DNA from: Bradyrhizobium sp. PSBB068
GTDB taxonomy: Bacteria > Pseudomonadota > Alphaproteobacteria > Rhizobiales > Xanthobacteraceae
Assembly (NCBI GenBank): GCA_016839165.1
Contig: CP069300.1
Coordinates: 558,001 to 622,000, forward strand
Direction: 5' to 3'
Length of the DNA stretch: 64,000 nt
The position numbers and the translations under genes are program-made. The notes beneath the pieces are model-generated. The model was not told the origin of the DNA. It searched no databases and worked only from the letters and a program-made list of their open reading frames with translations. The number at the start of each line of letters is the position of its first letter. Position 1 is the stretch's first letter. Below are positions 1 to 64,000 of this stretch, piece after piece.

Positions 1-671
1 AATGGAGGCCGGCGACTTTCAGCGAGATCGATCCGTTCGCGCTGTCCATCCTCGGCCTGCTCGGCGCCGCACTCCATTACGGAGCGAGGTTGCCGGCACC
101 GCGAATCGTCCTGGTACTGGGTTTGCTGCACATGGCGCTGTCCCATGTCAGAAATCTCGAGCTGTTCGCGCTGCTGCTGCCGCTTGCCGTGCTCACGCCG
201 GTCGCAACCCAGTTTGAGTTGCGTGCCGTGAGCGCCGTTCGCCTGAGGGCCGTTCCGGCTGCGATCCTGATCGCCGGGCTTGCCGCGTGGACCTCCGTCG
301 CCGCGGCACGTCAGATCATCTCGCCGCCACCCGTTTATGAGCGGGCTGCCGCCGTTGACGCCATGAAGGCGCACAACGTCAAGCGCGTGCTCAACGATCT
401 GCAGTTCGGCGGTTACCTGATCTGGCGCCAGATGCCGGTGTTCATCGACGGGCGCGCCGAGCTCTACGGCGAGACGTTCGGGATGGCCATGGCCCGCGCG
501 GTTCAGCTCAAGGACGTCAACGGTTTCCTCGGCCTGCTCGAGAGCCATGAGATCGATGCGGTGATGCTCGACCCGACCACGCCGGCGTCGAAGCTGCTGG
601 ATCACATCGAAGGATGGCAGCGCCTCTACGCCGACGACCGTGTGGTCGTTCATGTCCGCGCCGCGAATTGA
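1..671 (+). CDS. C-terminal part of a polytopic membrane protein (5' end outside window)
   Basis: The reading frame is open from base 3 and runs to a TGA at 669-671, so the gene starts before the window. The visible part has hydrophobic segments (about residues 15-75 and 85-105 of the fragment) followed by a soluble tail of about 115 residues. The tail carries GGYLIW, a VFIDGRAELYG motif and MLDPTTPASKLLD. As I recall, an FxxGGYLIW...DGRA(E/D)LYG pattern is typical of the C-terminal extracytoplasmic part of large glycosyltransferase-like membrane proteins that are annotated only as hypothetical. The catalytic N-terminal half is not visible, so the function is not assigned. It converges with the PAP2 gene downstream, 43 bp apart. 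Confidence 0.75.
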   Translation, partial: WRPATFSEIDPFALSILGLLGAALHYGARLPAPRIVLVLGLLHMALSHVRNLELFALLLPLAVLTPVATQFELRAVSAVRLRAVPAAILIAGLAAWTSVAAARQIISPPPVYERAAAVDAMKAHNVKRVLNDLQFGGYLIWRQMPVFIDGRAELYGETFGMAMARAVQLKDVNGFLGLLESHEIDAVMLDPTTPASKLLDHIEGWQRLYADDRVVVHVRAAN

Positions 672-714
672 AGCCATCGCGGCCGCGTAAGCCCAGAGCT
701 CCGATTGCGGCGGC

Positions 715-1788
715 TCAAGTCTTGCTGACGGACGGCCTGGCAGAGCAGCGAGCCACGAGGATGGCGGCAATGGTCAAGCCACCGCCAGCCAGGACGTCGG
801 CGAGGTGATGGCCACCCACGGGCATCGTCGCGACGATCATCGTCGCATTCACAACGAATACCGGGATGACGAGCCAACGCGTGTCACGCGCAGCATAGAT
901 CGTCATGACGCCGAGCATCGTGTGGAACGAGGGAAAGCTGACGATGCCGTCGACCTTCGACATGTCGATGACCGAGAGCGATCCGTCGCGCAGCATCGAA
1001 AAGGTTTGCCCGAACGTCCACATTTCGCCGCGTGCCGCAAAGTGCTCGTAACTGTCCGCGGCGGGATGGAAATAGGCGAACGCGCCGGCCGCAAGGATCA
1101 GCGACATGCCGATGCACAGCGCGACTGCGCTGAGGCTGAGAACGGCGATGAATTCCGCGAGCCTGTCGCCGCGCCGTTGCAGGATCAGCCAGCCAAGAAC
1201 CACTTGCGACAGCAGGCCGGTGCTTTGATAGGCGGTCGTCAGCAGCGTCGCGACGAACGCGTTCGAGTTCGTCGCGGCCAGGAACGTCGGCCAGTCGAAC
1301 CCCAGCAGATGATCGAAGCCTGCCAGAAGGTCGTCTCCAAGCGGCAGCGTCGATGCTGCGATCAGATAGCTGAGCGTGCTCCCCGCGGTCAGCAGCGCGC
1401 TGATCGGCAGCAGCGCGCGCCAGAACAGCTCGGTCATCAACAGGCCGCGCCGCAACAGGACGGCCGGGCGTCGCTGGTCGGCGGCAAGGCGGTTGGAGGC
1501 AATCGCAATGAATGCGGCCGCTATCGCGCAAAATACAATGCCTTGCAGGATCGTGATCCAATTCGACGACGCAAACGAAAGCCCGGAGTTCGGCAGCCAG
1601 ATCGCGTCGGCAAGGATGCATGCGAAGATGCAGGACCATGCGATCGCCATGCGGCGCTGCGCAGCGTCGCCGAAGTCACTGAACATCAGCCAGCGCGCCG
1701 CAGCGTCGCGAATCCGGGCAGGGTCGACAATCAGGCCGCGCGCGGCGGAACCGGCGGCGCGCTTTTCGATTCGTGATACGGAAGACAC
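715..1788 (-). CDS. PAP2-family phosphatase (inner-membrane)
   Basis: A multi-span membrane protein with the C-terminal part of the PAP2 (type 2 phosphatidic acid phosphatase) signature: SFPSFHT and, about 35 residues later, GGHHLADVLAG, which hold the two catalytic histidines. Several hydrophobic segments precede them. Family members remove phosphate from lipids such as phosphatidate, undecaprenyl diphosphate or lipid A; the substrate here is not predictable. The frame is open further upstream to 1932. I prefer the GTG at 1788 because an AGGG sits 8 bases before it, and the extra N-terminal stretch would run into the leader of the divergent pilus gene. An internal ATG at 1686 is another option. 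Confidence 0.8.
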   Translation of the reverse strand: MSSVSRIEKRAAGSAARGLIVDPARIRDAAARWLMFSDFGDAAQRRMAIAWSCIFACILADAIWLPNSGLSFASSNWITILQGIVFCAIAAAFIAIASNRLAADQRRPAVLLRRGLLMTELFWRALLPISALLTAGSTLSYLIAASTLPLGDDLLAGFDHLLGFDWPTFLAATNSNAFVATLLTTAYQSTGLLSQVVLGWLILQRRGDRLAEFIAVLSLSAVALCIGMSLILAAGAFAYFHPAADSYEHFAARGEMWTFGQTFSMLRDGSLSVIDMSKVDGIVSFPSFHTMLGVMTIYAARDTRWLVIPVFVVNATMIVATMPVGGHHLADVLAGGGLTIAAILVARCSARPSVSKT

Positions 1789-2053
1789 GTGACACGCCCT
1801 GAGGTTGTGGCTGGCAGAGATGGCTTGGAGACTCTTAAGATTGCTATAACCGCGGACTATGGAGCCCGATGGCGGGGCGTTCCCGCGCGGGATGGCGGAC
1901 GCTGCGCAGCTCGGCTCCGGAAGTTGTGACATCCGCGCAATTCGGCGGTCGATTTTTGCTCTTCTTAAATGAATTGCCGTCAGATTTGCCCGCGTCGGGC
2001 GCCGGTCCGCTGCGTATCGCCTTTGCCGGCTTGTTAACGTCCCGGGGTAGAGT

Positions 2054-2557
2054 ATGTCGTTTCAGTCCCAACGTATTCGCGCCGTCACGCGCATTGGCTT
2101 CATCTCGCTGGCCGCAGCCATGCTGCTGGGGCTCGCGCCTGCATCGGCTGCGCCGGATCCGGATCGGATTGCGGTCAATGTCGACCAGGCCAAGCTCGTC
2201 AAGCTGCCCGGCGGTATCGCCACGATCGTGGTCGGCAATCCCCTGATCGCCGACGTCACCTTACAGAATGGCGGGGTCGTTGTCGTGACCGGCAAGGGCT
2301 ACGGCGCGACCAATTTCATCGCACTCGACCGCACCGGCCAGGTGCTGGTGGATCGCCAGATCCAGGTCGAGGGTCCGACCGACCAGCTTGTTACGGTCTA
2401 TCGCGGCATCGATCGCGAGACCTATAGCTGCATGCCGGTCTGCCAGCGCCGCATCACGCTCGGCGACGGCGAGACCTATTTCAAGGCGACCATGGACCAG
2501 GCCGGTTTCCTCAATAGCCAGGCCACCGGATCAGGTACCGCGAAGCCGCAGAACTAG
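2054..2557 (+). CDS. Pilus assembly protein with secretin N-terminal domain (CpaC/RhcC N-domain-like)
   Basis: A 167-residue exported protein with a signal peptide ending near LAPASA (about residue 31). The next 80 residues match the T2SS/T3SS pilus N-terminal domain family (IAVNVDQAKLVKLPGG..TIVVGNPLIADVTL..VVVTGKGYGATNFIALD). This domain normally sits at the N terminus of Flp/Tad secretins such as CpaC. Here it stands alone, with no secretin domain following. A Cys pair (CMPVC) near residue 125 may form a disulphide. The ATG has a good ribosome site (GGGGTAGAG). The TadE-like genes downstream suggest a role in pilus or surface-appendage assembly in the periplasm. Confidence 0.8.
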   Translation: MSFQSQRIRAVTRIGFISLAAAMLLGLAPASAAPDPDRIAVNVDQAKLVKLPGGIATIVVGNPLIADVTLQNGGVVVVTGKGYGATNFIALDRTGQVLVDRQIQVEGPTDQLVTVYRGIDRETYSCMPVCQRRITLGDGETYFKATMDQAGFLNSQATGSGTAKPQN

Positions 2558-2567
2558 CGCGCGCTCG

Positions 2568-2590
2568 CTCCGGCGCATCACACGCCGGAG
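2568..2590 (+). terminator. Hairpin after the pilus N-domain gene
   Basis: A perfect 8-bp stem (CTCCGGCG / CGCCGGAG) with a 7-base loop begins 10 bases after the stop codon. There is no T-run, so it may stabilise the 3' end or be a weak terminator rather than a classical intrinsic one. Confidence 0.4.
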
Positions 2591-2740
2591 GCCGCGTGCC
2601 GATCCCAAGCCTTTCACCGACAAGCCACCGATATGGTTAATGAAGGTCTAACGGATCGGGTCGATCTGTCGCGATCCGGCGAAATAGTTCGACAATGAGT
2701 CTTGGGTAGTTGTGGTCGTCATGTTGATCTGGGGTCGTTG

Positions 2741-3310
2741 ATGCCACCACCCGCTCATTCTTATGCGCGCCTCCTCCGTCGCTTTCGCCGAAACCACCGT
2801 GGTGCAACTGCCGTCGAATTCGCGATGGTGGCGCCGCTGTTCTTCGCGCTGCTTTTTGCGATCATCGAAGTGGCGATGATCTTCTTTGCCAGCCAGGTGC
2901 TCGAGACGGTGACGCAGGATTCCGCCCGCTTCATCATGACCGGACAGGCTCAGGGCGCAAGCTATACCCAGCAGCAGTTCAAGGACTTCGTCTGCGGCCG
3001 GGTCAGCACGCTGTTCGACTGCACCAATGGCATCTATGTCGACGTACGCAGCTATCCGGCTGCGACCGGCTTCAGCAGCGTCAACATTACGCCTCCGATC
3101 GACGGCGCCAATGCATTCGTTCCGACCATGAAATGGTGCCCCGGCAAGGACGGCGACGTCGTGGTGGTCCGCCTGTTCTACCAATGGCCGCTGTTCGTCA
3201 CCAAGCTTGGCTTCAACACCGCCAACCTCGCCAATGGCAAGCGGCTCTTGACCGCGACCGCGACGTTCAAGAACGAACCGTCCGGTACCGCGGGGACCAC
3301 CTGCTCATGA
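2741..3310 (+). CDS. TadE/TadG-like pseudopilin (first copy)
   Basis: A 189-residue protein that opens with a basic cytoplasmic stretch followed by the TadE-like signature GATAVEFAMVAPLFFALLF, where the Glu after a processed Ala/Thr segment and one long hydrophobic helix are typical. The rest is extracytoplasmic with several cysteines (VCGRVSTLFDC, MKWCPG). TadE-type minor pseudopilins take part in Flp pilus assembly and secretion. I chose the ATG at 2741 with GGGG 7 bases upstream; a TTG at 2702 is possible. Its stop overlaps the next gene's start (ATGA), so the two are translationally coupled. No tad ATPase, prepilin peptidase or secretin gene lies in the window. Confidence 0.8.
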   Translation: MPPPAHSYARLLRRFRRNHRGATAVEFAMVAPLFFALLFAIIEVAMIFFASQVLETVTQDSARFIMTGQAQGASYTQQQFKDFVCGRVSTLFDCTNGIYVDVRSYPAATGFSSVNITPPIDGANAFVPTMKWCPGKDGDVVVVRLFYQWPLFVTKLGFNTANLANGKRLLTATATFKNEPSGTAGTTCS

Positions 3311-3948
3311 GCAAAGTCATGAAATGCCTGCCTGCGGCCCTGCTGCGCTCGGTTGCCGCTCTCGGCCGTGACCGCAGGGGTCTCGCCGCGGTCGAGTTCG
3401 CCTTCGTGTTGCCGTTGATGCTCGTGATGTTCCTCGGCACCGTCGAGTTTTCATCCGGTGTCGCGGTCGACCGCAAGGTCACGCTGATGGCACGAGCCGC
3501 GTCGGATCTGACCTCGCAGGCGACGCAGGTGGTGGATGCCGACCTGCAGAATTTCTTCAGTGCCAGCGTCGGCATCATGACGCCTTACGACGCGTCGCCG
3601 ACCAAGGTCACGCTGTCGGAAATCTACGTCGATAATTCGAACATCGCGCACATCCAGTGGAGCAAGTCCGGGACGATCGCCTCGGGTGCGACGCAGGCCA
3701 CGGTGACGGCCTCGAGCCGCAGCCAGGGTGACATCGTGACAAGCATCGTTCCGCCGGCGCTGCTGGTTGCGGGCACCTATCTGATATTCAGTGAGGTGAG
3801 CTACAGATACGTTCCGGCGATCGGCTATGTGATGGCCAAGAGCGGCATCAATCTCAGCGACGTCGCCTTTACGCGGCCGCGGCAATCGATTTGCGTGTTC
3901 TATGCCCCGACGTCCGCGACCATGCCGACGACCTGCTCGACCTATTAA
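3307..3948 (+). CDS. TadE/TadG-like pseudopilin (second copy)
   Basis: A 213-residue protein starting within the ATGA overlap of the preceding gene. It has the same plan: a basic N terminus, then LAAVEFAFVLPLMLVMFLG as the TadE-like pseudopilin helix, then an extracytoplasmic domain of about 150 residues rich in Ser/Thr/Ala, ending in two cysteines (CVFY, TTCSTY). It is clearly related in plan to its neighbour but not a close duplicate. It probably works with the first copy as a minor pilin pair. The conserved Glu of the pseudopilin helix is present. Confidence 0.8.
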   Translation: MSKVMKCLPAALLRSVAALGRDRRGLAAVEFAFVLPLMLVMFLGTVEFSSGVAVDRKVTLMARAASDLTSQATQVVDADLQNFFSASVGIMTPYDASPTKVTLSEIYVDNSNIAHIQWSKSGTIASGATQATVTASSRSQGDIVTSIVPPALLVAGTYLIFSEVSYRYVPAIGYVMAKSGINLSDVAFTRPRQSICVFYAPTSATMPTTCSTY

Positions 3949-3960
3949 AGCGGGATGAGT

Positions 3961-4060
3961 TTTAGCTGAATCGGCCTGGCGCGGTCTTGCTTCACCTCTC
4001 CCAAGGGAGAGGTGATCTTTTGATGCCGTTCCAGCTCAACCCAATCTCATCGCGCTTTAG
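3961..4060. repeat. Dispersed palindromic repeat, copy A
   Basis: A 100-bp intergenic element with a central palindrome (TTCACCTCTCCC / GGGAGAGGTGA) and a conserved right part (GATGCCGTTCCAGCTCAACC then CTCATCGCGCTTTAG). A second copy with the same layout is at 38482-38593, and its right end recurs at 35320-35350. It is non-coding. Confidence 0.75.
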
Positions 4061-4141
4061 AGCGCAACCACGATCTCTTTCGGAAATCCGCCGCGCAGTT
4101 TGCGACTCATGCTTTGGGTCACGGCGGCGGACCAGCGATCC

Positions 4142-4176
4142 AGACAAAAAGGGCCGCCCCCGAAGGTGCGGCCCTT
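4142..4176 (-). terminator. Intrinsic terminator of cspA
   Basis: On the minus strand, AAGGGCCGC pairs with GCGGCCCTT around a 9-base loop (the loop region holds TTCGG) and is followed by TTTTTGTCTG. This is a textbook rho-independent terminator, 50 bases past the cspA stop codon. Confidence 0.85.
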
Positions 4177-4225
4177 GATGCTTTAACGACAATTTCCTGG
4201 AGCTTCGCGCTCCCGGGAAATCGGC

Positions 4226-4438
4226 TTATCCGGCGGCGCGCAGATTGTCGGCCGAGGATTTGCCGGAACGGCGGTCAGCAACGATCTCGTAGGAGATCTT
4301 CTGGCCTTCACGCAGAGTGCCAAGGCCGGCGCGCTCGACTGCACTGATGTGCACGAACACGTCGTTCCCGCCTTCATCCGGCTGGATGAAGCCGTAGCCC
4401 TTGGTCGCGTTAAACCACTTCACGGTTCCCATGCTCAC
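4226..4438 (-). CDS. cspA: Cold-shock protein, CspA family
   Basis: A 70-residue single cold-shock domain, the usual family size. It contains both RNA-binding motifs, RNP1 as KGYGFIQ and RNP2 as VFVHISAV, after the canonical start [14 protein letters not shown]. It binds single-stranded RNA and DNA in the cytoplasm and melts mRNA secondary structure. It is the last gene of a minus-strand group with rhlE and infA, all of which act on RNA structure or initiation. A separate terminator follows. The 268 bases upstream hold no ORF and could act as the long structured leader common in this family. Confidence 0.95.
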
Positions 4439-4706
4439 GTGGGTAGTCCCTTCTCAGATATACAAGTTCAAGACCCGCTGATCGGCGGGGTGGTGAGATC
4501 GAATTTTTGGAAGGGTCGTCAGCGTCTGAACCGGCTGTACCGGTATTGGCTAATGTCGTCCGGCCGAAAATCGATGGGCAGGATATTATTCGATAGAGGG
4601 CTTCAAAACAATCCTGACGTGCGCGCTTTTTTTGGCCGGCGCGACCGCCGGCCAATTGTTGCGCAAGACGTCAGAATATCATGCGCGCAACGGTTGCATG
4701 CCTGCC
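4439..4706 (-). other. Non-coding gap between infA and cspA (candidate cspA leader)
   Basis: No convincing ORF on either strand. On the minus strand it is the region upstream of cspA and would contain its promoter or a long 5' leader. I see no strong promoter motif, so the role is inferred from position only. Confidence 0.4.
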
Positions 4707-5000
4707 TTATCGGCGGCGGAACTGGCCGCCGCGCTGGGCCCCGCCCCGCGGCGGGCCGCCGGGCGCGCCGCTCGGACGTTCGTCCTTGTGGCGGAAGATC
4801 AGGCGGCCCTTTTCCAGATCGTAGGGCGACATTTCGATCGTGACGCGGTCGCCGGCCAGCGTCTTGATGCGGTTTTTCTTCATCTTGCCGGCGGTGTAGG
4901 CGACGATCTCGTGTCCGGCATCGAGTTGCACCCGGTAGCGAGCGTCGGGGAGGATTTCGGTCACCAGTCCTTCGAACTGGATCAGCTCTTCCTTAGCCAT
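4707..5000 (-). CDS. infA: Translation initiation factor IF-1, second copy with RG-rich tail
   Basis: An S1/OB-fold protein beginning [19 protein letters not shown] with [17 protein letters not shown] and [13 protein letters not shown], the standard IF-1 signature. IF-1 occupies the ribosomal A site during initiation. The core ends near residue 74. A tail of about 23 residues rich in Arg, Gly and Pro follows ([17 protein letters not shown]), making the protein 97 residues rather than the usual 72 or so. It lies 24 bp after rhlE on the same strand, which suggests co-transcription. Being linked to rhlE and cspA rather than to housekeeping genes, it is probably a cold-adaptation paralogue; that is inference. 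Confidence 0.93.
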
Positions 5001-5024
5001 ATGGTTCTCCAGATCGAGCGACGG

Positions 5025-6443
5025 CTAGTGCTTCGGTCGGTTGTTGCGGTTGTGTTGCGGATTCGGCCGGCTCTCGCGATGCAAGAAGGCGACGCCCTGG
5101 ATGCCTTCGCTGTTGCCGGCCTGCGACGGACGCGGCGACTCGCCCCGGCTCGTCTGCGGCGCGCCTTTATTACCACCCGGACGGCGGCGGCGGCGAGGGC
5201 CTTTTGCACCCGGAGCAGCCTCATTCCCACGGACATTATGCGCGCGGGGCGCAGAGCGGCCGCCCCGATGCGGGTGGGGCGCCTGGGCCGGTGCAGCCGC
5301 CTCGCGGCCACCCTGCGTGCGGCGGTCTTCCCGCGGCACGGTAATCCGGATCAGGCGCTCGATATCGCGCAGATAGCCCATCTCCTCGGCGCCGGCGATC
5401 AGCGAGATCGCGACCCCGTCCGCGCCGGCGCGCGCGGTGCGGCCGATGCGGTGGACGTAGGTTTCCGGGATGTTGGGCAGGTCGAAGTTCACGACGTGGC
5501 TGACGCCGTCGACGTCGATGCCGCGGGCGGCGATATCGGTCGCCACCAGCGTGCGGATCTCGCCGGAACGGAACGCTGCCAGCGTGCGCTCGCGGTGGTT
5601 CTGCGATTTGTTGCCGTGGATCGCGTTGGCCTCGATGCCGGCCTTGGCAAGGCTCTTCACCACCTTGTCGGCACCGTGCTTGGTGCGGGTGAAGACCAGG
5701 GCGCGATTGACCGGTTCCTTCTTCAGGAGCTGGGCGAGAACCGCAGGCTTAGCCGCGAAATCGACCTGGATCGCGCGCTGGGCGATCCGATCCACCGTCG
5801 AGGCCACCGGCGTCACCGCCACGCGGGCGGGGTCGCGCAGCATCGCTTCGGCGAGTTCGGCGATGTCCTTAGGCATGGTGGCCGAGAAGAACAGCGTCTG
5901 GCGCCGGATCGGCAGCTTGGCGACGATCTTCCGGATGTCGTTGATGAAGCCCATGTCGAGCATGCGGTCGGCCTCATCGAGCACCAGGAACTCGACCTGG
6001 TTGAGCTTCAGGCCGTTGCTCTGCACAAGATCGAGCAGGCGGCCGGGGGTGGCGACCAGCACCTCGACACCCTGCATCAAGGAGCGCACCTGGCGGCCCA
6101 TCGGCACGCCGCCGATGGCGAGCGTCGAGGACAGCCGGATGTGGCGGCCATAGGTGTTGAAGCTGTCGAGGATCTGCCCGGACAGTTCGCGGGTCGGCGA
6201 GAGCACCAGCACCCGGCAGCTCTTGGGCTGCGGGCGGACGCGGTTCTCCAGCAGTCGGTGCAGGATCGGCAGCGCGAAGGATGCCGTCTTGCCGGTTCCG
6301 GTCTGGGCGATGCCGACCACGTCGCGGCCGGCAAGTGCGAGCGGGATGGTCTGGGCCTGGATGGGGGTCGGCGTCAGATAATTTTCTTCTCGGAGCGCGC
6401 GGGCGATGGGATCGGCGAGGCCGAAATCCTGAAAGGAGGTCAA
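5025..6443 (-). CDS. rhlE: DEAD-box ATP-dependent RNA helicase, RhlE type
   Basis: A 472-residue helicase with all superfamily 2 motifs in order: Q motif [13 protein letters not shown], motif I AQTGTGKT, Ib TPGRL, II DEAD, III SAT, and [12 protein letters not shown]. The helicase core covers about residues 1-375. The last 95 residues are low-complexity and rich in Arg, Gly, Pro and His, a typical RNA-binding tail of RhlE proteins. It unwinds structured RNA during ribosome assembly and at low temperature. It is first in the minus-strand group rhlE-infA, with cspA behind. The start is ATG 6443, preceded by an AGG-type ribosome site. Confidence 0.93.
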
Positions 6444-6888
6444 AAGGTGGTTCTTTCCATAAAAGCCGTCATCGTCCCGGGCAAAATCGCCTGGAATCGC
6501 ATGAAGGCATTCGGGGACACCCGCGTGTCTGGGGCGTCAAGCTGGGTTAGCTGAAAGGCGAGCCAGAAGCCGCTTGGGGCGGCATAAGAACACGCAGCTC
6601 GCGAAGGCACCGCGATGTCGCGGGCATGGCGAGGATATGGACCAGGAACTGGGCGGTTTCAAGATGATATCGCCGGGAACTGCTCTCAACGTGCGCCGAA
6701 CCATCGCGCAATCTGTCACAAATCGATGCCGGAAATTTAGCCATAAGGGCAATTTTGCCTACAAAATAACCTGATTGCTCTTTCGGCAGCCAATTTATCG
6801 GCTCAATGTTTAAGCAGTCATTCTCCGTATTTTCCCGGAACTCATGAAATTATCCAGTTGGTTCATCGGCTTACGGTGCCCACGCACC
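6444..6888. other. Intergenic region between divergent rhlE and urtA
   Basis: About 530 bases separate the two start codons, 445 of them before the urtA promoter. Short ORFs exist on both strands (for example 6574-6774 +), but none has a ribosome site, a domain or convincing codon usage. The left part would serve as the rhlE leader and the right part as the urtA control region. At 6875-6888 GGTGC and GCACC form an inverted repeat abutting the sigma-54 promoter. Confidence 0.5.
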
Positions 6889-6905
6889 GTGGCACAGTTC
6901 TTGCG
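6889..6905 (+). promoter_or_regulatory. Sigma-54 (RpoN) promoter of the urt operon
   Basis: TGGCAC at 6890-6895 and TTGC at 6901-6904 give the invariant GG-N10-GC spacing of sigma-54 promoters (consensus TGGCACG-N4-TTGCW). It lies 74-88 bases upstream of the urtA start. Sigma-54 plus NtrC control of urea uptake is well known in bacteria, so this fits nitrogen-limitation control. An NtrC box in the standard orientation was not identified. Confidence 0.75.
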
Positions 6906-6977
6906 ATTCCCTTAACCGCAGGCGGCCATGCGGCCGTTTCGCAAGCGTTCACGCCTGCGTCAGGGAGACGACATTTC

Positions 6978-8306
6978 ATGCTTACTCAGCTTACTCAAGG
7001 AATAGCGACGATGACCCGCCGCCGCGCACTCGCGGCGACGGCCGGCCTGGTTTTGGGCCTGGCAGCGTCCTCGCCCTTCGCGCCCGCGCAAGCGGCCGAC
7101 GACACCATCAAGGTTGGTATCCTTCACTCGCTGTCGGGCACCATGGCGATCAGCGAAACCACGCTGAAGGACACCATCCTTTTCCTGATCGACGAGCAGA
7201 ACAAGAAGGGCGGCGTGCTCGGCAAGAAGCTCGAGCCCGTCGTGGTCGACCCCGCATCGAACTGGCCTCTGTTCGCCGAAAAGGCCCGCGAGCTGATCAC
7301 CAAGGACAAGGTTGCGGTCGTGTTCGGCTGCTGGACCTCGGTGTCGCGCAAGTCCGTGCTGCCGGTGTTCAAGGAGCTGAACAACATCCTGTTCTACCCG
7401 GTGCAGTATGAGGGCGAGGAGTCCGAGCGCAACGTGTTCTACACGGGCGCGGCGCCGAACCAGCAGGCAATCCCCGCCGTCGATTATCTGATGAAGGAAG
7501 AGAAGGTGAAGCGCTGGGTGCTGGCCGGCACCGACTACGTCTATCCGCGCACCACCAACAAGATCCTGGAAGCCTATCTGAAGTCGAAGGGCGTCGCCCA
7601 GGACGACATCATGATCAACTACACGCCGTTCGGTCACTCCGACTGGCAGACGATCGTGGCCGACATCAAGAAGTTCGGTTCGGCCGGCAAGAAGACCGCG
7701 GTGGTCTCGACCATCAACGGCGACGCCAACGTTCCGTTCTACAAGGAGCTCGGTAACCAGGGCATCAAGGCGACCGACATCCCGGTGGTCGCGTTCTCGG
7801 TCGGCGAAGAAGAGCTCGCCGGCATCGACACCAAGCCGCTGCTCGGCCATCTCGCCGCCTGGAACTACTTCGAGTCGATCAAGACCCCGGCGAACGAGAA
7901 GTTCATCAAGGAGTGGCAGGCCTACACCAAGAATCCGAAGCGCGTGACCAACGATCCGATGGAAGCGCACTACATCGGCTTCAACATGTGGGTGAAGGCG
8001 GTCGAGAAGGTGAAGTCGACCGATCCGGACAAGGTGATCGACGCGCTTCCCGGCACCGAGGCGCCGAACCTGACTGGCGGCACCTCGAAGATGCTGCCGA
8101 ACCACCACATCACCAAGCCGGTGTTCATCGGCGAGATCAAGGGCAACGGCCAGTTCGACGTGGTCTGGAAGACCCCGGGCCTGGTGGCCGGCGACGCCTG
8201 GTCGAAGGAACTCGAGGGCTCCAAGGACCTGATCGGCGACTGGGTCGGCAAGAAGTGCGGCAATTACAACACCAAGACCAACAAGTGCGGCGGCCAGGGC
8301 TCGTAA
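6978..8306 (+). CDS. urtA: Urea ABC transporter, substrate-binding protein UrtA
   Basis: A periplasmic binding protein of the HAAT/FmdD family that captures urea for the UrtBCDE transporter. Residues 12-39 are a signal peptide with a run of arginines (TRRRALAATAG) ending PAQAAD, possibly Tat-dependent. The mature part begins with IKVGILHSLSGTMAISE, the typical UrtA opening, and contains FGCWTSVSRKSVLPVFKE and NILFYPVQYEGEESERNVFYTGA. I chose the ATG at 6978 because AGGGAGA lies 9 bases upstream. An ATG at 7011 preceded by AAGGA is an alternative that begins directly at the arginine run. It is first in the urt operon, behind the sigma-54 promoter. Confidence 0.95.
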   Translation: MLTQLTQGIATMTRRRALAATAGLVLGLAASSPFAPAQAADDTIKVGILHSLSGTMAISETTLKDTILFLIDEQNKKGGVLGKKLEPVVVDPASNWPLFAEKARELITKDKVAVVFGCWTSVSRKSVLPVFKELNNILFYPVQYEGEESERNVFYTGAAPNQQAIPAVDYLMKEEKVKRWVLAGTDYVYPRTTNKILEAYLKSKGVAQDDIMINYTPFGHSDWQTIVADIKKFGSAGKKTAVVSTINGDANVPFYKELGNQGIKATDIPVVAFSVGEEELAGIDTKPLLGHLAAWNYFESIKTPANEKFIKEWQAYTKNPKRVTNDPMEAHYIGFNMWVKAVEKVKSTDPDKVIDALPGTEAPNLTGGTSKMLPNHHITKPVFIGEIKGNGQFDVVWKTPGLVAGDAWSKELEGSKDLIGDWVGKKCGNYNTKTNKCGGQGS

Positions 8307-8350
8307 TCGAGCGCTGCTGACCTAACGACACAACACAACCTTCCAACATT

Positions 8351-8381
8351 GGAGAAGGCGGCGTCGCTCGCCGCCTTCTCC
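8351..8381 (+). promoter_or_regulatory. Strong hairpin between urtA and urtB
   Basis: A perfect 13-bp inverted repeat (8351-8363 with 8369-8381, 5-base loop) lies 44 bases after the urtA stop, with no T-run following. Such structures often protect the 3' end of the abundant binding-protein mRNA or partly terminate, lowering expression of the permease genes downstream. Seen directly; the role is inferred. Confidence 0.6.
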
Positions 8382-8405
8382 TCCCACTCCTGCCGGGGTC
8401 CTGAC

Positions 8406-10016
8406 GTGTTTGCCATTTGTATTGATCGTTTTCGTACGCTTTGTCTCTGGATCCTGCTGCTGAGCTGCCTTGCTGTGCCGGCGCTGGCCGGCCCGTTCGA
8501 GGATTCGGTCGCCAAATTCGCAAATGACGAGTTCTCCGACACTGAAGCCGCGGTCGGCGAGATCGCCGCATCGGGCAATGCGTTGGCGTCGCCCATTATC
8601 AGCGCGCTGCAGGACGGCCGGCTGTCGGCCGATCCGGACAGCAAGAAGGTCTTCATCACGCAGGCCGACGGCAAGATCGTCGACGCCACCACGGGCGCTG
8701 CCGTCGACAAGCTGCCCGACAACGCCGCAGCCGTGCGGCTCAACAACCGCCTGCGCCGCACCGTGGAGGCCGCGCTCGGCGGCCTGACGCTGCTGTCGCC
8801 GGATCCGGCCAAGCGCCTCGCCGCGGCGCAGTCGGTGTTCAAGAGCCACGAAGAGAATCTGCTGCCGACGGTCGAGAGCGCGCTCGCCAAGGAGAGCGTC
8901 AAGCCGATCAAGCAGGCCTTCGCCGAGGCGCGCGCCGCCATCGTCCTGTTCAAGTCGGATGCATCCGACAGCGACAAGCTCGATGCGGTTGCCGTGGTCA
9001 AGGCGCGCGGCGACCAGGAGGCGCTGGCGCTGCTCACCGGGCTTGGCGATCAGCCGCCGCCGGTCGCCAAGGCGGCGGCGGGCGCGGTGTCCTCGATCCA
9101 GAGCAATCTGGCGATGTGGTCGATGGTGCAGAATGCCTGGTACGGCCTGTCGCTCGGCTCGGTGCTGCTGCTCGCGGCGATCGGGCTTGCCATCACCTTC
9201 GGCGTGATGGGCGTCATCAACATGGCGCATGGCGAGATGGTGATGCTCGGGGCCTACACCACCTTCGTGGTGCAGGAGGTGATCCGCACCCGTTATCCCG
9301 CGCTGTTCGATTACTCGCTGCTGATCGCGGTGCCGCTCGCGTTCCTGGTCGCGGGCTTCATCGGCGTGCTGATCGAGCGCACCATCATCCGCTTCCTCTA
9401 CGGCCGCCCGCTGGAGACGCTGCTCGCGACCTGGGGCCTGTCGCTGGTGCTGCAGCAGGCGGTGCGCACCGCGTTCGGCCCGACCAACCGCGAGGTCGGC
9501 AATCCCTCCTGGATGAGCGGCGCCTTCGAGCTCGGCCAGATCACCATCACCTATAACCGGCTCTGGATCCTCTGCTTCACGCTCGCGGTGTTCGCGATCC
9601 TGCTCGCGATGCTGCGCTACACCGCGCTCGGCCTCGAGATGCGCGCGGTGACGCAGAACCGCCGCATGGCGGCCTCGATGGGGATCGCCACCTCGCGGGT
9701 CGACGCGCTGACCTTCGGCCTCGGCTCGGGAATTGCCGGCATCGCCGGCGTGGCGCTGTCGCAGATCGACAATGTCAGCCCGAATCTAGGCCAGAGCTAC
9801 ATCATCGATTCATTCATGGTCGTGGTGTTCGGCGGCGTCGGCAATCTCTGGGGCACGCTGGTCGGCGCCTTCACGCTCGGCATCGCCAACAAGTTCCTCG
9901 AGCCGGTGGCGGGCGCGGTGCTCGGCAAGATCGCGATCCTGGTGCTGATCATCCTGTTCATCCAGAAGCGGCCGCGCGGCCTGTTCGCGCTCAAGGGCCG
10001 GGCGGTGGAAGCATGA
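8406..10016 (+). CDS. urtB: Urea ABC transporter, permease subunit UrtB
   Basis: A LivH-type permease of 536 residues. Residues 1-27 form a signal sequence ending VPALAGP. A periplasmic region of about 200 residues follows (about 30-235), which is characteristic of UrtB and absent from ordinary LivH. From about residue 240 there are eight or so membrane helices, with the conserved GVMGVINMAHGEMVMLGAY and GGVGNLWGTLVGA. It forms the inner-membrane channel with UrtC. I start at GTG 8406 with GGGG 8 bases upstream, since the open frame before it runs through the intergenic hairpin. Its end overlaps urtC by 4 bases (ATGA). Confidence 0.93.
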   Translation: MFAICIDRFRTLCLWILLLSCLAVPALAGPFEDSVAKFANDEFSDTEAAVGEIAASGNALASPIISALQDGRLSADPDSKKVFITQADGKIVDATTGAAVDKLPDNAAAVRLNNRLRRTVEAALGGLTLLSPDPAKRLAAAQSVFKSHEENLLPTVESALAKESVKPIKQAFAEARAAIVLFKSDASDSDKLDAVAVVKARGDQEALALLTGLGDQPPPVAKAAAGAVSSIQSNLAMWSMVQNAWYGLSLGSVLLLAAIGLAITFGVMGVINMAHGEMVMLGAYTTFVVQEVIRTRYPALFDYSLLIAVPLAFLVAGFIGVLIERTIIRFLYGRPLETLLATWGLSLVLQQAVRTAFGPTNREVGNPSWMSGAFELGQITITYNRLWILCFTLAVFAILLAMLRYTALGLEMRAVTQNRRMAASMGIATSRVDALTFGLGSGIAGIAGVALSQIDNVSPNLGQSYIIDSFMVVVFGGVGNLWGTLVGAFTLGIANKFLEPVAGAVLGKIAILVLIILFIQKRPRGLFALKGRAVEA

Positions 10017-11182
10017 CGCCGCACATCCTGACGCGTTCGCTCGACCGCGCCGCGATCGCCTTCGTGCTGATCGTCGCCGCGGTCGGCGTGCTGATCCCGC
10101 TGTCGAACCTGCTGCTGCCGCAGGGCTCGATGTTCCAGGTGCCGACCTATCTGGTGGCGCTGTGGGGCAAATATGTCTGCTACGCCATCCTCGCGCTCTC
10201 GATCGATCTGATCTGGGGCTATTGCGGGATTCTCTCGCTTGGTCACGGCGCATTCTTCGCGCTCGGCGGCTATGCGATGGGCATGTATCTGATGCGGCAG
10301 ATCGGCAGCCGCGGCGTCTACGGCAACCCGATCCTGCCTGACTTCATGGTGTTCCTGAACTGGGACAAACTGCCGTGGTACTGGTACGGCTTCGACAAGT
10401 TCGCCTTCGCGGCGCTGATGGTGCTGTTGGTGCCGGGCCTGCTCGCCTTCTGCTTCGGCTGGCTCGCCTTCCGCTCGCGGGTCACCGGCGTCTATCTGTC
10501 GATCATCACCCAGGCGATGACCTATGCGCTGCTGCTGGCGTTCTTCCGCAACGATTTCGGCTTCGGCGGCAACAACGGCCTGACCGACTTCAAGGACATC
10601 CTCGGCTTCAACGTGCAGGCCGAAGGAACGCGGGCCGCGCTGTTCCTGCTGAGCTGCCTGGCGCTGATCGTCGCGTTCCTGATCTGTCGCGCGATCGTGA
10701 CCTCGAAGCTCGGCAAGGTGCTGATCGCGGTGCGCGACGCCGAAAGCCGCACGCGCTTCCTCGGCTATCGCGTCGAATCCTACAAGCTGTTCGTGTTCAC
10801 GCTGTCGGCCTGCATGGCCGGCGTCGCCGGCGCGCTCTATGTGCCGCAGGTCGGCATCATCAATCCGAGCGAGTTCGCGCCGGGCAATTCGATCGAGGCG
10901 GTAATCTGGGTCGCGGTCGGCGGCCGCGGCACGTTGATCGGTGCCGCGCTCGGCGCCGTTGTGGTCAACTACGCCAAGACGTTCTTCACCTCGGGGCCGC
11001 TCGCGCCATACTGGCTGTTCATGCTGGGCGCACTGTTCATCCTGGTGACGCTGCTGTTGCCGAAGGGCATCGTCGGCACGATCAATTCCTGGTGGGAGAC
11101 GACAAAGTCAAGGAACGGCTCTCCCGACGCCGACAGCGCTGCGCGCGAAGACGGCGTCGGCGCGCCGAACCCGGCGGAGTAG
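10013..11182 (+). CDS. urtC: Urea ABC transporter, permease subunit UrtC
   Basis: A LivM-type permease of 389 residues starting in the ATGA overlap with urtB. It has about ten hydrophobic segments, the early motif DLIWGYCGILSLGHGAFFALGGYAMG split over helices, and the C-terminal SVEAVIWVAVGG-like segment seen here as SIEAVIWVAVGGRGTLIG. It pairs with UrtB in the inner membrane. The last 25 residues are polar and variable. UrtD follows after 4 bases. Confidence 0.93.
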   Translation: MTPHILTRSLDRAAIAFVLIVAAVGVLIPLSNLLLPQGSMFQVPTYLVALWGKYVCYAILALSIDLIWGYCGILSLGHGAFFALGGYAMGMYLMRQIGSRGVYGNPILPDFMVFLNWDKLPWYWYGFDKFAFAALMVLLVPGLLAFCFGWLAFRSRVTGVYLSIITQAMTYALLLAFFRNDFGFGGNNGLTDFKDILGFNVQAEGTRAALFLLSCLALIVAFLICRAIVTSKLGKVLIAVRDAESRTRFLGYRVESYKLFVFTLSACMAGVAGALYVPQVGIINPSEFAPGNSIEAVIWVAVGGRGTLIGAALGAVVVNYAKTFFTSGPLAPYWLFMLGALFILVTLLLPKGIVGTINSWWETTKSRNGSPDADSAAREDGVGAPNPAE

Positions 11183-11186
11183 GCAG

Positions 11187-11948
11187 ATGAACGTGATGGA
11201 TACCCGCGCCACCTCGGCCATGCTCTATCTCGACGGCGTGCATGTCTCGTTCGACGGCTTCCACGCCATCAACAATCTGTCGCTGACGCTCGCGCCGGGC
11301 GAGATGCGCGCCATCATCGGCCCGAACGGCGCCGGCAAGACCACGATGATGGACATCATCACCGGCAAGACCAAGCCGGACCAGGGCACCGTGCTGTTCG
11401 ACGGCATCGTCGATTTGACCCGGCTCGACGAAACTCGCATCGCCGAGCTCGGCATCGGGCGCAAATTCCAGAAACCGACGGTGTTCGAGAGCCAGACCGT
11501 GCAGGACAATCTGCTGCTCGCGCTCAATGTCGATCATTCGGTGCGCGGCACGCTGTTCTGGCGCGGCAGCAAGGCCGAAGCCGAGCGGATCGACAAGGTG
11601 CTCGAGACCATCCGCCTGACCGATGCGCGCAACCGCCTCGCCGGCAGCCTGTCGCACGGCCAGAAGCAGTGGCTCGAGATCGGCATGCTGCTGGCGCAGG
11701 ACCCCAAGGTGCTGCTGGTCGACGAGCCGGTCGCCGGCATGACCGATGTCGAGACCCATCTGACCGCTGAGCTTCTCAAGGAGATCAACAAGAACCACAC
11801 CATCATGGTGGTCGAGCACGACATGACCTTCGTCCGCGAGCTCGGCGTCAAGGTGACCTGCCTGCACGAGGGCACGGTGCTCGCCGAAGGCTCGATCGAC
11901 CAGGTGTCGTCGAACGAGCGGGTGGTCGAAGTGTATCTGGGGCGCTAG
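11187..11948 (+). CDS. urtD: Urea ABC transporter, ATP-binding subunit UrtD
   Basis: An ABC ATPase of the LivG type, 253 residues, driving urea import. Walker A is GPNGAGKTTMMD (about residue 46), the signature is LSHGQKQWLEIG, Walker B is VLLVDEPVAGM, and the switch His is in VVEHDM. The signature has SHGQK in place of SGGQ, which is usual for UrtD. It sits 4 bases after urtC and 3 bases before urtE. Confidence 0.95.
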   Translation: MNVMDTRATSAMLYLDGVHVSFDGFHAINNLSLTLAPGEMRAIIGPNGAGKTTMMDIITGKTKPDQGTVLFDGIVDLTRLDETRIAELGIGRKFQKPTVFESQTVQDNLLLALNVDHSVRGTLFWRGSKAEAERIDKVLETIRLTDARNRLAGSLSHGQKQWLEIGMLLAQDPKVLLVDEPVAGMTDVETHLTAELLKEINKNHTIMVVEHDMTFVRELGVKVTCLHEGTVLAEGSIDQVSSNERVVEVYLGR

Positions 11949-11951
11949 GCG

Positions 11952-12647
11952 ATGCTGAAGGTCGACAACATCAATCTCTATTACGGCGCGGCGCAGGCGC
12001 TGCGCGGCGTCTCGCTGACCGCCGAGCCGGGCAAGGTCACCTGCGTGCTCGGCCGCAACGGCGTCGGCAAGACCTCGCTGCTGCGCGCCATGGTCGGGCA
12101 GTATCCGATCGCGTCAGGCGCGATCAATTTCGACGGCAAGGACATCACCGCGCTGAAGCCTTATGAGCGGGCGCGGCGCGGCATCGGCTTCGTGCCGCAG
12201 GGCCGCGAGATCTTCCCGCTGCTGACGGTGGAAGAGAATCTGAAGACCGGCTTCGGCCCGCTGAAGCGCGAGGACCGCAACATCCCCGATGACGTGTTCT
12301 CGCTGTTTCCGGTGCTGCAGACCATGCTGGGCCGCCGCGGCGGCGACCTCTCCGGCGGCCAGCAGCAGCAGCTCGCAATCGGCCGCGCGCTGGTGATGCG
12401 GCCAAAACTCCTGCTGCTCGACGAGCCGACCGAGGGCATCCAGCCCTCGATCATCAAGGATATCGGCCGCGCCATCTCCTATCTGCGCAACCTCGGCAAC
12501 ATCGCCATCGTGCTGGTCGAACAATATCTCGACTTTGCCTGCGAACTCGGCGACAGTTTTGCCGTGATGGACCGGGGTGCGGTGAAATATGCCTGCGACC
12601 GCGCAAGCCTCGATCCCGCCGAGATCAGCCGCCAGATGGCGCTGTGA
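11952..12647 (+). CDS. urtE: Urea ABC transporter, ATP-binding subunit UrtE
   Basis: A LivF-type ABC ATPase, 231 residues, partner of UrtD. Walker A GRNGVGKTSLLR, Q-loop region QGREIFPLLTVEENL, signature LSGGQQQQLAIG, Walker B LLLLDEPTEGI and VLVEQY follow in order. It is the last urt gene. ureD begins 50 bases later on the same strand, so transport and urease genes probably share transcripts. Confidence 0.95.
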   Translation: MLKVDNINLYYGAAQALRGVSLTAEPGKVTCVLGRNGVGKTSLLRAMVGQYPIASGAINFDGKDITALKPYERARRGIGFVPQGREIFPLLTVEENLKTGFGPLKREDRNIPDDVFSLFPVLQTMLGRRGGDLSGGQQQQLAIGRALVMRPKLLLLDEPTEGIQPSIIKDIGRAISYLRNLGNIAIVLVEQYLDFACELGDSFAVMDRGAVKYACDRASLDPAEISRQMAL

Positions 12648-12697
12648 AGACAATGTGACGCCGCCTTTCATGGCGCGCGTGAGGGAGCGTCGGGGGA

Positions 12698-13534
12698 ATG
12701 CGGAGCGGGATCGCAGGCGCGGCGGCGGCGACGTTTGCGGCAAACCGCGCCCAGGGCGCAGTGCGGTTCGGCGTGCATCGCAAGGACGGCGCGACCCGGC
12801 GGGGCGACCTGCATGAGTCGGGCTCGCTGCGCGTCCGCTTCCCGTCGCCGGAGGACGACGGCCTCTCGGCCATGTTCGTCAATACGGCCGGCGGTATCGC
12901 CGGCGGAGACCGCTTCGAGATTGGCATCTCGGCCGGCGAGGGCGCACGCTTGACGCTGACCACGGCAGCCGCTGAGAAGGTCTATCGCGCGCCCGGCGCC
13001 GCTGCCCAGCTTGATATCTCGCTCAGCGTCGCGGACGGCGCGCATCTCTCCTGGCTGCCGCAGGAGACTATCCTGTTCGACCGCGCGCGCATCGTCAGGA
13101 GCTTCGACATCGACCTTGCCGAGGGGGCCTCGCTCCTGCTCTGCGAGATCGTGGTGTTCGGCCGCGCTGCGATGGGCGAGATCATGCGCCATGGTGAATT
13201 CGTCGACCGCTGGCGGATGCGCCGTGGCGGCCGGCTTGCGTTTGCCGAGACCGTCAGGCTCGACGGCGAGATCGGCGAGAAGCTGGCAAGGCCCGCGATT
13301 GCAGGCGGCGGCTGCGCGATCGGCACGGCGCTGATCGTGCCGGGCGACGAGGCGCTGGTCGAGCGCATCCGCGAGGCGTCGGAAAGCTTCGGAGGTGAAG
13401 TCGGCATCTCGGCCTGGAATGGCTTTGCAATGGCGCGCTTCTGTGCCCAAGATGCGGCCCGGTTGCGCGCCGACATGATGGCGGTGCTCGGCCGCGCCTC
13501 CATCGTCCCGCTGCCAAGACTCTGGCTTAACTAA
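12698..13534 (+). CDS. ureD: Urease accessory protein UreD
   Basis: A 278-residue urease maturation scaffold that binds apo-urease and recruits UreF and UreG for nickel insertion. Family motifs seen are [35 protein letters not shown], and [12 protein letters not shown]. The ATG at 12698 is the only reasonable start in this frame, although the G-run before it (12692-12696) is closer than ideal. It opens the urease gene set directly behind urtE. Confidence 0.93.
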
Positions 13535-13580
13535 AGGCCTGTGGCTCAACTCATCCTTTCAACGCTTGCAGAGTGCTCGC

Positions 13581-13883
13581 ATGAATTTGTCTCCCCGCGA
13601 AAAGGACAAGCTGCTGGTTTCGATGGCGGCCATGGTGGCGCGCCGCCGGCTCGAGCGCGGCGTCAAGCTGAACCATCCCGAGGCGATCGCGCTGATCACC
13701 GATTTCATCGTCGAGGGCGCGCGCGACGGCCGCACCGTCGCCGAGCTGATGCAGGCCGGCGCCAAGGTGCTGACCCGCGACCAGGTGATGACCGGCATTC
13801 CGGAGATGATCCACGACATCCAGGTCGAGGCGACCTTCCCCGACGGCACCAAGCTCGTCACCGTCCACGAGCCGATCCGATAG
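13581..13883 (+). CDS. ureA: Urease gamma subunit
   Basis: A 100-residue structural subunit, the standard length. It begins [20 protein letters not shown] and contains [21 protein letters not shown] and VTVHEPIR at the end, both highly conserved. It forms the trimer of trimers with UreB and UreC in the cytoplasm. The downstream gene ureB starts 9 bases later with GGAG spacing. Confidence 0.96.
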
Positions 13884-13892
13884 GAGCGCGAC

Positions 13893-14198
13893 ATGATCCC
13901 CGGCGAACTCTTCATCAAGGACGGCGAGATCGAGCTCAATGCCGGCCGCAAGACCGTGACGCTGTCGGTCGCCAACAGCGGCGACCGCCCGATCCAGGTC
14001 GGCTCGCACTATCATTTCTTCGAGACCAATCCGGCGCTGAAATTCGACCGCAAGAAGGCCCGCGGCATGCGCCTCGACATCGCCGCCGGCACCGCCGTCC
14101 GCTTCGAACCCGGCCAGACCCGCGACGTCCAACTCGTCGCCCTCGCCGGCAAGCGCGTGATCTACGGGTTTCGTGCCGAGGTGAAGGGGAAGCTGTGA
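13893..14198 (+). CDS. ureB: Urease beta subunit
   Basis: A 101-residue structural subunit with MIPGELFI at the start, [36 protein letters not shown], and GKRVIYGF near the end, all diagnostic. It is separate from ureA rather than fused. Unlike the common arrangement, ureC does not follow directly: a palindromic repeat and an HD-domain gene lie between. Confidence 0.96.
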
Positions 14199-14243
14199 CG
14201 TGCGAGGTTGCCTTGGTGTCAGGTGAGGTGAGCACGCTGCTCA

Positions 14244-14288
14244 GGCTCCCTCCCCCCTTGCGGGGGAGGGTTGGGGAGAGGGGTAAGC
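14244..14288. repeat. GC-rich palindromic repeat (REP-like), intact copy
   Basis: GGCTCCCTCCCC, a CTTGCGG loop, then GGGGAGGG and GGGGAGAGGGGTAAGCC. The same element occurs inverted at 19534-19575 and, split by an insertion sequence, at 19680-19700 plus 20879-20914. It is non-coding and lies within the urease gene cluster. Confidence 0.75.
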
Positions 14289-14361
14289 CCCGGGCGCCAA
14301 TCGAAGTCGCTTCTCGTTCTCACGCCAACTGCGGTTGCGATCAGAGGGGAGCTTTGTAACC

Positions 14362-14901
14362 ATGCTTCCTGCAATCCGCCTCATCTCCGAAGCTGCCGAT
14401 CTTGCCGCACGCCGGCACAACGGCATGGCGCGGAAGGGACGGGGCAACGAGCCCTACATCAACCATCTCGCCGAGGTCGCGAACCTGCTTGCGATCGCGA
14501 CCGATGGTGCGGATGCCGAACTCGTTGCGGCCGGCTGGCTGCACGATACGATGGAGGACACCGACACCACACGCGAAGAGCTCTCGGCGAGGTTCTCTGA
14601 TCGCGTGGCCCTCCTCGTCATCGAATGCACCGATGACATGAGCCTGCCAAAGGCCGAGCGGCGGCGGCTGCAAGTCGTCGACGCGCCCAAGAAGTCGGCC
14701 GACGCCAAGCTGATCAAGATTGCCGACAAGATCAGCAATATCGGCGCGCGTATTCACTCTGATCCGACGACGGAGGAGCGCGACGATCTGGTCGACTACA
14801 CCGCTTGGGCCGAGCAAGTGGTCGCGGGCTGTCGTGGCGGCAATCCCTGGCTTGATACGAAGTTCGACGACGTGGTGCGAAGGGCGAGGCGCTCGTTGTG
14901 A
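14362..14901 (+). CDS. HD-domain phosphohydrolase-like protein inside the urease cluster
   Basis: A 179-residue protein of the HD superfamily, resembling the hydrolase half of RelA/SpoT (MESH1-like). It has the sequence YINHLAEVANLL, then GWLHDTMEDTDTT (the metal-binding HD followed by the ED pair), and ADAKLIKIADKISNI, which matches the KLADRLHN-type segment of that group. This suggests (p)ppGpp or another nucleotide phosphate as substrate, without proof. I chose ATG 14362 with GAGGGGA upstream. It lies between ureB and ureC on the same strand, so it is probably expressed with urease. Why a possible alarmone hydrolase sits there is unclear. Confidence 0.8.
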   Translation: MLPAIRLISEAADLAARRHNGMARKGRGNEPYINHLAEVANLLAIATDGADAELVAAGWLHDTMEDTDTTREELSARFSDRVALLVIECTDDMSLPKAERRRLQVVDAPKKSADAKLIKIADKISNIGARIHSDPTTEERDDLVDYTAWAEQVVAGCRGGNPWLDTKFDDVVRRARRSL

Positions 14902-14937
14902 CCGCCGGTCAACAATTCAAACACAAACGGGGCTGAC

Positions 14938-16653
<1,716 letters not shown>

Positions 16654-16700
16654 AACCACCCCCGGTAACTTACCTAGAAAAGAAACCGGGAGGAATTTCC

Positions 16701-17000
16701 GTGATTTACGTCGTTGCTACGCTGACCATCAAGCCCGAGACCCGCGCCGAATTCATCGCCGCGGCGACGGCCTGCATCAAGGAAACCCGCAAGGAGCCCG
16801 GCAACATCGCCTACGACCTGCACGAGAGCGTCACCGACCACAGCAAGTTGGTGTTTGTCGAGCAGTGGGAGAACGCCGACGCGCTGGTGCCGCATCGCAC
16901 CGCCGAGCACATGAAGACGTTCGGCCGGGTCGCCGTGAAGTGCATGGCTGCGCCGCCGAAAATCGAGGTGATCACGCCCGAGAAAGTCGACGTCCGGTAA
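16701..17000 (+). CDS. ABM-domain protein (putative quinol monooxygenase type), copy 1
   Basis: A 99-residue ferredoxin-like dimeric alpha-beta barrel protein of the antibiotic biosynthesis monooxygenase family. Features are MIYVVATLTIKPE at the start, the CIKETRKEPGNIAYDLHES stretch and FVEQWENADALVPH, followed by HMKTF. Members include YgiN-type quinol monooxygenases and stress-related haem or small-molecule enzymes; no substrate can be named. It lies 47 bases after ureC with AGGA-type spacing (GGGAGGAA). A paralogue with roughly 40 percent identical positions follows at once, indicating tandem duplication. Confidence 0.85.
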   Translation: MIYVVATLTIKPETRAEFIAAATACIKETRKEPGNIAYDLHESVTDHSKLVFVEQWENADALVPHRTAEHMKTFGRVAVKCMAAPPKIEVITPEKVDVR

Positions 17001-17024
17001 TAAAAACAACAACGGAGCAACATC

Positions 17025-17324
17025 ATGATCTATGTCATCGCGACTACCCCGATGAAGCCGGAAAACAAGGACGACTTCATTCGGGGGCACAAGGCGTGCA
17101 TCGCCGAGACCCACAAGGAGAAGGGCTGCCTCTCCTATGAGGGCCATGTCAGCGTCAACGATCCCAATCTGTATGTGGTGGTGGAGCGCTGGGAAACCCG
17201 CGACGACCTGACCGCACACAGCAAGGCGCCGCACATGAAGGTGTGGCGCGAATATTCCGCCGACATGAAGACCGGCCCGACGGTGATCGAGATCATCAGC
17301 GACGCCAAGGTTCAGAAGCTCTAA
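17025..17324 (+). CDS. ABM-domain protein (putative quinol monooxygenase type), copy 2
   Basis: Also 99 residues, with the same fold signature: MIYVIATTPMKPE, ACIAETHKEKGCLSY, VVVERWETRDDLTAH, and HMKVW. It aligns with copy 1 over its whole length without gaps, so the pair arose by duplication. AACGGAG precedes the ATG. Its stop is 9 bases before the first possible ureE start. Being held between ureC and ureE in one direction implies co-expression with urease, but a direct role in urease maturation is not established. Confidence 0.85.
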   Translation: MIYVIATTPMKPENKDDFIRGHKACIAETHKEKGCLSYEGHVSVNDPNLYVVVERWETRDDLTAHSKAPHMKVWREYSADMKTGPTVIEIISDAKVQKL

Positions 17325-17345
17325 CGTATCGGCATGAAGGGTTCG

Positions 17346-17957
17346 ATGATCCGCGCAACCAAGGTCCTGGGACAGCATCGCTTCAAGGAAGCGGCGGCCG
17401 ACACCGTCGTGCTCGATTTCGACGACCGGCACCGGCGGCGGATGGCGATGACCGGGACGCGCGGGCTCGAATTCCTGCTCGACCTCGAAAACGCCGTCGC
17501 GTTGCGCGGCGGCGATGCGCTGGTGCTGGAGGACGGCCGCCTGGTCGAGGTGGTCGCGGCTCCCGAGCCGCTCGCGGAAATCCGCGGCAGCGATCCGCAT
17601 CACCTGATCCGGGTCGCCTGGCATCTCGGCAACCGCCATCTGCCGACGCAGATCATGCCGAAGGGCCTGCGCATCCGGCGCGATCACGTCATCGAGGCGA
17701 TGGTGAAGGGGTTAGGGGCCCGCGTCATCGAGATCGAGGCGCCGTTCGATCCCGAGGGCGGCGCCTATGCCGAGCATGCGCACGCCGACGCGCACGCGCA
17801 TGGTCACACCGGGCACGATCATGCCCACAGCCATGCGCATGACCATGGTCACCACCATGATCATGATCACGGGCACGACCACGACCACCATCATGATGAG
17901 CATTGCGAGCACGCTCATCATCACCACGACCACTCCCATGCTCATGACCACAAATGA
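17346..17957 (+). CDS. ureE: Urease accessory protein UreE with a very long His-rich tail
   Basis: UreE is the nickel metallochaperone that delivers Ni to the UreD-F-G complex. The N-terminal peptide-binding domain and the ferredoxin-like metal domain ([14 protein letters not shown], including the conserved metal-binding His) cover about 145 residues. The remaining 60 or so are a nickel-storage tail with about 31 His, mixed with Asp, Gly and Ala, and one Cys. The tail is much longer than the roughly 15-residue His tail of the Klebsiella enzyme. An ATG at 17334 is in frame, but AAGGG sits 4 bases before ATG 17346. ureF begins inside the tail in another frame. Confidence 0.93.
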
Positions 17958-18675
17958 GCCCGATCCCGCCGCGATGCGCGGCGGGATCGCGGATGACGAG
18001 GCGGCCGCGCTGTACCGGCTGCTGACGTGGCTGTCGCCGTCTTTTCCGGTGGGGGCGTTCGCCTATTCCAGCGGCATCGAATGGGCGGTCGAGGCCGGCG
18101 ACATCACTGACGCCGCCTCGCTGCGCGACTGGCTCGCCGCGATGCTCAGCGACGGCAGCGGATTTTGCGACGCCGTGTTTCTCGCGCAAAGCTTTCGCGC
18201 GGCGGCGGAGCAAGACTGCGCCGGGCTGAAAGAGATCGCCGAGCTCGCCGCGGCCTTCGTGCCGTCGCGCGAGCGGCAGCTCGAGACCACGACACAGGGG
18301 CGCGCCTTCATCGAGATCGCCCGTGCCGCCTGGAATTCGTCCGGTCTCGACGCGATGGTCGCGGCCTGCGACGGGCCGATCGTCTACCCGGTTGCGGTCG
18401 GCATCGTCAGCGCGGCGCACGGCATTCGGCTGGCGCCGTCGCTGCATGCTTTCCTGCATGCCGTGGTGTCGAACTGGATCTCGGCAGGCAGCCGGCTGAT
18501 CCCGCTCGGGCAGACCGACAGTCAGCGCGTGCTGGCGGATCTCGAGCCGGTCGTCGCCGCGACCGCAGCGCGGGCCGATGCAGCCGCGCTCGACGATCTC
18601 GGCAGCGCGACCTTTCGGGCCGACCTCGCCAGCCTGCGCCACGAGACGCAGTATACGAGGCTGTTTAGGTCATGA
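17944..18675 (+). CDS. ureF: Urease accessory protein UreF
   Basis: A 243-residue maturation factor that works with UreD and UreG in GTP-dependent nickel insertion. Diagnostic motifs are [44 protein letters not shown], and [17 protein letters not shown]. The frame stays open for 177 bases upstream only because the His-rich ureE tail is read there as a Met/Thr-rich string. I therefore start at ATG 17944, overlapping the ureE end by 14 bases. ATG 17974 is an alternative. A 122-bp inverted-repeat element separates it from ureG. Confidence 0.92.
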
Positions 18676-18694
18676 TGCGCAGCTCTCCCCAGCC

Positions 18695-18816
18695 GTCGTC
18701 CCGGCGAAGGCCGGGACCCATAACCACCGAGGCTTGTGGTTATGCAGTGCTGTGGCCCCAGCTTCGCGCAGCAATTGAATTCGGTGGTAATGGGTCCCGG
18801 CCTTCGCCGGGACGAT
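18695..18816. repeat. Inverted-repeat element between ureF and ureG
   Basis: Two arms of about 36 bp (18695-18730 and 18781-18816) are reverse complements with only one or two mismatches, and share the core TCCCGGCGAAGGCCGGGACC. They enclose 50 bp. The right end reaches almost to the ureG ribosome site. This looks like a small non-autonomous palindromic element inserted into the operon. Confidence 0.8.
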
Positions 18817-18831
18817 GATGGATGGATTGAT

Positions 18832-19479
18832 ATGCCCAGTTCTCACGGCCCACTCCGCGTCGGCGTCGGCGGTCCGGTCGGCTCCGGCAAGACCGCGCTG
18901 ATGGACCTGCTCTGCAAGTCGATGCGCGAGCGCTACGACATCGCCGCGATCACCAACGACATCTACACCAAATGGGATGCCGAATTTCTGGTGCGCTCCG
19001 GCTCGCTGACGCCAGACCGCATTGCCGGCGTCGAAACCGGCGGCTGCCCGCACACTGCGATCCGCGAGGACGCATCGATGAATCTCGCCGCGGTCGCCGA
19101 CATGCGCGCAAAATTCCCCGACCTCGATCTGGTCCTGATCGAATCCGGCGGTGACAATCTGGCGGCGACCTTCTCGCCCGAATTGGCGGATCTCACGATC
19201 TATGTCATCGACGTCGCCGCCGGCGACAAGATCCCCTCCAAGGGCGGTCCCGGCATCACGCGATCCGACCTCCTGGTGATCAACAAGATCGACCTTGCGC
19301 CCCATGTCGGTGCGTCGCTTGAGAAGATGGACACCGACGCCAGAAGGATGCGCGGCGAGCGGCCCTTCGTGATGACCAATCTGAAGAAGAGCGACGGTCT
19401 CGACCGCATCATCAGCTTCATCGAGACCAAGGGCGGCCTTCGGTCGCAGGGTGCAGGCAAGCTGGGAAAGGCGAGGTAG
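18832..19479 (+). CDS. ureG: Urease accessory GTPase UreG
   Basis: A 215-residue SIMIBI-class GTPase that powers nickel insertion. It contains the P-loop [41 protein letters not shown] (with the Cys-Pro-His metal site), [16 protein letters not shown], and [12 protein letters not shown] use ATG 18832; the open frame upstream lies in the inverted-repeat element. It is the last urease gene, followed by repeats and the insertion sequence. Confidence 0.95.
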
Positions 19480-19533
19480 CGCGTTAATCATTGTGGCGCA
19501 CGGCCGGCCTGTTCTTACCAGCGGAGCAAGCGG

Positions 19534-19575
19534 CACCCCTCTCCCCAGCCCTCCCCCGCAAGGGGGCAGGGAGCC
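19534..19575. repeat. GC-rich palindromic repeat, inverted copy
   Basis: Reverse-complement version of the element at 14244-14288 (CACCCCTCTCCCCAGCCC, then CTCCCCCGCAAGGGGGCAGG). It lies 55 bases after the ureG stop. Its stem could end transcription of the urease operon, though no T-run follows. Confidence 0.7.
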
Positions 19576-19700
19576 CTTTCGCCTGTGCTTCCCTTACAAG
19601 CGCGGCGCTGTTCTCGAGACGCTCGATCGCATGCCGTGAAGCAACCGTATGCTTTGACGTAAGGTGAGCACGATGGTCGGGCTCCCTCCCCCCTTGCGGG

Positions 19701-20878
19701 TAGGGCTATCGCATATGGGCCAGGACGGTGAGAAGGAAGTCGTTGCTCCATCTTGCCTGGAGCATTTTGTGGCTGGTCCGCGCTGGACCTGGCGTGGCTT
19801 GCAGGGCGTTGATGGCGAGCTTGCGGATGACGGCAAGGTTCTCCGGGGCGTGGTCCTTGCGGCTGCGGCAAGCGTCCTCGTCGAACAGAACGTCGAGAAC
19901 CCAGTGCAGGTTGTTCTCGATGCTCCAGTGGGCGCGGACGACGTCGAGCAGCTTCTTGGCCGACAGCCGCCGCGAAGCCAGAAAGTATCGGGCCGTCCGC
20001 TTGGCAGGCTTGCCGGCCGTTGCGCGCCAGCTGTCGATGCGGCCGACCGCGACGATAGCGGGGAAGCCATGTTGCTTCGCCAATTGCGGTGCCGGCACGA
20101 TGATGGCTTGCCGGCGCTCGATGCGATCGTGGGCGGCGGTTCTTCGCTGGCTTGCTCGCGCAGGCCGTCGGGCGGTGTCGAGCAACGCCTTGGCGGCCTT
20201 GAAGAGCCGGCCGCGATTGCTCTTGATGGCTAGAACGTAGTGGCCCTTCCGGTCGCGGATGGCCTGCGCGACATCGGGCCGGCAATGCAAGGCGTCGGCA
20301 GTGACAAGAGCGCCGTCCAGATCGAGCGAGGCGAGGACTTCGAGAACGCCGGCAACCTCGTTGCGATTGGGGGCCTTCCTTTGAGCCAGCGCCATGCGTG
20401 TGCCTGCCGCCCAGACATTGACCATATGCAGCGGTGTGGATTGCCGCCCACGCATGAAGGCGCCGCGCAACGCCTTGCCGTCGATGCTGACCACGCCCTT
20501 GATGCCGAAGCCCTTGCTGAGCTTGCGCAAAATCGCTTCCAACCCCTTCGGGTCCAGAGCACGGAAGACGTTGCTGAACGTATCGTGGCTGGGGATGCCG
20601 GATCTGAGCTCCAGGAACCGCTGCAACAGCTCCTCTCGGCCTTTGCCGAAGAACTCGAACTCGGTGCAGGTCTTGGCGCCGGCCAGTGTCGCCGCCAAGG
20701 CGATGACGATGATCTCCACCAGATCGTGCCGCACGTTGCTGGCGCGGGGGTCCTTGAGTGGTCGAAGCAGGCGCTTGAGTTGGCGCATTCTGGTCTCCCT
20801 CGGGAAGCGAGAGACACCCAAAGAATCCAGTTCCAACCGCTTGGCAACACCCCTCCATCGCCATATGCGATTCCCCTA
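19701..20878 (-). mobile_element. ISAs1-family insertion sequence, complete, with 10-bp target duplication
   Basis: 1,178 bp long. The terminal inverted repeats are TAGGGCTATCGCATATGG (left) and TAGGGGAATCGCATATGG (right, reverse complement), 16 of 18 matching. CCCTTGCGGG flanks it directly on both sides (19691-19700 and 20879-20888), a 10-bp target duplication. The insertion point is the loop of the GC-rich palindromic repeat. The single transposase gene is intact, so the insertion is probably recent. Confidence 0.92.
19706..20788 (-). CDS. ISAs1-family DDE transposase
   Basis: A 360-residue transposase. It opens with the DDE_Tnp_1-associated N-terminal domain (RLLRPLKDPRASNVRHDLVEI, PSHDTFSNVFRALDP). 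The catalytic part includes VVSIDGKALRG (first Asp), ALVTADALHCRPD (second Asp) and RAHWSIENNLHWVLDVLFDED with the C-terminal Glu, the ISAs1/IS4-group layout. It cuts and pastes the element by acting on the terminal repeats. The frame extends to 20836, but ATG 20788 has AGGGAGA 6-8 bases upstream and gives the usual N terminus. The stop is 5 bases inside the left end. Confidence 0.93.
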   Translation of the reverse strand: MRQLKRLLRPLKDPRASNVRHDLVEIIVIALAATLAGAKTCTEFEFFGKGREELLQRFLELRSGIPSHDTFSNVFRALDPKGLEAILRKLSKGFGIKGVVSIDGKALRGAFMRGRQSTPLHMVNVWAAGTRMALAQRKAPNRNEVAGVLEVLASLDLDGALVTADALHCRPDVAQAIRDRKGHYVLAIKSNRGRLFKAAKALLDTARRPARASQRRTAAHDRIERRQAIIVPAPQLAKQHGFPAIVAVGRIDSWRATAGKPAKRTARYFLASRRLSAKKLLDVVRAHWSIENNLHWVLDVLFDEDACRSRKDHAPENLAVIRKLAINALQATPGPARTSHKMLQARWSNDFLLTVLAHMR

Positions 20879-20914
20879 CCCTTGCGGGGGAGGGCAGGGA
20901 GAGGGGTGAGCCAC
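20879..20914. repeat. Right half of the palindromic repeat split by the IS
   Basis: Reads CCCTTGCGGG, GGAGGGCAGGG, AGAGGGGTGAGCC. With 19680-19700 (GGCTCCCTCCC, then CCCTTGCGGG) and one target duplication removed, it rebuilds the same palindrome as at 14244-14288. The remaining bases to 21168 hold no recognisable gene. Confidence 0.8.
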
Positions 20915-21168
20915 AAGCTCCGCTCCCTAATACTCCGCCGCAAAAAAGCTGCGCAATCGCCGGAACAAATTCCGACTTTGACGATTAGCAACCTTTGGTG
21001 CCGCCAAAGACCGCCGGGTGGCGTCGTCGTTAATGTTGCCGACCGGCTCCTGTTGCGTACCGATGATCGCTATTCCATATTCCTTTGCGGCCGGCCGTCA
21101 TCACACCCTGATTTGTCGCCGCCCCCGCAGAAGCCAGATGCCTACCGTCCCCTTTCGCCACCCCCTGA

Positions 21169-22845
21169 TTGCCGAGTAAGCGTGTGGTTCGACTGGGCTT
21201 CATCGTTGCATTGATTGCTCTGATCGGAGTTCTGCTCTCCGGTCTTGCCGCCTATCGAGTGCACGATCAGGAGCTCGCGATCGACGGTATCGCGCTGGCG
21301 CGGGCGATCGACGTCCATGCCAGCCTGGTGCAGGACCGCCTGACCGAGCGCGAGCTGCTGGCGCGGGTGGCCTCGGGGCTGTTCCGGACGCCGTCGATGG
21401 TGAAGGCCAACATGCTGCAGCCGCTGCGCTCGGCGATCTATGCCTTCAAGACCGATTTCGTCTTCGCGGCCTGGATCGCTCGTCTCAGGCCGAATGAGCT
21501 TGCCGCGGCGGAGGCCGAGCTGAAGGCCAACGGCTTCACCAATCCGACGATCCGGGATTTCGACGACCAGGCGCTCGACCTCAAGGCGCTCGACAAGCCG
21601 ATCAACGTGCTGATGGACGTCGAGCCGCGCAATCCGGAGACCTTGAGCATCCCGGGGCGCGCCTTCGATCGTCACTCGGTGGTCGGTCCGATGCTGGCGC
21701 GGGCGATGGCGAGCGGCAAGCCGGTGGCCTCGGACCCGGTGCCGCTGCTCCGGCTGAACGGCCCGGTCGGGGTCGTGCTCGCCGCGCCGGTGTTCCCGGA
21801 GGGCGCCTCCGAGCCCGCCGGCTTCATCACCTTCTCGTATGAATTGTCGGCGCTGATGCTGACCAACGACGATTCCTCGCTGTTCGCGGTAGCCTTAAAG
21901 GACCCGCGCGATTCCAACGACGAGTTCACCGCCAACGAGCAGGGCTTCGTCACCTCGCGCGCGGTGCGCCAGGACGGCCCGATGCCGTCGATGGTCCGCA
22001 CGGTGACGTTCGGCGGCCGCGACTGGTCGCTCGACTATTACGCCAAGAGCAATGCCACGGTGCGCGCGCAGCAGACCGCGACCATCGTCGCGGCGATCGG
22101 GCTCGCGCTGACCGGGATCGTCTGCGGCCTGTTCGGTTATGTCGCCTACAACAATCTGCGCCTCAGCCGCGAGATCGAGGTCCGGATCGGCTTCGAGCGC
22201 CGGCTGACCGCCGTGATCGACGAGCTCAACCACCGGGTCAAGAACATCCTCGCGGTGATCCAGTCGATCGTCACCCGCACGCTGCGGCACGGCGCCGACA
22301 TCGACGTCGCGCGCGAGCTGCTGATCGGGCGCATCCACGCGATGTCGAATGTCGTCACGTTGCTCAGCGAGAGCCAGTGGCAGGGCGTCAAGCTGAAGGG
22401 CCTGTTCGAATCGCGCGCGATCCCGCATGCCGACCGGATCGCGGTGAACGGTCCCGACATCACCGTCAGCGCCCGTGCCGCGCAATCGCTGTCGCTGCTG
22501 TTCTTCGAGCTCGCCTCGCACTCCGACGAAGGGTTGTCGCTGGTCGGCAAGCACCCGCATATCGTCGCCAATTGGGAAGTCACGGGCGAGGATGCCGACG
22601 CGGTCTTCCATTTCCGCTGGGAGGAGTTCAACACCAGCCAGGCGACGCGGCGGGCCGACAGCGACTTCGGCCTGATCCTGCTCGACCGTGTCGCGCCCGA
22701 GGCGCTCGGCGGCACCGCGAAGCGCTACTTCACCGACGTCTCCTATGTCTACGAGCTCACCGCGCCGATGGACACGGTCGTCGACATGACCGAGCGCGAC
22801 CGCACCGAGCAGTTCTCGGCCCCGGTTCGTCCGGGGAAGAAATAG
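21169..22845 (+). CDS. CHASE-domain HWE-type sensor histidine kinase with degenerate ATP site
   Basis: A membrane sensor: TM1 at about residues 8-28, a periplasmic CHASE domain (about 40-285; FVFAAWIARLRPNE, VEPRNPETLSIPGRAFDR, GVVLAAPVF), TM2 at about 300-322, then an HWE/HisKA_2 dimerisation segment with the phospho-acceptor His at 355 (DELNHRVKNILAVIQSIV). The usual HELATNAxKYGALS block is replaced by FELASHSDEGLSL (446-458), losing the first His and the ATP/Mg-binding Asn, though FRWEEF and DFGLILLDR remain. A TGA lies just before the TTG at 21169. GTG 21184 is the other possible start. Neither has a clear ribosome site. Possible role: altered or inactive kinase, or phosphotransfer. Confidence 0.8.
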   Translation: MPSKRVVRLGFIVALIALIGVLLSGLAAYRVHDQELAIDGIALARAIDVHASLVQDRLTERELLARVASGLFRTPSMVKANMLQPLRSAIYAFKTDFVFAAWIARLRPNELAAAEAELKANGFTNPTIRDFDDQALDLKALDKPINVLMDVEPRNPETLSIPGRAFDRHSVVGPMLARAMASGKPVASDPVPLLRLNGPVGVVLAAPVFPEGASEPAGFITFSYELSALMLTNDDSSLFAVALKDPRDSNDEFTANEQGFVTSRAVRQDGPMPSMVRTVTFGGRDWSLDYYAKSNATVRAQQTATIVAAIGLALTGIVCGLFGYVAYNNLRLSREIEVRIGFERRLTAVIDELNHRVKNILAVIQSIVTRTLRHGADIDVARELLIGRIHAMSNVVTLLSESQWQGVKLKGLFESRAIPHADRIAVNGPDITVSARAAQSLSLLFFELASHSDEGLSLVGKHPHIVANWEVTGEDADAVFHFRWEEFNTSQATRRADSDFGLILLDRVAPEALGGTAKRYFTDVSYVYELTAPMDTVVDMTERDRTEQFSAPVRPGKK

Positions 22846-23031
22846 AGCCGCTGCAGCCGCTCCAGGTTGTGTCGCTCGCGTGCTGCCCGGATTGATCGAA
22901 ATCAGGCGCACGGGACGACGCTGCTTCATCTGTGACGACGTCCCGCATCCGTATTTGCCCGCGACCGAGTGTTAAAACTTCGTTGAACATGCTTGGGCAT
23001 ATACCGAGCAGGATACCGTCTGAGGACCCCG

Positions 23032-24060
23032 ATGAGGCTTTGGGTCAGCCTGACCTTGCTCGCGGCAGTTTTGCCCGTAGGGCTGTCGCTTGCCTTGACC
23101 CCGGCGACGACGCCCCGCGACCCTGCGGCAATCCGCGCCAGCTATCGCCGGCCGGACGTCGTTCCCTTCCCGAGCAGCAATCCCTATTCCGAGGCGAAAT
23201 CCGCGCTGGGGCAGATGCTGTTCTTCGATCCGTTGCTGTCGCGATCAAAGACGCATTCCTGCGCGAGCTGCCACAAGCCGAGCCTGTCATGGGCCGACGG
23301 CCTTCCGCGCGGCATCGGCGAGGATCCGAAGGGGCTGCCGATCCGTTCGCCGACGCTGATCGACGTGGCTTTCTTCGAGCCGTTGGGCTGGGACGGCAAG
23401 TTCAAGGACCTCGAATCCGTTGCATTCGGGCCGATCCTCAGTCCGATGAACCTGAACATGACCGAGGCGGAATTGATCGCGCGTCTGTCGGCGATCCCGG
23501 GCTACGTCGACGCTTTCGCCCACGCGTTCGGAGACGGCGCGATCACCCGGCCGAGGATCGAGCAGTCGCTGGCGACCTTCGAGCGCTCGATCGTTGCCGG
23601 CGAGGCACCGTTCGACCGCTGGATCAAGGGCGACGATGGCGCGATCAGCGCGTCGGCCAAGCAGGGCTTCGAGCTGTTCAACGGCAAGGGACGTTGTTCG
23701 TCCTGCCACAGCGGTCCGTCCTTCTCAGACGGATCGTTCCAGGATATCGGCACTGCGAGGGGCCATGACATCGGGCGCGGCCATTTCTTTCCGACGTCGG
23801 TGAAGCTGAAATATGCGTTCAAGACCCCGACACTGCGCGACGTCGCGCGCCGCGCGCCCTATATGCACGACGGATCGGTCGCAACGCTGGAAGATGTCAT
23901 CGAGCTGTACAACAAGGGCGGGATCGAGCGGCCGAGCCGGTCGCCCGACATCAAGCCGTTGTCTCTGACGGCAGGCGAGAAGAAGGACCTGATCGCCTTC
24001 CTGCAGACCCTGACCGCAACGGCCCCACCGGTGGCGGGGATCCCCAAACTGCCGCGCTGA
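23032..24060 (+). CDS. MauG-like dihaem cytochrome c peroxidase family protein
   Basis: A 342-residue periplasmic dihaem protein. A signal peptide (about 1-23) is followed by two CXXCH haem sites, CASCHK (77-81) and CSSCHS (222-226), and the family motifs ALGQMLFFDPLLS, GPILSPMNLNM, FKTPTLRDVARRAPYMHDGS. In classical peroxidases the second haem has a distal Met in the segment after this last motif. Here the corresponding position reads DVIELYNKGG with Tyr 293, as in MauG, which suggests oxidation of a protein or small molecule rather than simple peroxide removal. TGAGGA precedes ATG 23032. Neighbours include an amicyanin-like protein. Confidence 0.88.
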   Translation: MRLWVSLTLLAAVLPVGLSLALTPATTPRDPAAIRASYRRPDVVPFPSSNPYSEAKSALGQMLFFDPLLSRSKTHSCASCHKPSLSWADGLPRGIGEDPKGLPIRSPTLIDVAFFEPLGWDGKFKDLESVAFGPILSPMNLNMTEAELIARLSAIPGYVDAFAHAFGDGAITRPRIEQSLATFERSIVAGEAPFDRWIKGDDGAISASAKQGFELFNGKGRCSSCHSGPSFSDGSFQDIGTARGHDIGRGHFFPTSVKLKYAFKTPTLRDVARRAPYMHDGSVATLEDVIELYNKGGIERPSRSPDIKPLSLTAGEKKDLIAFLQTLTATAPPVAGIPKLPR

Positions 24061-24089
24061 GCACTGCAGAGGGCATAGGAGGCGGCTCG

Positions 24090-24251
24090 TCAGGCGAGGT
24101 GCGGCAGTGCGGCCCCAAGCAGGCCGAGCCCTGCGATCAGCAGCGCGCCCGCGCAGGTCTCCAGCGTCGCCGCGCGCGCAGCGGACGGCTTTGTCAGATA
24201 GGCGAGGGCCGACCCCACCCCGATACTCACGGCACTCAAAACACCGAACAT
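24090..24251 (-). CDS. Small hydrophobic protein (53 residues), hypothetical
   Basis: ATG 24251 is preceded on the minus strand by GGGAGG about 10 bases upstream. The protein begins MFGVLSAVSIGVGSALAYL, has a short basic and Thr-rich link, then GALLIAGLGLLGAALPHLA, giving two possible membrane helices. I recognise no family. It is antisense to nothing and sits between the MauG-like gene and the next membrane protein. Confidence rests on the ribosome site and the two-helix pattern only. Confidence 0.5.
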   Translation of the reverse strand: MFGVLSAVSIGVGSALAYLTKPSAARAATLETCAGALLIAGLGLLGAALPHLA

Positions 24252-24493
24252 TTAACCGGCCTCCCGATCCGATTTGTTCGGGTTTCACTACGACAGTTGA
24301 ATTGAGCTCCCGTGCCGGAATTAGCTAAAATTCGATGGAACCGGCCGGAAAACACTGCACTTGGGACGGGTCGGGACTTGCCTGCCGCAATTAACCACAA
24401 TGCAACCAGCGGATGTCACGGGCAGGCGCAAAGCGTAAAATTTGATATAAGTTAAACAAGTCCTTAAGTGTGCATGTGTGGGCGGTCGGTTCG

Positions 24494-25549
24494 ATGTTTA
24501 GTGGGCAGGAGCGTGATGCCGGCTCGGCTGTGCGCTCCTATTTCGCCACGTGCCTTGCAGCGGTCTTGTTTTGCGTGACAGCCGCGCGCAGTGCCGAGGC
24601 ACATGTCAAATGGTTCTGCGCCTACGATGTCGCCGGGCAGCCCCGGGGACTCGAGAACGTCCTTTGCCTCGACTTTGAACTGCTGCTCGGCGTCGCCGTC
24701 TTCTGGTTGTTTGCGGGCTGCCTGATCGAGCCCACGTCGGTGGGGGATGCGACGATCCGGGTGCTCGACCGCGTCACCGAGGCATTGCGGTCGCGCACCG
24801 AGTTGATGATGCGCGCGGTCTGCGCCTTCTTTTTCATCTCGATCTGGGCCGTGGGCGGAATCCTGCTGACCCCCGAATTGAAGACGACGTCGCCTTTCGT
24901 GGGCGCGCTGCAGCTCGGCATCGCCGCCGGCATGCTGTCGCGGCGCACGCTGCCGCTGTCGGCGGTCGGCATGGCGATCCTGTTCGGGATCGGTGTCCGC
25001 GACTACGGCATCTTCCATCTCGCCGATTACCCGATTTTTCTCGGCGTCGCCGCCTATTTTGCGCTCATCGGGCTGAACAAGGACCTGTTCGGCATCCGGC
25101 CGATCGACGTGATGCGGTACGCTGCGGCGGTGACGTTGATGTGGGCCTCGGTCGAGAAATGGGCCTATCCGGAGTGGAGCTTCCCGCTCCTGATCGAACA
25201 CGCCGGGATGGCCCTCGGCTTCGACAACGAGTTCTACATGCGCGCCGCCGGCATGGTGGAATTCGCGCTGGCCTTTGCCCTGATCTGGACGCCGCTGATC
25301 CGGCGTTGCGCTGCGACCGTGCTGGCGGGGATGTTCATCAGCGCATGCTTCGAATTCGGCAAGATCGACACGATCGGACACTCGGCGATCATCGCCGTGC
25401 TGTTTGCGATCATCGCCGACAACAAGGTGCTGCCGCGCGATCGTCGCGCGCCATGGCTTGCCCCGGTCGCGCTTTGCGCCGCGCTGTCACTGACGTTGTT
25501 CGTCTACTATTTCGGCCATGCCGCGATCTTCAAGACCTCGATCCTGTAG
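24494..25549 (+). CDS. Multi-span membrane protein with HVKWF motif, unknown function
   Basis: A 351-residue protein with eight or so hydrophobic segments. After a first hydrophobic segment there is AEAHVKWFCAYD, placed where the chain would emerge on the periplasmic side, with a second Cys soon after. The C-terminal half (MWASVEKWAYPEWSFPLL, AGMVEFALAFALIWTP, GMFISACFEFGKID) faintly resembles DoxX/DoxD-type quinone-linked proteins, but not enough to assign one. GTG 24470 is an upstream start option. It stands between a MauG-like peroxidase and a cupredoxin, so a periplasmic redox role is a reasonable guess. Confidence 0.7.
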   Translation: MFSGQERDAGSAVRSYFATCLAAVLFCVTAARSAEAHVKWFCAYDVAGQPRGLENVLCLDFELLLGVAVFWLFAGCLIEPTSVGDATIRVLDRVTEALRSRTELMMRAVCAFFFISIWAVGGILLTPELKTTSPFVGALQLGIAAGMLSRRTLPLSAVGMAILFGIGVRDYGIFHLADYPIFLGVAAYFALIGLNKDLFGIRPIDVMRYAAAVTLMWASVEKWAYPEWSFPLLIEHAGMALGFDNEFYMRAAGMVEFALAFALIWTPLIRRCAATVLAGMFISACFEFGKIDTIGHSAIIAVLFAIIADNKVLPRDRRAPWLAPVALCAALSLTLFVYYFGHAAIFKTSIL

Positions 25550-25569
25550 ATCGACACCGCCCGATGGGG

Positions 25570-25935
25570 CTATTTGGCGACGTGGACGGCCAGCTTCATC
25601 TTCGGATGAATGCCGCACAGCACGGTGTAGTCGCCGGGCACGGAGAAGGTGACGTCGAATTTGCTGCCCGGCTGCTGATCGCCCGAGTCGAAACTGAACG
25701 TATCGCTGCTCAAATAAGCGTGATGCAGCAGCTCGCCGTCATCGTTAATGAATCGTAAAATCTCGCCGCGTTTGATCGAGATCTCGGCGGGCTTGAATTC
25801 ACGATCCTTCTGCGAGATGACATAGGGCCCTGCGCCCAAAGCTGCTCCGGCCAGCGCTCCGGTGACGATCGCTGCCGCAAATGGCGCGCGGCCGAACCGG
25901 CCCAGGCGCAAGGCGCGCAACAAGCCCAACTGCAT
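25570..25935 (-). CDS. Amicyanin-like cupredoxin (type 1 copper protein)
   Basis: A 121-residue exported or membrane-anchored protein. Residues 1-35 have a basic start and a hydrophobic stretch. The domain begins near FKPAEISIKRGEILRFIN, followed by ELLHHAYL with the first copper His, and TVLCGIHPKMKLAVHV. The C-X2-H-X2-M spacing of the last three ligands is that of amicyanin rather than plastocyanin or pseudoazurin. Likely role: periplasmic electron carrier. ATG 25935 has GGGGG upstream; the frame is open to 25968. It converges with the preceding membrane protein gene, 20 bases apart. Confidence 0.85.
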   Translation of the reverse strand: MQLGLLRALRLGRFGRAPFAAAIVTGALAGAALGAGPYVISQKDREFKPAEISIKRGEILRFINDDGELLHHAYLSSDTFSFDSGDQQPGSKFDVTFSVPGDYTVLCGIHPKMKLAVHVAK

Positions 25936-26156
25936 GAAACCCCCGCTTGAACCTCGAACACCCGACATCGGCTACTCCAGGGTGCATGTGGTGCCTCCCG
26001 GATTTACCTATGACCGTGATTATCGCCAGCCGATCTTAACGATTTCAGCATCAGTTCCGGTCACTACTAAGGCAATTTTGATCAGACAATTATACTTCCG
26101 CAGCGCTGCGCGTTTCTGCGTAGCTTGAACATCGAGCACTACGGCGAAACGCGGGT

Positions 26157-29066
26157 ATGGACAGCCTATTAGGCAACCTCAAGGTGAAGAGCGCTGCGGC
26201 CTTTCGGTTCGCAACCGGCCGCCTGTCGCGCCTTGCGCTGACCAAGGGTTCGATCCGCGCCCAGATTCTGATTTTTTGCCTCGCGATGAGCGCTGTTGCC
26301 GTCGCGCTCGGCGGATACTCCATCCTGGGGATCCGCCACGCCGGCGATCTGGTGGCCAAGACGTTCGATGAATCCCTGATGTCGATCAATTACGCCCGTG
26401 CCGCCGGTGCGGACTTCGCCTCGATGCGGGTCGCCTCGTCACAGCGCCTGCTGACCACGGATCCGGATATCCGTGCCGGCCTCGACAGCCAGATCGAGAA
26501 ACTCGCGAAGACGCTCTCCGAGGATCTGACGATCGCGGCCGACCGGTCGCAGTCCTCGCGGGCTGCGCAAGCCGCCGCAAAGGTCCAGGAAGCTGCCGAC
26601 GCCTGGATGGCGCTGCATCGCCGCGCGATCGCATCGTCGGTGGAGGGAAATTCGGCCGTCGATCCGCATGCATCGGGCACCACGGTCGGCGACGTCGATC
26701 GCTACTCCAGGATCGTCAGCCAGCAGGTCGAGCTGCTGGTGAACTATACCGCCGGCGACGGCTTTCTGTTCCGGCAGAAGGCGCTCTCGACGATCAAGCG
26801 GGACCTGCAGCTCAACGTCGCCGGGCTGACGGTCGCGCTGTTCCTGTCGGCGCTGTTCTCGTGGTTGTTGGCCCGCCGCATCATCGGTCCTGTCGCCATT
26901 GCATCGCGGGCCGCTCGCAGCATCGCCGGCGGCGACCTCGATGCGACCGTCCCCAAGGGCGGTACCGACGAACTGGGTACGCTGCTGACCGCCATGGAAA
27001 CCATGCGCGACAACATCAGGCGGATGGTCGATCGGGAGGTGTCGCAACGCCGCTCCGCGCAGGCGCGGCTTTCCGACGCGCTTGAAACGTCGCCGGAAGG
27101 CGTCGTGCTGCTCGATGCGGATGGCCAGATCGCGCTGGCCAATTCGCGGGCGAGCGAATTCATCCGCCTCTCGCCGCAGCTTCTGCAATCGGATCGGCTC
27201 GATGCCCCGAGCCTGGCGCCGGCCGACGGTGACAACGATGGTTTTGCGAGCGAAGCGCGGCTGTCGGACGGACGCTGGCTGCGTGTCAGCCGCAGCGAGA
27301 CGCAGGAGGGCGGCGTCGTCCTGGTCTACAGCGATATCTCCACGTTGAAGCAGCAGAAGGCGGAGCTGCACGAGACCAATCTGCGGCTCGATGCGGCGCT
27401 CACGCACATGTCGCAGGGGCTGTGCCTCTACAACAGCGAGGCGCGGCTGCAGGTCGCCAATCGCCGGTTCTGCGAAATCTTCGATATTTCGCCGGAGCTC
27501 GTCGTCCCCGGGATGACCATGGAGGACGTGCTCGGGCTCAGCGTCGCCGCGGGCAATCATGCGGACCGAACCGTCGCCGACCTGTTGGCGGAGCGCGAGC
27601 GCTCGATGGCCCAGCACGACGGCAACTATCTGCAGCATCTTGCCGATGGGCGGATCATCGCCATCGCGCAGCGGCCGACAACCGACGGCGGCTGGCTCGT
27701 CACCTGCGAGGATGTCACCGAACAGCAGCGGGCCGAGTCGCAGATCGCGTTCATGGCGCGGCACGATGCCCTGACCAAGCTGCCGAACCGCACGCTGCTG
27801 GCCGAACGGATCGAGCTGGCGGTCGCGCAGGTCGGCCGCGGATCCGGCTTCGCGGTGTTCTGCCTCGATCTCGACAATTTCAAACAGGTCAACGACACGC
27901 TCGGGCACCCGGTCGGCGACGAACTGCTCTGTGCGGTCGCGGACCGGCTCAACGCCTGCGTCCGCGAGGTCGATACCGTTGCCCGTTTGGGCGGCGACGA
28001 GTTCGCGGTCATTCAGTGTGGCGTGCAGGGCGGCGAGGAGGCCGAACGCCTGGCCCGCCGCATCGTGGAATGCGTCGGCGCCCCCTATGAGCTGAACGGG
28101 CATCGCGTCGTGGTCGGCTGCAGCGTCGGCATCTCGATGTCGCCGGGCGACGGCACCACCGGCGAGAAGCTGCTGAAGAATGCCGACGTCGCCCTGTACC
28201 GCGCCAAGATGGAAGGCCGCGGCACCTGGCGCTTCTTCGAGCCTGCGATGGACGCCAGCCTGCAGCGGCGTAGGGCGATCGAGCTCGACCTTCGCGAGGC
28301 GATGCTCAAGGACGAGTTCTCGCTGTTCTACCAGCCGCTCTACGATCTCCATCTCGACCGCATCTGCGGCTTCGAGGCGCTGCTGCGCTGGCATCATCCG
28401 AAGCGCGGATTGGTGCCGCCGGACCAGTTCATTCCGATCGCGGAGGAGATCGGCCTGATCGGTCCACTGGGCGAATGGGTGCTCGGCCGCGCTTGCGAAC
28501 AGGCCGTCACCTGGCCGAGCGAGATGAAGCTCGCGGTCAACGTCTCCGCGGTGCAGTTTCGCGATCCCGACTTCACCGACGTCGTCGTCAACGCGCTCGC
28601 GGCGTCGAAATTGTCGCCGCGCCGGCTGGAGCTCGAAATCACCGAGTCGGTGTTCCTCGTCAACAGCAGCGAGACGCTTGCAACGCTGCACAAGCTGAAA
28701 GCCCAGGGCGTGCGCATTGCGCTCGACGATTTCGGCACCGGTTACTCGTCGCTGAGCTATCTGCGCAGCTTCCCGTTCGACAAGCTCAAGATCGACAAAT
28801 CCTTCGTGCGCGACGCGACCGCGACGCATGGATCGAAATCGATCGTGCGCGCGGTCATCAGCCTGGGCAGGAGCCTCGGCATGACCACGATCGCCGAAGG
28901 CATCGAGACCGTCGAGCAGCTCGACCACATGCGGGCCGAGGGCTGCAACGAGGCCCAGGGCTTCCTGTTCAGCCATCCGGTCCCGGTGACCGAGATCGCG
29001 GCCAAGATCCTCGAACTGAGGAGCGGCTTCAAGCCGGCCGCGGTCAAGAAGGCGATGGCGAGCTAG
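26157..29066 (+). CDS. Membrane diguanylate cyclase/phosphodiesterase (HAMP-PAS-PAS-GGDEF-EAL)
   Basis: A 969-residue cyclic-di-GMP enzyme. TM1 at about residues 35-57, an extracytoplasmic helical sensor to about 215, TM2, HAMP (about 240-290; IAGGDLDATVPKGGTDELG), two PAS-like segments (about 300-395 and 410-525), a GGDEF domain (about 530-700) with intact RLGGDEFAV near 610, and an EAL domain (about 715-955) with GFEALLRW near 739, NVSAVQF, ITESVF and DDFGTGYSS. Both catalytic motifs look complete, so it may make or degrade c-di-GMP depending on signal. It stands alone, with a bidirectional terminator after it. Confidence 0.94.
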   Translation: MDSLLGNLKVKSAAAFRFATGRLSRLALTKGSIRAQILIFCLAMSAVAVALGGYSILGIRHAGDLVAKTFDESLMSINYARAAGADFASMRVASSQRLLTTDPDIRAGLDSQIEKLAKTLSEDLTIAADRSQSSRAAQAAAKVQEAADAWMALHRRAIASSVEGNSAVDPHASGTTVGDVDRYSRIVSQQVELLVNYTAGDGFLFRQKALSTIKRDLQLNVAGLTVALFLSALFSWLLARRIIGPVAIASRAARSIAGGDLDATVPKGGTDELGTLLTAMETMRDNIRRMVDREVSQRRSAQARLSDALETSPEGVVLLDADGQIALANSRASEFIRLSPQLLQSDRLDAPSLAPADGDNDGFASEARLSDGRWLRVSRSETQEGGVVLVYSDISTLKQQKAELHETNLRLDAALTHMSQGLCLYNSEARLQVANRRFCEIFDISPELVVPGMTMEDVLGLSVAAGNHADRTVADLLAERERSMAQHDGNYLQHLADGRIIAIAQRPTTDGGWLVTCEDVTEQQRAESQIAFMARHDALTKLPNRTLLAERIELAVAQVGRGSGFAVFCLDLDNFKQVNDTLGHPVGDELLCAVADRLNACVREVDTVARLGGDEFAVIQCGVQGGEEAERLARRIVECVGAPYELNGHRVVVGCSVGISMSPGDGTTGEKLLKNADVALYRAKMEGRGTWRFFEPAMDASLQRRRAIELDLREAMLKDEFSLFYQPLYDLHLDRICGFEALLRWHHPKRGLVPPDQFIPIAEEIGLIGPLGEWVLGRACEQAVTWPSEMKLAVNVSAVQFRDPDFTDVVVNALAASKLSPRRLELEITESVFLVNSSETLATLHKLKAQGVRIALDDFGTGYSSLSYLRSFPFDKLKIDKSFVRDATATHGSKSIVRAVISLGRSLGMTTIAEGIETVEQLDHMRAEGCNEAQGFLFSHPVPVTEIAAKILELRSGFKPAAVKKAMAS

Positions 29067-29083
29067 GTTCCCGTATCCCTTGC

Positions 29084-29120
29084 AAAACAAAAGGCGGCCC
29101 GATCGGGCCGCCTTTCCGTT
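29084..29120. terminator. Bidirectional terminator between the GGDEF/EAL gene and ecfG
   Basis: A perfect 26-bp palindrome (AAAGGCGGCCCGA and its complement, 29090-29115) sits between the convergent stop codons and has A-rich left and T-rich right flanks. It could serve both genes. Confidence 0.8.
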
Positions 29121-29136
29121 TCAGCATCGCGCTCTT

Positions 29137-29685
29137 TTATCCGCCATTGCCGCCGATCACGGCGCGCACGGTGTTGTCGGGACCGAAATCCTCGGCGCTG
29201 TCGACATAGAGCAGCGCGGAGAGCTTCGAGCGCGCGCGGTTGACGCGGCTCTTGATAGTGCCGACCGCGCAGCCGCAGATCGCCGCGGCATCCTCGTAGG
29301 AGAAGCCGGATGCGCCCACCAGGATCAACGCTTCGCGCTGGTCCTGCGGCAGCTTTTCCAGCGCCGCGCGGAATTCCTCGAACTCCAGATGCGCGGCCTG
29401 CGACGGCTGGCTCTTCAGCGTCTTGGCATAGTTGCCCTCGGCATCCTCGACTTCGCGGCGCCGTTTGCGGTAGTCGGAGCGAAACAGGTTGCGCAGGATG
29501 GTGAACAACCACGCGGGAAGGTTGGAGCCGGGCTGGAACGAGTCGATGTTGGCGATCGCGCGCAGCAGCGTCTCCTGCACCAGATCGTCGGCGCGGTCAC
29601 CATTACCGGATAGCGAGATCGCGAACGCGCGCAGGCTCGGGACCGACGCCAGGATGTCGTCGCGAAGTTCATTCGTGAGAGGCAT
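29137..29685 (-). CDS. ecfG: General stress response sigma factor EcfG
   Basis: A 182-residue ECF sigma factor of the EcfG (ECF15) group. Region 2 is DDLVQETLLRAIANIDSFQPG with LPAWLFTILRNLFRSDYRKRRRE. Region 4 is ALEKLPQDQREALILVGASGFSYEDAAAICGCAVGTIKSRVNRARSKL. It directs RNA polymerase to GGAAC-N16/17-CGTT promoters. It is held inactive by NepR and freed when phosphorylated PhyR takes NepR away. The start codon touches the nepR stop, so nepR-ecfG is a two-gene operon, divergent from phyR. Confidence 0.95.
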   Translation of the reverse strand: MPLTNELRDDILASVPSLRAFAISLSGNGDRADDLVQETLLRAIANIDSFQPGSNLPAWLFTILRNLFRSDYRKRRREVEDAEGNYAKTLKSQPSQAAHLEFEEFRAALEKLPQDQREALILVGASGFSYEDAAAICGCAVGTIKSRVNRARSKLSALLYVDSAEDFGPDNTVRAVIGGNGG

Positions 29686-29900
29686 TAGTCCCCTCCATTG
29701 TTCTTGTCGGGATCGCCCCCGGCCACGGCCGCAGCGGCAGCCTCGGGTCCGTCGAGTTTGCGGATCAGCTCCGCAAAGCGGTCGGGCACCCCCTGCCGCA
29801 CCACGTCGTCGTACATGGCGCGCAGCTGGTGGCCGATTCTCGACTGAATCTCGGCGTTGAGACCGCCCTGCTTCTTTACTTCCTTCATGATCTGATCCAC
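29685..29900 (-). CDS. nepR: Anti-sigma factor NepR
   Basis: A 71-residue protein with the two-helix NepR core: LNAEIQSRIGHQLRAMYDDVVRQGVPDRFAELIRKL covers helices 1 and 2. The tail is Ala and Asp/Asn-rich. It binds EcfG and blocks polymerase binding; phospho-PhyR binds it through its sigma-like domain. Met 5 (29888) is another start. Its position beside ecfG and opposite phyR confirms the assignment. Confidence 0.92.
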   Translation of the reverse strand: MDQIMKEVKKQGGLNAEIQSRIGHQLRAMYDDVVRQGVPDRFAELIRKLDGPEAAAAAVAGGDPDKNNGGD

Positions 29901-29984
29901 GCTTCCCCGGGAGTTAAGTCTCTGATTTCCAAGATGTTTCCTCGAAGAAAGAGGCTGGCCGCGTTGCCTCGTCGGTCAGGAGCT

Positions 29985-30009
29985 AATGCGAAGTTGCGCA
30001 GAAAGTTCC
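29985..30009 (-). promoter_or_regulatory. Possible EcfG promoter of nepR-ecfG (one mismatch)
   Basis: On the minus strand GGAAC (30009-30005), 16 bases, then CATT where the consensus is CGTT. It is 85 bases upstream of the nepR start. Autoregulation of ecfG is usual in this group, but the minus-10 mismatch keeps confidence low. Confidence 0.4.
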
Positions 30010-30030
30010 GGAAGGCTGGAACTATTTCGT

Positions 30031-30055
30031 GGAACTTTTCCGGCTTTCGCGCGTA
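30031..30055 (+). promoter_or_regulatory. Possible EcfG promoter of phyR (one mismatch)
   Basis: GGAAC (30031-30035), 16 bases, then CGTA instead of CGTT. It is about 130 bases upstream of the phyR start. Another GGAAC at 30018 lacks a partner. Confidence 0.4.
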
Positions 30056-30186
30056 GTCGGGCATGCAGGGGAACCGGGGTCGCCCCGGAAAATGGATTCT
30101 CGGAGCTGGGTTCTGTCGTCCCCAGACAACGGGTTTCGGGCCGCCAGGCCCAACGACCCAGGCTTAAGAACAAGGATGGAGTGGGA

Positions 30187-30999
30187 ATGTCCCGATCGCA
30201 GATCGTTGCCGAACACCTTCCGCTGCTGCGCCGTTACGCACGCGCGCTGACCGGAAACCAGGCGTCGGGGGACGCCTATGTCGGGGCCATGCTCGAGGCC
30301 CTGCTGCAGGATGGATCATTGCTGGACCAGGCGCATGGCCCGCGCGCCGGCCTGTTTCGGCTGTTCACCCAGATCTGGAATTCGGTGTCGGTGAACAACA
30401 ACGACAATGAAGACGTGGCGACGCTGTCTCTGCCGCCGGAGCGCCGGCTTTCCAACATCACGCCGCTGCCGCGGCAGGCCTTCCTGCTGCTGTCGCTGGA
30501 AGGCTTTTCGGAGGAGGAGGTCGGCTACATTCTCGGCACCGATATCGCCGAGACGCGCAAGCTGACCGATGCCGCCGGCCGCGAGATGGCCGCCGAGATC
30601 GCCACCGATGTCCTGATCATCGAGGACGAGACGTTCATCGCGATGGATCTCGAGAGTCTGGTGAAGAATCTCGGCCACAACGTTATCGGCGTCGCGCGCA
30701 CCCACTCCGACGCGGTGGCGCTCGCCACGAACAAGAAGCCCGGCCTGATCCTCGCCGACATCCAGCTCGCCGACGGCTCGTCGGGCCTCGATGCGGTGAA
30801 CGAGCTGCTGCGCACCTTCGAGGTGCCGGTGGTGTTCATCACGGCCTATCCGGAGCGCTTCCTGACCGGCGAACGGCCGGAGCCGGCATTCCTGATCTCG
30901 AAACCGTTCCAGCCGGCGATGGTGTCGGCGGTGGCGAGCCAGGCGCTGTTCTTCCAGCGCAACTCGCGCAACCGCACGCCGCGTGCGGCGTCGGCATGA
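30187..30999 (+). CDS. phyR: General stress response anti-anti-sigma regulator PhyR
   Basis: A 270-residue response regulator. Residues 1-130 are an EcfG-like sigma mimic (LPLLRRYARALTG, DAYVGAMLEALL, LPRQAFLLLSLEGFSEEEVGYILG). Residues 135-260 are a receiver domain with acidic residues IIEDE, phospho-acceptor Asp 191 in ILADIQLADGSSG, the Thr of VVFITAYPE and Lys in LISKPF. Once phosphorylated it sequesters NepR and releases EcfG. GTGGGA precedes ATG 30187; upstream open frame is non-coding. A strong terminator follows. Confidence 0.95.
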   Translation: MSRSQIVAEHLPLLRRYARALTGNQASGDAYVGAMLEALLQDGSLLDQAHGPRAGLFRLFTQIWNSVSVNNNDNEDVATLSLPPERRLSNITPLPRQAFLLLSLEGFSEEEVGYILGTDIAETRKLTDAAGREMAAEIATDVLIIEDETFIAMDLESLVKNLGHNVIGVARTHSDAVALATNKKPGLILADIQLADGSSGLDAVNELLRTFEVPVVFITAYPERFLTGERPEPAFLISKPFQPAMVSAVASQALFFQRNSRNRTPRAASA

Positions 31000-31028
31000 C
31001 CTGAAATTACGCAAGAGGCAAAATCCAG

Positions 31029-31058
31029 CCGGCGTACCGAAAGGTACGCCGGTTTTTT
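31029..31058 (+). terminator. Intrinsic terminator of phyR
   Basis: CCGGCGTACC, loop GAAA, GGTACGCCGG, then six T. A perfect 10-bp stem with a tetraloop and T-run, 30 bases after the phyR stop. Confidence 0.92.
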
Positions 31059-31101
31059 CGTTTGGGTCGTTCAACCCGGGCGGGTGCGCCTCCCCTGTTG
31101 C

Positions 31102-31126
31102 GGAACAGAGATCATCGACACGAGTT
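31102..31126 (+). promoter_or_regulatory. Possible EcfG promoter of the hybrid kinase gene (one mismatch)
   Basis: GGAAC (31102-31106), 16 bases, AGTT in place of CGTT. It is 34 bases before the GTG start of the kinase gene and after the phyR terminator, so well placed. It would put the kinase in the EcfG regulon. Confidence 0.45.
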
Positions 31127-31159
31127 TGCTTCTTATTGCCTGGGCTTGGCGGAGTCATT

Positions 31160-34100
31160 GTGTCGATATTGCAAACCCCGATAGCTGATCGTGGTGAACT
31201 CACCGAACGCCTCTTCATCGGCCGCAGCGAGCTTGCGGGACTCATCAAGAATCTGGATTGGGCAAGCACATCGTTAGGCTCGCCCGAGGCGTGGCCGGAC
31301 AGCCTGAAGACTGCCGTGCGCATCATGCTCACATCGCAGCAGCCGATCTGGATCGGCTGGGGTGACGATCTGACGTTCCTCTACAACGATCCCTACAAAT
31401 CGATCATCGGCGGCAAGCATCCGCGCGCGCTCGGCGAGCCGACCCGCGTGGTCTGGCACGAGATCTGGGACGACATCGCGCCGCTCCTCACCAAGGCGAT
31501 GAGCGGGAGCGAGGGCACCTATGTCGAGGCCCAGCTGCTGATCATGGAGCGCAACGGCTTCCCTGAAGAGACCTACTACACGTTTTCCTACAGCCCGATT
31601 CCCGATGCCGACGGTCTGCCCGCCGGAATTTTCTGTGCCAATACGGACGATACGCAGCGTGTCATTAGCGAGCGCCAGCTTTTGCTTCTGCGCGAGCTTG
31701 CCAGCCGTGCGGCCGAGGCGCGAAACGTCGGCGAGGCCTGCGAGCGCAGCGCCGAGGCCCTTGCGACCGATCCACAGGATTTGCCCTTTGCGATGATCTA
31801 TCTGATCGATCCAGAGGAGCAGGTTGCGCGGCTGGCCGCAACCAGCGGCATCGACCGGCATCATAGCGGGGTAAAGCCGCAGCTGGCGCTCGACGGCAGC
31901 GAAGTGTGGCCGATCGCCGACGTGTTGGCGGGCCGCGACGGAGTGCTGGTGCAGAACCTGAAATCTCTGTTCGATCTCGATTTCCCTTCCGGTGGCTGGC
32001 GCCAGGCGCCGCAGCAGGCCGTCGTGCTTCCGGTACTTGCCGCCGGCGATGCGGTGGCGGGCGTCCTGATTGCTGGGCTCAACCCATTCCGCCTCTTCGA
32101 CGAACGCTATACGAGCTTTCTCGGATTGGTATCGACGCAGATCGCCGCCGTCATCAGCAACGCCCAGGCCTACGAGGAGGAACGCCGCCGCGCTGAGGCG
32201 CTGGCCGAAATCGATCGCGCCAAGACCACCTTCTTCTCCAATGTCAGCCATGAATTCCGTACCCCGTTGACCTTGATGCTGAGCCCGCTCGAGGAATTGC
32301 TGTCCGGAGGGGAGGGCCACCTGCTGCCCGCGCAGCGCTCGTTGGCGGAAATCGCGCACCGCAACGGACAACGCCTGTTGAAGCTGGTCAACACTTTGCT
32401 CGACTTTGCGCGGATCGAGGCGGGTCGCGCCACCGCCAGCTTCGAGCCCGTCGACCTTGCGGCGCTGACGTCGGATCTCGCATCTAACTTCCGCTCCGCG
32501 GTCGAGAAAGCGGGTCTGCGCCTTGCGATCAGGACGCAACCGCTGCCCGAGCCGGTCTATGTCGATCGCGACATGTGGGAAAAGATCGTTCTCAATCTGC
32601 TGTCGAACGCGTTCAAGTTCACGTTCGAGGGCGAGATCGCGGTCGTGGTCAAGGCCTCGCCCGATGGCGCTGAAGTCACGGTCAGCGACACCGGGACCGG
32701 CATCCCCGCGGCGGCGCTGTCGCATGTGTTCGAGCGCTTTCACCGTGTCGAGAGCGCACGGGGCCGCTCCTTCGAGGGCAGCGGCATCGGTCTTGCGCTG
32801 GTGCGGGAGCTCGTGAAGCAGCATGGCGGCCAGATAAGGGTCGAGAGCGAGATTGATCGCGGCACCTCGTTCACCATCACGCTCCCGTTCGGAACGGATC
32901 ATCTTCCCGCCGATCAGATCAACGCGATCGCGCCGGCCGAACGGAGCAGCGTCCGTGCCCAGGCCTATCTCGACGAGGCGTTCGGATGGCTGGAAGGGAG
33001 CGAGACCGACGATCGGCCCGATCCGTCCTCGCCCGAGGATCTCGGTTTGGCCGCGCCTGCCGCCTCCGGGCCCCGCCACCGCATTCTGCTCGCGGACGAC
33101 AATGCCGACATGCGGGAATATGTACGTCGTTTGCTGGCGCCGCTCTATGACGTCGAGGCGGTCGAAGACGGCAAGGCCGCGCTGGAGGCGGTATGGCGGC
33201 GGCGCCCCGATCTCGTCCTGAGCGACATCATGATGCCGCGGCTCGACGGCATCAGTCTTCTCAATGCGCTTCGCGCTGATGCGGACCTCAAAGGGCTGCC
33301 CGTCATCTTCCTGTCGGCGCGGGCGGGCGAAGAGGCGAAGGTCGAAGGCCTGCAGATCGGCGCCGATGACTATCTCGTCAAGCCGTTCAGCGCACGCGAG
33401 CTGCTCGCGCGGGTTGCCGCCAATCTCGAACTGTCGGCCACACGGTCTGAGCGCGCGGTGCGGCTTGAAGAGGAGGCTCACGTGCTCGAGCTCCTGAACA
33501 AGGTTGGCAGCACAGTCGCCGGCGAGCTCAATCTGGATCGGGCCGTCCAGATCGTCACCGATGCCGCGACCGAATTGACCGGTGCCGCCTTCGGCTCGTT
33601 TTTCTACAATGTGATCAACGACAAGGGCGAGAGCTACATGCTCTACACCCTGTCCGGCGTACCGCGCGAGGCGTTCTCGCGGTTTCCGATGCCGCGCAAC
33701 ACGGCGGTATTCGCGCCGACCTTCAACGGCGATGCGATCGTGCGGTCCGACGACATCCTGAAGGATCCGCGCTACGGCAAGAACCATCCGCATTACGGGA
33801 TGCCGAAGGGGCATCTGCCGGTGCGGAGCTATCTCGCTGCGCCCGTGGTGTCGCGGTCCGGCGAAGTGCTGGGCGGCCTGTTCTTCGGCCACCCTGAGCC
33901 GGGTGTGTTCGGCGATCGTGCAGAGCGGTTGATCGCCGGTATCGCCGCGCAGGCGGCGACAGCGATCGACACTGCGCGGCTATTCCAGGCCGCCGAGCGC
34001 GAGGTCGCCGAGCGCCGTCGCGCCGAAGCCGCATTGCAGATCCTCAACACGACGCTGGAGCAGCGCGTCTTGGAAGAGGTGCAGGAGCGGACCAAGGCCG

Positions 34101-35251
34101 AAGAGCAGCTGCGTCAGATTCAGAAGATGGAAGCCGTCGGCCAGCTGACCGGCGGCATCGCGCACGACTTTAACAACATGCTGGCGGTGATTATCGCCGG
34201 TCTCAATCTGATCCAGCGCAAACTCGACAGGGGAGAAACCGATGTCGAGCGCTTCGTGGGAGCCGCGATCGACGGCGCGCAGCGCGCCGCGGGTCTGACG
34301 CAGCGCCTGCTTGCGTTCTCGCGTCAACAGCCGCTCGCGCCGGTGACGCTCGATGGCAACAAAATGATTTCCGGCATGGCCGACCTGCTGGCCCGCACGC
34401 TTGGCGAGACCATCAGTCTCGAAACCGTGTTGGCCGCGGGCCTGTGGCGGGTCCGTGCGGACCCGGGCCAGCTCGAAAATGCCGTTCTCAACCTCTGCGT
34501 CAACGGCCGGGATGCGATGCCGGACGGCGGCAAGCTGACACTCGAGACCGCCAACAGCTATGTCGATGAGGTTGCGGCAAAGGCATACTCGATTCCGTCA
34601 GGGCAATATGTGATGATCGCCGTTGCCGATAACGGCGTCGGCATGAGCGCAGACGTCATCGCCAAGGCGTTTGATCCGTTCTTCACCACCAAGGGCGTCG
34701 GCAAGGGAACCGGCCTCGGCCTCAGCCAGGTCTATGGCTTCGTGCGCCAGTCGGGTGGCCACGTGAAGATTTATTCGGAGATTGGCGTCGGTACCACCGT
34801 CAAGATATATCTGCCGCGGCATCTTGGCGAAGCCGGTCCGGAGTTTGTCCGGCGTGTGCCGATGGCCTCATATCGCGGGCGGACGAACGAGGTCATCCTG
34901 GTGGTCGAGGATGAGGATCGCGTGCGCGGCGTTTCGGTCGAGGCGCTGCGGGAACTCGGCTACACCGTGGTCAGCGCAGCCAATCCCCACGAAGCCCTGA
35001 AACTTCTCGATGGCGGGCTTTCGGTGGCGTTACTGTTCACTGACGTGGTGATGCCGAGCATGTCCGGTCGCGAACTCGCCGTGCAGGCACGCGACCGCAT
35101 TCCGGGCCTCAAGGTGCTTTACACCACGGGCTACACCCGCAACGCGATCATCCATAACGGCATTCTCGATCCCGGCACCAATCTGCTGCCGAAACCGTTT
35201 TCGATCGACGAACTGGCGACCAAAGTCCGCGAGGTCCTCGACGGAATCTAA
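31160..35251 (+). CDS. Double hybrid histidine kinase (PAS-GAF-HisKA-HATPase-REC-GAF-HisKA-HATPase-REC)
   Basis: 1,363 residues, apparently soluble. Order: PAS-like segment (about 25-165; [21 protein letters not shown]), GAF (about 180-335), HisKA with His 364 ([13 protein letters not shown]), HATPase ([21 protein letters not shown]), receiver with Asp 689 ([12 protein letters not shown]), second GAF (about 770-930), coiled link, second HisKA with His 1002 ([11 protein letters not shown]), HATPase ([28 protein letters not shown]), and a C-terminal receiver with Asp 1295 ([12 protein letters not shown]). Two complete kinase-receiver units in one chain allow an internal phosphorelay. GTG 31160 has GGAG 6 bases upstream. 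It follows phyR, so it may feed the stress response; that is inference. Confidence 0.92.
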
Positions 35252-35252
35252 A

Positions 35253-35350
35253 GCATGATCCGGAAAAGTGCGAAGCGGTTTTCCGAAAAGATCATGCTCA
35301 AACAAAGCGCCAAAACGTGATGACGATTCAACCAAATCTCATCGCGCTTT
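35253..35350. repeat. Dispersed repeat, chimeric copy C
   Basis: The left half is an inverted repeat (AGCATGATCCGGAAAAGTGC to GCGGTTTTCCG..AAGATCATGCT). The right half (GATTCAACCAAATCTCATC, GCGCTTTAG) matches the right end of copy A at 3961-4060. A degraded relative of the left half is at 59839-59905. Confidence 0.65.
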
Positions 35351-35370
35351 AGCGACCGATCGGTTCGAAG

Positions 35371-36582
35371 CTACTTGCGCGTGACGCGGACCGGCATCGT
35401 GCTGAGCGCCCGCAGGCCCGAGCTGTCGCGGAAGGCGACCGGGCCTGCAATGTCGAACTGCTTCACGCGGCTGGCGAGTGCTGCGATCACGGCCTCCGCC
35501 TCCAGCCGCGCCACCATCTGTCCGACGCAGCCGTGGATGCCGACGCCGAAGCCCATGTGCCCGGACAGCCGCCGCCTGACGTCGAACTGGTCGGCATGCT
35601 CCCAGCGCGTCTCGTCGCGGTTGGCGGAGGCGAGCAGCAGCAGCACCTTCTCGTGCTTGCCGATCACAACGCCCGCGATCTCGGTCTCGTGCGGCGTGGT
35701 GCGGAACACGAACGGCGCCGGCGAATCGAACCGCAATGTCTCGTCGAACGCCGCGCGCGACAGCGACGGGTCGGCGGCGAGCAACGCCCATTGTTCGGGA
35801 TGCCGCGCCAGCGTGTACAGCGCCATGCCGATCGCGCTGATCGTGGTGTCGAGCCCGGCCGAGAGCAGCGAGCGCACCAGCAGCGGTGCTTCCTCGGCGC
35901 TGATCTCGCCGGTGTCGGCCGCCTCGAAGACCTGCGCGCCGAAGCTGCCCGGCCGCAGCGCCTCGCGCTGGCAGCGCGCAGCGACCCAGGGCAGCACGCG
36001 CGGCGCCTGCTGCATCAGCTCGCGAAAATAGTCGTTTTCCGGCCCGAAGCCGGCGAACACCATCGCGCCATAGGTCAGGAAGTTCTCGCGGCCCTCCTGG
36101 TCGATGCCGAGCGCGTCGGGAAACACGCTGACCGGAAACACCTCCGCGATGTCCTTGATGGCGTCGAACGATCCGCGCTCGACCAGCCCGTCGACGAGCA
36201 TTGCGGCCTTTGCCTTGAAATCATCGGCGAGCCGCCGCATCGCACCGGGCGACAGGATCCGCGCCAGCACCGCACGGGTCCTTGTATGCAGCGGCGGATC
36301 GGCTTCCAGCACGATGCTCGGCGGCCGCCACGGCTTTTCCTTGAAGTGATTCGCAAGCCCGGCGCCGCCGGCGTTGCTGAAGTTGAGATGGTCTCCGAAG
36401 ATTGTCTTGACCTCGGCAAAGCGCGGCACGGCCCAGATGTCGTATCTGGTCAGGCGAATGACCGGCGCTGCGGCACGCAGCTCGGCATAGGTGCCGTAGG
36501 GATCGGCCCGCGTCGCCGGGCTGAACGGATCGAAATCACTGCGGATAGTTTCGCCGGCAAGGGGACTCACAGCGGTGCTCAT
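35371..36582 (-). CDS. Cytochrome P450
   Basis: A 403-residue soluble bacterial P450. It has the I-helix oxygen-binding motif SAGLDTTIS, ExxR as ETLR, and the haem loop FGVGIHGCVGQ with the thiolate Cys 352. The N terminus has no membrane anchor. It would hydroxylate a small hydrophobic or aromatic compound using separate redox partners; none is encoded nearby and the substrate is unknown. It is divergent from a TetR regulator, with a perfect inverted repeat just upstream of its start, so repression by that regulator is likely. Confidence 0.94.
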   Translation of the reverse strand: MSTAVSPLAGETIRSDFDPFSPATRADPYGTYAELRAAAPVIRLTRYDIWAVPRFAEVKTIFGDHLNFSNAGGAGLANHFKEKPWRPPSIVLEADPPLHTRTRAVLARILSPGAMRRLADDFKAKAAMLVDGLVERGSFDAIKDIAEVFPVSVFPDALGIDQEGRENFLTYGAMVFAGFGPENDYFRELMQQAPRVLPWVAARCQREALRPGSFGAQVFEAADTGEISAEEAPLLVRSLLSAGLDTTISAIGMALYTLARHPEQWALLAADPSLSRAAFDETLRFDSPAPFVFRTTPHETEIAGVVIGKHEKVLLLLASANRDETRWEHADQFDVRRRLSGHMGFGVGIHGCVGQMVARLEAEAVIAALASRVKQFDIAGPVAFRDSSGLRALSTMPVRVTRK

Positions 36583-36602
36583 CGGATCCTCCCATCCTGT
36601 GA

Positions 36603-36632
36603 CCAGTTAATTGACCGTAGTCAATTAACTGG
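36603..36632. promoter_or_regulatory. Palindromic operator between P450 and TetR genes
   Basis: CCAGTTAATTGAC, 4-base centre CGTA, then GTCAATTAACTGG: a perfect 13-bp inverted repeat. It ends 20 bases before the P450 start on the minus strand and 66 bases before the TetR start. It is AT-rich in a GC-rich genome. Most likely the binding site of the adjacent TetR protein, controlling both genes. Confidence 0.85.
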
Positions 36633-36698
36633 AGTATGGCAAGTGGGCACGACCTCGTTTCGATTCCATCGGACCGGAAAAGGCTCTAGGAGACGGTA

Positions 36699-37424
36699 AT
36701 GTCGATCGAGGAGCGACCCAGCAGGGGTGCGCGGCGCTTTCAGCGCCGGGCGCGCCAGGAGGCGGACAAGGAGGCGCTGAAGGCGCTGATCCTTCAGACC
36801 GCGCGCAAGGAGTTCGCCGCCGGCACGCTCGAGACCGTCTCGATCCAGAAGATCGCCGACGCGATCGGCTATTCGAAGGGCACCGTCCTCAAATACTACC
36901 CGACCAAGCTGTTGCTGCTGCTCGCGGTGAAGCAGCAGAACCTCGAGGCGGTTGCCGCAGCGCTCGAGCGGGTCCGCGCGCAGACTGCCGACAGCGATCT
37001 GCGGCTGCGGCGGGTGATGGAAACCTACCTCGACTACTGGGCCGACAATCCCGATCACTTCCGATCGCTGTTCTCGATGTCCGGCACGGTCGAGGACCGC
37101 CGGTTTCCTGACGGCGTCTATTTCGGCGAGACGGAGATCGCGCGCCGTAGCTACGAGCTGTTCGTGGTCTCGGTGCGGGAATTTCTCGCCGCGCATGGCG
37201 CCGAGCCGGGGCCGGGCCTGCCGCAACGGCTGGCGACCGCGCTACTCGCGGCGACCCATGGCGTGGTCGCGCTGACCCTCGGCACGCCGACCATGAAGCT
37301 TCCCGACATGCGCGGCACCGGCCGTCTCCTGATCGCGAGCCTGATCGATGCCTGGACGGCCAGACTTGCCGTCGCGCGGAAAAGCGAGGGCTGGCCGCGG
37401 ATCTCGACCGGCACCTTCGCCTGA
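36699..37424 (+). CDS. TetR/AcrR-family transcriptional regulator
   Basis: A 241-residue regulator. After a basic N-terminal stretch, a helix-turn-helix lies at about residues 28-74 (ALILQTARKEFAAGTLETVSI, then IADAIGYSKGTVLKYYPTK). The C-terminal ligand-binding domain is helical (ETYLDYWADNPDHFRSLFSM). AGGAGA-like spacing precedes ATG 36699. It is divergent from the P450 gene around a perfect 13-bp inverted repeat, and probably represses both until a P450 substrate or product binds. Confidence 0.93.
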   Translation: MSIEERPSRGARRFQRRARQEADKEALKALILQTARKEFAAGTLETVSIQKIADAIGYSKGTVLKYYPTKLLLLLAVKQQNLEAVAAALERVRAQTADSDLRLRRVMETYLDYWADNPDHFRSLFSMSGTVEDRRFPDGVYFGETEIARRSYELFVVSVREFLAAHGAEPGPGLPQRLATALLAATHGVVALTLGTPTMKLPDMRGTGRLLIASLIDAWTARLAVARKSEGWPRISTGTFA

Positions 37425-37463
37425 TGGTGGTATTCGCGCGTGCATGCGTGGTGTGGTGTCCCT

Positions 37464-37566
37464 CGTCATTCCGGGGCGCGCAAAGCGCGAGCCCGGAATC
37501 CATTTCGCCACAGAACCTGCAGCCTGATGGATTCCGGGCTCTCGCTTCGCTAGCCCCGGAGTGACG
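37464..37566. repeat. Palindromic intergenic element, 40-bp arms
   Basis: Arms 37464-37503 and 37527-37566 are near-perfect reverse complements (CGTCATTCCGGGGC at the left end, GCCCCGGAGTGACG at the right). The loop is 23 bp. It lies between the TetR gene and the truncated transporter gene. Confidence 0.8.
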
Positions 37567-37641
37567 AATGGACGACGCGACGCACGGCGGCATACGCGAA
37601 GCGAAGTGGAATCGCATGGCTCGCCCTGCTAAGCGCGGCCC

Positions 37642-37989
37642 ATGGACACGACGCAACGCGACCGGACGGTCGGCTTTCTTTGCCTGGAGGTGACGGCGTT
37701 CGGCTGGGCGCTGAACTGGCCGCTGATGAAGCTGCTGCTGCAACAATGGCCGCGGCTGTTCGCCCGCGAGCTCGCCGGCACTTGCGCGGCGGCGATCCTG
37801 GGCACGCTGGCGCTGGTCCGCGGCCAGTCGCTCGCGGTGCCGCGTGAGGCGATCCCGCGGCTGCTTTTCGCCTCCTTCACCAACGTCTTTGCCTGGATGG
37901 GCTTCGGCACCATCGCGATGAAGTTCGTCACGGTCGGCGAGGGCGCGCTGCTTGCGATTGAACACGTCGGGGCACGCCTGGCAGCATAA
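37642..37989 (+). pseudogene. Truncated EamA/DMT-family transporter (N-terminal third only)
   Basis: The first 104 residues or so match the start of a drug/metabolite transporter: GFLCLEVTAFGWALNWPLMK, LFARELAGTCAAAILG, and FASFTNVFAWMGFGTIAMKFVTVGEGALLAI. Full proteins have about 290-300 residues and ten helices; here the frame ends after only three or four with an unrelated tail (EHVGARLAA). No continuation is seen in other frames downstream. This fits a 3' deletion or insertion, with the join near 37960. It is probably non-functional. Confidence 0.75.
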
Positions 37990-38214
37990 CTATTGACCCG
38001 GCGCTTTCCAGCTCAGGGGTCTTTTCTTTGGTGCTTTCAGGAAATCCCTGCAAATAATTCGAGCGCGATTCACACATGTGATTTCTGGAACAGGCGCCCA
38101 TGGCCAATCATCCCGGTCACTGGGCAGGGCTGTTTCATTAAGATCAAAATACAAGCCCAGAAGGGGCCGCCAATTTTCGGCAAGTGGCGGTTCGGCGTGA
38201 GAATGGGAATACGA

Positions 38215-38253
38215 AACGGCCTCAGCTAGCGCCTGCTAGCTGGGGCCGTTTTT
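38215..38253 (+). terminator. Stem-loop with T-run (first of two related)
   Basis: A 16-bp stem AACGGCCTCAGCTAGC, loop GCCT, GCTAGCTGGGGCCGTT with one G-T wobble, then TTT. A strong intrinsic terminator with no coding gene upstream, so a small RNA could end here. Confidence 0.7.
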
Positions 38254-38345
38254 CATCTAGGAACGAGCGCGGCGCGCCGAGTTGTTCTTGCGTCCGGGTG
38301 CTGCACCCTGCCGGGCAGTATCAGGACGACCAAAGTGCAACTGCG

Positions 38346-38384
38346 CGGCCTCAGCCTGTGCCCCCTCGCTGGGGCCGTTTCTTT
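38346..38384 (+). terminator. Stem-loop with T-rich tail (second of two related)
   Basis: CGGCCTCAGC pairs with GCTGGGGCCG around a 12-base loop and is followed by TTTCTTT. The stem has the same outer sequence as the hairpin at 38215, 130 bp away. Confidence 0.6.
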
Positions 38385-38481
38385 GGGAGGCTCGGAGCTA
38401 TTGCTTCGTCTCTTGCGAGGGGCTGACTTTGCCGAAGCTTTGATGAAATCAAAGTGGCTGCCGAGCACGCCAACTAGATCG

Positions 38482-38593
38482 GAATGACGTTAGGTTGAAT
38501 CGGTTTGGCCACGAACACGATTCACCTCTCCCCGGCGGGGAGAGGTGAACTTCCGATGCCGTTCCAGCTCAACCTAATCCCATCCCGCTCTAG
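38482..38593. repeat. Dispersed palindromic repeat, copy B
   Basis: Same layout as 3961-4060: TTAGGTTGAATCGG, central TTCACCTCTCCCC / GGGGAGAGGTGAA, then GATGCCGTTCCAGCTCAACC and a right end in CGCTCTAG. The outer ends are themselves partly complementary. Confidence 0.75.
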
Positions 38594-38652
38594 TCTAGAA
38601 AGGCACGCGGGCGTTTTCGGGAGGCCGGTGTCCGGTCGGTACGGAGGCCGAA

Positions 38653-38677
38653 GGAACGGACATCGGCACATCGCGTT
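38653..38677 (+). promoter_or_regulatory. EcfG-type promoter upstream of the 46-residue gene
   Basis: GGAAC (38653-38657), 16 bases, CGTT (38674-38677): an exact match to the sigma-EcfG consensus, 23 bases before the ATG at 38700. Confidence 0.8.
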
Positions 38678-38699
38678 CTCCTGAAAAGGGAGCTTGGCC

Positions 38700-38840
38700 A
38701 TGCGCAAGGCGATCGCGCGGCTTGATGCGGAGCAGAAGGCGCAGCTGCTTTATCTGGCGGACCTCGGCACGGCGATGTTCACGTCCGCACTCGTGGTCTG
38801 CACCCTGAAAGCGGCCGTTGACCTCTTCGTCGGCAGCTGA
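38700..38840 (+). CDS. Small membrane-type protein (46 residues), likely stress-induced
   Basis: Too short for most gene finders. It starts ATG 38700 with AAAAGGGA 8 bases upstream. The protein begins MRKAIARLDAEQKAQLLYLA, then LGTAMFTSALVVCTLKAAVD forms one probable helix. No family is recognised. The exact EcfG promoter directly upstream is the best evidence that it is a real gene. It converges with the next minus-strand gene. Confidence 0.6.
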   Translation: MRKAIARLDAEQKAQLLYLADLGTAMFTSALVVCTLKAAVDLFVGS

Positions 38841-38863
38841 ATGCCGCCTGTGAATGCGCGCCG

Positions 38864-39109
38864 TCACGCGTCGCTTGGCGCATCCTCTCCCTGCGTGTGG
38901 CCGTCAGGCCCTCGATCGAACACCCCGTAGTCGCTGGATTTCACTCCGGCTGAACCGTCGACGCCAACGCCGGCCAGACCGAGCCTGAGCAGCTCGCGGA
39001 CCGCTGCGGCGCGGGTCGGCATGCGATGCTTGAAGCGGAAATCATCGAGGGCAGCCAATTCCTCAGGCGACAACATCACTTGCAGTCGCTCGGCGCGCAA
39101 CTCGTTCAT
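38864..39109 (-). CDS. Ribbon-helix-helix-like small protein
   Basis: An 81-residue protein. MNELRAERLQVMLSPEELAALDDFRFKHRMPTRAAAVRELLRLGL has the beta strand plus two-helix pattern of CopG/Arc-type DNA-binding or antitoxin-like proteins. The C-terminal half is polar and probably unstructured. No toxin gene is adjacent. An exact EcfG promoter lies 40-64 bases upstream, opposite a second one serving the divergent gene pair, so it is probably stress-induced. Confidence 0.72.
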   Translation of the reverse strand: MNELRAERLQVMLSPEELAALDDFRFKHRMPTRAAAVRELLRLGLAGVGVDGSAGVKSSDYGVFDRGPDGHTQGEDAPSDA

Positions 39110-39148
39110 CGCAAGATACCCAGACTTAGCTGTTTGAGTAACTTGCTA

Positions 39149-39173
39149 AACGAGCAAACTTTCCGTGAGTTCC
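39149..39173 (-). promoter_or_regulatory. EcfG-type promoter of the ribbon-helix-helix gene
   Basis: On the minus strand GGAAC (39173-39169), 16 bases, CGTT (39152-39149): exact consensus, 40 bases from the start codon. Confidence 0.8.
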
Positions 39174-39242
39174 CACGCTTTAGACAAAAGCATCAAATTA
39201 GCAAAATTATCAAGCAAAATCAATATCTTATGTAAAAAATTG

Positions 39243-39268
39243 GGAACGGTCCGGCGGTCTGCTTCGTT
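39243..39268 (+). promoter_or_regulatory. EcfG-type promoter of the 39288 gene pair
   Basis: GGAAC (39243-39247), 17 bases, CGTT (39265-39268): exact consensus. It is 19 bases before ATG 39288, giving a short leader, and divergent from the promoter at 39149-39173. Confidence 0.8.
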
Positions 39269-39287
39269 GTGTTGCGGGAGTGATGCC

Positions 39288-39464
39288 ATGACCAACGACG
39301 TCAAGCTGCCCCGCAAGCTATCCGAGGAGCCGGGAGCGCCGGAACCGCGGCGCCCGAGCCACGCTCGGATCATCGATCAACTCGACCGTTGGGCCAATAG
39401 CCCCGGTCTGCAACCGCCAAGGATGGACGATGGAGAGGATGATTCAACGACGGAAGCGATCTGA
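39288..39464 (+). CDS. Small acidic/polar protein (58 residues), hypothetical
   Basis: ATG 39288 has GGGAG 7 bases upstream. The protein is polar and Pro-rich (LPRKLSEEPGAPEPRRPSH), then ARIIDQLDRWANSPGLQPP and an acidic end (DDGEDDSTTEAI). No membrane segment or known domain. It lies behind an exact EcfG promoter and overlaps the next gene by 35 bases in another frame. Confidence 0.6.
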   Translation: MTNDVKLPRKLSEEPGAPEPRRPSHARIIDQLDRWANSPGLQPPRMDDGEDDSTTEAI

Positions 39465-39624
39465 GCCCCACACATTCGAGCAGCGCCTCGAGGAACACCG
39501 CGTGCGGCTAGAAAACTTGCTCGCTCAGTTGCCCCCCGGCGCCGAGCGCGAGCAGATCATTGCGCGCATCGATCAACTGAAGACGGCGGTGGAGCTCAAC
39601 GCGATGCTCTCGACGACCGCATAG
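39430..39624 (+). CDS. Small charged helical protein (64 residues), hypothetical
   Basis: MIQRRKRSEPHTFEQRLEEH begins after MER; RLENLLAQLPPGAEREQIIA and LKTAVELNAMLS follow, giving two charged amphipathic helices. From memory, similar proteins occur in related alphaproteobacteria as hypothetical proteins. AGGATGGACGATGGAGAGGATG-type purine-rich bases precede the start. It overlaps and is probably coupled to the 39288 gene, and so would share its EcfG promoter. Confidence 0.7.
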   Translation: MERMIQRRKRSEPHTFEQRLEEHRVRLENLLAQLPPGAEREQIIARIDQLKTAVELNAMLSTTA

Positions 39625-39656
39625 ACGGATCGCGGCCACGCCGCGCGGCGGGCCGC

Positions 39657-39944
39657 TCAGCATCCTCGGCAGACCGAATTCAGCTTTGCCTTGAGGGCGG
39701 GACCGTCCCCCAGTGCGACGGCATCGAAGGTCATCGGCAAGATAAACTGGAAGTCTTCGCCCGCCGTGTCCGCAGGGAATGGCGGGCGGGGCGCGGGCCT
39801 GGAGCAGACGGTTGGAAAAATCCTGTCTCCATGCTGCGGCTGAAGGGGTGACTTTTGGGGCTGCGCTGCTCTCGGCGAGTGTGGGAGCCGTGGCAGCAAA
39901 GAGCAAAGCAATACAAATGAACGCCGGCGCCGGCCACTTTGCAT
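39657..39944 (-). pseudogene. Possible frameshifted gene for a small secreted protein
   Basis: On the minus strand one frame encodes a convincing signal peptide and mature start (PAPAFICIALLFAATAPTLA, then ESSAAPKVTPSAAAWRQDFS), but it has no nearby start codon. The frame with an ATG (39944) gives instead an Arg-rich start, and ends DFQFILPMTFDAVALG..LKAKLNSVC. The signal peptide and C-terminal part thus lie in different frames. A decayed or mis-sequenced gene explains this, but with no homology search the claim is weak. Otherwise 39625-40095 has no gene. Confidence 0.3.
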
Positions 39945-40095
39945 GGGGTTGTTTTCGATATTTCGGCCTGTGCGGGTACCGTTCCAAAAAGTGAAGGGCC
40001 GGAGGTATCCTCTGCCGCCGGAATCCTTGGCGCGCGCGGGGCCAGCCGGTAGGATGGAACCCGGACGTGGCCAGGGACCAGGGGAAGACCGTAGA

Positions 40096-40317
40096 ATGAA
40101 GCATGTCGACGTCGCGGTGATTGCTGCCACGCTGTGGCTGCTGGCGTCGATGGTGCTGGACATCCTGACGCCGAAGTCGATCACCGTGTTCATGATCGCA
40201 GCCGCGCTCGCCCCGCCGTTCCTGATCGGGATCGCCATCCATTTCGCGCGCGAATATTTCAAGGCCAAGCGGCGCAGCTACCAGCCGCCGCAATGGGACG
40301 AACGCTTCAGGAACTAA
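40096..40317 (+). CDS. Small two-helix membrane protein (73 residues)
   Basis: ATG 40096 (MKHVDVAVIAATLWLLASMV). Two hydrophobic segments (about 5-22 and 30-50, FMIAAALAPPFLIGIAIHF) are followed by a basic/aromatic cytoplasmic tail (YFKAKRRSYQPPQWDERF). No known domain. The open frame extends upstream without a better start. It lies in the stress-gene region but I see no exact EcfG promoter for it. Confidence 0.65.
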   Translation: MKHVDVAVIAATLWLLASMVLDILTPKSITVFMIAAALAPPFLIGIAIHFAREYFKAKRRSYQPPQWDERFRN

Positions 40318-40388
40318 GCGGGGCAGGGCTGCAAGAAGCGCTGCGTCAGCCGCATTGAACTGCGTCCATGGCTTGCTAAGCTTGCGCC

Positions 40389-41069
40389 ATGACCGAGCAA
40401 CTCACCGACACGATCAGCCGCCTCTACACCGACCCCGGCGAATATGTCGACAGCGACCATCCCGCCGTCGAGGCGTTCGCCCGCGCCGCCGTTCCACGCG
40501 GGGCCAGCACCCGCGAGATCGCGAGCCGGCTCTACACCGCGGTGCGCGACGGCATCCGCTACAACCCCTATGTCAGCATGCGTTCGCCGGAGAGCTATCG
40601 CGCCTCCAGCGTGCTCGCCGCCGGCAACGGCTATTGCGTCGGCAAGGCGGCGCTCTATGCGGCGGCCTGCCGGGTCCACGGCATCCCGGCCCTGGTCGGC
40701 TTCGCCGATGTCCGCAACCATCTCACCACCGAGAAGCTGCGCCAGAGCATGGGCTCGGACCTGTTCACCTGGCATGGCTTCACCGAAGTGTTCGTCGACG
40801 GCGCCTGGCGCAAGGCGACCCCGACCTTCAACGACACGCTGTGCGCCAAGCTCGGCGTCAAGCCGCTCGACTTCGACGGCCATTCCGACGCGCTGCTGCA
40901 TCCCTTCGATGGTGAGGGCCGTGCCTACATGCAATACGTCAACGATCACGGCAGCTATCACGACGTTCCCGCCAAGTTCCTGATGCGCGAGATGGCGCGC
41001 GAATACGCCAACATGCAGGGCGAGGACATGTCCGGCCGCGACATGGAGCGCGAGGCCGCGGAACAATAA
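40389..41069 (+). CDS. Transglutaminase-like (papain-fold) protein
   Basis: A 226-residue cytoplasmic protein of the transglutaminase-like superfamily. The catalytic Cys is in NGYCVGKAALYAAACRVHG (Cys 83), and the His is in TWHGFTEVFVDGAWRKATPT (His 129), the standard Cys-His(-Asp) layout. The region before it (TAVRDGIRYNPYVSM) matches the usual leading helix. Bacterial members are mostly proteases or uncharacterised. The C terminus is Met/Glu-rich (MREMAREYANMQGEDM). It starts ATG 40389. The DMT transporter gene follows after 41 bases. Confidence 0.88.
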   Translation: MTEQLTDTISRLYTDPGEYVDSDHPAVEAFARAAVPRGASTREIASRLYTAVRDGIRYNPYVSMRSPESYRASSVLAAGNGYCVGKAALYAAACRVHGIPALVGFADVRNHLTTEKLRQSMGSDLFTWHGFTEVFVDGAWRKATPTFNDTLCAKLGVKPLDFDGHSDALLHPFDGEGRAYMQYVNDHGSYHDVPAKFLMREMAREYANMQGEDMSGRDMEREAAEQ

Positions 41070-41110
41070 TAGCGGGCGCGGGCCTGCGCACCGGCTGAGG
41101 GGGCGGTGTC

Positions 41111-42037
41111 ATGGATGCGGAGCTGCCGAAAGCGCCGGTCGGCCGCCCGGCCACCGGTTGGGACGGCGCGATCGCACTGATCGGCTTCATGCTGGTCGCG
41201 GTCGCGCAGGCCTCCAACCAGGTTCTGGCGCGCGGCCTTGCAGGCTCGGTGCCGCCGTTCTCGCTGGCCTTCTTCCGCTGGAGCATCATCGCGATCGGGC
41301 TGGCGCCGTTCGCGGTCGCGGCGATCCGCGACGGCAAGATCCCGCTGGCGCAGAACCTCTGGCCGATCCTCGCCGCCGGCTTCCTCGGCATGTTCCTGTG
41401 CGGCGGCCCGGTCTACATCGCGGGCATCACCACCACCGCGATCCACATCGCGCTGATCTTCGCGCTGTCGCCGATCATGGTGCTGTTGATTTCGGCCGCG
41501 CTCGGCATCGAGCATATCGGTCCGCTGCAATGGCTCGGCACGGCGCTGGCGCTCGCCGGCGCGCTCTTGATCGTCTCCGGCGGTCACCTCGAAACGCTGA
41601 CGCAATCGAGCGCGGCCTGGGGCGATCTGCTGGTGGTGGGTGCGATGCTCGGCTGGTCGGGCTACACGCTGGTGCAATCGCGCGTCGCGCCGCGCGCCTC
41701 GCTGCTGGCGCGGGTCAGCCTGTTCTCGGCGGCGGGCGCGCTGTGCTCGCTGCCGCCGGCGCTGCAGGAGATGTGGGCGACGCCGGCTGCGGTGTTCAAC
41801 GCGAGGGCGTTCGAGGCCTATGTGTTCGCCGGTCTGGTGCCCGGCCTGATCGCCTATGCCGGCTTCGCCTGGCTCGGCGCCCGGTTCGGCTCGGTGCGGA
41901 CGTCGCTGGTGCTGTACGTCGCGCCGATCGCGAGCGCGCTGTTGTCGTGGATCATCCTCGGCGAGCCGCCGAAGCCGATCCATCTGGTCGGCGGCTTGCT
42001 GATCCTCGGCGGTGTCTGGGCCAGCCTGCGCAAATAG
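41111..42037 (+). CDS. EamA/DMT-family transporter (complete)
   Basis: A 308-residue inner-membrane protein with ten predicted helices in two EamA repeats. The first repeat contains ALIGFMLVAVAQASNQVLAR and PPFSLAFFRWSIIAIGLAPF. The second contains LGWSGYTLVQSR, FAGLVPGLIAYAGFAWLGAR and the end LSWIILGEPPKPIHLVGGLL. Such proteins export metabolites or drugs; the substrate is unknown. GGGGG precedes ATG 41111. It is intact, unlike the truncated relative at 37642. Confidence 0.9.
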   Translation: MDAELPKAPVGRPATGWDGAIALIGFMLVAVAQASNQVLARGLAGSVPPFSLAFFRWSIIAIGLAPFAVAAIRDGKIPLAQNLWPILAAGFLGMFLCGGPVYIAGITTTAIHIALIFALSPIMVLLISAALGIEHIGPLQWLGTALALAGALLIVSGGHLETLTQSSAAWGDLLVVGAMLGWSGYTLVQSRVAPRASLLARVSLFSAAGALCSLPPALQEMWATPAAVFNARAFEAYVFAGLVPGLIAYAGFAWLGARFGSVRTSLVLYVAPIASALLSWIILGEPPKPIHLVGGLLILGGVWASLRK

Positions 42038-42054
42038 GCCAGCTCCCCGCCATT

Positions 42055-42079
42055 GCAACTTTTCCCGGCCTCGTGCGTT
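42055..42079 (+). promoter_or_regulatory. Possible EcfG promoter of the 61-residue gene (one mismatch)
   Basis: GCAAC (42055-42059; consensus GGAAC), 16 bases, CGTT (42076-42079). It is 39 bases before ATG 42118. Confidence 0.45.
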
Positions 42080-42117
42080 GAATCCAGCGTTGATTCAAGA
42101 ACTTAGTTGGAGGCCGC

Positions 42118-42303
42118 ATGAATCTCACTCCCCAGCAACGGAAAGAGCGTGATGCGCAGCGTCAGCAAGAGGCGTCGCAGGCGATGAAGGAGCATCGCGC
42201 CAACGAGAAGGCCTTCTACGACAATTTCCAGCGCCTCAAGGCCGAGCGGCAGGCGCGCGAAGCGGCGGGATCAGGGACGTCGGCGCAGCCCGGTTCGAAA
42301 TAA
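42118..42303 (+). CDS. Small highly charged helical protein (61 residues)
   Basis: Starts ATG 42118 with GGAGG 5 bases upstream. MNLTPQQRKERDAQRQQEAS and KEHRANEKAFYDNFQRLKAE are almost entirely charged, glutamine-rich helix. The C-terminal dozen residues are Gly/Ser. No known domain. It is probably a stress or nucleic-acid associated small protein by composition, which is inference. A near-consensus EcfG promoter precedes it. Confidence 0.75.
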   Translation: MNLTPQQRKERDAQRQQEASQAMKEHRANEKAFYDNFQRLKAERQAREAAGSGTSAQPGSK

Positions 42304-42369
42304 CACCGGCAACCGACCTCATCATGCAATCAAAGATGCAATCGCGCGACGTACCGCCCAAAAAAGAGC

Positions 42370-42402
42370 AGGGCGCGACCGGCATCACCACGGTCGCGCC
42401 CT
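42370..42402 (-). terminator. Hairpin in the 42304-42604 gap
   Basis: AGGGCGCGACC and GGTCGCGCCCT form an 11-bp perfect stem. On the minus strand a TTTTTT follows after 4 bases, on the plus strand none, so it best fits a minus-strand terminator although no minus-strand gene lies upstream. Nothing else is seen in this 301-bp gap except the promoter below. Confidence 0.45.
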
Positions 42403-42520
42403 ACGTCGCCGGTCAATGGGGCAGGGGGAATAACCGGCTCTTGCAATGACGCGCAGACCCCGGAGTCGTTCCGCGCCAATCGAAATTTTTTCGTACACGG
42501 TTAAGTGATGGTCGGACGCG

Positions 42521-42546
42521 AGAACCGCACAGGTTTAGTTCGCGTT
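42521..42546 (+). promoter_or_regulatory. Possible EcfG promoter of the 42605 gene (one mismatch)
   Basis: AGAAC (42521-42525; consensus GGAAC), 17 bases, CGTT (42543-42546), 59 bases before ATG 42605. Confidence 0.45.
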
Positions 42547-42604
42547 GTGTCCGTGATCGCCGAGGGATTGCTGAGCGAATTTCCATGGGGCGAGGGACAT
42601 CACC

Positions 42605-42997
42605 ATGTCAAAGATTCAAAAGGGAATTTTCGCTGCGTTGGCGGTCGGACTGACGCTCGGCGCGGTCCAGCTCGCATCCGGACACGATCTCATTGGCAGT
42701 CAGCAGGTCACCACCGCATTGGCGCCGGAGAGCGCCGTCAATCGTGCCGCCAAAACCGACCGTGCCGCGGTTCCATCGAGCAACCTGCCGAGCCGGACCG
42801 TTGCACTGAAGCTCGACCGGTTGCCGGACACGTCGGTGCTGGTCCGCGTCCCCATGGCGCGGGAAGAGGCCCGCAATCACTCCGCAGCGCCTGCCCGGGC
42901 CCGGCCCGGCGATACCCGCAAGGTCGCCTGCGAGCCGGTGGTCAGCGTCCTGACCGAAGTGGCCAAGCTGCTGCAGCCCGGCCGCTGCGTGACCTGA
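42605..42997 (+). CDS. Exported hypothetical protein (130 residues)
   Basis: MSKIQKGIFAALAVGLTLGA begins a signal peptide ending around LASGHD. The mature part is Ala/Arg/Pro-rich and low-complexity until a conserved-looking end (KVACEPVVSVLTEVAKLLQP then GRCVT) with two cysteines that could pair. No domain is recognised. A purine-rich ribosome site (GGGGCGAGGGA) precedes the ATG. A near-consensus EcfG promoter lies upstream. Confidence 0.75.
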   Translation: MSKIQKGIFAALAVGLTLGAVQLASGHDLIGSQQVTTALAPESAVNRAAKTDRAAVPSSNLPSRTVALKLDRLPDTSVLVRVPMAREEARNHSAAPARARPGDTRKVACEPVVSVLTEVAKLLQPGRCVT

Positions 42998-43027
42998 CGG
43001 GCGAACGCCAACTCAGCAGGCAACACT

Positions 43028-43130
43028 GTCATCGCCCGGCTTGACCGGGCGATCCAGTATTCCAGAGACAGTTGTAACTATGCGGATGAGCCGCAGCGTA
43101 CTGGATCGCCCGGTCAAGCCGGGCGATGAC
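43028..43130. repeat. Palindromic intergenic element with perfect 32-bp arms
   Basis: Arms 43028-43059 and 43099-43130 are exact reverse complements (core CGCCCGGCTTGACCGGGCGA), with a 39-bp centre. A related element is at 52056-52158. Confidence 0.85.
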
Positions 43131-43167
43131 ATGGTGGGTGCGGCTTGCACCTTGCCGGGTACGCAGG

Positions 43168-43617
43168 CTATTCTTCCTCTTCCGCCTCAGCACCACTCGC
43201 GGCACTGCGGCTTGCCATCAGGCCGAGCGCGAGGCCGCCGACCACCAGGATCGGGATCAGTCGCTTGACGCCGACGGCGCGGACAATCTGCAGACCGGTG
43301 GCGATCAAGGCGGGATCGGCGAACATGGTTGCCGCGGCCGATTTCGCGGCCTTGGCCGCCTTCTCTGCGCGCCGCTGCATCTCACGCTTGTGCGCCACGT
43401 ACACGGCAACGACGATCAAGGTGACGACCAGGAACAGGGCGGCGCCGGCGAGGCACGCCTCCACCGGTCCGTAGTGCTGCAGCACATACACGAAGGCCGC
43501 CGCACAGAGGAAGGCGAGGGTGATGAACAGCGCGATCGCGGCGGCCGCGGCCAGCGACGTCAGCCGCAGCGCGCTGCCGGTGGATTGCTTGACGTCATCG
43601 ATCAGCCGCTGAAGCAT
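43168..43617 (-). CDS. Membrane protein of phage-holin/YqjE-like type
   Basis: A 149-residue protein. A short N-terminal helix (MLQRLIDDVKQSTGSALRL) leads into two long hydrophobic segments (about 18-45 and 52-78), a Lys/Ala-rich cytoplasmic part (KREMQRRAEKAAKAAKSAAA), a further hydrophobic segment and an acidic end (GAEAEEEE). This is the layout of YqjE/holin-superfamily proteins usually paired with DUF883 proteins. The DUF883 gene is directly upstream on the same strand. The frame is open to 43662 but Met at 43617 fits the family. Confidence 0.75.
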   Translation of the reverse strand: MLQRLIDDVKQSTGSALRLTSLAAAAAIALFITLAFLCAAAFVYVLQHYGPVEACLAGAALFLVVTLIVVAVYVAHKREMQRRAEKAAKAAKSAAATMFADPALIATGLQIVRAVGVKRLIPILVVGGLALGLMASRSAASGAEAEEEE

Positions 43618-43741
43618 TGACCAGCCTTGTCTTCGACCTTGCCGTGAAAAGCGCATCGACAAACGAGGCGGCGGCGCGCCACCGCTGCCATCTCGTCCAG
43701 AATGGTGGTTTGCGCATGACCACCATCGGGTTGAATCGGAT

Positions 43742-44113
43742 CTAGCGCCGCCAGGTGACGCCGATCAAAAAGCCGATGCCGAGCGCCAGGCCAACGGTCG
43801 CCAGCGGCCGCTGCGTGATCACCTCTTCCAGCGACTCCTCGATCGAGGAGGCAGCTTCCTGCGCTGCGCCCATCATCGCGCTGCCGCGCTCCGACATGTC
43901 GTCGAGCGCATCTTCCGCGTTGGCGCGCGCATCCTTGTAGCGGCGGCGAGCCTGCTTCCCCGCGTTGTTGGCAAATGAGTTGAGCGCGTCGGTGATCTGT
44001 TCGGTGAGGGCTGCAATGTCGTTCTTCACGGCGGTGACATCCTTTTCCAGGCGTTCGTAGGTCGCTTTGTCGGTCATGTTCTTGATCCCAAATACGCTGT
44101 CCGTGTTCGACAT
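43742..44113 (-). CDS. DUF883-family (YqjD/ElaB-like) membrane-anchored protein
   Basis: A 123-residue protein: a long amphipathic region (LEKDVTAVKNDIAALTEQIT, then SFANNAGKQARRRYKDARAN) and a C-terminal membrane anchor PLATVGLALGIGFLIGVTWRR, the typical DUF883 ending. E. coli relatives YqjD and ElaB are inner-membrane proteins that bind ribosomes in stationary phase. GGGAGC precedes ATG 44113. An exact EcfG promoter lies 36-60 bases upstream, fitting stress or stationary-phase induction. It likely forms an operon with the holin-like gene. Confidence 0.88.
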   Translation of the reverse strand: MSNTDSVFGIKNMTDKATYERLEKDVTAVKNDIAALTEQITDALNSFANNAGKQARRRYKDARANAEDALDDMSERGSAMMGAAQEAASSIEESLEEVITQRPLATVGLALGIGFLIGVTWRR

Positions 44114-44148
44114 CGGAGGCTCCCGCTTCATTCGCGTATTGCGAGAAA

Positions 44149-44173
44149 AACGCCGCGCATCACGCAAAGTTCC
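44149..44173 (-). promoter_or_regulatory. EcfG-type promoter of the DUF883 gene
   Basis: On the minus strand GGAAC (44173-44169), 16 bases, CGTT (44152-44149): exact consensus, 36 bases from the start codon. Confidence 0.82.
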
Positions 44174-44249
44174 ATATGCGAAACTGTAGCTTCTTGTTCG
44201 TGCGCCTTATTCACGCGAACCGCTGCCCACTTCGCTTGAAAACGCTTTG

Positions 44250-45386
44250 CTATCCTTCGGGCAACTGCGGCGAATTGACCGGCATCAAATGCTCCTTGAC
44301 GATCAATGCCACGATCAGCAGCGGCGACGACAGGAAGGCGCCCATCGGGCCCCACAACCAGGTCCAGAACGCAAGGGCGAGAAAGACGGCGAGCGCATTC
44401 AGCGACAGCCTGCGGCCGACGATCGTCGGTGTCACGAAATGCCCTTCCATGAAGGTCACGACGGCAAAGCAGGCCGGTGCGATCAGTCCGGCGCCGATGG
44501 CCGGCGCGGAGATGATGCCGACCACGACCAGCACCACGAACATCGCGACCGGGCCGATGATCGGGATGAAGTTCAGCGTCGCGGCGAGCGCGCCGAGCCC
44601 GGCCGGATTGGGCATGCCGGTCGCCGCGCAGATCGCGCCGGTGACGATGCCGACGCCGACATTGATCATCGTCACCGTCAGCAGATAATTGCCGAGATGG
44701 GTTTCGAGCTCGTTGAGGATGCGCAGCGTACGTAGCCGCGCTTCGCGTTCGCTGAAGGTCATCACCAGCGCGCGGCGCAGGTCCTTCCAGCTCGCGATGA
44801 ACAGGATCAGGGTGGCGACGAACAGCAGGAATTCGGCGAAGGTCGGCGACAGGAATTCCAGCGTCGGCTGCACCCATTCGAATTTCGGCATCTGGAAGCT
44901 GGCCAGCGTGTCGGAGCCGCCGACCATGCTCTGCAATTCCTGCCACAGCGCAAGCGGCCGGTCGAACACGTGCAGCTTCTGCCTCAGGATCGCGCCGAGC
45001 TCGGGCAGACGCGAACTCCATTCCATCACTGGTGAGGCGATCAACCCGACCATGAAGGCAACGGCAGTGCCGACCGCGATCACGATCAGCACGGCGCCGA
45101 GCGCGCGCGGGATCCGGTAGCGCTCGAGCCGGCCTGCCGCCGGCGACAGCATGGTCCCGACAATGAAAGCCATGGTGATCGGAAGGAAGAAGGCGCGCGC
45201 CAAATAGAGCACCCCAACGATGACAATGATCAGCAGGGCGACCAGCGCGAAGGCGACGACCTCGGCGCGGCTGATCAGCGGCGGCAGTTCAGCCTTGCTG
45301 TCGGGGAGGGGCGTGCCTTCGGGGGCGTTGCCAAGCAGACGTTCACCCGGAAAGGCGCGCACCAGTTTCCTCCCGCACGAGGACAC
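44250..45386 (-). CDS. AI-2E family transporter
   Basis: A 378-residue inner-membrane protein with eight or so helices. Recognisable parts are LARAFFLPITMAFIVGTMLSP near the start, ETHLGNYLLTVTMINVGVGI, GLGALAATLNFIPIIGPVAM, and VGRRLSLNALAVFLALAFWTWLWGPMGAFLS near the end, the family signature. Members export signals or ions (TqsA/PerM group); the substrate is uncertain. An exact EcfG promoter lies 29-53 bases upstream, and a second one faces the other way for the L,D-transpeptidase gene. Confidence 0.9.
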   Translation of the reverse strand: MSSCGRKLVRAFPGERLLGNAPEGTPLPDSKAELPPLISRAEVVAFALVALLIIVIVGVLYLARAFFLPITMAFIVGTMLSPAAGRLERYRIPRALGAVLIVIAVGTAVAFMVGLIASPVMEWSSRLPELGAILRQKLHVFDRPLALWQELQSMVGGSDTLASFQMPKFEWVQPTLEFLSPTFAEFLLFVATLILFIASWKDLRRALVMTFSEREARLRTLRILNELETHLGNYLLTVTMINVGVGIVTGAICAATGMPNPAGLGALAATLNFIPIIGPVAMFVVLVVVGIISAPAIGAGLIAPACFAVVTFMEGHFVTPTIVGRRLSLNALAVFLALAFWTWLWGPMGAFLSSPLLIVALIVKEHLMPVNSPQLPEG

Positions 45387-45414
45387 ATGAATTTCGTATC
45401 AAATTGCGCGTGAC

Positions 45415-45439
45415 AACGACCGCGCCCGGCAGAAGTTCC
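45415..45439 (-). promoter_or_regulatory. EcfG-type promoter of the AI-2E transporter gene
   Basis: On the minus strand GGAAC (45439-45435), 16 bases, CGTT (45418-45415): exact consensus, 29 bases from the start codon. Confidence 0.82.
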
Positions 45440-45496
45440 ATCGCGGGTTCGTGAGATACGGCGGGTTGACAATCGCGGCTTCGCGACGATTCGGCC

Positions 45497-45522
45497 GGAA
45501 CTCTGTGGCGGCCACGCGCGTT
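45497..45522 (+). promoter_or_regulatory. EcfG-type promoter of the L,D-transpeptidase gene
   Basis: GGAAC (45497-45501), 17 bases, CGTT (45519-45522): exact consensus, 48 bases before ATG 45571. It is divergent from the promoter at 45415-45439. Confidence 0.82.
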
Positions 45523-45570
45523 GGCTTGGCATCGCATCACCACGATGCGCATCCCGTCCAGGGGCAGCAC

Positions 45571-46377
45571 ATGACACAGCAGTCTTTCTCCAGCCGCCGG
45601 CTTGCGTCGCGCGCCGCGCGCACCTTTGCTTTCGCCGGCGTCCTGTTCGTGACGCCATTCATTGTCACCACTTCGGCCAACGCCCAAGCGCTCGGCTATG
45701 CGTCGACGCAGCCGGGCGCATTCCCGTCCGACCAGGCGATGACCGATCCTTCGACCGAGGCCACCGAGGACGGCGTGCTGCCGGAGCGGCTGCGCCGCAC
45801 CACCGTCGCGCTCAACACGTCAGAGGCGCCGGGCACGATCATTATCGATACCGGCAACACCGCGCTGTATTACGTGCTCGGCGGCGGCCGTGCGATCCGT
45901 TATGGCGTCGGCGTCGGCCGCGAGGGCTTCACCTGGGCCGGCACCCAGACCATCAGCCGCAAGGCGGAGTGGCCGGACTGGCATCCGCCGGCCGAGATGA
46001 TCAAGCGCCAGCCCTATCTGCCGCGCTTCATGGCCGGCGGGCCGGGCAACCCGCTCGGTGCCCGCGCGATGTATCTCGGCTCCAGCGAGTACCGCATCCA
46101 CGGCACCAACGATCCCTCGACGATCGGCAAGTTCGTCTCGTCGGGCTGCATCCGCCTGACCAATGAGGACGTCTCCGACCTGTTCAGCCGGGTCGATGTC
46201 GGCACCAAGGTCGTGGTGCTGCCGAAGAACGCACCGCACCTTGCCGCGCGTGAGCTCGGCCCATCCACGACGCAGATCTCGGTCCGGCCGGCGCCGGTGC
46301 AGCCGCGCCCCGCGGTCATGACGCTGCCGTCCGGCCGTCAGGCGATGAACATCCCGGCGACTTCGTCGTTGTACTGA
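45571..46377 (+). CDS. L,D-transpeptidase (YkuD domain)
   Basis: A 268-residue exported enzyme that forms 3-3 cross-links or attaches lipoproteins to peptidoglycan. The signal peptide (about 1-38) ends SANAQA. The YkuD domain contains IIIDTGNTALYYVLGGGRAI, WPDWHPPAEM and the catalytic His 177 (YRIHGTND) and Cys 193 (FVSSGCIRLTNED). The C terminus is a Pro-rich extension. ATG 45571 has AGGGG upstream. Stress-linked cell-wall remodelling fits the exact EcfG promoter before it. DUF2865 follows after 26 bases. Confidence 0.94.
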   Translation: MTQQSFSSRRLASRAARTFAFAGVLFVTPFIVTTSANAQALGYASTQPGAFPSDQAMTDPSTEATEDGVLPERLRRTTVALNTSEAPGTIIIDTGNTALYYVLGGGRAIRYGVGVGREGFTWAGTQTISRKAEWPDWHPPAEMIKRQPYLPRFMAGGPGNPLGARAMYLGSSEYRIHGTNDPSTIGKFVSSGCIRLTNEDVSDLFSRVDVGTKVVVLPKNAPHLAARELGPSTTQISVRPAPVQPRPAVMTLPSGRQAMNIPATSSLY

Positions 46378-46403
46378 GCATCGGCGTTGGACCGGGGATC
46401 GGT

Positions 46404-47033
46404 ATGATGAAGCTCAATTCCAGGCGGTGGGCGTTCGGGACGGCGGCCTTGCTCGGCCTGTCCCTTGCGCCCGCGGCACAAGCCCAGGATTTCTTCTCAC
46501 AATTGTTCGGCGGCTTCATGCAGGGCCGTCCGCCGGTGATCCGGATGCCGTTCGACGACGGTCCGGCGCCTGTGCCGCGGGCCGAGCGACGTGCGCGCTA
46601 TGACGGCGGGCAGGCCTATTGCGTGCGCACCTGCGATGGCCGCTATTTTCCGCTGGCTGCGACCGGCAACCAGAGCAAGGCCGAGAGCTGCAACAGCTTC
46701 TGCCCGGCGAGCGCGACCGAAGTGGTCTATGGCGGCAACATCGACAATTCCGCGACGGAAGACGGCAAGCCTTATTCCGAGTTGCCGAACGCATTCCGCT
46801 ATCGCGACGAGATCGTCTCCGGCTGCACCTGCAACGGCAAGGATCCCGTCGGGCTCGCTGCAGTGAAGATCGAGGACGATCCGACCTTGCGCAAGGGCGA
46901 CATCGTCGCCGGCAAGGATGGGCTGATGTCGGTCAGCCGCCCCGACCGTCGCGGAGCCTCGCTCAACTTCACGCCGGCGCCGGAACGCATCCGCGCCAAG
47001 TATGAGCGCGCGCCGGTGCTGGCGCGCGAATAA
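46404..47033 (+). CDS. DUF2865 exported protein
   Basis: A 209-residue secreted protein with signal peptide ending AAQAQD (about residue 28). The domain has the paired-Cys pattern AYCVRTCDGRYFPL, SCNSFCPAS and GCTCNG, typical of DUF2865 proteins of Rhizobiales; function unknown. The rest is polar. It shares direction with the L,D-transpeptidase gene 26 bases upstream and is probably co-transcribed, suggesting a cell-envelope role. Confidence 0.88.
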   Translation: MMKLNSRRWAFGTAALLGLSLAPAAQAQDFFSQLFGGFMQGRPPVIRMPFDDGPAPVPRAERRARYDGGQAYCVRTCDGRYFPLAATGNQSKAESCNSFCPASATEVVYGGNIDNSATEDGKPYSELPNAFRYRDEIVSGCTCNGKDPVGLAAVKIEDDPTLRKGDIVAGKDGLMSVSRPDRRGASLNFTPAPERIRAKYERAPVLARE

Positions 47034-47074
47034 CGCCGCTCGGATCAGTCCAGCGAGATCCGGTTCCGGCGTAA

Positions 47075-47099
47075 GGAACCGGACTTCCTCTCGCACGTT
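47075..47099 (+). promoter_or_regulatory. EcfG-type promoter of the 51-residue membrane protein gene
   Basis: GGAAC (47075-47079), 16 bases, CGTT (47096-47099): exact consensus, 47 bases before ATG 47146. Confidence 0.82.
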
Positions 47100-47145
47100 A
47101 GGTCAGTGCGAACAGCACATTCATCGATGCCACCAGGGGGCCCGC

Positions 47146-47301
47146 ATGCTCGTCGGCGTACTCGTCACTTTCCTTGTCATTATTCTCGTTCTTTATCTGA
47201 TCAACATGCTGCCGCTCGACGGCCGCGCCAAGCAGATCGCGCGCGTCGTCGTCATCATCATCGGCATCGTCTCGCTGCTGAAATATCTCGCGGTGTTCTA
47301 G
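47146..47301 (+). CDS. Thivi_2564-family small membrane protein
   Basis: A 51-residue protein, two helices: MLVGVLVTFLVIILVLYLIN and KQIARVVVIIIGIVSLLKYL, linked by MLPLDGRA. This matches the Thivi_2564 family of small membrane proteins with unknown role. AGGGGG precedes ATG 47146. The exact EcfG promoter upstream and the terminator downstream make it a stand-alone stress-induced unit. Confidence 0.85.
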   Translation: MLVGVLVTFLVIILVLYLINMLPLDGRAKQIARVVVIIIGIVSLLKYLAVF

Positions 47302-47320
47302 CGCCGTCAGCGGCGCTAAC

Positions 47321-47352
47321 AAAAAAGCCCCGGCTCATCGCCGGGGCTTTTA
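47321..47352. terminator. Bidirectional terminator between convergent genes
   Basis: AAAAAAGCCCCGGC, loop TCATC, GCCGGGGCTTTT. The 12-bp stem with A-run on one side and T-run on the other can stop both the small membrane gene (+) and glcB (-). Confidence 0.9.
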
Positions 47353-47373
47353 CGTGTCGTCGCGATCCTGAGA

Positions 47374-49536
47374 TCAGCCGGCGGCCTTGGCCTCGCGGCG
47401 GCGCGCGGTGAGGATGTATTCCGTGTAGCCGTTCGGCTGGGTGCGGCCCTCGAACACGAGGTCGCAGGCCGCCTTGAAGGCGACGCCGTCGAACGCCGGC
47501 GCCATTGGCTTGTAGAGGGGATCGCCGGCGTTCTGCTTGTCGACCACGACAGCCATGCGCTTCAGCGATTCCATCACCTGGTCTTTGGTGATGACGCCCT
47601 GATGCAGCCAGTTGGCCAGATGCTGGCTCGAGATGCGGAGCGTGGCACGGTCTTCCATCAGGCCGACATCGTGGATGTCGGGCACCTTGGAGCAGCCGAC
47701 GCCCTGGTCGATCCAGCGCACGACGTAACCCAAAATGCCCTGGCAGTTGTTGTCGATCTCCTGTTTCAGGTCGTCAGGCGCCCAGTTCGACTGCGACACC
47801 GGAATGGTGAGGATGTCGGACAGCTTGGCGCGCGGGCCGCCCTTGGCGAGCTCCTGCTGCCGCGCTGTTACGTTGACCTGGTGATAGTGCAGCGCGTGCA
47901 GCGTTGCGGCGGTCGGCGACGGCACCCAGGCGGTGGTGGCGCCGGCCTGCGGATGGCCGATCTTCTGCGCCAGCATGTCCGCCATCTTGTCGGGTGCGGC
48001 CCACATGCCCTTGCCGATCTGGGCATGGCCGGGCAGGCCGCAGGTCAGGCCGTTGTCGACGTTCCAGTCCTCATAGGCCTTGATCCACGGCTGGGCCTTC
48101 ATGTCGTTCTTGCGGATCATCGGACCCGCTTCCATCGAGGTGTGGATCTCGTCGCCGGTGCGGTCGAGGAAGCCGGTGTTGATGAACATGATGCGCTTGG
48201 AGGCGCGCTGGATGCAGGCCTTGAGGTTGACCGTGGTGCGGCGCTCCTCATCCATGATGCCGACCTTCAGCGTGTTCTCCGGAAGGCCCAGCATCTTCTC
48301 GACTTCGGCGAACAGGTCGCAGGTCAGCGTCACCTCGTCGGGGCCGTGCATCTTCGGCTTGACGATATAGGCCGAGCCGGTGCGGCTGTTCTTGACCTTG
48401 GAATTGCCCTTGAGGTCGTGGATCGCCAGCAGGCCGGCGACCGCGGCGTCGAGCAGGCCTTCCGGGATCTCCTCACCCTTGGCGTCGAGCACTGCGTCGG
48501 TGAACATGTGGTGGCCGACATTGCGCATCAGCAGCAGGCTGCGGCCGTGCAGCTTCAGCTCGCTGCCGTCGGGCTTCTTGTAGACGCGGTCGGCGTTGAG
48601 CGAACGCGTCAGCGTCTTGCCGCCCTTGTCGAAATCGGCCGACAGCGTGCCGTTCATCAGGCCGAGCGTGTTGCGATAGACCAGCACCTTGTCTTCGGCG
48701 TCGACCGCGGCAACCGAGTCTTCCATGTCGAGAATGGTGGAGACCGCCGATTCCAGGATCATGTCGGCGACACCGGCCGGATCGTCCTTGCCGATGACGT
48801 TGCTGCGGTCGATCTTGACCTCGACATGCATGCCGTTGTTGACGAGCAGGATCGCGGTGGGCTGGGCGGCATCGCCCAGATAGCCGGCGAACTGGGCGGC
48901 GTTCTTCAGCGCTGTCGCATTGCCGCTCTTCAGCTTGACCGAGAGCTGGCCCGCGATCACGGCGTAGGAGGTGACGTCGGTGTGGCTTCCGGTCGCGAGC
49001 GGCACGGCGACGTCGAGGAACGCCTTCGCCTTGGCGATCACCTTGTCGCCGCGGGCCTTGTTGTAACCCTTGCCAGACTCGCTCGGATCATGCGGGATCG
49101 CGTCGGTGCCGTAGAAGGCGTCGTACAGCGAGCCCCAGCGCGCGTTGGCGGCGTTCAGCGCGTAGCGGGCGTTGGTCAGCGGCACCACCAGCTGCGGGCC
49201 GCAGATCTTGCCGATCTCTTCGTCGACATTTGCGGTCTCGACCTTGTGGGTCGCGGGCTCCGGCAGCAGATAGCCGATCTCCTTGAGGAAGGCGGTGTAG
49301 GCATCGATGTCGAACGCCTTGCCCTTGTGGGCGCGATGCCAGTCGTCGATCTTGGCCTGCAAGGTGTCGCGGACCGCGAGCAGCTCGCGGTTCTTCGGGC
49401 CGAGCTTCTGGATGATGGCGGCGAGTCCTGCCCAGAACGCGTCCGGCGCGATCCCGGTTTTCGGTGTCGCCTCCTTGGCGATGAAATCGAACAGGACAGG
49501 GGCGATCTTCAATCCATGGGCATCGACACGAGTCAT
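47374..49536 (-). CDS. glcB: Malate synthase G
   Basis: A 720-residue enzyme of the glyoxylate bypass that condenses glyoxylate and acetyl-CoA to malate. It has the single-chain G-type length. Motifs include [22 protein letters not shown] (with substrate-contacting acidic residues), [36 protein letters not shown] and [22 protein letters not shown] 49536 begins MTRVDAHG; a TTG at 49551 is also in frame. Isocitrate lyase is not in the window. It would support growth on acetate, fatty acids or glycolate. Confidence 0.97.
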
Positions 49537-49603
49537 GATGGGCTTTCTCAAAGAAATGGGCGTTTAGGCGCTGCTTTCGTAAGAAATCAGCAAAAAACGC
49601 GCC

Positions 49604-49628
49604 AAAGGGCCGCGTTCACGGCCCTTTT
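49604..49628. terminator. Hairpin between the MFS gene and glcB
   Basis: AAAGGGCCG, 6-base loop, CGGCCCTTT then T on the plus strand. It lies between two minus-strand genes, where it could end MFS transcription, but the minus-strand side lacks a clear T-run. Confidence 0.5.
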
Positions 49629-49680
49629 AGCCCTAAAGCCACGGCTCTGAGAAGGCCCCTTTCCAGCCGCACGCTCCCGC

Positions 49681-50919
49681 TCAAGGCGCCGTGGTCCGGA
49701 CCTTGGTGGCGATCAGCAATGCGGCGAGTACCAGGGGAATTGCGCCCGCTACGAACACCGCCGACGCGCCCATCGCATCAAGGACGATCCCGCCGCCGGC
49801 CGCGCCCATCGTGATGCCGAGGAAAATCGAGGCCACCGTCAGCCCGGTGCCGCTTTCGGTCTCGTCGGGCACCATGCGGGTGATCCAGGTCGTCGTCGCC
49901 ACCGGCACGCCGCTGAAGGCGAATCCCCATAGTGCGACCAGCGCGAGCGCGGGAACGAGGTCCTTGCCATAGAGCGAGAGCAACAGGCCGAGCACGCCGA
50001 TCGCCAGCGGCATCGCGATCAGCGTGAGCTTGAGCTTGCGCTCGGCCATCAGCCCGCTGGCGAAAGAGCCGACATAGTTGGCGACGCCGAACGCCAGCAA
50101 CGTCGCTGCGACGCCGGCAGCGCCAAGCCCGGTCACGCTTTCAAGGAAGGGGCGGATATAGCCGAAATAGCCGAAATGTCCGGTGAAGACCAAGGTTGCC
50201 GCGAATATGCCGGCGCCGATACCGGGCCGGGTCAGGATCTCGAACAGGGTGTCGAGCCCGGCTTCGCCTCTCGGCGCCAAACGCGGCAAGGCCAGCGCCT
50301 GGATGACGAACACCGCTGCGCCCAATGCCGTGGCCAGCAGGAACACGATGCGCCAGCTCGCCACCTCGCCGAGATAGCTGCCGAGCGGAACGGCGATGAT
50401 CATCGCGGCGGGAATGCCGCTCATCACGATCGACAAGGCCCGCGCAACCAGCGAGGGCGGCACCAGCCTGATCGTCGTCGCTGCCGCCATCGCCCAGAAG
50501 CCGCCGATGGCGAGGCCGAGCACGATCCGCGCGGCGAGCAGGAACGTGATGTTCGGCGCCAATGCCACCAGCAGGTTGGAGATCACTAGCAGAATCGAAA
50601 AGCTCAGCAGCACCGGCTTTCGATTGAAGCTGCGCGTCAGCCTCGGCGTGAACAACGCGCCGACCAGACCGGCCAGCGAGGTCGCGGTCACCGCCTGTCC
50701 GGCGAGGCCCGGACTGACTCCGAGGTCCCTTGCCATCGGTGTCAGCACGCCGGACGGCAGGAACTCCGCCGTCAGAAGGGCGGTGACGCCGAGCATCATG
50801 GCGACGACGGCGCCCCAGGCCGGCGCGATCTGCTCGTCACCAAATTTGAGGGCGGCGTCGCCCGGCGTCAGCGCAACGGCATCGGCGTGCGCCAGGGCGG
50901 GGTCCAGTTCTTGATCCAT
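49681..50919 (-). CDS. MFS transporter (sugar/nucleoside efflux type)
   Basis: A 412-residue, 12-helix exporter of the DHA1 subgroup. The sequence LPSGVLTPMARDLGVSPGLAGQAVTA resembles the AraJ/NepI-type opening, with loop 2-3 FTPRLTRSFNRKPVLL and GLAIGGFWAMAAATTIRLVP for helix 5. It probably exports small metabolites or purine-like compounds; substrate not certain. Met 21 of the longest frame (50919) is the likely start. It is divergent from an AraC regulator 80 bases away, its probable controller. Confidence 0.9.
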   Translation of the reverse strand: MDQELDPALAHADAVALTPGDAALKFGDEQIAPAWGAVVAMMLGVTALLTAEFLPSGVLTPMARDLGVSPGLAGQAVTATSLAGLVGALFTPRLTRSFNRKPVLLSFSILLVISNLLVALAPNITFLLAARIVLGLAIGGFWAMAAATTIRLVPPSLVARALSIVMSGIPAAMIIAVPLGSYLGEVASWRIVFLLATALGAAVFVIQALALPRLAPRGEAGLDTLFEILTRPGIGAGIFAATLVFTGHFGYFGYIRPFLESVTGLGAAGVAATLLAFGVANYVGSFASGLMAERKLKLTLIAMPLAIGVLGLLLSLYGKDLVPALALVALWGFAFSGVPVATTTWITRMVPDETESGTGLTVASIFLGITMGAAGGGIVLDAMGASAVFVAGAIPLVLAALLIATKVRTTAP

Positions 50920-50999
50920 CGACCGAAACTTCCATCTTATGTTGCAGCGCCGCAGACATAGGCTGGAGGTTTTGGACAATCTATGCCAGATTCGCGCTA

Positions 51000-52004
51000 A
51001 TGTTTGATCATTCGTCCAGATCGTCCGCCGCCGATACGACCGACGCCGCCGTCGATCTGGTGAGCGAATTGCTGCTCGGCATGCGGCTCGAGGGTGTTCA
51101 CTACCGTCGGGTCGAGACGCGGGCGCCGTTCGGGTTTCGGTTCGAGACGCCGTATGGACGCGCGCAATTCCACTTCGTCGCCCATGGCACGGCGCTGCTG
51201 CGCTACGCCGATGCGACCTTGCATCCCCTCGGATGCGGTGACGCGATTTTCCTGCCGCGCGGCGGCGCGCATGATCTCGTCTCGGCCCCTGACGAGCCGA
51301 GTTGCGACGTCGAGCGTTTCGCGACCGAGACGCTCTGCGGCAACGTCGATGTGACGTCGGCCTGTCCTGAAGGATGCCCGCAGGACGATCAGGTCCTGGT
51401 GTTCAGCGCCTGCATGAATTTCGATCTTGGCGGGATGCGTCCGCTGATCGCCCTGATGCCGGAAGTGATGCGGGCCGATACGTTGCTGGCGCGCCAGCCG
51501 GAAATCGAACCGATGCTGAAGGCCATGGAGCGGGAGACCTGCACGCCGCGGGCCGGCTCGGTCGGTGTGATGGCGCGGCTCGCCGACGTTCTTGCCGCAT
51601 CGATCGTGCGCGGCTGGGTCGAATGCGGCGGCGACAACGCCATGGGCTGGTTCGAGGCCTTGCGTGATCCGCGTCTCGGCCGCGCGATCGGTGCGCTGCA
51701 TCGCGCGCCCGGCCGCAACTGGACGGTCGCCGAATTGGCGGCGGAGGCGGGCTGCTCGCGCTCGCTGTTCGCCGACCGCTTCCAGTCGATGACCGGGCTA
51801 TCGCCCGCGCGCTATCTCGCCGAGTTGCGTATGCGGCTGGCGTCACAATGGATCGAGCATGAGCGGCAGCCGATCGACGTGATCGCGCAACGGCTGGGCT
51901 ATGCGTCACAGGCGGCCTTCAGCCGCGCGTTCAAGCGCATCACCGGGCAATCGCCGGGGATGGTGCGGCACGCGGCCGGAAGCCGCCGCGCGGCGGCGGA
52001 ATAG
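51000..52004 (+). CDS. AraC-family regulator with cupin sensor domain
   Basis: 334 residues. The N-terminal half is a Cupin_6-type domain (FGFRFETPYGRAQFHFVAHG, PLGCGDAIFLPRGGAHDL). Several Cys (CPEGCPQDD, SACMNFD) may sense ligands or redox state. The C-terminal half (about 225-325) has the two AraC helix-turn-helix units (WTVAELAAEAGCSRSLFADRF and IDVIAQRLGYASQAAFSRAF, then GQSPGMVR). It is divergent from the MFS exporter and is likely its activator. Confidence 0.93.
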   Translation: MFDHSSRSSAADTTDAAVDLVSELLLGMRLEGVHYRRVETRAPFGFRFETPYGRAQFHFVAHGTALLRYADATLHPLGCGDAIFLPRGGAHDLVSAPDEPSCDVERFATETLCGNVDVTSACPEGCPQDDQVLVFSACMNFDLGGMRPLIALMPEVMRADTLLARQPEIEPMLKAMERETCTPRAGSVGVMARLADVLAASIVRGWVECGGDNAMGWFEALRDPRLGRAIGALHRAPGRNWTVAELAAEAGCSRSLFADRFQSMTGLSPARYLAELRMRLASQWIEHERQPIDVIAQRLGYASQAAFSRAFKRITGQSPGMVRHAAGSRRAAAE

Positions 52005-52055
52005 CTGCGCGCGGAGCGGTCGAATGACAGCGCGCCGCTCGTCTCTCACACCGCC

Positions 52056-52158
52056 GTCATGCCCCGCTTCAAGCGGGGCATCCAGTACGCCGGGGCCTAT
52101 CGGCTCGACAATTGCTGTCTCTGGAATACTGGATCGCCCGGTCGAGCCGGGCGATGAC
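52056..52158. repeat. Palindromic intergenic element, relative of 43028-43130
   Basis: Left arm GTCATGCCCCGCTTCAAGCG, right arm ending GTCGAGCCGGGCGATGAC. The outer arms pair imperfectly; the right arm plus GAATACTGGATCGCCCGGT matches the right arm of the element at 43028-43130. It lies between convergent genes. Confidence 0.75.
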
Positions 52159-52170
52159 AGGTGAGCAAGA

Positions 52171-54090
52171 TCAGATATTCGCCGCGAGGTCGGCCGGCTC
52201 GTCGAACAGGATGCCGGTCGCGGCCAGCATCCGCTCGATCTCGTCGGTCGCATCGCTGACCGAGCGGTTCGAGGTGTCGATGGTCAGTTCATTGCCGGCC
52301 GGCGCCTGGTAGTCGTTGGTGATGCCGGTGAACGACGGCAATCCGCCGGCGCGCGCCTTGGCGTAATGGCCCTTGGGATCGCGGGTCTCGCAAACCTCGG
52401 CCGGGGTCGCGACATAGACTTCGCGGAATGCGCTGTCGGCGATACGGCGCGCGGCTGCGCGGTCGGCCGCCGACGGCGACACCGCGGCGACGATCGCGAT
52501 ATGGCCGTTGCGCGCCAGATGGGTCGCGACCTCGGCGAGGCGGCGGATGTTCTCGGTGCGATCCTGCGGCGAGAAGCCGAGGTCGCTGTTGAGCCCGGCG
52601 CGGAAGGTGTCGCCATCGAGCAGAATCGGCGAGCCGCCGTTGCTGAACAGGCGCCGCTCCAGCGCCCGCGCCAGCGTCGATTTGCCGGAGCCGGGCAGGC
52701 CGGTCAGCCAGACCACCGCGCCATTGTGGTGGTAGCGCGCCGAGCGCTCGTCGGGCCGCAGCGCAGACTCCACCGGCACGATATCGATCGGCACTGCAGG
52801 GCGGCCGGTGTCGACCGACAGCACGAGGCCGCCGCCGGCGATGCGGCCGTTGACCTCGATCACGAGGCGGCCGGTGCGGGGATTGTCGGTGTAGGGATCG
52901 GTCGCAACCGGCTGCGCCAGCGAGATGTCGATCTCGCCGACATGGTTGCGCGCGATCGCTGAGTTCTCTTCGTTGGACAGTGCGCCGGGATCGATCGCCT
53001 TCTCGATCGCGACCACGGTGGCGCGGCTTTCCTTGGTGCCGAGCCGGATCAGGATCTGCTCGCCCTTGGTCAGCGGCTTGTCGTGCAGCCAGAAGATCCG
53101 GGCGCGGATGCGGCGGGTGTCGCGCGGGCTCTGCCCGGAATGCCCGATGATGTCGCCGCGCTCGAGGAACAATTCGCGGTCGAGCGTAATGCCGACCGAG
53201 CGGCCGGCGCCTTGCGGGCCTCCGACCGGCGTCACCGGCCAGCTCTCGACCGTCTTGATCTTCGCGATCTTGCCGGTCGGCATGATGACGATCTCGTCGC
53301 CGGCCTTCAGGCTGCCGGACTCGACGCGGCCCGCCACGATGCGGCGGTCGTCGAACTTGTAGATCGCCTGCACCGGCAGCCGCAGCGGCAGCTCCGCCAG
53401 CGGCCTTGCCGGCTCGAGCGCGTCCAGCGCCTCGACCACGGTCGGTCCGTTGTACCATTCGATCCGCGGGGTGTGCTCGGCGACGCCGTCGCCATCGCGC
53501 GCGGAGATCGGGACAACTGCGGTCGGCGTCACGCCGAGGCCGATCAGATGCGCCGAAATTTCCGCACTGATCTCGTTGAATCGCGCAGCGCTGAAATCGA
53601 CCCGGTCCATCTTGTTGACGACCACCGCGACCTGCTTCACGCCGAGCAGGTGCAAGAGATAGCCGTGCCGGCGGGTCTGCGAGCGGACGCCTTCGAGCGC
53701 GTCGATGATCAACACCGCGCCATCGGCCTGCGAGGCGCCGGTGATCATGTTGCGCAAGAACTCGGCGTGGCCCGGCGCGTCGATCAGCACGACGTCGCGC
53801 GAGCGGGTGCGGAAGCGGATCTGGGTGGTGTCGATGGTGATGCCCTGGTCGCGCTCGGTCTGCAGCGCGTCGAGCAGGAACGACCATTCGAACGGCATGC
53901 CGCGCCGCGCGCTGACCGCCTTCAGCATCTCCAGCTTGCCGTCCGGCAGGCTGCCGGTCTCGTGCAGCAGTCGGCCGACCAAAGTGGACTTGCCGTGGTC
54001 GACATGGCCGACGATGACGATGCGCACCTGGGGACGGGTGGTGCCGTTGGGGGTCGCCGAGATCGAAGCGGAGGGAAGGATCATGTTCAT
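52171..54090 (-). CDS. cysNC: Bifunctional sulfate adenylyltransferase subunit 1 / APS kinase
   Basis: A 639-residue fusion. Residues 20-430 are the GTPase Cys[36 protein letters not shown], then beta-barrel domains (VSGRVESG-type, here [20 protein letters not shown]). From about 455 the APS kinase CysC domain: [48 protein letters not shown]. With CysD it makes APS from sulfate and ATP, and the kinase domain turns APS into PAPS. The same fusion is known as NodQ in rhizobia. cysD is immediately upstream on the same strand (24 bases). TTG 54102 is an alternative start. Confidence 0.95.
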
Positions 54091-54114
54091 CAAAGCACTC
54101 AAGCCAGACGGGGA

Positions 54115-55020
54115 TCAGAGATAGCCGGCGACGCGCAGCCGCTCGAACGCATCCTCGGTTTCGTGATCGAGCGCGCGGCCGGCGCGCTCCGGGATCTTGG
54201 TGGCGTCGAGCTCGGCGAGGATCTCGTCGATGTTGGATGCGGTGGATGCAACCGGGTTGGTGATGTCCTGATCCCCCAGCGAGCGGTAACGCTTGCCGTC
54301 CTTGGCGAGATAGAGCGGGATGATCGGAATGCCTTCGCGCTTGGTGTAGGCCCAGATGTCGGCCTCGGTCCAATGCAGGATCGGATGGATGCGCAGATGC
54401 GCGCCTTGCGGCGGCGAGGCGTTGAAGTGATCCCAGAACTCCGGCGGCTGGTCGCGGACGTCCCATTCGCCTTCGGTGCCGCGCGGCGAGAACACGCGTT
54501 CCTTGGCGCGGGTCGCCTCTTCGTCGCGGCGGATGCCGGCGATCAGCCCGTCGAAGCCATACTTATTAAGTGCAAGCTTCAGACCCTCGGTCTTGCGCGC
54601 GGCGGAACGTGCGGCCGGCGGCAGGGTCGGGTCGACGCTGTCGATCGGCGGGCAGGGCTCGACGCGGAGGTCGAGGTCCCATTCCTTCGCGAAACGGTCG
54701 CGGAACGCATACATCTCGGGAAACTTCTTACCCGTATCGACATGCATTGCCGGGAACGGAACGCGGCCGAAAAACGCCTTGCGCGCCAGCCAGATCATCA
54801 CGTTGGAATCTTTGCCGAGCGACCACAGCAGCGCCAGCTTCTTCAGCCGGGCGAACGCCTCGCGCAGGATGTAGATGCTCTGGGCTTCCAGCTCGTCGAG
54901 ATGGTCCATCGACGAGGGTGCCCGATCAGGTTCCGGCACGGAAGATGCTTTAATAGAGCCTGCGGCAGCGCTTGTTTGCGGCAGCCTGTCCACGCCGGAT
55001 TCATTGTCGAGAAGATGCAT
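54115..55020 (-). CDS. cysD: Sulfate adenylyltransferase subunit 2
   Basis: The ATP-pyrophosphatase-fold catalytic subunit of ATP sulfurylase. LEAQSIYILREAFARLKKLAL precedes the PP-motif LLWSLGKDSNVM; PFPAMHVDTGKKFPEMYAFRD, DGLIAGIRRDEEATRAKERVF, and RIHPILHWTEADIWAYTKREG follow, all diagnostic. The first 37 residues are an atypical Ser/Pro-rich extension; Met 38 (54909) is an alternative start that looks more like the family. It is first in the cysD-cysNC operon, facing an AT-rich control region shared with cysG. Confidence 0.95.
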   Translation of the reverse strand: MHLLDNESGVDRLPQTSAAAGSIKASSVPEPDRAPSSMDHLDELEAQSIYILREAFARLKKLALLWSLGKDSNVMIWLARKAFFGRVPFPAMHVDTGKKFPEMYAFRDRFAKEWDLDLRVEPCPPIDSVDPTLPPAARSAARKTEGLKLALNKYGFDGLIAGIRRDEEATRAKERVFSPRGTEGEWDVRDQPPEFWDHFNASPPQGAHLRIHPILHWTEADIWAYTKREGIPIIPLYLAKDGKRYRSLGDQDITNPVASTASNIDEILAELDATKIPERAGRALDHETEDAFERLRVAGYL

Positions 55021-55075
55021 CTATCGGCCTTGGCTTGCGGAGGTGAAAATTCTACAGTTGCGCCGCAATATAGAA

Positions 55076-55129
55076 GAAATAATTTTCTATTTTTCGGCCT
55101 TGATCGACAGATAAATAGAAAATAATTTC
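55076..55129. promoter_or_regulatory. AT-rich inverted repeat in the divergent cysD/cysG control region
   Basis: GAAATAATTTTCTATTT (55076-55092) and AAATAGAAAATAATTTC (55113-55129) are reverse complements apart from one position pair. The 54-bp region is strikingly AT-rich. It lies 56 bases from the cysD start and 34 from the cysG start. It is a good candidate for the site of a LysR-type sulfur regulator (CysB/Cbl-like) or for overlapping promoters. Confidence 0.6.
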
Positions 55130-55162
55130 AGTCAACCCCTAAGTTGGGGAAGCGAGTAACTG

Positions 55163-56614
55163 ATGCGATACCTGCCCGTATTTCTGGACCTCCAAAGCGG
55201 CAAGGTGCTCCTGATTGGCGCCGGCGAGCTTGTGCGCGCCAAGTTGCGGCTGCTTGCAGCAGCAGGCGCGCGGGTCCGTTGGTATGCGACCGACGGCGAT
55301 CATGATCTCGCCGGCATCGCGGTGGAGGACGCTGCCCGCATCGAACGTGCCGAGGGAGATCCGCTTGCGGCCGATCTCTCTGACGTCATTGCGATTCTCT
55401 GTGCGGGGGCAGGCGACATCGGCGTTCCGATGTCGGTGCGCGCGAGAGCGGTCGGCCTGCCGGTCAACGTGATGGACGACCTTGTGCACTCCACCTTCAT
55501 CATGCCGGCGATCGTCGATCGCGGTGATGTGGTGGTCGCGGTCGGCACTGGCGGCACGTCGCCGGTGGTGGCTCGCCGCATCCGCGAGAAGATCGAGGCG
55601 GCGCTGCCGGCACGGATCGGCGATCTCGCCGGCTTCATCGGCCGCGTCCGCAAATCAATGCATGCCCGCATCGACGAGTTTCCGCTGCGCCGCCGCTTCT
55701 GGGAGCGCATCATTGACGGTCCGATCGGTGCGCTGGTGCTGGCCGGCCGCAACGATGATGCCGAGCAGGCGCTGAAGGCGATCGAAGATCCTGCCGCATT
55801 TGCTGGCGCCGATACGGAAGGCAAGGCTGTCGGTCATGTGACGCTGGTCGGCGCCGGTCCCGGCGATCCGGATCTGCTGACAGTGAAAGCGCTGCGCGCG
55901 CTGCAGGATGCCGACGTCGTGTTCTATGACGAATTGGTGTCAGTTGAAATTCTGGACCGCGTCAGGCGCGATGCCGCGCGGATTCCGGTCGGTCGCCGTG
56001 TCGGCAAGCCCGGCATCGGCCAGGACGCCACCAACCGCCTGATCATCGAGGCGGCGCAGTCGGGGCAGCGCGCGGTGCGGCTGAAGGGCGGCGATCCCTT
56101 TATCTTCGGCCGCGGCGGCGAGGAAGTCGAAGCGCTGCGCGACGCCGGCGTCGCCTACTCGATTATTCCTGGCGTCTCCGCCGGTCTCGGCGCAGCCGCG
56201 CAATTCGAGGTGCCGCTGACCTTCCGGCACGAGGCGCTGCGCATCACCTTCCTGACCGCGCACAAGGCGCGCGATGCCGAGGTCGTCGACTGGTCCGTGC
56301 TGACCGACACCAAGATGACCGTCGTGGTCTATATGGGCATGACCGCCGCGCCCGCGATCCGCGAAGGCCTGCTCGCCGCCGGCCGCTCGCCGGAGACGCC
56401 GGTCGGCGTGTTCGCGCGCGTGACGCGGCCCGACGCCAAGGCTGCCGTCGGCACGTTGGCGCGGCTGCCAGAACTCGTCAAACAGGTCGACGGCGGTCCC
56501 GCCGTCCTCATCATCGGCGATGTGGTCGCGCATTCCGCGCCGTGGAGCCGATCCAACGTCACCCAACTGTTCTCCAACCAGATGTTCTCCGAACTGCTGA
56601 AAGCTGCCGAATGA
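55163..56614 (+). CDS. cysG: Siroheme synthase (multifunctional CysG)
   Basis: A 483-residue three-activity enzyme. Residues 1-210: precorrin-2 dehydrogenase/ferrochelatase (LPVFLDLQSGKVLLIGAGEL, VNVMDDLVHSTFIMPAIVDRG, SPVVARRIREKIE). Residues 225-470: uroporphyrinogen III methyltransferase (VTLVGAGPGDPDLLTVKALR, VRLKGGDPFIFGRGGEE, VYMGM). It makes the siroheme cofactor needed by the sulfite reductase encoded two genes on. It overlaps the next gene by 4 bases. The usual GGG of the first NAD-binding loop reads GAGELVRAK here. Confidence 0.95.
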   Translation: MRYLPVFLDLQSGKVLLIGAGELVRAKLRLLAAAGARVRWYATDGDHDLAGIAVEDAARIERAEGDPLAADLSDVIAILCAGAGDIGVPMSVRARAVGLPVNVMDDLVHSTFIMPAIVDRGDVVVAVGTGGTSPVVARRIREKIEAALPARIGDLAGFIGRVRKSMHARIDEFPLRRRFWERIIDGPIGALVLAGRNDDAEQALKAIEDPAAFAGADTEGKAVGHVTLVGAGPGDPDLLTVKALRALQDADVVFYDELVSVEILDRVRRDAARIPVGRRVGKPGIGQDATNRLIIEAAQSGQRAVRLKGGDPFIFGRGGEEVEALRDAGVAYSIIPGVSAGLGAAAQFEVPLTFRHEALRITFLTAHKARDAEVVDWSVLTDTKMTVVVYMGMTAAPAIREGLLAAGRSPETPVGVFARVTRPDAKAAVGTLARLPELVKQVDGGPAVLIIGDVVAHSAPWSRSNVTQLFSNQMFSELLKAAE

Positions 56615-56928
56615 CCTCTCCGCTTGAACAGAAGAAAATCAAGATCACGGGCCCCTCGATGGTCACCGCCAACCGGACCTGGGACGGTGCCGTGGTGTAC
56701 CGAACCGCCAAGCAGGGCTGGTCCACCGAACTCGCCGACTCCGCGATCGTGACCACGTCCGACGAGGCCCGCGCGCTGCTGGCCGAAGCCACCGCCGACG
56801 ACGTCGGCGCGGTGGGTCCCTACATTGCACCGGTCGAGCTGAAGGACGGCGGCAAGGTCAAGCCCGGCAATCTCCGCGAACATATCCGCGCCAAGGGCGT
56901 CACCATCGATCTCCAGGTTCCCGCGTAA
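56611..56928 (+). CDS. DUF2849 protein of the sulfite reductase operon
   Basis: A 105-residue protein starting in the ATGA overlap with cysG. It contains TANRTWDGAVVYRTAKQGWS and VGPYIAPVEL, typical of DUF2849. These proteins occur almost always between cysG and cysI in alphaproteobacteria and are thought to assist sulfite reduction; biochemical function is unknown. cysI follows after 27 bases. Confidence 0.88.
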   Translation: MTSPLEQKKIKITGPSMVTANRTWDGAVVYRTAKQGWSTELADSAIVTTSDEARALLAEATADDVGAVGPYIAPVELKDGGKVKPGNLREHIRAKGVTIDLQVPA

Positions 56929-56955
56929 GGCGCGCCGCGTTAAGGCTTATCGAAC

Positions 56956-58611
56956 ATGTATGCTTATGACGAACTCGACCGCACGCTGATCAACGAGCGT
57001 GTTTCGGAATTCCGCGACCAGGTGAAGCGCCGCCTTTCCGGCGAGCTCACCGAGGATGAATTCAAGATCCTGCGCCTGCAGAACGGCGTGTATCTGCAGC
57101 TGCACGCCTACATGTTCCGGGTCGCGATCCCCTACGGCACGCTGTCGTCGAAGCAGCTGCGCCGGCTCGCCCATGTCGCGCGCCGCTACGACCGCGGCTA
57201 CGGCCACTTCACCACCCGGCAGAACATCCAGTTCAACTGGATCAAGCTCGCCGAGCTGCCGGACGCGCTGGCCGATCTCGCCGAGGTCGGCATCCACGCG
57301 ATGCAGACCTCCGGCAACAACATGCGCAACGTCACCTCGGACCAGTGGGCCGGGGTCGCGCCGGGTGAGATCGAGGATCCGCGGATCTGGTCGGAGATCA
57401 TCCGCCAGCACACCACGCTGCATCCGGAATTCTCGTTCCTGCCGCGCAAGTTCAAGATCGCGATCACCGCGTCCGAGCACGACCGCGCGGCGATCAAGGT
57501 CCACGACATCGGCTTGCGCCTGCACAAGAATGCCGACGGCGAGACCGGCTTCGAGGTGCTGGTCGGCGGCGGTCTCGGCCGCACGCCGTTCATCGCCAAG
57601 ACCATCAAGCCGTTCGTTTCCGGCCGCGATATCCTGAGCTACATCGAGGCGATCCTGCGGGTCTACAACCAGTACGGCCGCCGCGACAACATCTACAAGG
57701 CGCGGATCAAGATCCTGGTGCACGAGCTCGGCATCGAGAAATTCGCCAAGGAAGTCGACGAGGAATGGAAGGCGATGGGCGATGTCGGGCTGACGCTCGA
57801 CCACGCCGCCATCGAGGAGGTCCGCTCGCGCTTCTCCTATCCGGCTTACGAAAAGCTGCCGCACATGCCGGACGAGCTGAAGCAGGCCGCGAATGATCCG
57901 CTGTTCGAGCGCTGGCGCAAGAACTCGGTATTTCCGCACAAGGTGCAGGGCTATTCGATCGTGGTGCTGTCGCTGAAGCCGGTCGGCGGCCCTCCGGGCG
58001 ATGCCACCGCCGAGCAGATGGATGCGGTCGCCGACCTCGCCGACAAATATTCGTTCGGAGAGATCCGCGTCGGCCACGAGCAGAACCTGGCGCTGCCGCA
58101 TGTCGCCAAGCGCGACCTGCCGGCGCTGTTCAAGGCGCTCGACCGGCTTGGGCTCGCGACGCCGAACGTCAATCTGGTGACCGACATCATCGCCTGCCCG
58201 GGGCTGGATTACTGCTCGCTGGCCAATGCGCGCTCGATCCCGATCGCGCAGGAGCTGACGCGGCGTTTCGCCAACCACGACACCGCCGACCTGATCGGCC
58301 GGCTGCACATCAATATCTCCGGCTGCATCAATGCCTGCGGCCATCACCATGTCGGCCACATCGGCATTCTCGGCGTCGAGAAGAATGGTGAGGAATTCTA
58401 CCAGATCACGATCGGCGGCCGCGCCGACGAGAACGCGCAGTTGGGTACCTTGATTGGCCCGGCCGTTCCCTATGCGGAAGTCGCCGACGTGATCGAAGAC
58501 ATTGTCGAAGCCTATCTCGCGCTGCGCGACCGTCCCGAGGAATTGTTCGTCGACACGGTGAAGCGTCTGGGTGTCGAGCCGATCAGGGAGCGCGTCTATG
58601 CCACTCGTTAA
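56956..58611 (+). CDS. cysI: Sulfite reductase (nitrite/sulfite reductase family, siroheme/4Fe-4S)
   Basis: A 551-residue enzyme that reduces sulfite to sulfide. It has two ferredoxin-like half domains (YGTLSSKQLRRLAHVARRYD, GYGHFTTRQNIQFNWIKLAEL) and the siroheme/4Fe-4S ligands Cys 414, Cys 420 (ACPGLDYCSLA) and Cys 457, Cys 461 (NISGCINACGHH). The electron donor is probably ferredoxin or an unlinked flavoprotein, since no cysJ is present. The following gene overlaps its end by 14 bases. Confidence 0.95.
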   Translation: MYAYDELDRTLINERVSEFRDQVKRRLSGELTEDEFKILRLQNGVYLQLHAYMFRVAIPYGTLSSKQLRRLAHVARRYDRGYGHFTTRQNIQFNWIKLAELPDALADLAEVGIHAMQTSGNNMRNVTSDQWAGVAPGEIEDPRIWSEIIRQHTTLHPEFSFLPRKFKIAITASEHDRAAIKVHDIGLRLHKNADGETGFEVLVGGGLGRTPFIAKTIKPFVSGRDILSYIEAILRVYNQYGRRDNIYKARIKILVHELGIEKFAKEVDEEWKAMGDVGLTLDHAAIEEVRSRFSYPAYEKLPHMPDELKQAANDPLFERWRKNSVFPHKVQGYSIVVLSLKPVGGPPGDATAEQMDAVADLADKYSFGEIRVGHEQNLALPHVAKRDLPALFKALDRLGLATPNVNLVTDIIACPGLDYCSLANARSIPIAQELTRRFANHDTADLIGRLHINISGCINACGHHHVGHIGILGVEKNGEEFYQITIGGRADENAQLGTLIGPAVPYAEVADVIEDIVEAYLALRDRPEELFVDTVKRLGVEPIRERVYATR

Positions 58612-59113
58612 GCAGGGAAGAATCACGACCGATCCGTTCGTGCGTGTCGCCGACGGTGCCGAACTGCCGGGTGACGGCGCGGTGCTGGTCACGGCCGAAC
58701 GCTTTCTCGCCGATCCCGAGGCGCTGCTGCGCCGTTCCGGCAAGCTCGGGGTGATCTGGCCGAACAACCGCAGTCTCGAGGATCTCGTGCCGCATCTCGA
58801 TCGTCTCGCTTCGGTCGCGTTGGTGTTTCCGACCTTCCGCGACGGCCGCGCCTACAGCCAGGCGCGCCTGCTGCGCGAACGTCATGGCTATGACCGCGAG
58901 CTGCGCGCCATCGGGCAGATTCTACGCGACCAGTTCGTGTTCATGACACGTGCCGGCTTCGACGCCTTCGAGGTCAAGAAAGATGCCGATGCCGATGCGT
59001 TCGCCGCGACCATGAAGCGCTATTCGGTGTTCTACCAGCCGACCGGCGACGGCCGCGTCACCGCACTCAATCGCCGCATGCAGCTGCGTCACTCGGAGAG
59101 CGCGAGCCAGTGA
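58598..59113 (+). CDS. DUF934 protein of the sulfite reductase operon
   Basis: A 171-residue protein with VIWPNNRSLEDLVPHLDRLA, LVFPTFRDGRAYSQARLLRE and ELRAIGQILRDQFVFMTRAGFDAFEV, the standard DUF934 signature. It always lies between cysI and cysH in related bacteria; an accessory role in sulfite reduction is assumed, not shown. It starts inside the cysI end and its stop overlaps the cysH start (GTGA), so the genes are translationally coupled. Confidence 0.9.
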   Translation: MPLVKQGRITTDPFVRVADGAELPGDGAVLVTAERFLADPEALLRRSGKLGVIWPNNRSLEDLVPHLDRLASVALVFPTFRDGRAYSQARLLRERHGYDRELRAIGQILRDQFVFMTRAGFDAFEVKKDADADAFAATMKRYSVFYQPTGDGRVTALNRRMQLRHSESASQ

Positions 59114-59838
59114 GCACGCTTGCACCAGAGCTCGCTGCGACGCCGGCCGCATTGCCCGCAGCCGATGTGCTCGATCGCGCGCTACGCACGGCTTCGCCCG
59201 CCGAGGTGATCGCTGCCGCCTTGCGGATAGTCGGCCGCGAGAAGTTGGCGCTGGTGTCGTCGTTCGGCACCGAGTCCGCGGCACTGCTCAAGGTGATGGC
59301 GGACGTCGATCCTTCGATCCCTGTAGTCTTTCTCGATACCGGCTGGCTGTTCGAGGAGACGCTGGCCTATCGCGATACGCTGATCGAGACGCTCGGCCTT
59401 ACCGACGTGCGCTCGATCAAGCCGGATGAAGCAGCGTTGTCGCGCCAGGATCCGGACCGCGAATTGTGGTTCACCGATCCCGACGCCTGCTGCCGGATCC
59501 GCAAAGTGGAGCCGTTGGCGCGGGCGCTGAAGCCGTTCGCCGGCTGGATCAACGGCCGCAAGCGTTTCCAGGGCGGCGCCCGCACCGACATCCCGGTTGT
59601 CGAGGACGATGGCGTCAGGCTCAAATTCAATCCGTTCGCCAACGTCTCCCGCGAGGAGATCGAGGCGATCTACACCCTCGGCAAGCTGCCGCCGCATCCA
59701 CTTGTCGCATCGGGATATCAGTCGGTCGGGTGTATGCCTTGCTCGAGCCGGTCCGCTGCCGGCGAGGATGCACGCGACGGCCGCTGGCGTGGCCGGGCGA
59801 AGACGGAATGCGGCATCCACACGATGAAGATGTCGTAG
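59110..59838 (+). CDS. cysH: Assimilatory adenylylsulfate (APS) reductase
   Basis: A 242-residue enzyme that reduces APS to sulfite using thioredoxin. The Cys pairs that bind 4Fe-4S in the APS-type are present: Cys 127-128 (DPDACCRIRKVEPL) and Cys 208/211 (CMPCSSR), plus the catalytic Cys 234 near the end (KTECGIH). SSFGTESAALLKVM is the PP-loop-like start. The cluster cysteines place it with APS rather than PAPS reductases. It starts GTG 59110. The sulfate transporter genes follow after a repeat. Confidence 0.94.
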   Translation: MSTLAPELAATPAALPAADVLDRALRTASPAEVIAAALRIVGREKLALVSSFGTESAALLKVMADVDPSIPVVFLDTGWLFEETLAYRDTLIETLGLTDVRSIKPDEAALSRQDPDRELWFTDPDACCRIRKVEPLARALKPFAGWINGRKRFQGGARTDIPVVEDDGVRLKFNPFANVSREEIEAIYTLGKLPPHPLVASGYQSVGCMPCSSRSAAGEDARDGRWRGRAKTECGIHTMKMS

Positions 59839-59905
59839 GGCCTGATTCGGAAAGTGCGCAGCGGTTTTCCTGCGACAAACGTGAAGCGTTTGCGCGGGGA
59901 TCATG
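59839..59905. repeat. Dispersed repeat, degraded copy D
   Basis: GCCTGATTCGGAAAGTGCGC, GCGGTTTTCC and GATCATGCTCGAAAA match the left half of the repeat at 35253-35298, with an insertion in the middle. It lies just after the cysH stop. Confidence 0.55.
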
Positions 59906-60104
59906 CTCGAAAATGCCTTCGATCGCGATGATCTTTCATCGCGATTTGGGGACGCGACAAAGCCTTCGCAGCGTGGCGACTTCGTAGCACAAGCGCGCTG
60001 CGCCGCTGAAAACAAAGAAAACCGGTTTTGTTGACTTAGGGGCGCTTCACCGTGAGTTATGTCTTGGGTGTTCCCTGACATTCTCAGGTTGAATGGAGAC
60101 AGAA

Positions 60105-61094
60105 ATGATCCGTCGTATGCTGCCGCTGGTCGCGGGATTGTTGTGGGCGAGCTCGGCCTTCGCGGCAGACTATTCGCTGCTCAACGTGTCCTACGATCCG
60201 ACGCGCGAGCTCTATGTCGATTTCAACAAGGCGTTCGCCGCGGCCTATCAGAAGGATACCGGCAAGAGCGTCGAGATCAAGCAGTCGCACGGCGGCTCGG
60301 GCTCGCAGGCGCGCTCGGTGATCGACGGATTGCAGGCCGATGTCGTCACGCTGGCGCTGGCCTATGACATCGATGCGATCGCGGGCAAGGGCCTGCTCGC
60401 TGCGGACTGGCAGAAGCGGCTGCCGCTCAACGCCTCGCCCTATACCTCGACCATCGTGTTCCTGGTGCGCAAGGGCAATCCCAAGGGCATCAAGGATTGG
60501 GACGATCTGATCAAGCCCGGCGTCGCCGTGATCACGCCGAACCCGAAGACCTCGGGCGGTGCGCGCTGGAACTATCTCGCCGCCTGGGGCTATGCGCAGA
60601 AGAAGTTCGGCTCGGCCGATAAGGCGAAGAAATTCGTCGCCGACCTCTACCAGAACGTCCCGGTGCTCGACACCGGCGCGCGCGGCTCGACCGTGACCTT
60701 CGTCGAGCGCGGCGTCGGCGACGTGCTGCTCGCCTGGGAGAACGAAGCCTTCCTGGCGTTGCGCGAATTCGGCCCGGACAAGTTCGAGATCGTGGCGCCG
60801 CCGCAGTCGATCCTCGCCGAACCACCGGTTGCGGTGGTCGACAAGGTTGTCGATCAAAAGGGCACCCGCGCGGTCGCCGAAGCCTATCTGAAGTACTGGT
60901 ACACCAAGGAAGGCCAGGAGATCGCCGCGCGCAACTCCTACCGGCCGCGCGATCCCGAGATCGCCAAGGAGTACGAAAAATCCTTCGCCAAGGTTGAACT
61001 TTTCACCATCGACGACGTTTTCGGTGGTTGGACCAAGGCGCAGAAGGAGCACTTCGCCGAGGGCGGCATCTTCGATCAGATCTACAAGAACTGA
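60105..61094 (+). CDS. sbp: Sulfate ABC transporter, substrate-binding protein
   Basis: A 329-residue periplasmic protein. The signal peptide ends SSAFAAD (about residue 20). The mature part starts [22 protein letters not shown] and contains the conserved [30 protein letters not shown] and [16 protein letters not shown], motifs shared by Sbp and CysP. GGAG precedes ATG 60105; ATG 60093 is possible but lies in the ribosome site. It binds sulfate or thiosulfate for CysTWA. Confidence 0.95.
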
Positions 61095-61127
61095 TCGAGA
61101 TATGGCCCGGGTCGAACAGGGGGATAT

Positions 61128-61964
61128 GTGAGCACAGCGGTTGCACGACGCAGTACCCTGCCGGGGTTCGGTCTCACCATGGGACTGACCCTGACATGGC
61201 TCTCCGTCATCATCCTGATTCCGCTGGCCGCGCTGTTCCTCAAGACGTTTGAGCTCAGCCTCGATCAGTTCTGGGGCATCGTCACCAGCCGCCGCACCTT
61301 GAACGCCCTGAAGATTTCGTTCGGGCTTTCGTTTGCGGCCGCCTGCGTCAATCTGGTGATGGGCACCATCATCGTCTGGGCGCTGGTGCGCTACCGCTTT
61401 CCGGGCCGGCGGCTGTTCGACGCCATCGTCGATATTCCGTTTGCCTTGCCGACCGCGGTCGCAGGCGTGGCGCTGACGCAGCTGTTTGCCCAAAAGGGCT
61501 GGCTGGGCGCGCCGCTCGCCGAGCTCGGCATCAAGGTCGCGTTCACGCCGATCGGCATCTTCATCGCGATGATCTTCATCGGCATCCCCTTCGTGGTCCG
61601 CACGGTGCAGCCGGTGCTGATCGATCTCGATCCCGAGATCGAGGAGGCGGCCGCGAGCTTAGGGGCCAATCGCTGGCACACCGTGTTTCGCGTCATCCTG
61701 CCGAGCCTGATCCCGGCGCTGCTCACCGGGTTCGCGCTCGCCTTCGCCCGCGCCATCGGTGAATACGGCTCGGTGATCTTCATCGCCGGCAATCTGCCCA
61801 ACGTCTCGGAGATCGCGCCGCTCCTGATCGTGATCCGGCTGTCCGAATTCCGCTACGCCGATGCCACCGCGATCGCGGTGGTGATGCTGGTGGCCTCGTT
61901 CCTGATCATCTTCCTGATCAACCGGCTGCAGCGCTGGGCGCAAGCCCGCATTCCCGTGCATTGA
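61128..61964 (+). CDS. cysT: Sulfate ABC transporter, permease CysT
   Basis: A 278-residue permease with six helices. It contains the motifs [20 protein letters not shown] and [20 protein letters not shown] and the cytoplasmic EAA loop [21 protein letters not shown]. It starts GTG 61128 with AGGGGG upstream. It forms the inner-membrane channel with CysW. cysW begins within 10 bases of its end. Confidence 0.95.
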
Positions 61965-61972
61965 GGTCCGAG

Positions 61973-62935
61973 ATGTCGATGCAGACGGGATTGGCGACCT
62001 CGACTACGCAGCTGCGGAGCTACGCGCCCGCGACCGATGTCAGCGTCGCGGCCCCTGCACCGCAGCTCGATATCGCGCGCGCTGGGCCGGTCGCCGCGGG
62101 ACGCAACCCGCGCACCGAGCCGGGGCCGATCCGCTTCATCATCATCGCGCTGGCGATCGCCTTCCTCAGCATCTTCGTCGTGCTGCCGCTGGTGGTCGTG
62201 TTCGCCTCGGCCTTCTCGAAAGGCATCGTCGCCTATCTCGCGGCGCTGGCCGAGCCTGAGGCGCTCGCCGCGATCAAGCTGACGCTGCTGGTCGCTGCGA
62301 TCTCGGTCACGCTCAACCTCGTGTTCGGCGTGGTCGCGGCCTGGGCCATCTCGAAATTCGAGTTCACCGGCAAGACCTTTCTGATCACGCTGATCGACCT
62401 GCCGTTCTCGATCTCGCCTGTCATCTCGGGCCTGGTCTTCGTGCTGCTGTTCGGCGCACAGGGCTATTTCGGGCCGTGGCTGCAGGCGCACAACGTCCAC
62501 ATCCTGTTCGCGGTACCCGGCATCGCACTGGCGACGATCTTCGTCACCTTTCCGTTCGTGGCGCGCGCGCTGATCCCGCTGATGCAGGAGCAGGGCTCCC
62601 AGGAGGAGGAAGCGGCGATCTCGCTCGGCGCCTCGGGCCTGCAAACCTTCTTCCGCGTCACGCTGCCCAACATCAAATGGGGCCTGCTCTACGGCGTCCT
62701 GCTCTGCAACGCGCGCGCGATGGGCGAGTTCGGCGCGGTGTCCGTCGTCTCCGGCCATATCCGCGGCGAGACCAACACGATGCCGCTGCTGGTCGAGATT
62801 CTCTACAACGAATACCAGTTCGTCGCGTCGTTCGCGATCGCCTCGCTGCTCGCGATGCTGGCGCTGATCACGCTGGTGGCGAAAACTATTCTTGAGCGGC
62901 GGCTCGACGAGGCTGAGGTGCCCGATGGCGATTGA
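61973..62935 (+). CDS. cysW: Sulfate ABC transporter, permease CysW
   Basis: A 320-residue permease. After a 55-residue cytoplasmic tail not typical of all homologues, six helices follow with [41 protein letters not shown], and the EAA loop [24 protein letters not shown] 61973 has GAGG 4-7 bases upstream. It pairs with CysT. Its last 11 bases overlap cysA. Confidence 0.94.
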
Positions 62936-63971
62936 AGTCAGGAATATCGTAAAGCGGTTCGGCAGCTTTGCCGCGCTCGACAATGTCGATCTCAAGGTTG
63001 CCGATGGCGAGCTGCTGGCGCTGCTCGGCCCGTCCGGCTCCGGCAAGACCACGCTGCTGCGGATCATCGCAGGGCTGGATTGGCCCGACTCCGGCGAGGT
63101 CGCGATCGATGGAGAGAACGCGCTCTCGCGCGGCGCCAGCGAGCGTCAGGTCGGCTTCGTGTTCCAGCACTACGCGCTGTTCCGCCACATGACGGTGTTC
63201 GAGAACGTCGCCTTCGGCCTGCGCGTGCAGCCGCGCGCGATCCGCAAGGATGAGGCGACGATCCGCGCACGCGTCAAGAACCTGCTCGATCTGGTGCAGC
63301 TCGACTGGCTCGCCAACCGCTATCCCAGCCAGCTGTCCGGCGGCCAGCGGCAGCGCATCGCGCTGGCGCGCGCGCTCGCGATCGAGCCGCGCATCCTGCT
63401 GCTCGACGAGCCGTTCGGCGCGCTCGATGCCAAAGTGCGCAAGGAGCTGCGGCAATGGCTGCGCTCGCTGCACAGCGAGATCCACGTCACCTCGATCTTC
63501 GTCACCCACGACCAGGAGGAGGCGCTCGAGGTCGCCAACCGCGTCGTGGTGATGGACAAGGGCAGGATCGAGCAGATCGGCTCGCCCGGCGAGGTCTATG
63601 ACAATCCGGCGACCGCCTTCGTGCACGGCTTCATCGGCGAATCCATCGTGCTGCCGGTCGACGTGGCCGGCGATGCGGTGCGGCTCGACGGCCGTCCGCT
63701 GAACATTCCGGCGCTGGGCGCGGCGTCCGGCGCGGCCAAGCTGTTCGTCCGCCGCCACGACATGGCGGTCGGTCCGGCCGGAACCGGCGCACTGGAAGGC
63801 GCCATCCGCCACGTCCGCTCGTTCGGCCCGATCCAGCGCGCCGAGGTCGCCCTGGCCGGCAGTGAGGGCAAGACCGTGATCGAGATCGATGCGCCCCGCG
63901 ACCGCGAGCTGCAGGCCGGCGAAATCGTCTCGCTGCAGCCCCGCCGCTACCGGATCTTCGCCGCGCAGTAG
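62925..63971 (+). CDS. cysA: Sulfate ABC transporter, ATP-binding protein CysA
   Basis: A 348-residue ABC ATPase. Walker [13 protein letters not shown] (about residues 34-45), signature [12 protein letters not shown], Walker [13 protein letters not shown] and the switch His in THDQEEA are intact. A TOBE-like regulatory domain (about 235-345) follows, ending [12 protein letters not shown]. It drives sulfate import with CysT, CysW and Sbp. It starts inside cysW and is the last gene in the window. Confidence 0.95.
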
Positions 63972-64000
63972 CTGCCGCGGGTCCAAACCTCTCCTTGAAA

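What the first reader, a model, noticed from the sequence alone, without database searches (positions are those of the whole stretch)
38653..47301. Clustered EcfG regulon: seven exact GGAAC-N16/17-CGTT promoters in 8.7 kb
Exact matches lie at 38653 (+), 39173 (-), 39243 (+), 44173 (-), 45439 (-), 45497 (+) and 47075 (+). Each is 19 to 48 bases upstream of, and directed toward, a start codon. By simple counting (9 fixed bases, 2 spacings, 2 strands) about 0.13 matches are expected by chance in this length. Two pairs are divergent. The targets are small or envelope proteins: a 46-residue membrane protein, a ribbon-helix-helix protein, two small charged proteins, DUF883, AI-2E transporter, L,D-transpeptidase/DUF2865 and Thivi_2564. 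The ecfG-nepR-phyR switch is only 8 kb away. Physical clustering of the regulon beside its regulator is unusual and gives function to several anonymous ORFs.
Basis: partly seen in the sequence, partly recalled or inferred. Interest (0 to 1): 0.78.

Follow-up and report, generated by a model that had tools for sequence, protein, structure and literature searches.

The report
Inherited stress-gene island beside its switch
In this Bradyrhizobium-type soil bacterium, seven on-switches for the general stress response sit within 8.5 kb, close to the gene for the factor expected to read them, and related species show that this grouping is old and that most of its switches are well preserved.

Summary
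In detail: all seven exact GGAAC-N16/17-CGTT sites of the window lie where stated, 19-48 bases before start codons; the genome's own motif density predicts 0.12 here. Across 80 named Bradyrhizobium loci the exact motif precedes DUF883 in 76/76, L,D-transpeptidase in 72/79, Thivi_2564 in 67/74 and AI-2E in 59/80 orthologues, but three well-sampled neighbours in 0/76, 1/77 and 1/72; a mirrored motif gave 0. I add four variant sites: nepR-ecfG, phyR and two small genes. The cluster is an inherited block: phyR is followed within 10 kb by DUF883, AI-2E or L,D-transpeptidase in 10 of the 12 nearest genomes of other genera (8 of 10 genera), and it was split in much of the B. japonicum branch. Split blocks largely keep their promoters, so adjacency seems unnecessary for regulation. 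The nepR-ecfG promoter is off-consensus in 37 of 37 Bradyrhizobium rows, while the main effectors keep CGTT, which suggests damped feedback. That EcfG drives these genes is inferred; no expression data for this strain were available.

The parts
29137..29685 (-). ecfG, ECF sigma factor
   Evidence: Sigma70_r2, Sigma70_r4_2 and PhyR_sigma2 Pfam hits; next best match in the genome 36% identity
29685..29900 (-). nepR, anti-sigma factor
   Evidence: PF18557 E=5.7e-16; the only NepR found in the genome
29985..30009 (-). variant EcfG-type promoter of nepR-ecfG, GGAAC-N16-CATT
   Evidence: CATT in 27 and AATT in 10 of 37 Bradyrhizobium rows (4 of them contigs fetched twice), CGTT in none; one-base -10 class: 28 of 37, reversed control 2
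30031..30055 (+). variant EcfG-type promoter of phyR, GGAAC-N16-CGTA
   Evidence: CGTA in 24, CGTC in 1, neither in 12 of 37 rows, CGTT in none; 25 of 37, reversed control 6
30187..30999 (+). phyR, anti-sigma antagonist response regulator
   Evidence: PhyR_sigma2, PhyR_sigma-like and Response_reg hits; orthologue in 39 of 40 genus genomes, own included
38653..38677 (+). EcfG-type promoter of the 46-aa gene (exact, N16)
   Evidence: exact in 11 of 13 orthologues; exact also in 2 of 3 distant copies elsewhere
38700..38840 (+). gene of a 46-aa small protein, membrane-like by eye
   Evidence: no Pfam or NCBIfam match; found in 10 of 60 genus genomes, own included
38864..39109 (-). 81-aa protein, ribbon-helix-helix-like by eye only
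   Evidence: 28 orthologues aligned; no Pfam or PDB match
39133..39151 (.). imperfect palindrome of the type TTGAGTA-N3-TACTCAA, candidate operator of the 81-aa protein, overlapping its -10 box
   Evidence: loose form somewhere in the intergenic stretch in 24 of 28 copies (22 at or near this place), 500 mononucleotide shuffles mean 0.07, maximum 2; strict form in 5 of 28, maximum 0 in shuffles
39149..39173 (-). EcfG-type promoter of the 81-aa gene (exact, N16)
   Evidence: exact in 7 of 12 orthologues; over 28 copies the -10 box is CGTT in 16, TGTT in 6, other in 6
39243..39268 (+). EcfG-type promoter of the 58-aa/64-aa genes (exact, N17)
   Evidence: exact in 11 of 12 island orthologues but in 0 of 17 copies elsewhere
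39288..39464 (+). 58-aa charged protein gene
   Evidence: orthologues in 50 of 60 genus genomes, own included
39430..39624 (+). 64-aa charged protein gene, overlapping the 58-aa gene, probably co-transcribed
42055..42079 (+). variant EcfG-type promoter of a 61-aa gene, GCAAC-N16-CGTT
   Evidence: of 10 orthologues 2 have the exact motif and 7 a one-base -35 variant; reversed controls 0
42118..42303 (+). 61-aa charged protein gene
   Evidence: ORF; no Pfam match
42521..42546 (+). variant EcfG-type promoter of the 130-aa gene, AGAAC-N17-CGTT
   Evidence: of 58 orthologue rows 3 have the exact motif and 33 a one-base variant at the first two -35 bases; reversed controls 0
42605..42997 (+). 130-aa protein with an N-terminal signal-like stretch, neighbour of phyR in relatives
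   Evidence: within about 0.6 kb after phyR in 11 of the 12 nearest other-genus genomes and 9 kb away in one, not found in 8 further genera; conserved C-terminal two-cysteine segment
43168..43617 (-). 149-aa membrane protein downstream of DUF883, possibly YqjE-like
   Evidence: PF07332 in 12 of 25 orthologues, best E=4.5e-6, window copy E=0.018 below cut-off; unrelated membrane families also hit up to 9 of 25; no site of its own (0/76)
43742..44113 (-). DUF883 (ElaB/YqjD family) gene
   Evidence: PF05957 E=4e-8, above cut-off
44149..44173 (-). EcfG-type promoter of DUF883 (exact, N16)
   Evidence: exact in 76 of 76 orthologues, and at a copy on a Nitrobacter plasmid
44250..45386 (-). AI-2E family transporter gene
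   Evidence: PF01594 E=3.3e-35
45415..45439 (-). EcfG-type promoter of AI-2E (exact, N16)
   Evidence: exact in 59 of 80 orthologues
45497..45522 (+). EcfG-type promoter of the L,D-transpeptidase gene (exact, N17)
   Evidence: exact in 72 of 79 orthologues
45571..46377 (+). L,D-transpeptidase (YkuD) gene
   Evidence: PF03734 E=4.7e-25; best NCBIfam model LdtE, far below its cut-off
46404..47033 (+). DUF2865 gene, possibly co-transcribed with the transpeptidase gene
   Evidence: PF11064 E=5.2e-34; exact site in only 1 of 77 orthologues
47075..47099 (+). EcfG-type promoter of Thivi_2564 (exact, N16)
   Evidence: exact in 67 of 74 orthologues
47146..47301 (+). Thivi_2564 family membrane protein gene
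   Evidence: NF041949 58.3 bits, cut-off 33

Best explanation
[quoted passage not shown] Under stress phosphorylated PhyR binds NepR, which frees EcfG; EcfG-RNA polymerase then starts transcription a few bases after each CGTT box and turns on envelope and small proteins: DUF883 with its membrane partner, the AI-2E transporter, L,D-transpeptidase with DUF2865, Thivi_2564, and in this lineage the 46-, 81- and 58/64-aa genes. Two further small genes and the switch genes themselves carry variant sites. The grouping is the remnant of an old block shared by Bradyrhizobium and its nearest sampled genera, enlarged in this lineage by about 11 kb between phyR and the 130-aa gene, which hold three of the seven sites. 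Shown here: sites, spacing, orientation, conservation, gene order, presence of the regulator. Inferred: that EcfG is the sigma factor, the transcription starts, stress induction, and the roles of the proteins. The partner-switch mechanism is taken from the literature (PMC8103513, passages).
For: Position and number far above chance. Exact motif upstream of orthologues in 80 named loci: DUF883 76/76, L,D-transpeptidase 72/79, Thivi_2564 67/74, AI-2E 59/80, 46-aa 11/13, 58-aa 11/12, 81-aa 7/12, against holin149 0/76, DUF2865 1/77, malate synthase 1/72, EamA 0/13, m73 0/12, TGase 0/11, TetR 0/9, P450 0/6; mirrored motif 0 for every gene, 50 permuted motifs at most 0.30 hits on average per gene set. 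A CsbD gene lies in the same block in many relatives with an exact motif in 37 of 37 copies found by a sequence signature; csbD is a direct EcfG target in Sphingopyxis granuli (PMC7083833, passages). GGAAC-N16-CGTT and natural GCAAC, CATT and TGTT variants are published there. One NepR, no close EcfG paralogue. A DUF883 gene on a Nitrobacter plasmid has the exact motif 35 bases upstream.
Against: No transcription data for this strain and no start site mapped. AI-2E lacks the exact motif in 21 of 80 loci; in the nearest other-genus genomes it has it in 1 of 8 within 250 bases and 0 of 8 within 220, though 5 of 8 have a one-base -10 variant. The 81-aa gene lacks it in 5 of 12. The 58-aa promoter is at consensus only in island copies (0 of 17 elsewhere). 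Genome-wide the motif is rarer than its reverse (111 versus 152), so the motif alone is weak evidence at other places. The one-base -10 class used for nepR and phyR has a background: reversed controls reach 10 of 58 and 14 of 83 rows at other genes.
Confidence: 0.9

Rival explanations
1. Another ECF sigma factor with a GGAAC-type -35 preference reads these promoters, wholly or in part, and the nearness of ecfG is incidental.
For: A GGAAC-type -35 box is also used by other ECF factors such as E. coli RpoE (PMC8103513, passages), and the genome holds six further EcfG-like sequences at 25-36% identity.
Against: GGAAC-N16-CGTT is the published EcfG consensus; the block is syntenic with ecfG in 10 of the 12 nearest other-genus genomes; CsbD in the same block shares the motif and is an EcfG target elsewhere.
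Confidence: 0.06
2. The cluster is kept together by selection, because nearness to ecfG helps expression or joint inheritance, rather than being a historical remnant.
For: The block is kept with ecfG in 10 of the 12 nearest other-genus genomes and is unsplit in 40 of 66 scorable named Bradyrhizobium loci; motif-bearing genes were added next to it in the window's lineage; L,D-transpeptidase keeps its exact motif in 39/39 unsplit but 22/26 split loci (p=0.02, uncorrected for four tests).
Against: The other three genes keep their motif after a split as often as before: DUF883 25/25 versus 39/39, AI-2E 21/26 versus 28/40, Thivi_2564 24/25 versus 32/37. The tree needs 6 changes of the split state.
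Confidence: 0.25
3. The matches are chance or composition artefacts.
For: Genome-wide the motif is no commoner than its reverse.
Against: 0 of 100 shuffles reach seven; clustering; conservation with clean controls.
Confidence: 0.01

Closest known systems
EcfG (ECF15) general stress regulon of Alphaproteobacteria, e.g. Bradyrhizobium diazoefficiens, Sphingopyxis granuli
   Same: Promoter consensus and spacing, PhyR-NepR-EcfG switch, csbD among the targets, tolerance of CATT, TGTT and GCAAC variants (PMC7083833, passages)
   Different: A review describes the switch genes and a kinase at the locus (PMC8103513, passages); in the papers my searches reached I found no report of a multi-promoter effector block conserved beside it. 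The B. japonicum regulon paper (Gourion 2009) was not available to me
E. coli RpoS targets yqjCDEK and elaB
   Same: DUF883-family protein under the general stress sigma factor; yqjD has a sigma-S promoter (PMC10746276, passages) and ElaB is RpoS-regulated (PMC6389858, abstract)
   Different: Unrelated sigma factor; ribosome binding of the Bradyrhizobium protein untested; likeness of the 149-aa partner to YqjE is weak
Rhodopseudomonas palustris ecfG locus (RPA4225)
   Same: rpa4222 (hypothetical) and rpa4220 (L,D-transpeptidase) are listed among genes raised on syringic acid, log2 5.91 (marked significant) and 4.92 (not marked) (PMC6974649, passages); RPA4225 is ecfG (PMC13343836, passages)
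   Different: That rpa4220 and rpa4222 belong to this block is my inference from numbering and from the gene order of unnamed relatives; that study did not test EcfG as far as the passages show

Membership tests
EcfG (ECF15) general stress regulon | -35 GGAAC and -10 CGTT with 16-17 bases between | tested here: met
   7 exact sites
EcfG (ECF15) general stress regulon | site close upstream of and directed at a gene | tested here: met
   gaps 19-48 bases for all 7
EcfG (ECF15) general stress regulon | site conserved in orthologues beyond chance | tested here: met
   with mirrored and permuted controls; less fully for AI-2E (59/80) and the 81-aa gene (7/12)
EcfG (ECF15) general stress regulon | ecfG-nepR-phyR switch present in the genome | tested here: met
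EcfG (ECF15) general stress regulon | switch genes have EcfG-dependent promoters | tested here: inconclusive
   only off-consensus boxes, CATT/AATT for nepR (37 of 37 rows) and CGTA/CGTC for phyR (25 of 37); reversed controls 2 and 6 of 37
EcfG (ECF15) general stress regulon | transcription lost in an ecfG or phyR mutant | not testable with these tools
   no expression data for this strain
YqjD/ElaB-type operon | DUF883 domain | tested here: met
   PF05957 E=4e-8, above cut-off
YqjD/ElaB-type operon | YqjE-like membrane partner | tested here: inconclusive
   PF07332 in 12 of 25 partners, window copy below cut-off, other membrane families in up to 9 of 25
YqjD/ElaB-type operon | ribosome binding at the membrane | not testable with these tools
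   needs biochemistry
Ribbon-helix-helix regulator (81-aa protein) | recognised RHH domain or fold | tested here: inconclusive

The most novel reading that the evidence does not exclude
The ecfG locus in this part of the family heads an ancient stress island with graded promoters: effectors keep the optimal CGTT box while the switch's own promoters are held at weaker boxes (CATT/AATT and CGTA), which would damp positive feedback; the phyR-adjacent 130-aa secreted-looking protein would be a so far unrecognised member of the response, and the 81-aa protein an EcfG-driven autorepressor acting at a palindrome over its own promoter.
Probability: 0.4. Interest if true: 0.65.

Novelty: new variant of a known kind. 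Interest (0 to 1): 0.5.

Why it matters
It turns a motif sighting into a conserved, testable gene set inherited beside its regulator. A protein family that E. coli places under RpoS (DUF883) is here tied to the unrelated sigma factor EcfG. The block names likely core members of the Bradyrhizobium stress response, a response that matters for desiccation tolerance and nodulation, and it may be easy to overlook in much of the B. japonicum branch because it was split there. The conserved off-consensus boxes at the switch offer a simple promoter-swap test of how feedback strength is set.

Tried and rejected
Chance: rejected by shuffles, clustering and conservation. That the cluster is peculiar to this strain: rejected. 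That adjacency is needed for promoter upkeep: not supported for three of four genes; L,D-transpeptidase shows a slight difference. A lost eighth promoter: five named relatives (L078, L080, L082, L086, L090) have an exact site for a minus-strand gene between the 64-aa and 73-aa genes; the window keeps only a GGAAC with a degenerate -10 at 39960-39985, and tblastn found no significant trace of the protein. Literature: searches (listings, then passages of ten or so papers) brought up no description of this block; Gourion 2009, the B. japonicum regulon paper, is cited by others but I did not see it, and its gene list may include several of these genes. PDB and Pfam gave nothing for the 81-aa protein.

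Limits of the counts. The 80 named loci are the best-scoring hits of one AI-2E query (239 candidates, best 80 kept). Of the 80 named loci 66 could be scored unsplit or split, the other 14 having too little flank or a broken AI-2E reading. The tree is of one gene. The palindrome was first found by eye; its control shuffles single bases only.

Full report
What was claimed and what is there. Widening the spacer to 15-18 adds none; freeing the last base of the -35 box adds none, though 4 of 100 shuffles then reach seven; freeing the first base of the -10 box adds one match at 31102, inside the long kinase ORF. Each of the seven points at a start codon 19-48 bases away. The genome has 111 matches in 7.67 Mb and 152 matches to the reversed pattern, so the motif is not enriched overall; the local density is 57 times the genome average, and random placement never gave six or more in such a stretch in 20,000 trials. 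Of the first 30 genome sites, 23 lie outside the window, 15 of them called inside genes; that simple caller makes errors, as noted in the observation check.

The regulator. EcfG, NepR and PhyR are recognised between 29137 and 30999. One NepR was found in the genome and no close second EcfG.

Are the sites real? I compared 80 named Bradyrhizobium loci. The exact motif stands upstream of DUF883 in 76 of 76, L,D-transpeptidase in 72 of 79, Thivi_2564 in 67 of 74, AI-2E in 59 of 80, the 46-aa gene in 11 of 13, the 58-aa gene in 11 of 12 and the 81-aa gene in 7 of 12. For genes of the same stretch without a site the figures are holin149 0 of 76, DUF2865 1 of 77, malate synthase 1 of 72, EamA 0 of 13, m73 0 of 12, TGase 0 of 11, TetR 0 of 9, P450 0 of 6. 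The mirrored motif is absent for every gene, and 50 permuted motifs average at most 0.30 hits per gene set. In the aligned promoters of DUF883, AI-2E and Thivi_2564 many spacer positions vary (the boxes themselves are fixed by the choice of rows). In the 12 nearest other-genus genomes DUF883 has the exact site in 6 of 6, L,D-transpeptidase in 8 of 8 and Thivi_2564 in 6 of 9; AI-2E has it in 0 of 8 within 220 bases, with a one-base -10 variant in 5, and in 1 of 8 within 250 bases. A DUF883 gene on a Nitrobacter hamburgensis plasmid has an exact site 35 bases upstream.

Variants are known from Sphingopyxis (GCAAC at -35; CATT and TGTT at -10; PMC7083833, passages). With such variants four more candidates appear: a 61-aa gene (GCAAC-N16-CGTT, 42055), the 130-aa gene (AGAAC-N17-CGTT, 42521), nepR-ecfG (GGAAC-N16-CATT, 29985) and phyR (GGAAC-N16-CGTA, 30031). 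For the 61-aa gene 2 of 10 orthologues have the exact motif and 7 a one-base -35 variant; for the 130-aa gene 3 and 33 of 58 rows; reversed controls for these two classes are 0. The nepR site is CATT in 27 and AATT in 10 of 37 Bradyrhizobium rows; the phyR site is CGTA in 24, CGTC in 1 and neither in 12; CGTT occurs in none. Reversed controls for a one-base -10 variant are 2 and 6 of 37 there, and reach 10 of 58 and 14 of 83 at two other genes, so the phyR site is the less certain. In five of the eight more distant genera fetched (L167-L169, L173, L174) both are CGTT. The Sphingopyxis study reports that moving the -10 box from CGTT to CATT or TGTT lowers transcription in vitro and the reverse raises it, so 'weak switch, strong effectors' is a reasonable, untested reading; AATT and CGTA were not seen tested in those passages.

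How old is the cluster? In 10 of the 12 nearest other-genus genomes (8 of 10 genera) phyR is followed within 10 kb by DUF883, AI-2E or L,D-transpeptidase, often in the order 130-aa gene, holin149, DUF883, AI-2E, L,D-transpeptidase, DUF2865, Thivi_2564, malate synthase; several genomes lack some members (L155-L157 and L159 lack the DUF883 pair, L161 and L166 lack AI-2E and L,D-transpeptidase). In Bradyrhizobium 40 of 66 scorable named loci are unsplit, meaning the 130-aa gene or phyR lies in the flank, and 26 split; on an AI-2E tree with 8 outgroup rows, all unsplit, the state needs 6 changes. In seven congeners with both genes on one contig but unlinked, AI-2E and phyR lie 0.95 to 7.8 Mb apart in contig coordinates. 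The window's lineage has 11.6 kb between phyR and the 130-aa gene, which hold three of the seven sites. After a split DUF883, AI-2E and Thivi_2564 keep their exact motif as often as before; L,D-transpeptidase slightly less (22/26 versus 39/39, p=0.02 uncorrected). So the adjacency looks inherited and not needed for the promoters to be maintained.

The lineage-specific genes. The 81-aa/58-aa/64-aa set also occurs elsewhere in other species. Over 28 copies of the 81-aa gene's promoter (12 named island copies, the window, 15 elsewhere) GGAAC is present in every one and the -10 box is CGTT in 16, TGTT in 6 and another in 6. The 58-aa promoter is exact in 12 of 13 island copies including the window, but in none of the 15 elsewhere, where 7 have GAAAC-N16/17-CATT (0 of 17, which adds a paralogue and one short row). 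A palindrome of the type TTGAGTA-N3-TACTCAA lies in the stretch between the two genes in 24 of 28 copies in a loose form, 22 of them at or near the 81-aa gene's -10 box, against a shuffle mean of 0.07 and maximum of 2; the strict form is in 5. This suggests an autorepressor.

A related member absent here. In many relatives a CsbD gene (PF05532) lies near Thivi_2564 and malate synthase; 37 copies found by signature all have an exact site within 150 bases. The window has no room for it between Thivi_2564 and malate synthase, but two of five CsbD genes elsewhere in this genome have an exact site just upstream.

What it works like. It works as a set of EcfG targets. The DUF883 gene recalls E. coli yqjD and elaB, which are RpoS-driven (PMC10746276, passages; PMC6389858, abstract). 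Expression support in a relative is thin: R. palustris rpa4222 and rpa4220 both appear among genes raised on syringic acid (PMC6974649, passages) and ecfG is RPA4225 (PMC13343836, passages); placing rpa4220 and rpa4222 in this block is my inference.

Verdict. The comparative data add an inherited block, four candidate variant sites and a graded-promoter hypothesis, and they correct the idea that the arrangement is peculiar to this strain. EcfG dependence remains to be measured.

Noticed in passing
29985-30055: Divergent candidate promoters of nepR-ecfG and phyR: off-consensus -10 boxes in 37 of 37 (nepR) and 25 of 37 (phyR) Bradyrhizobium rows, CGTT in none, unlike the effectors.
   Followed up: yes
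42605-42997: A 130-aa secreted-looking protein lies within about 0.6 kb after phyR in 11 of the 12 nearest other-genus genomes, with a conserved C-terminal two-cysteine segment; possibly an unrecognised part of the response.
   Followed up: partly
39133-39151: Imperfect palindrome over the promoter of the 81-aa protein, present also in copies elsewhere in other genomes.
   Followed up: partly
39960-39985: GGAAC with a degenerate -10 where five relatives (L078, L080, L082, L086, L090) have an exact site for a minus-strand gene (84 aa in three of them, 75 aa in L086, a 100-aa reading in L090); that gene was not found here.
   Followed up: yes
43030-43131: Inverted repeat, read by eye, between the 130-aa gene and holin149, the junction at which the block is split in other species.
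   Followed up: no
37642-37989: 115-aa ORF matching only part of an EamA domain, perhaps a truncated gene.
   Followed up: no
L199:3500-3931: A Nitrobacter hamburgensis plasmid carries a DUF883 gene with an exact EcfG-type site upstream, next to a likely relative of holin149.
   Followed up: yes
L195, L197: Two of five CsbD genes elsewhere in this genome have exact EcfG-type sites just upstream.
   Followed up: partly
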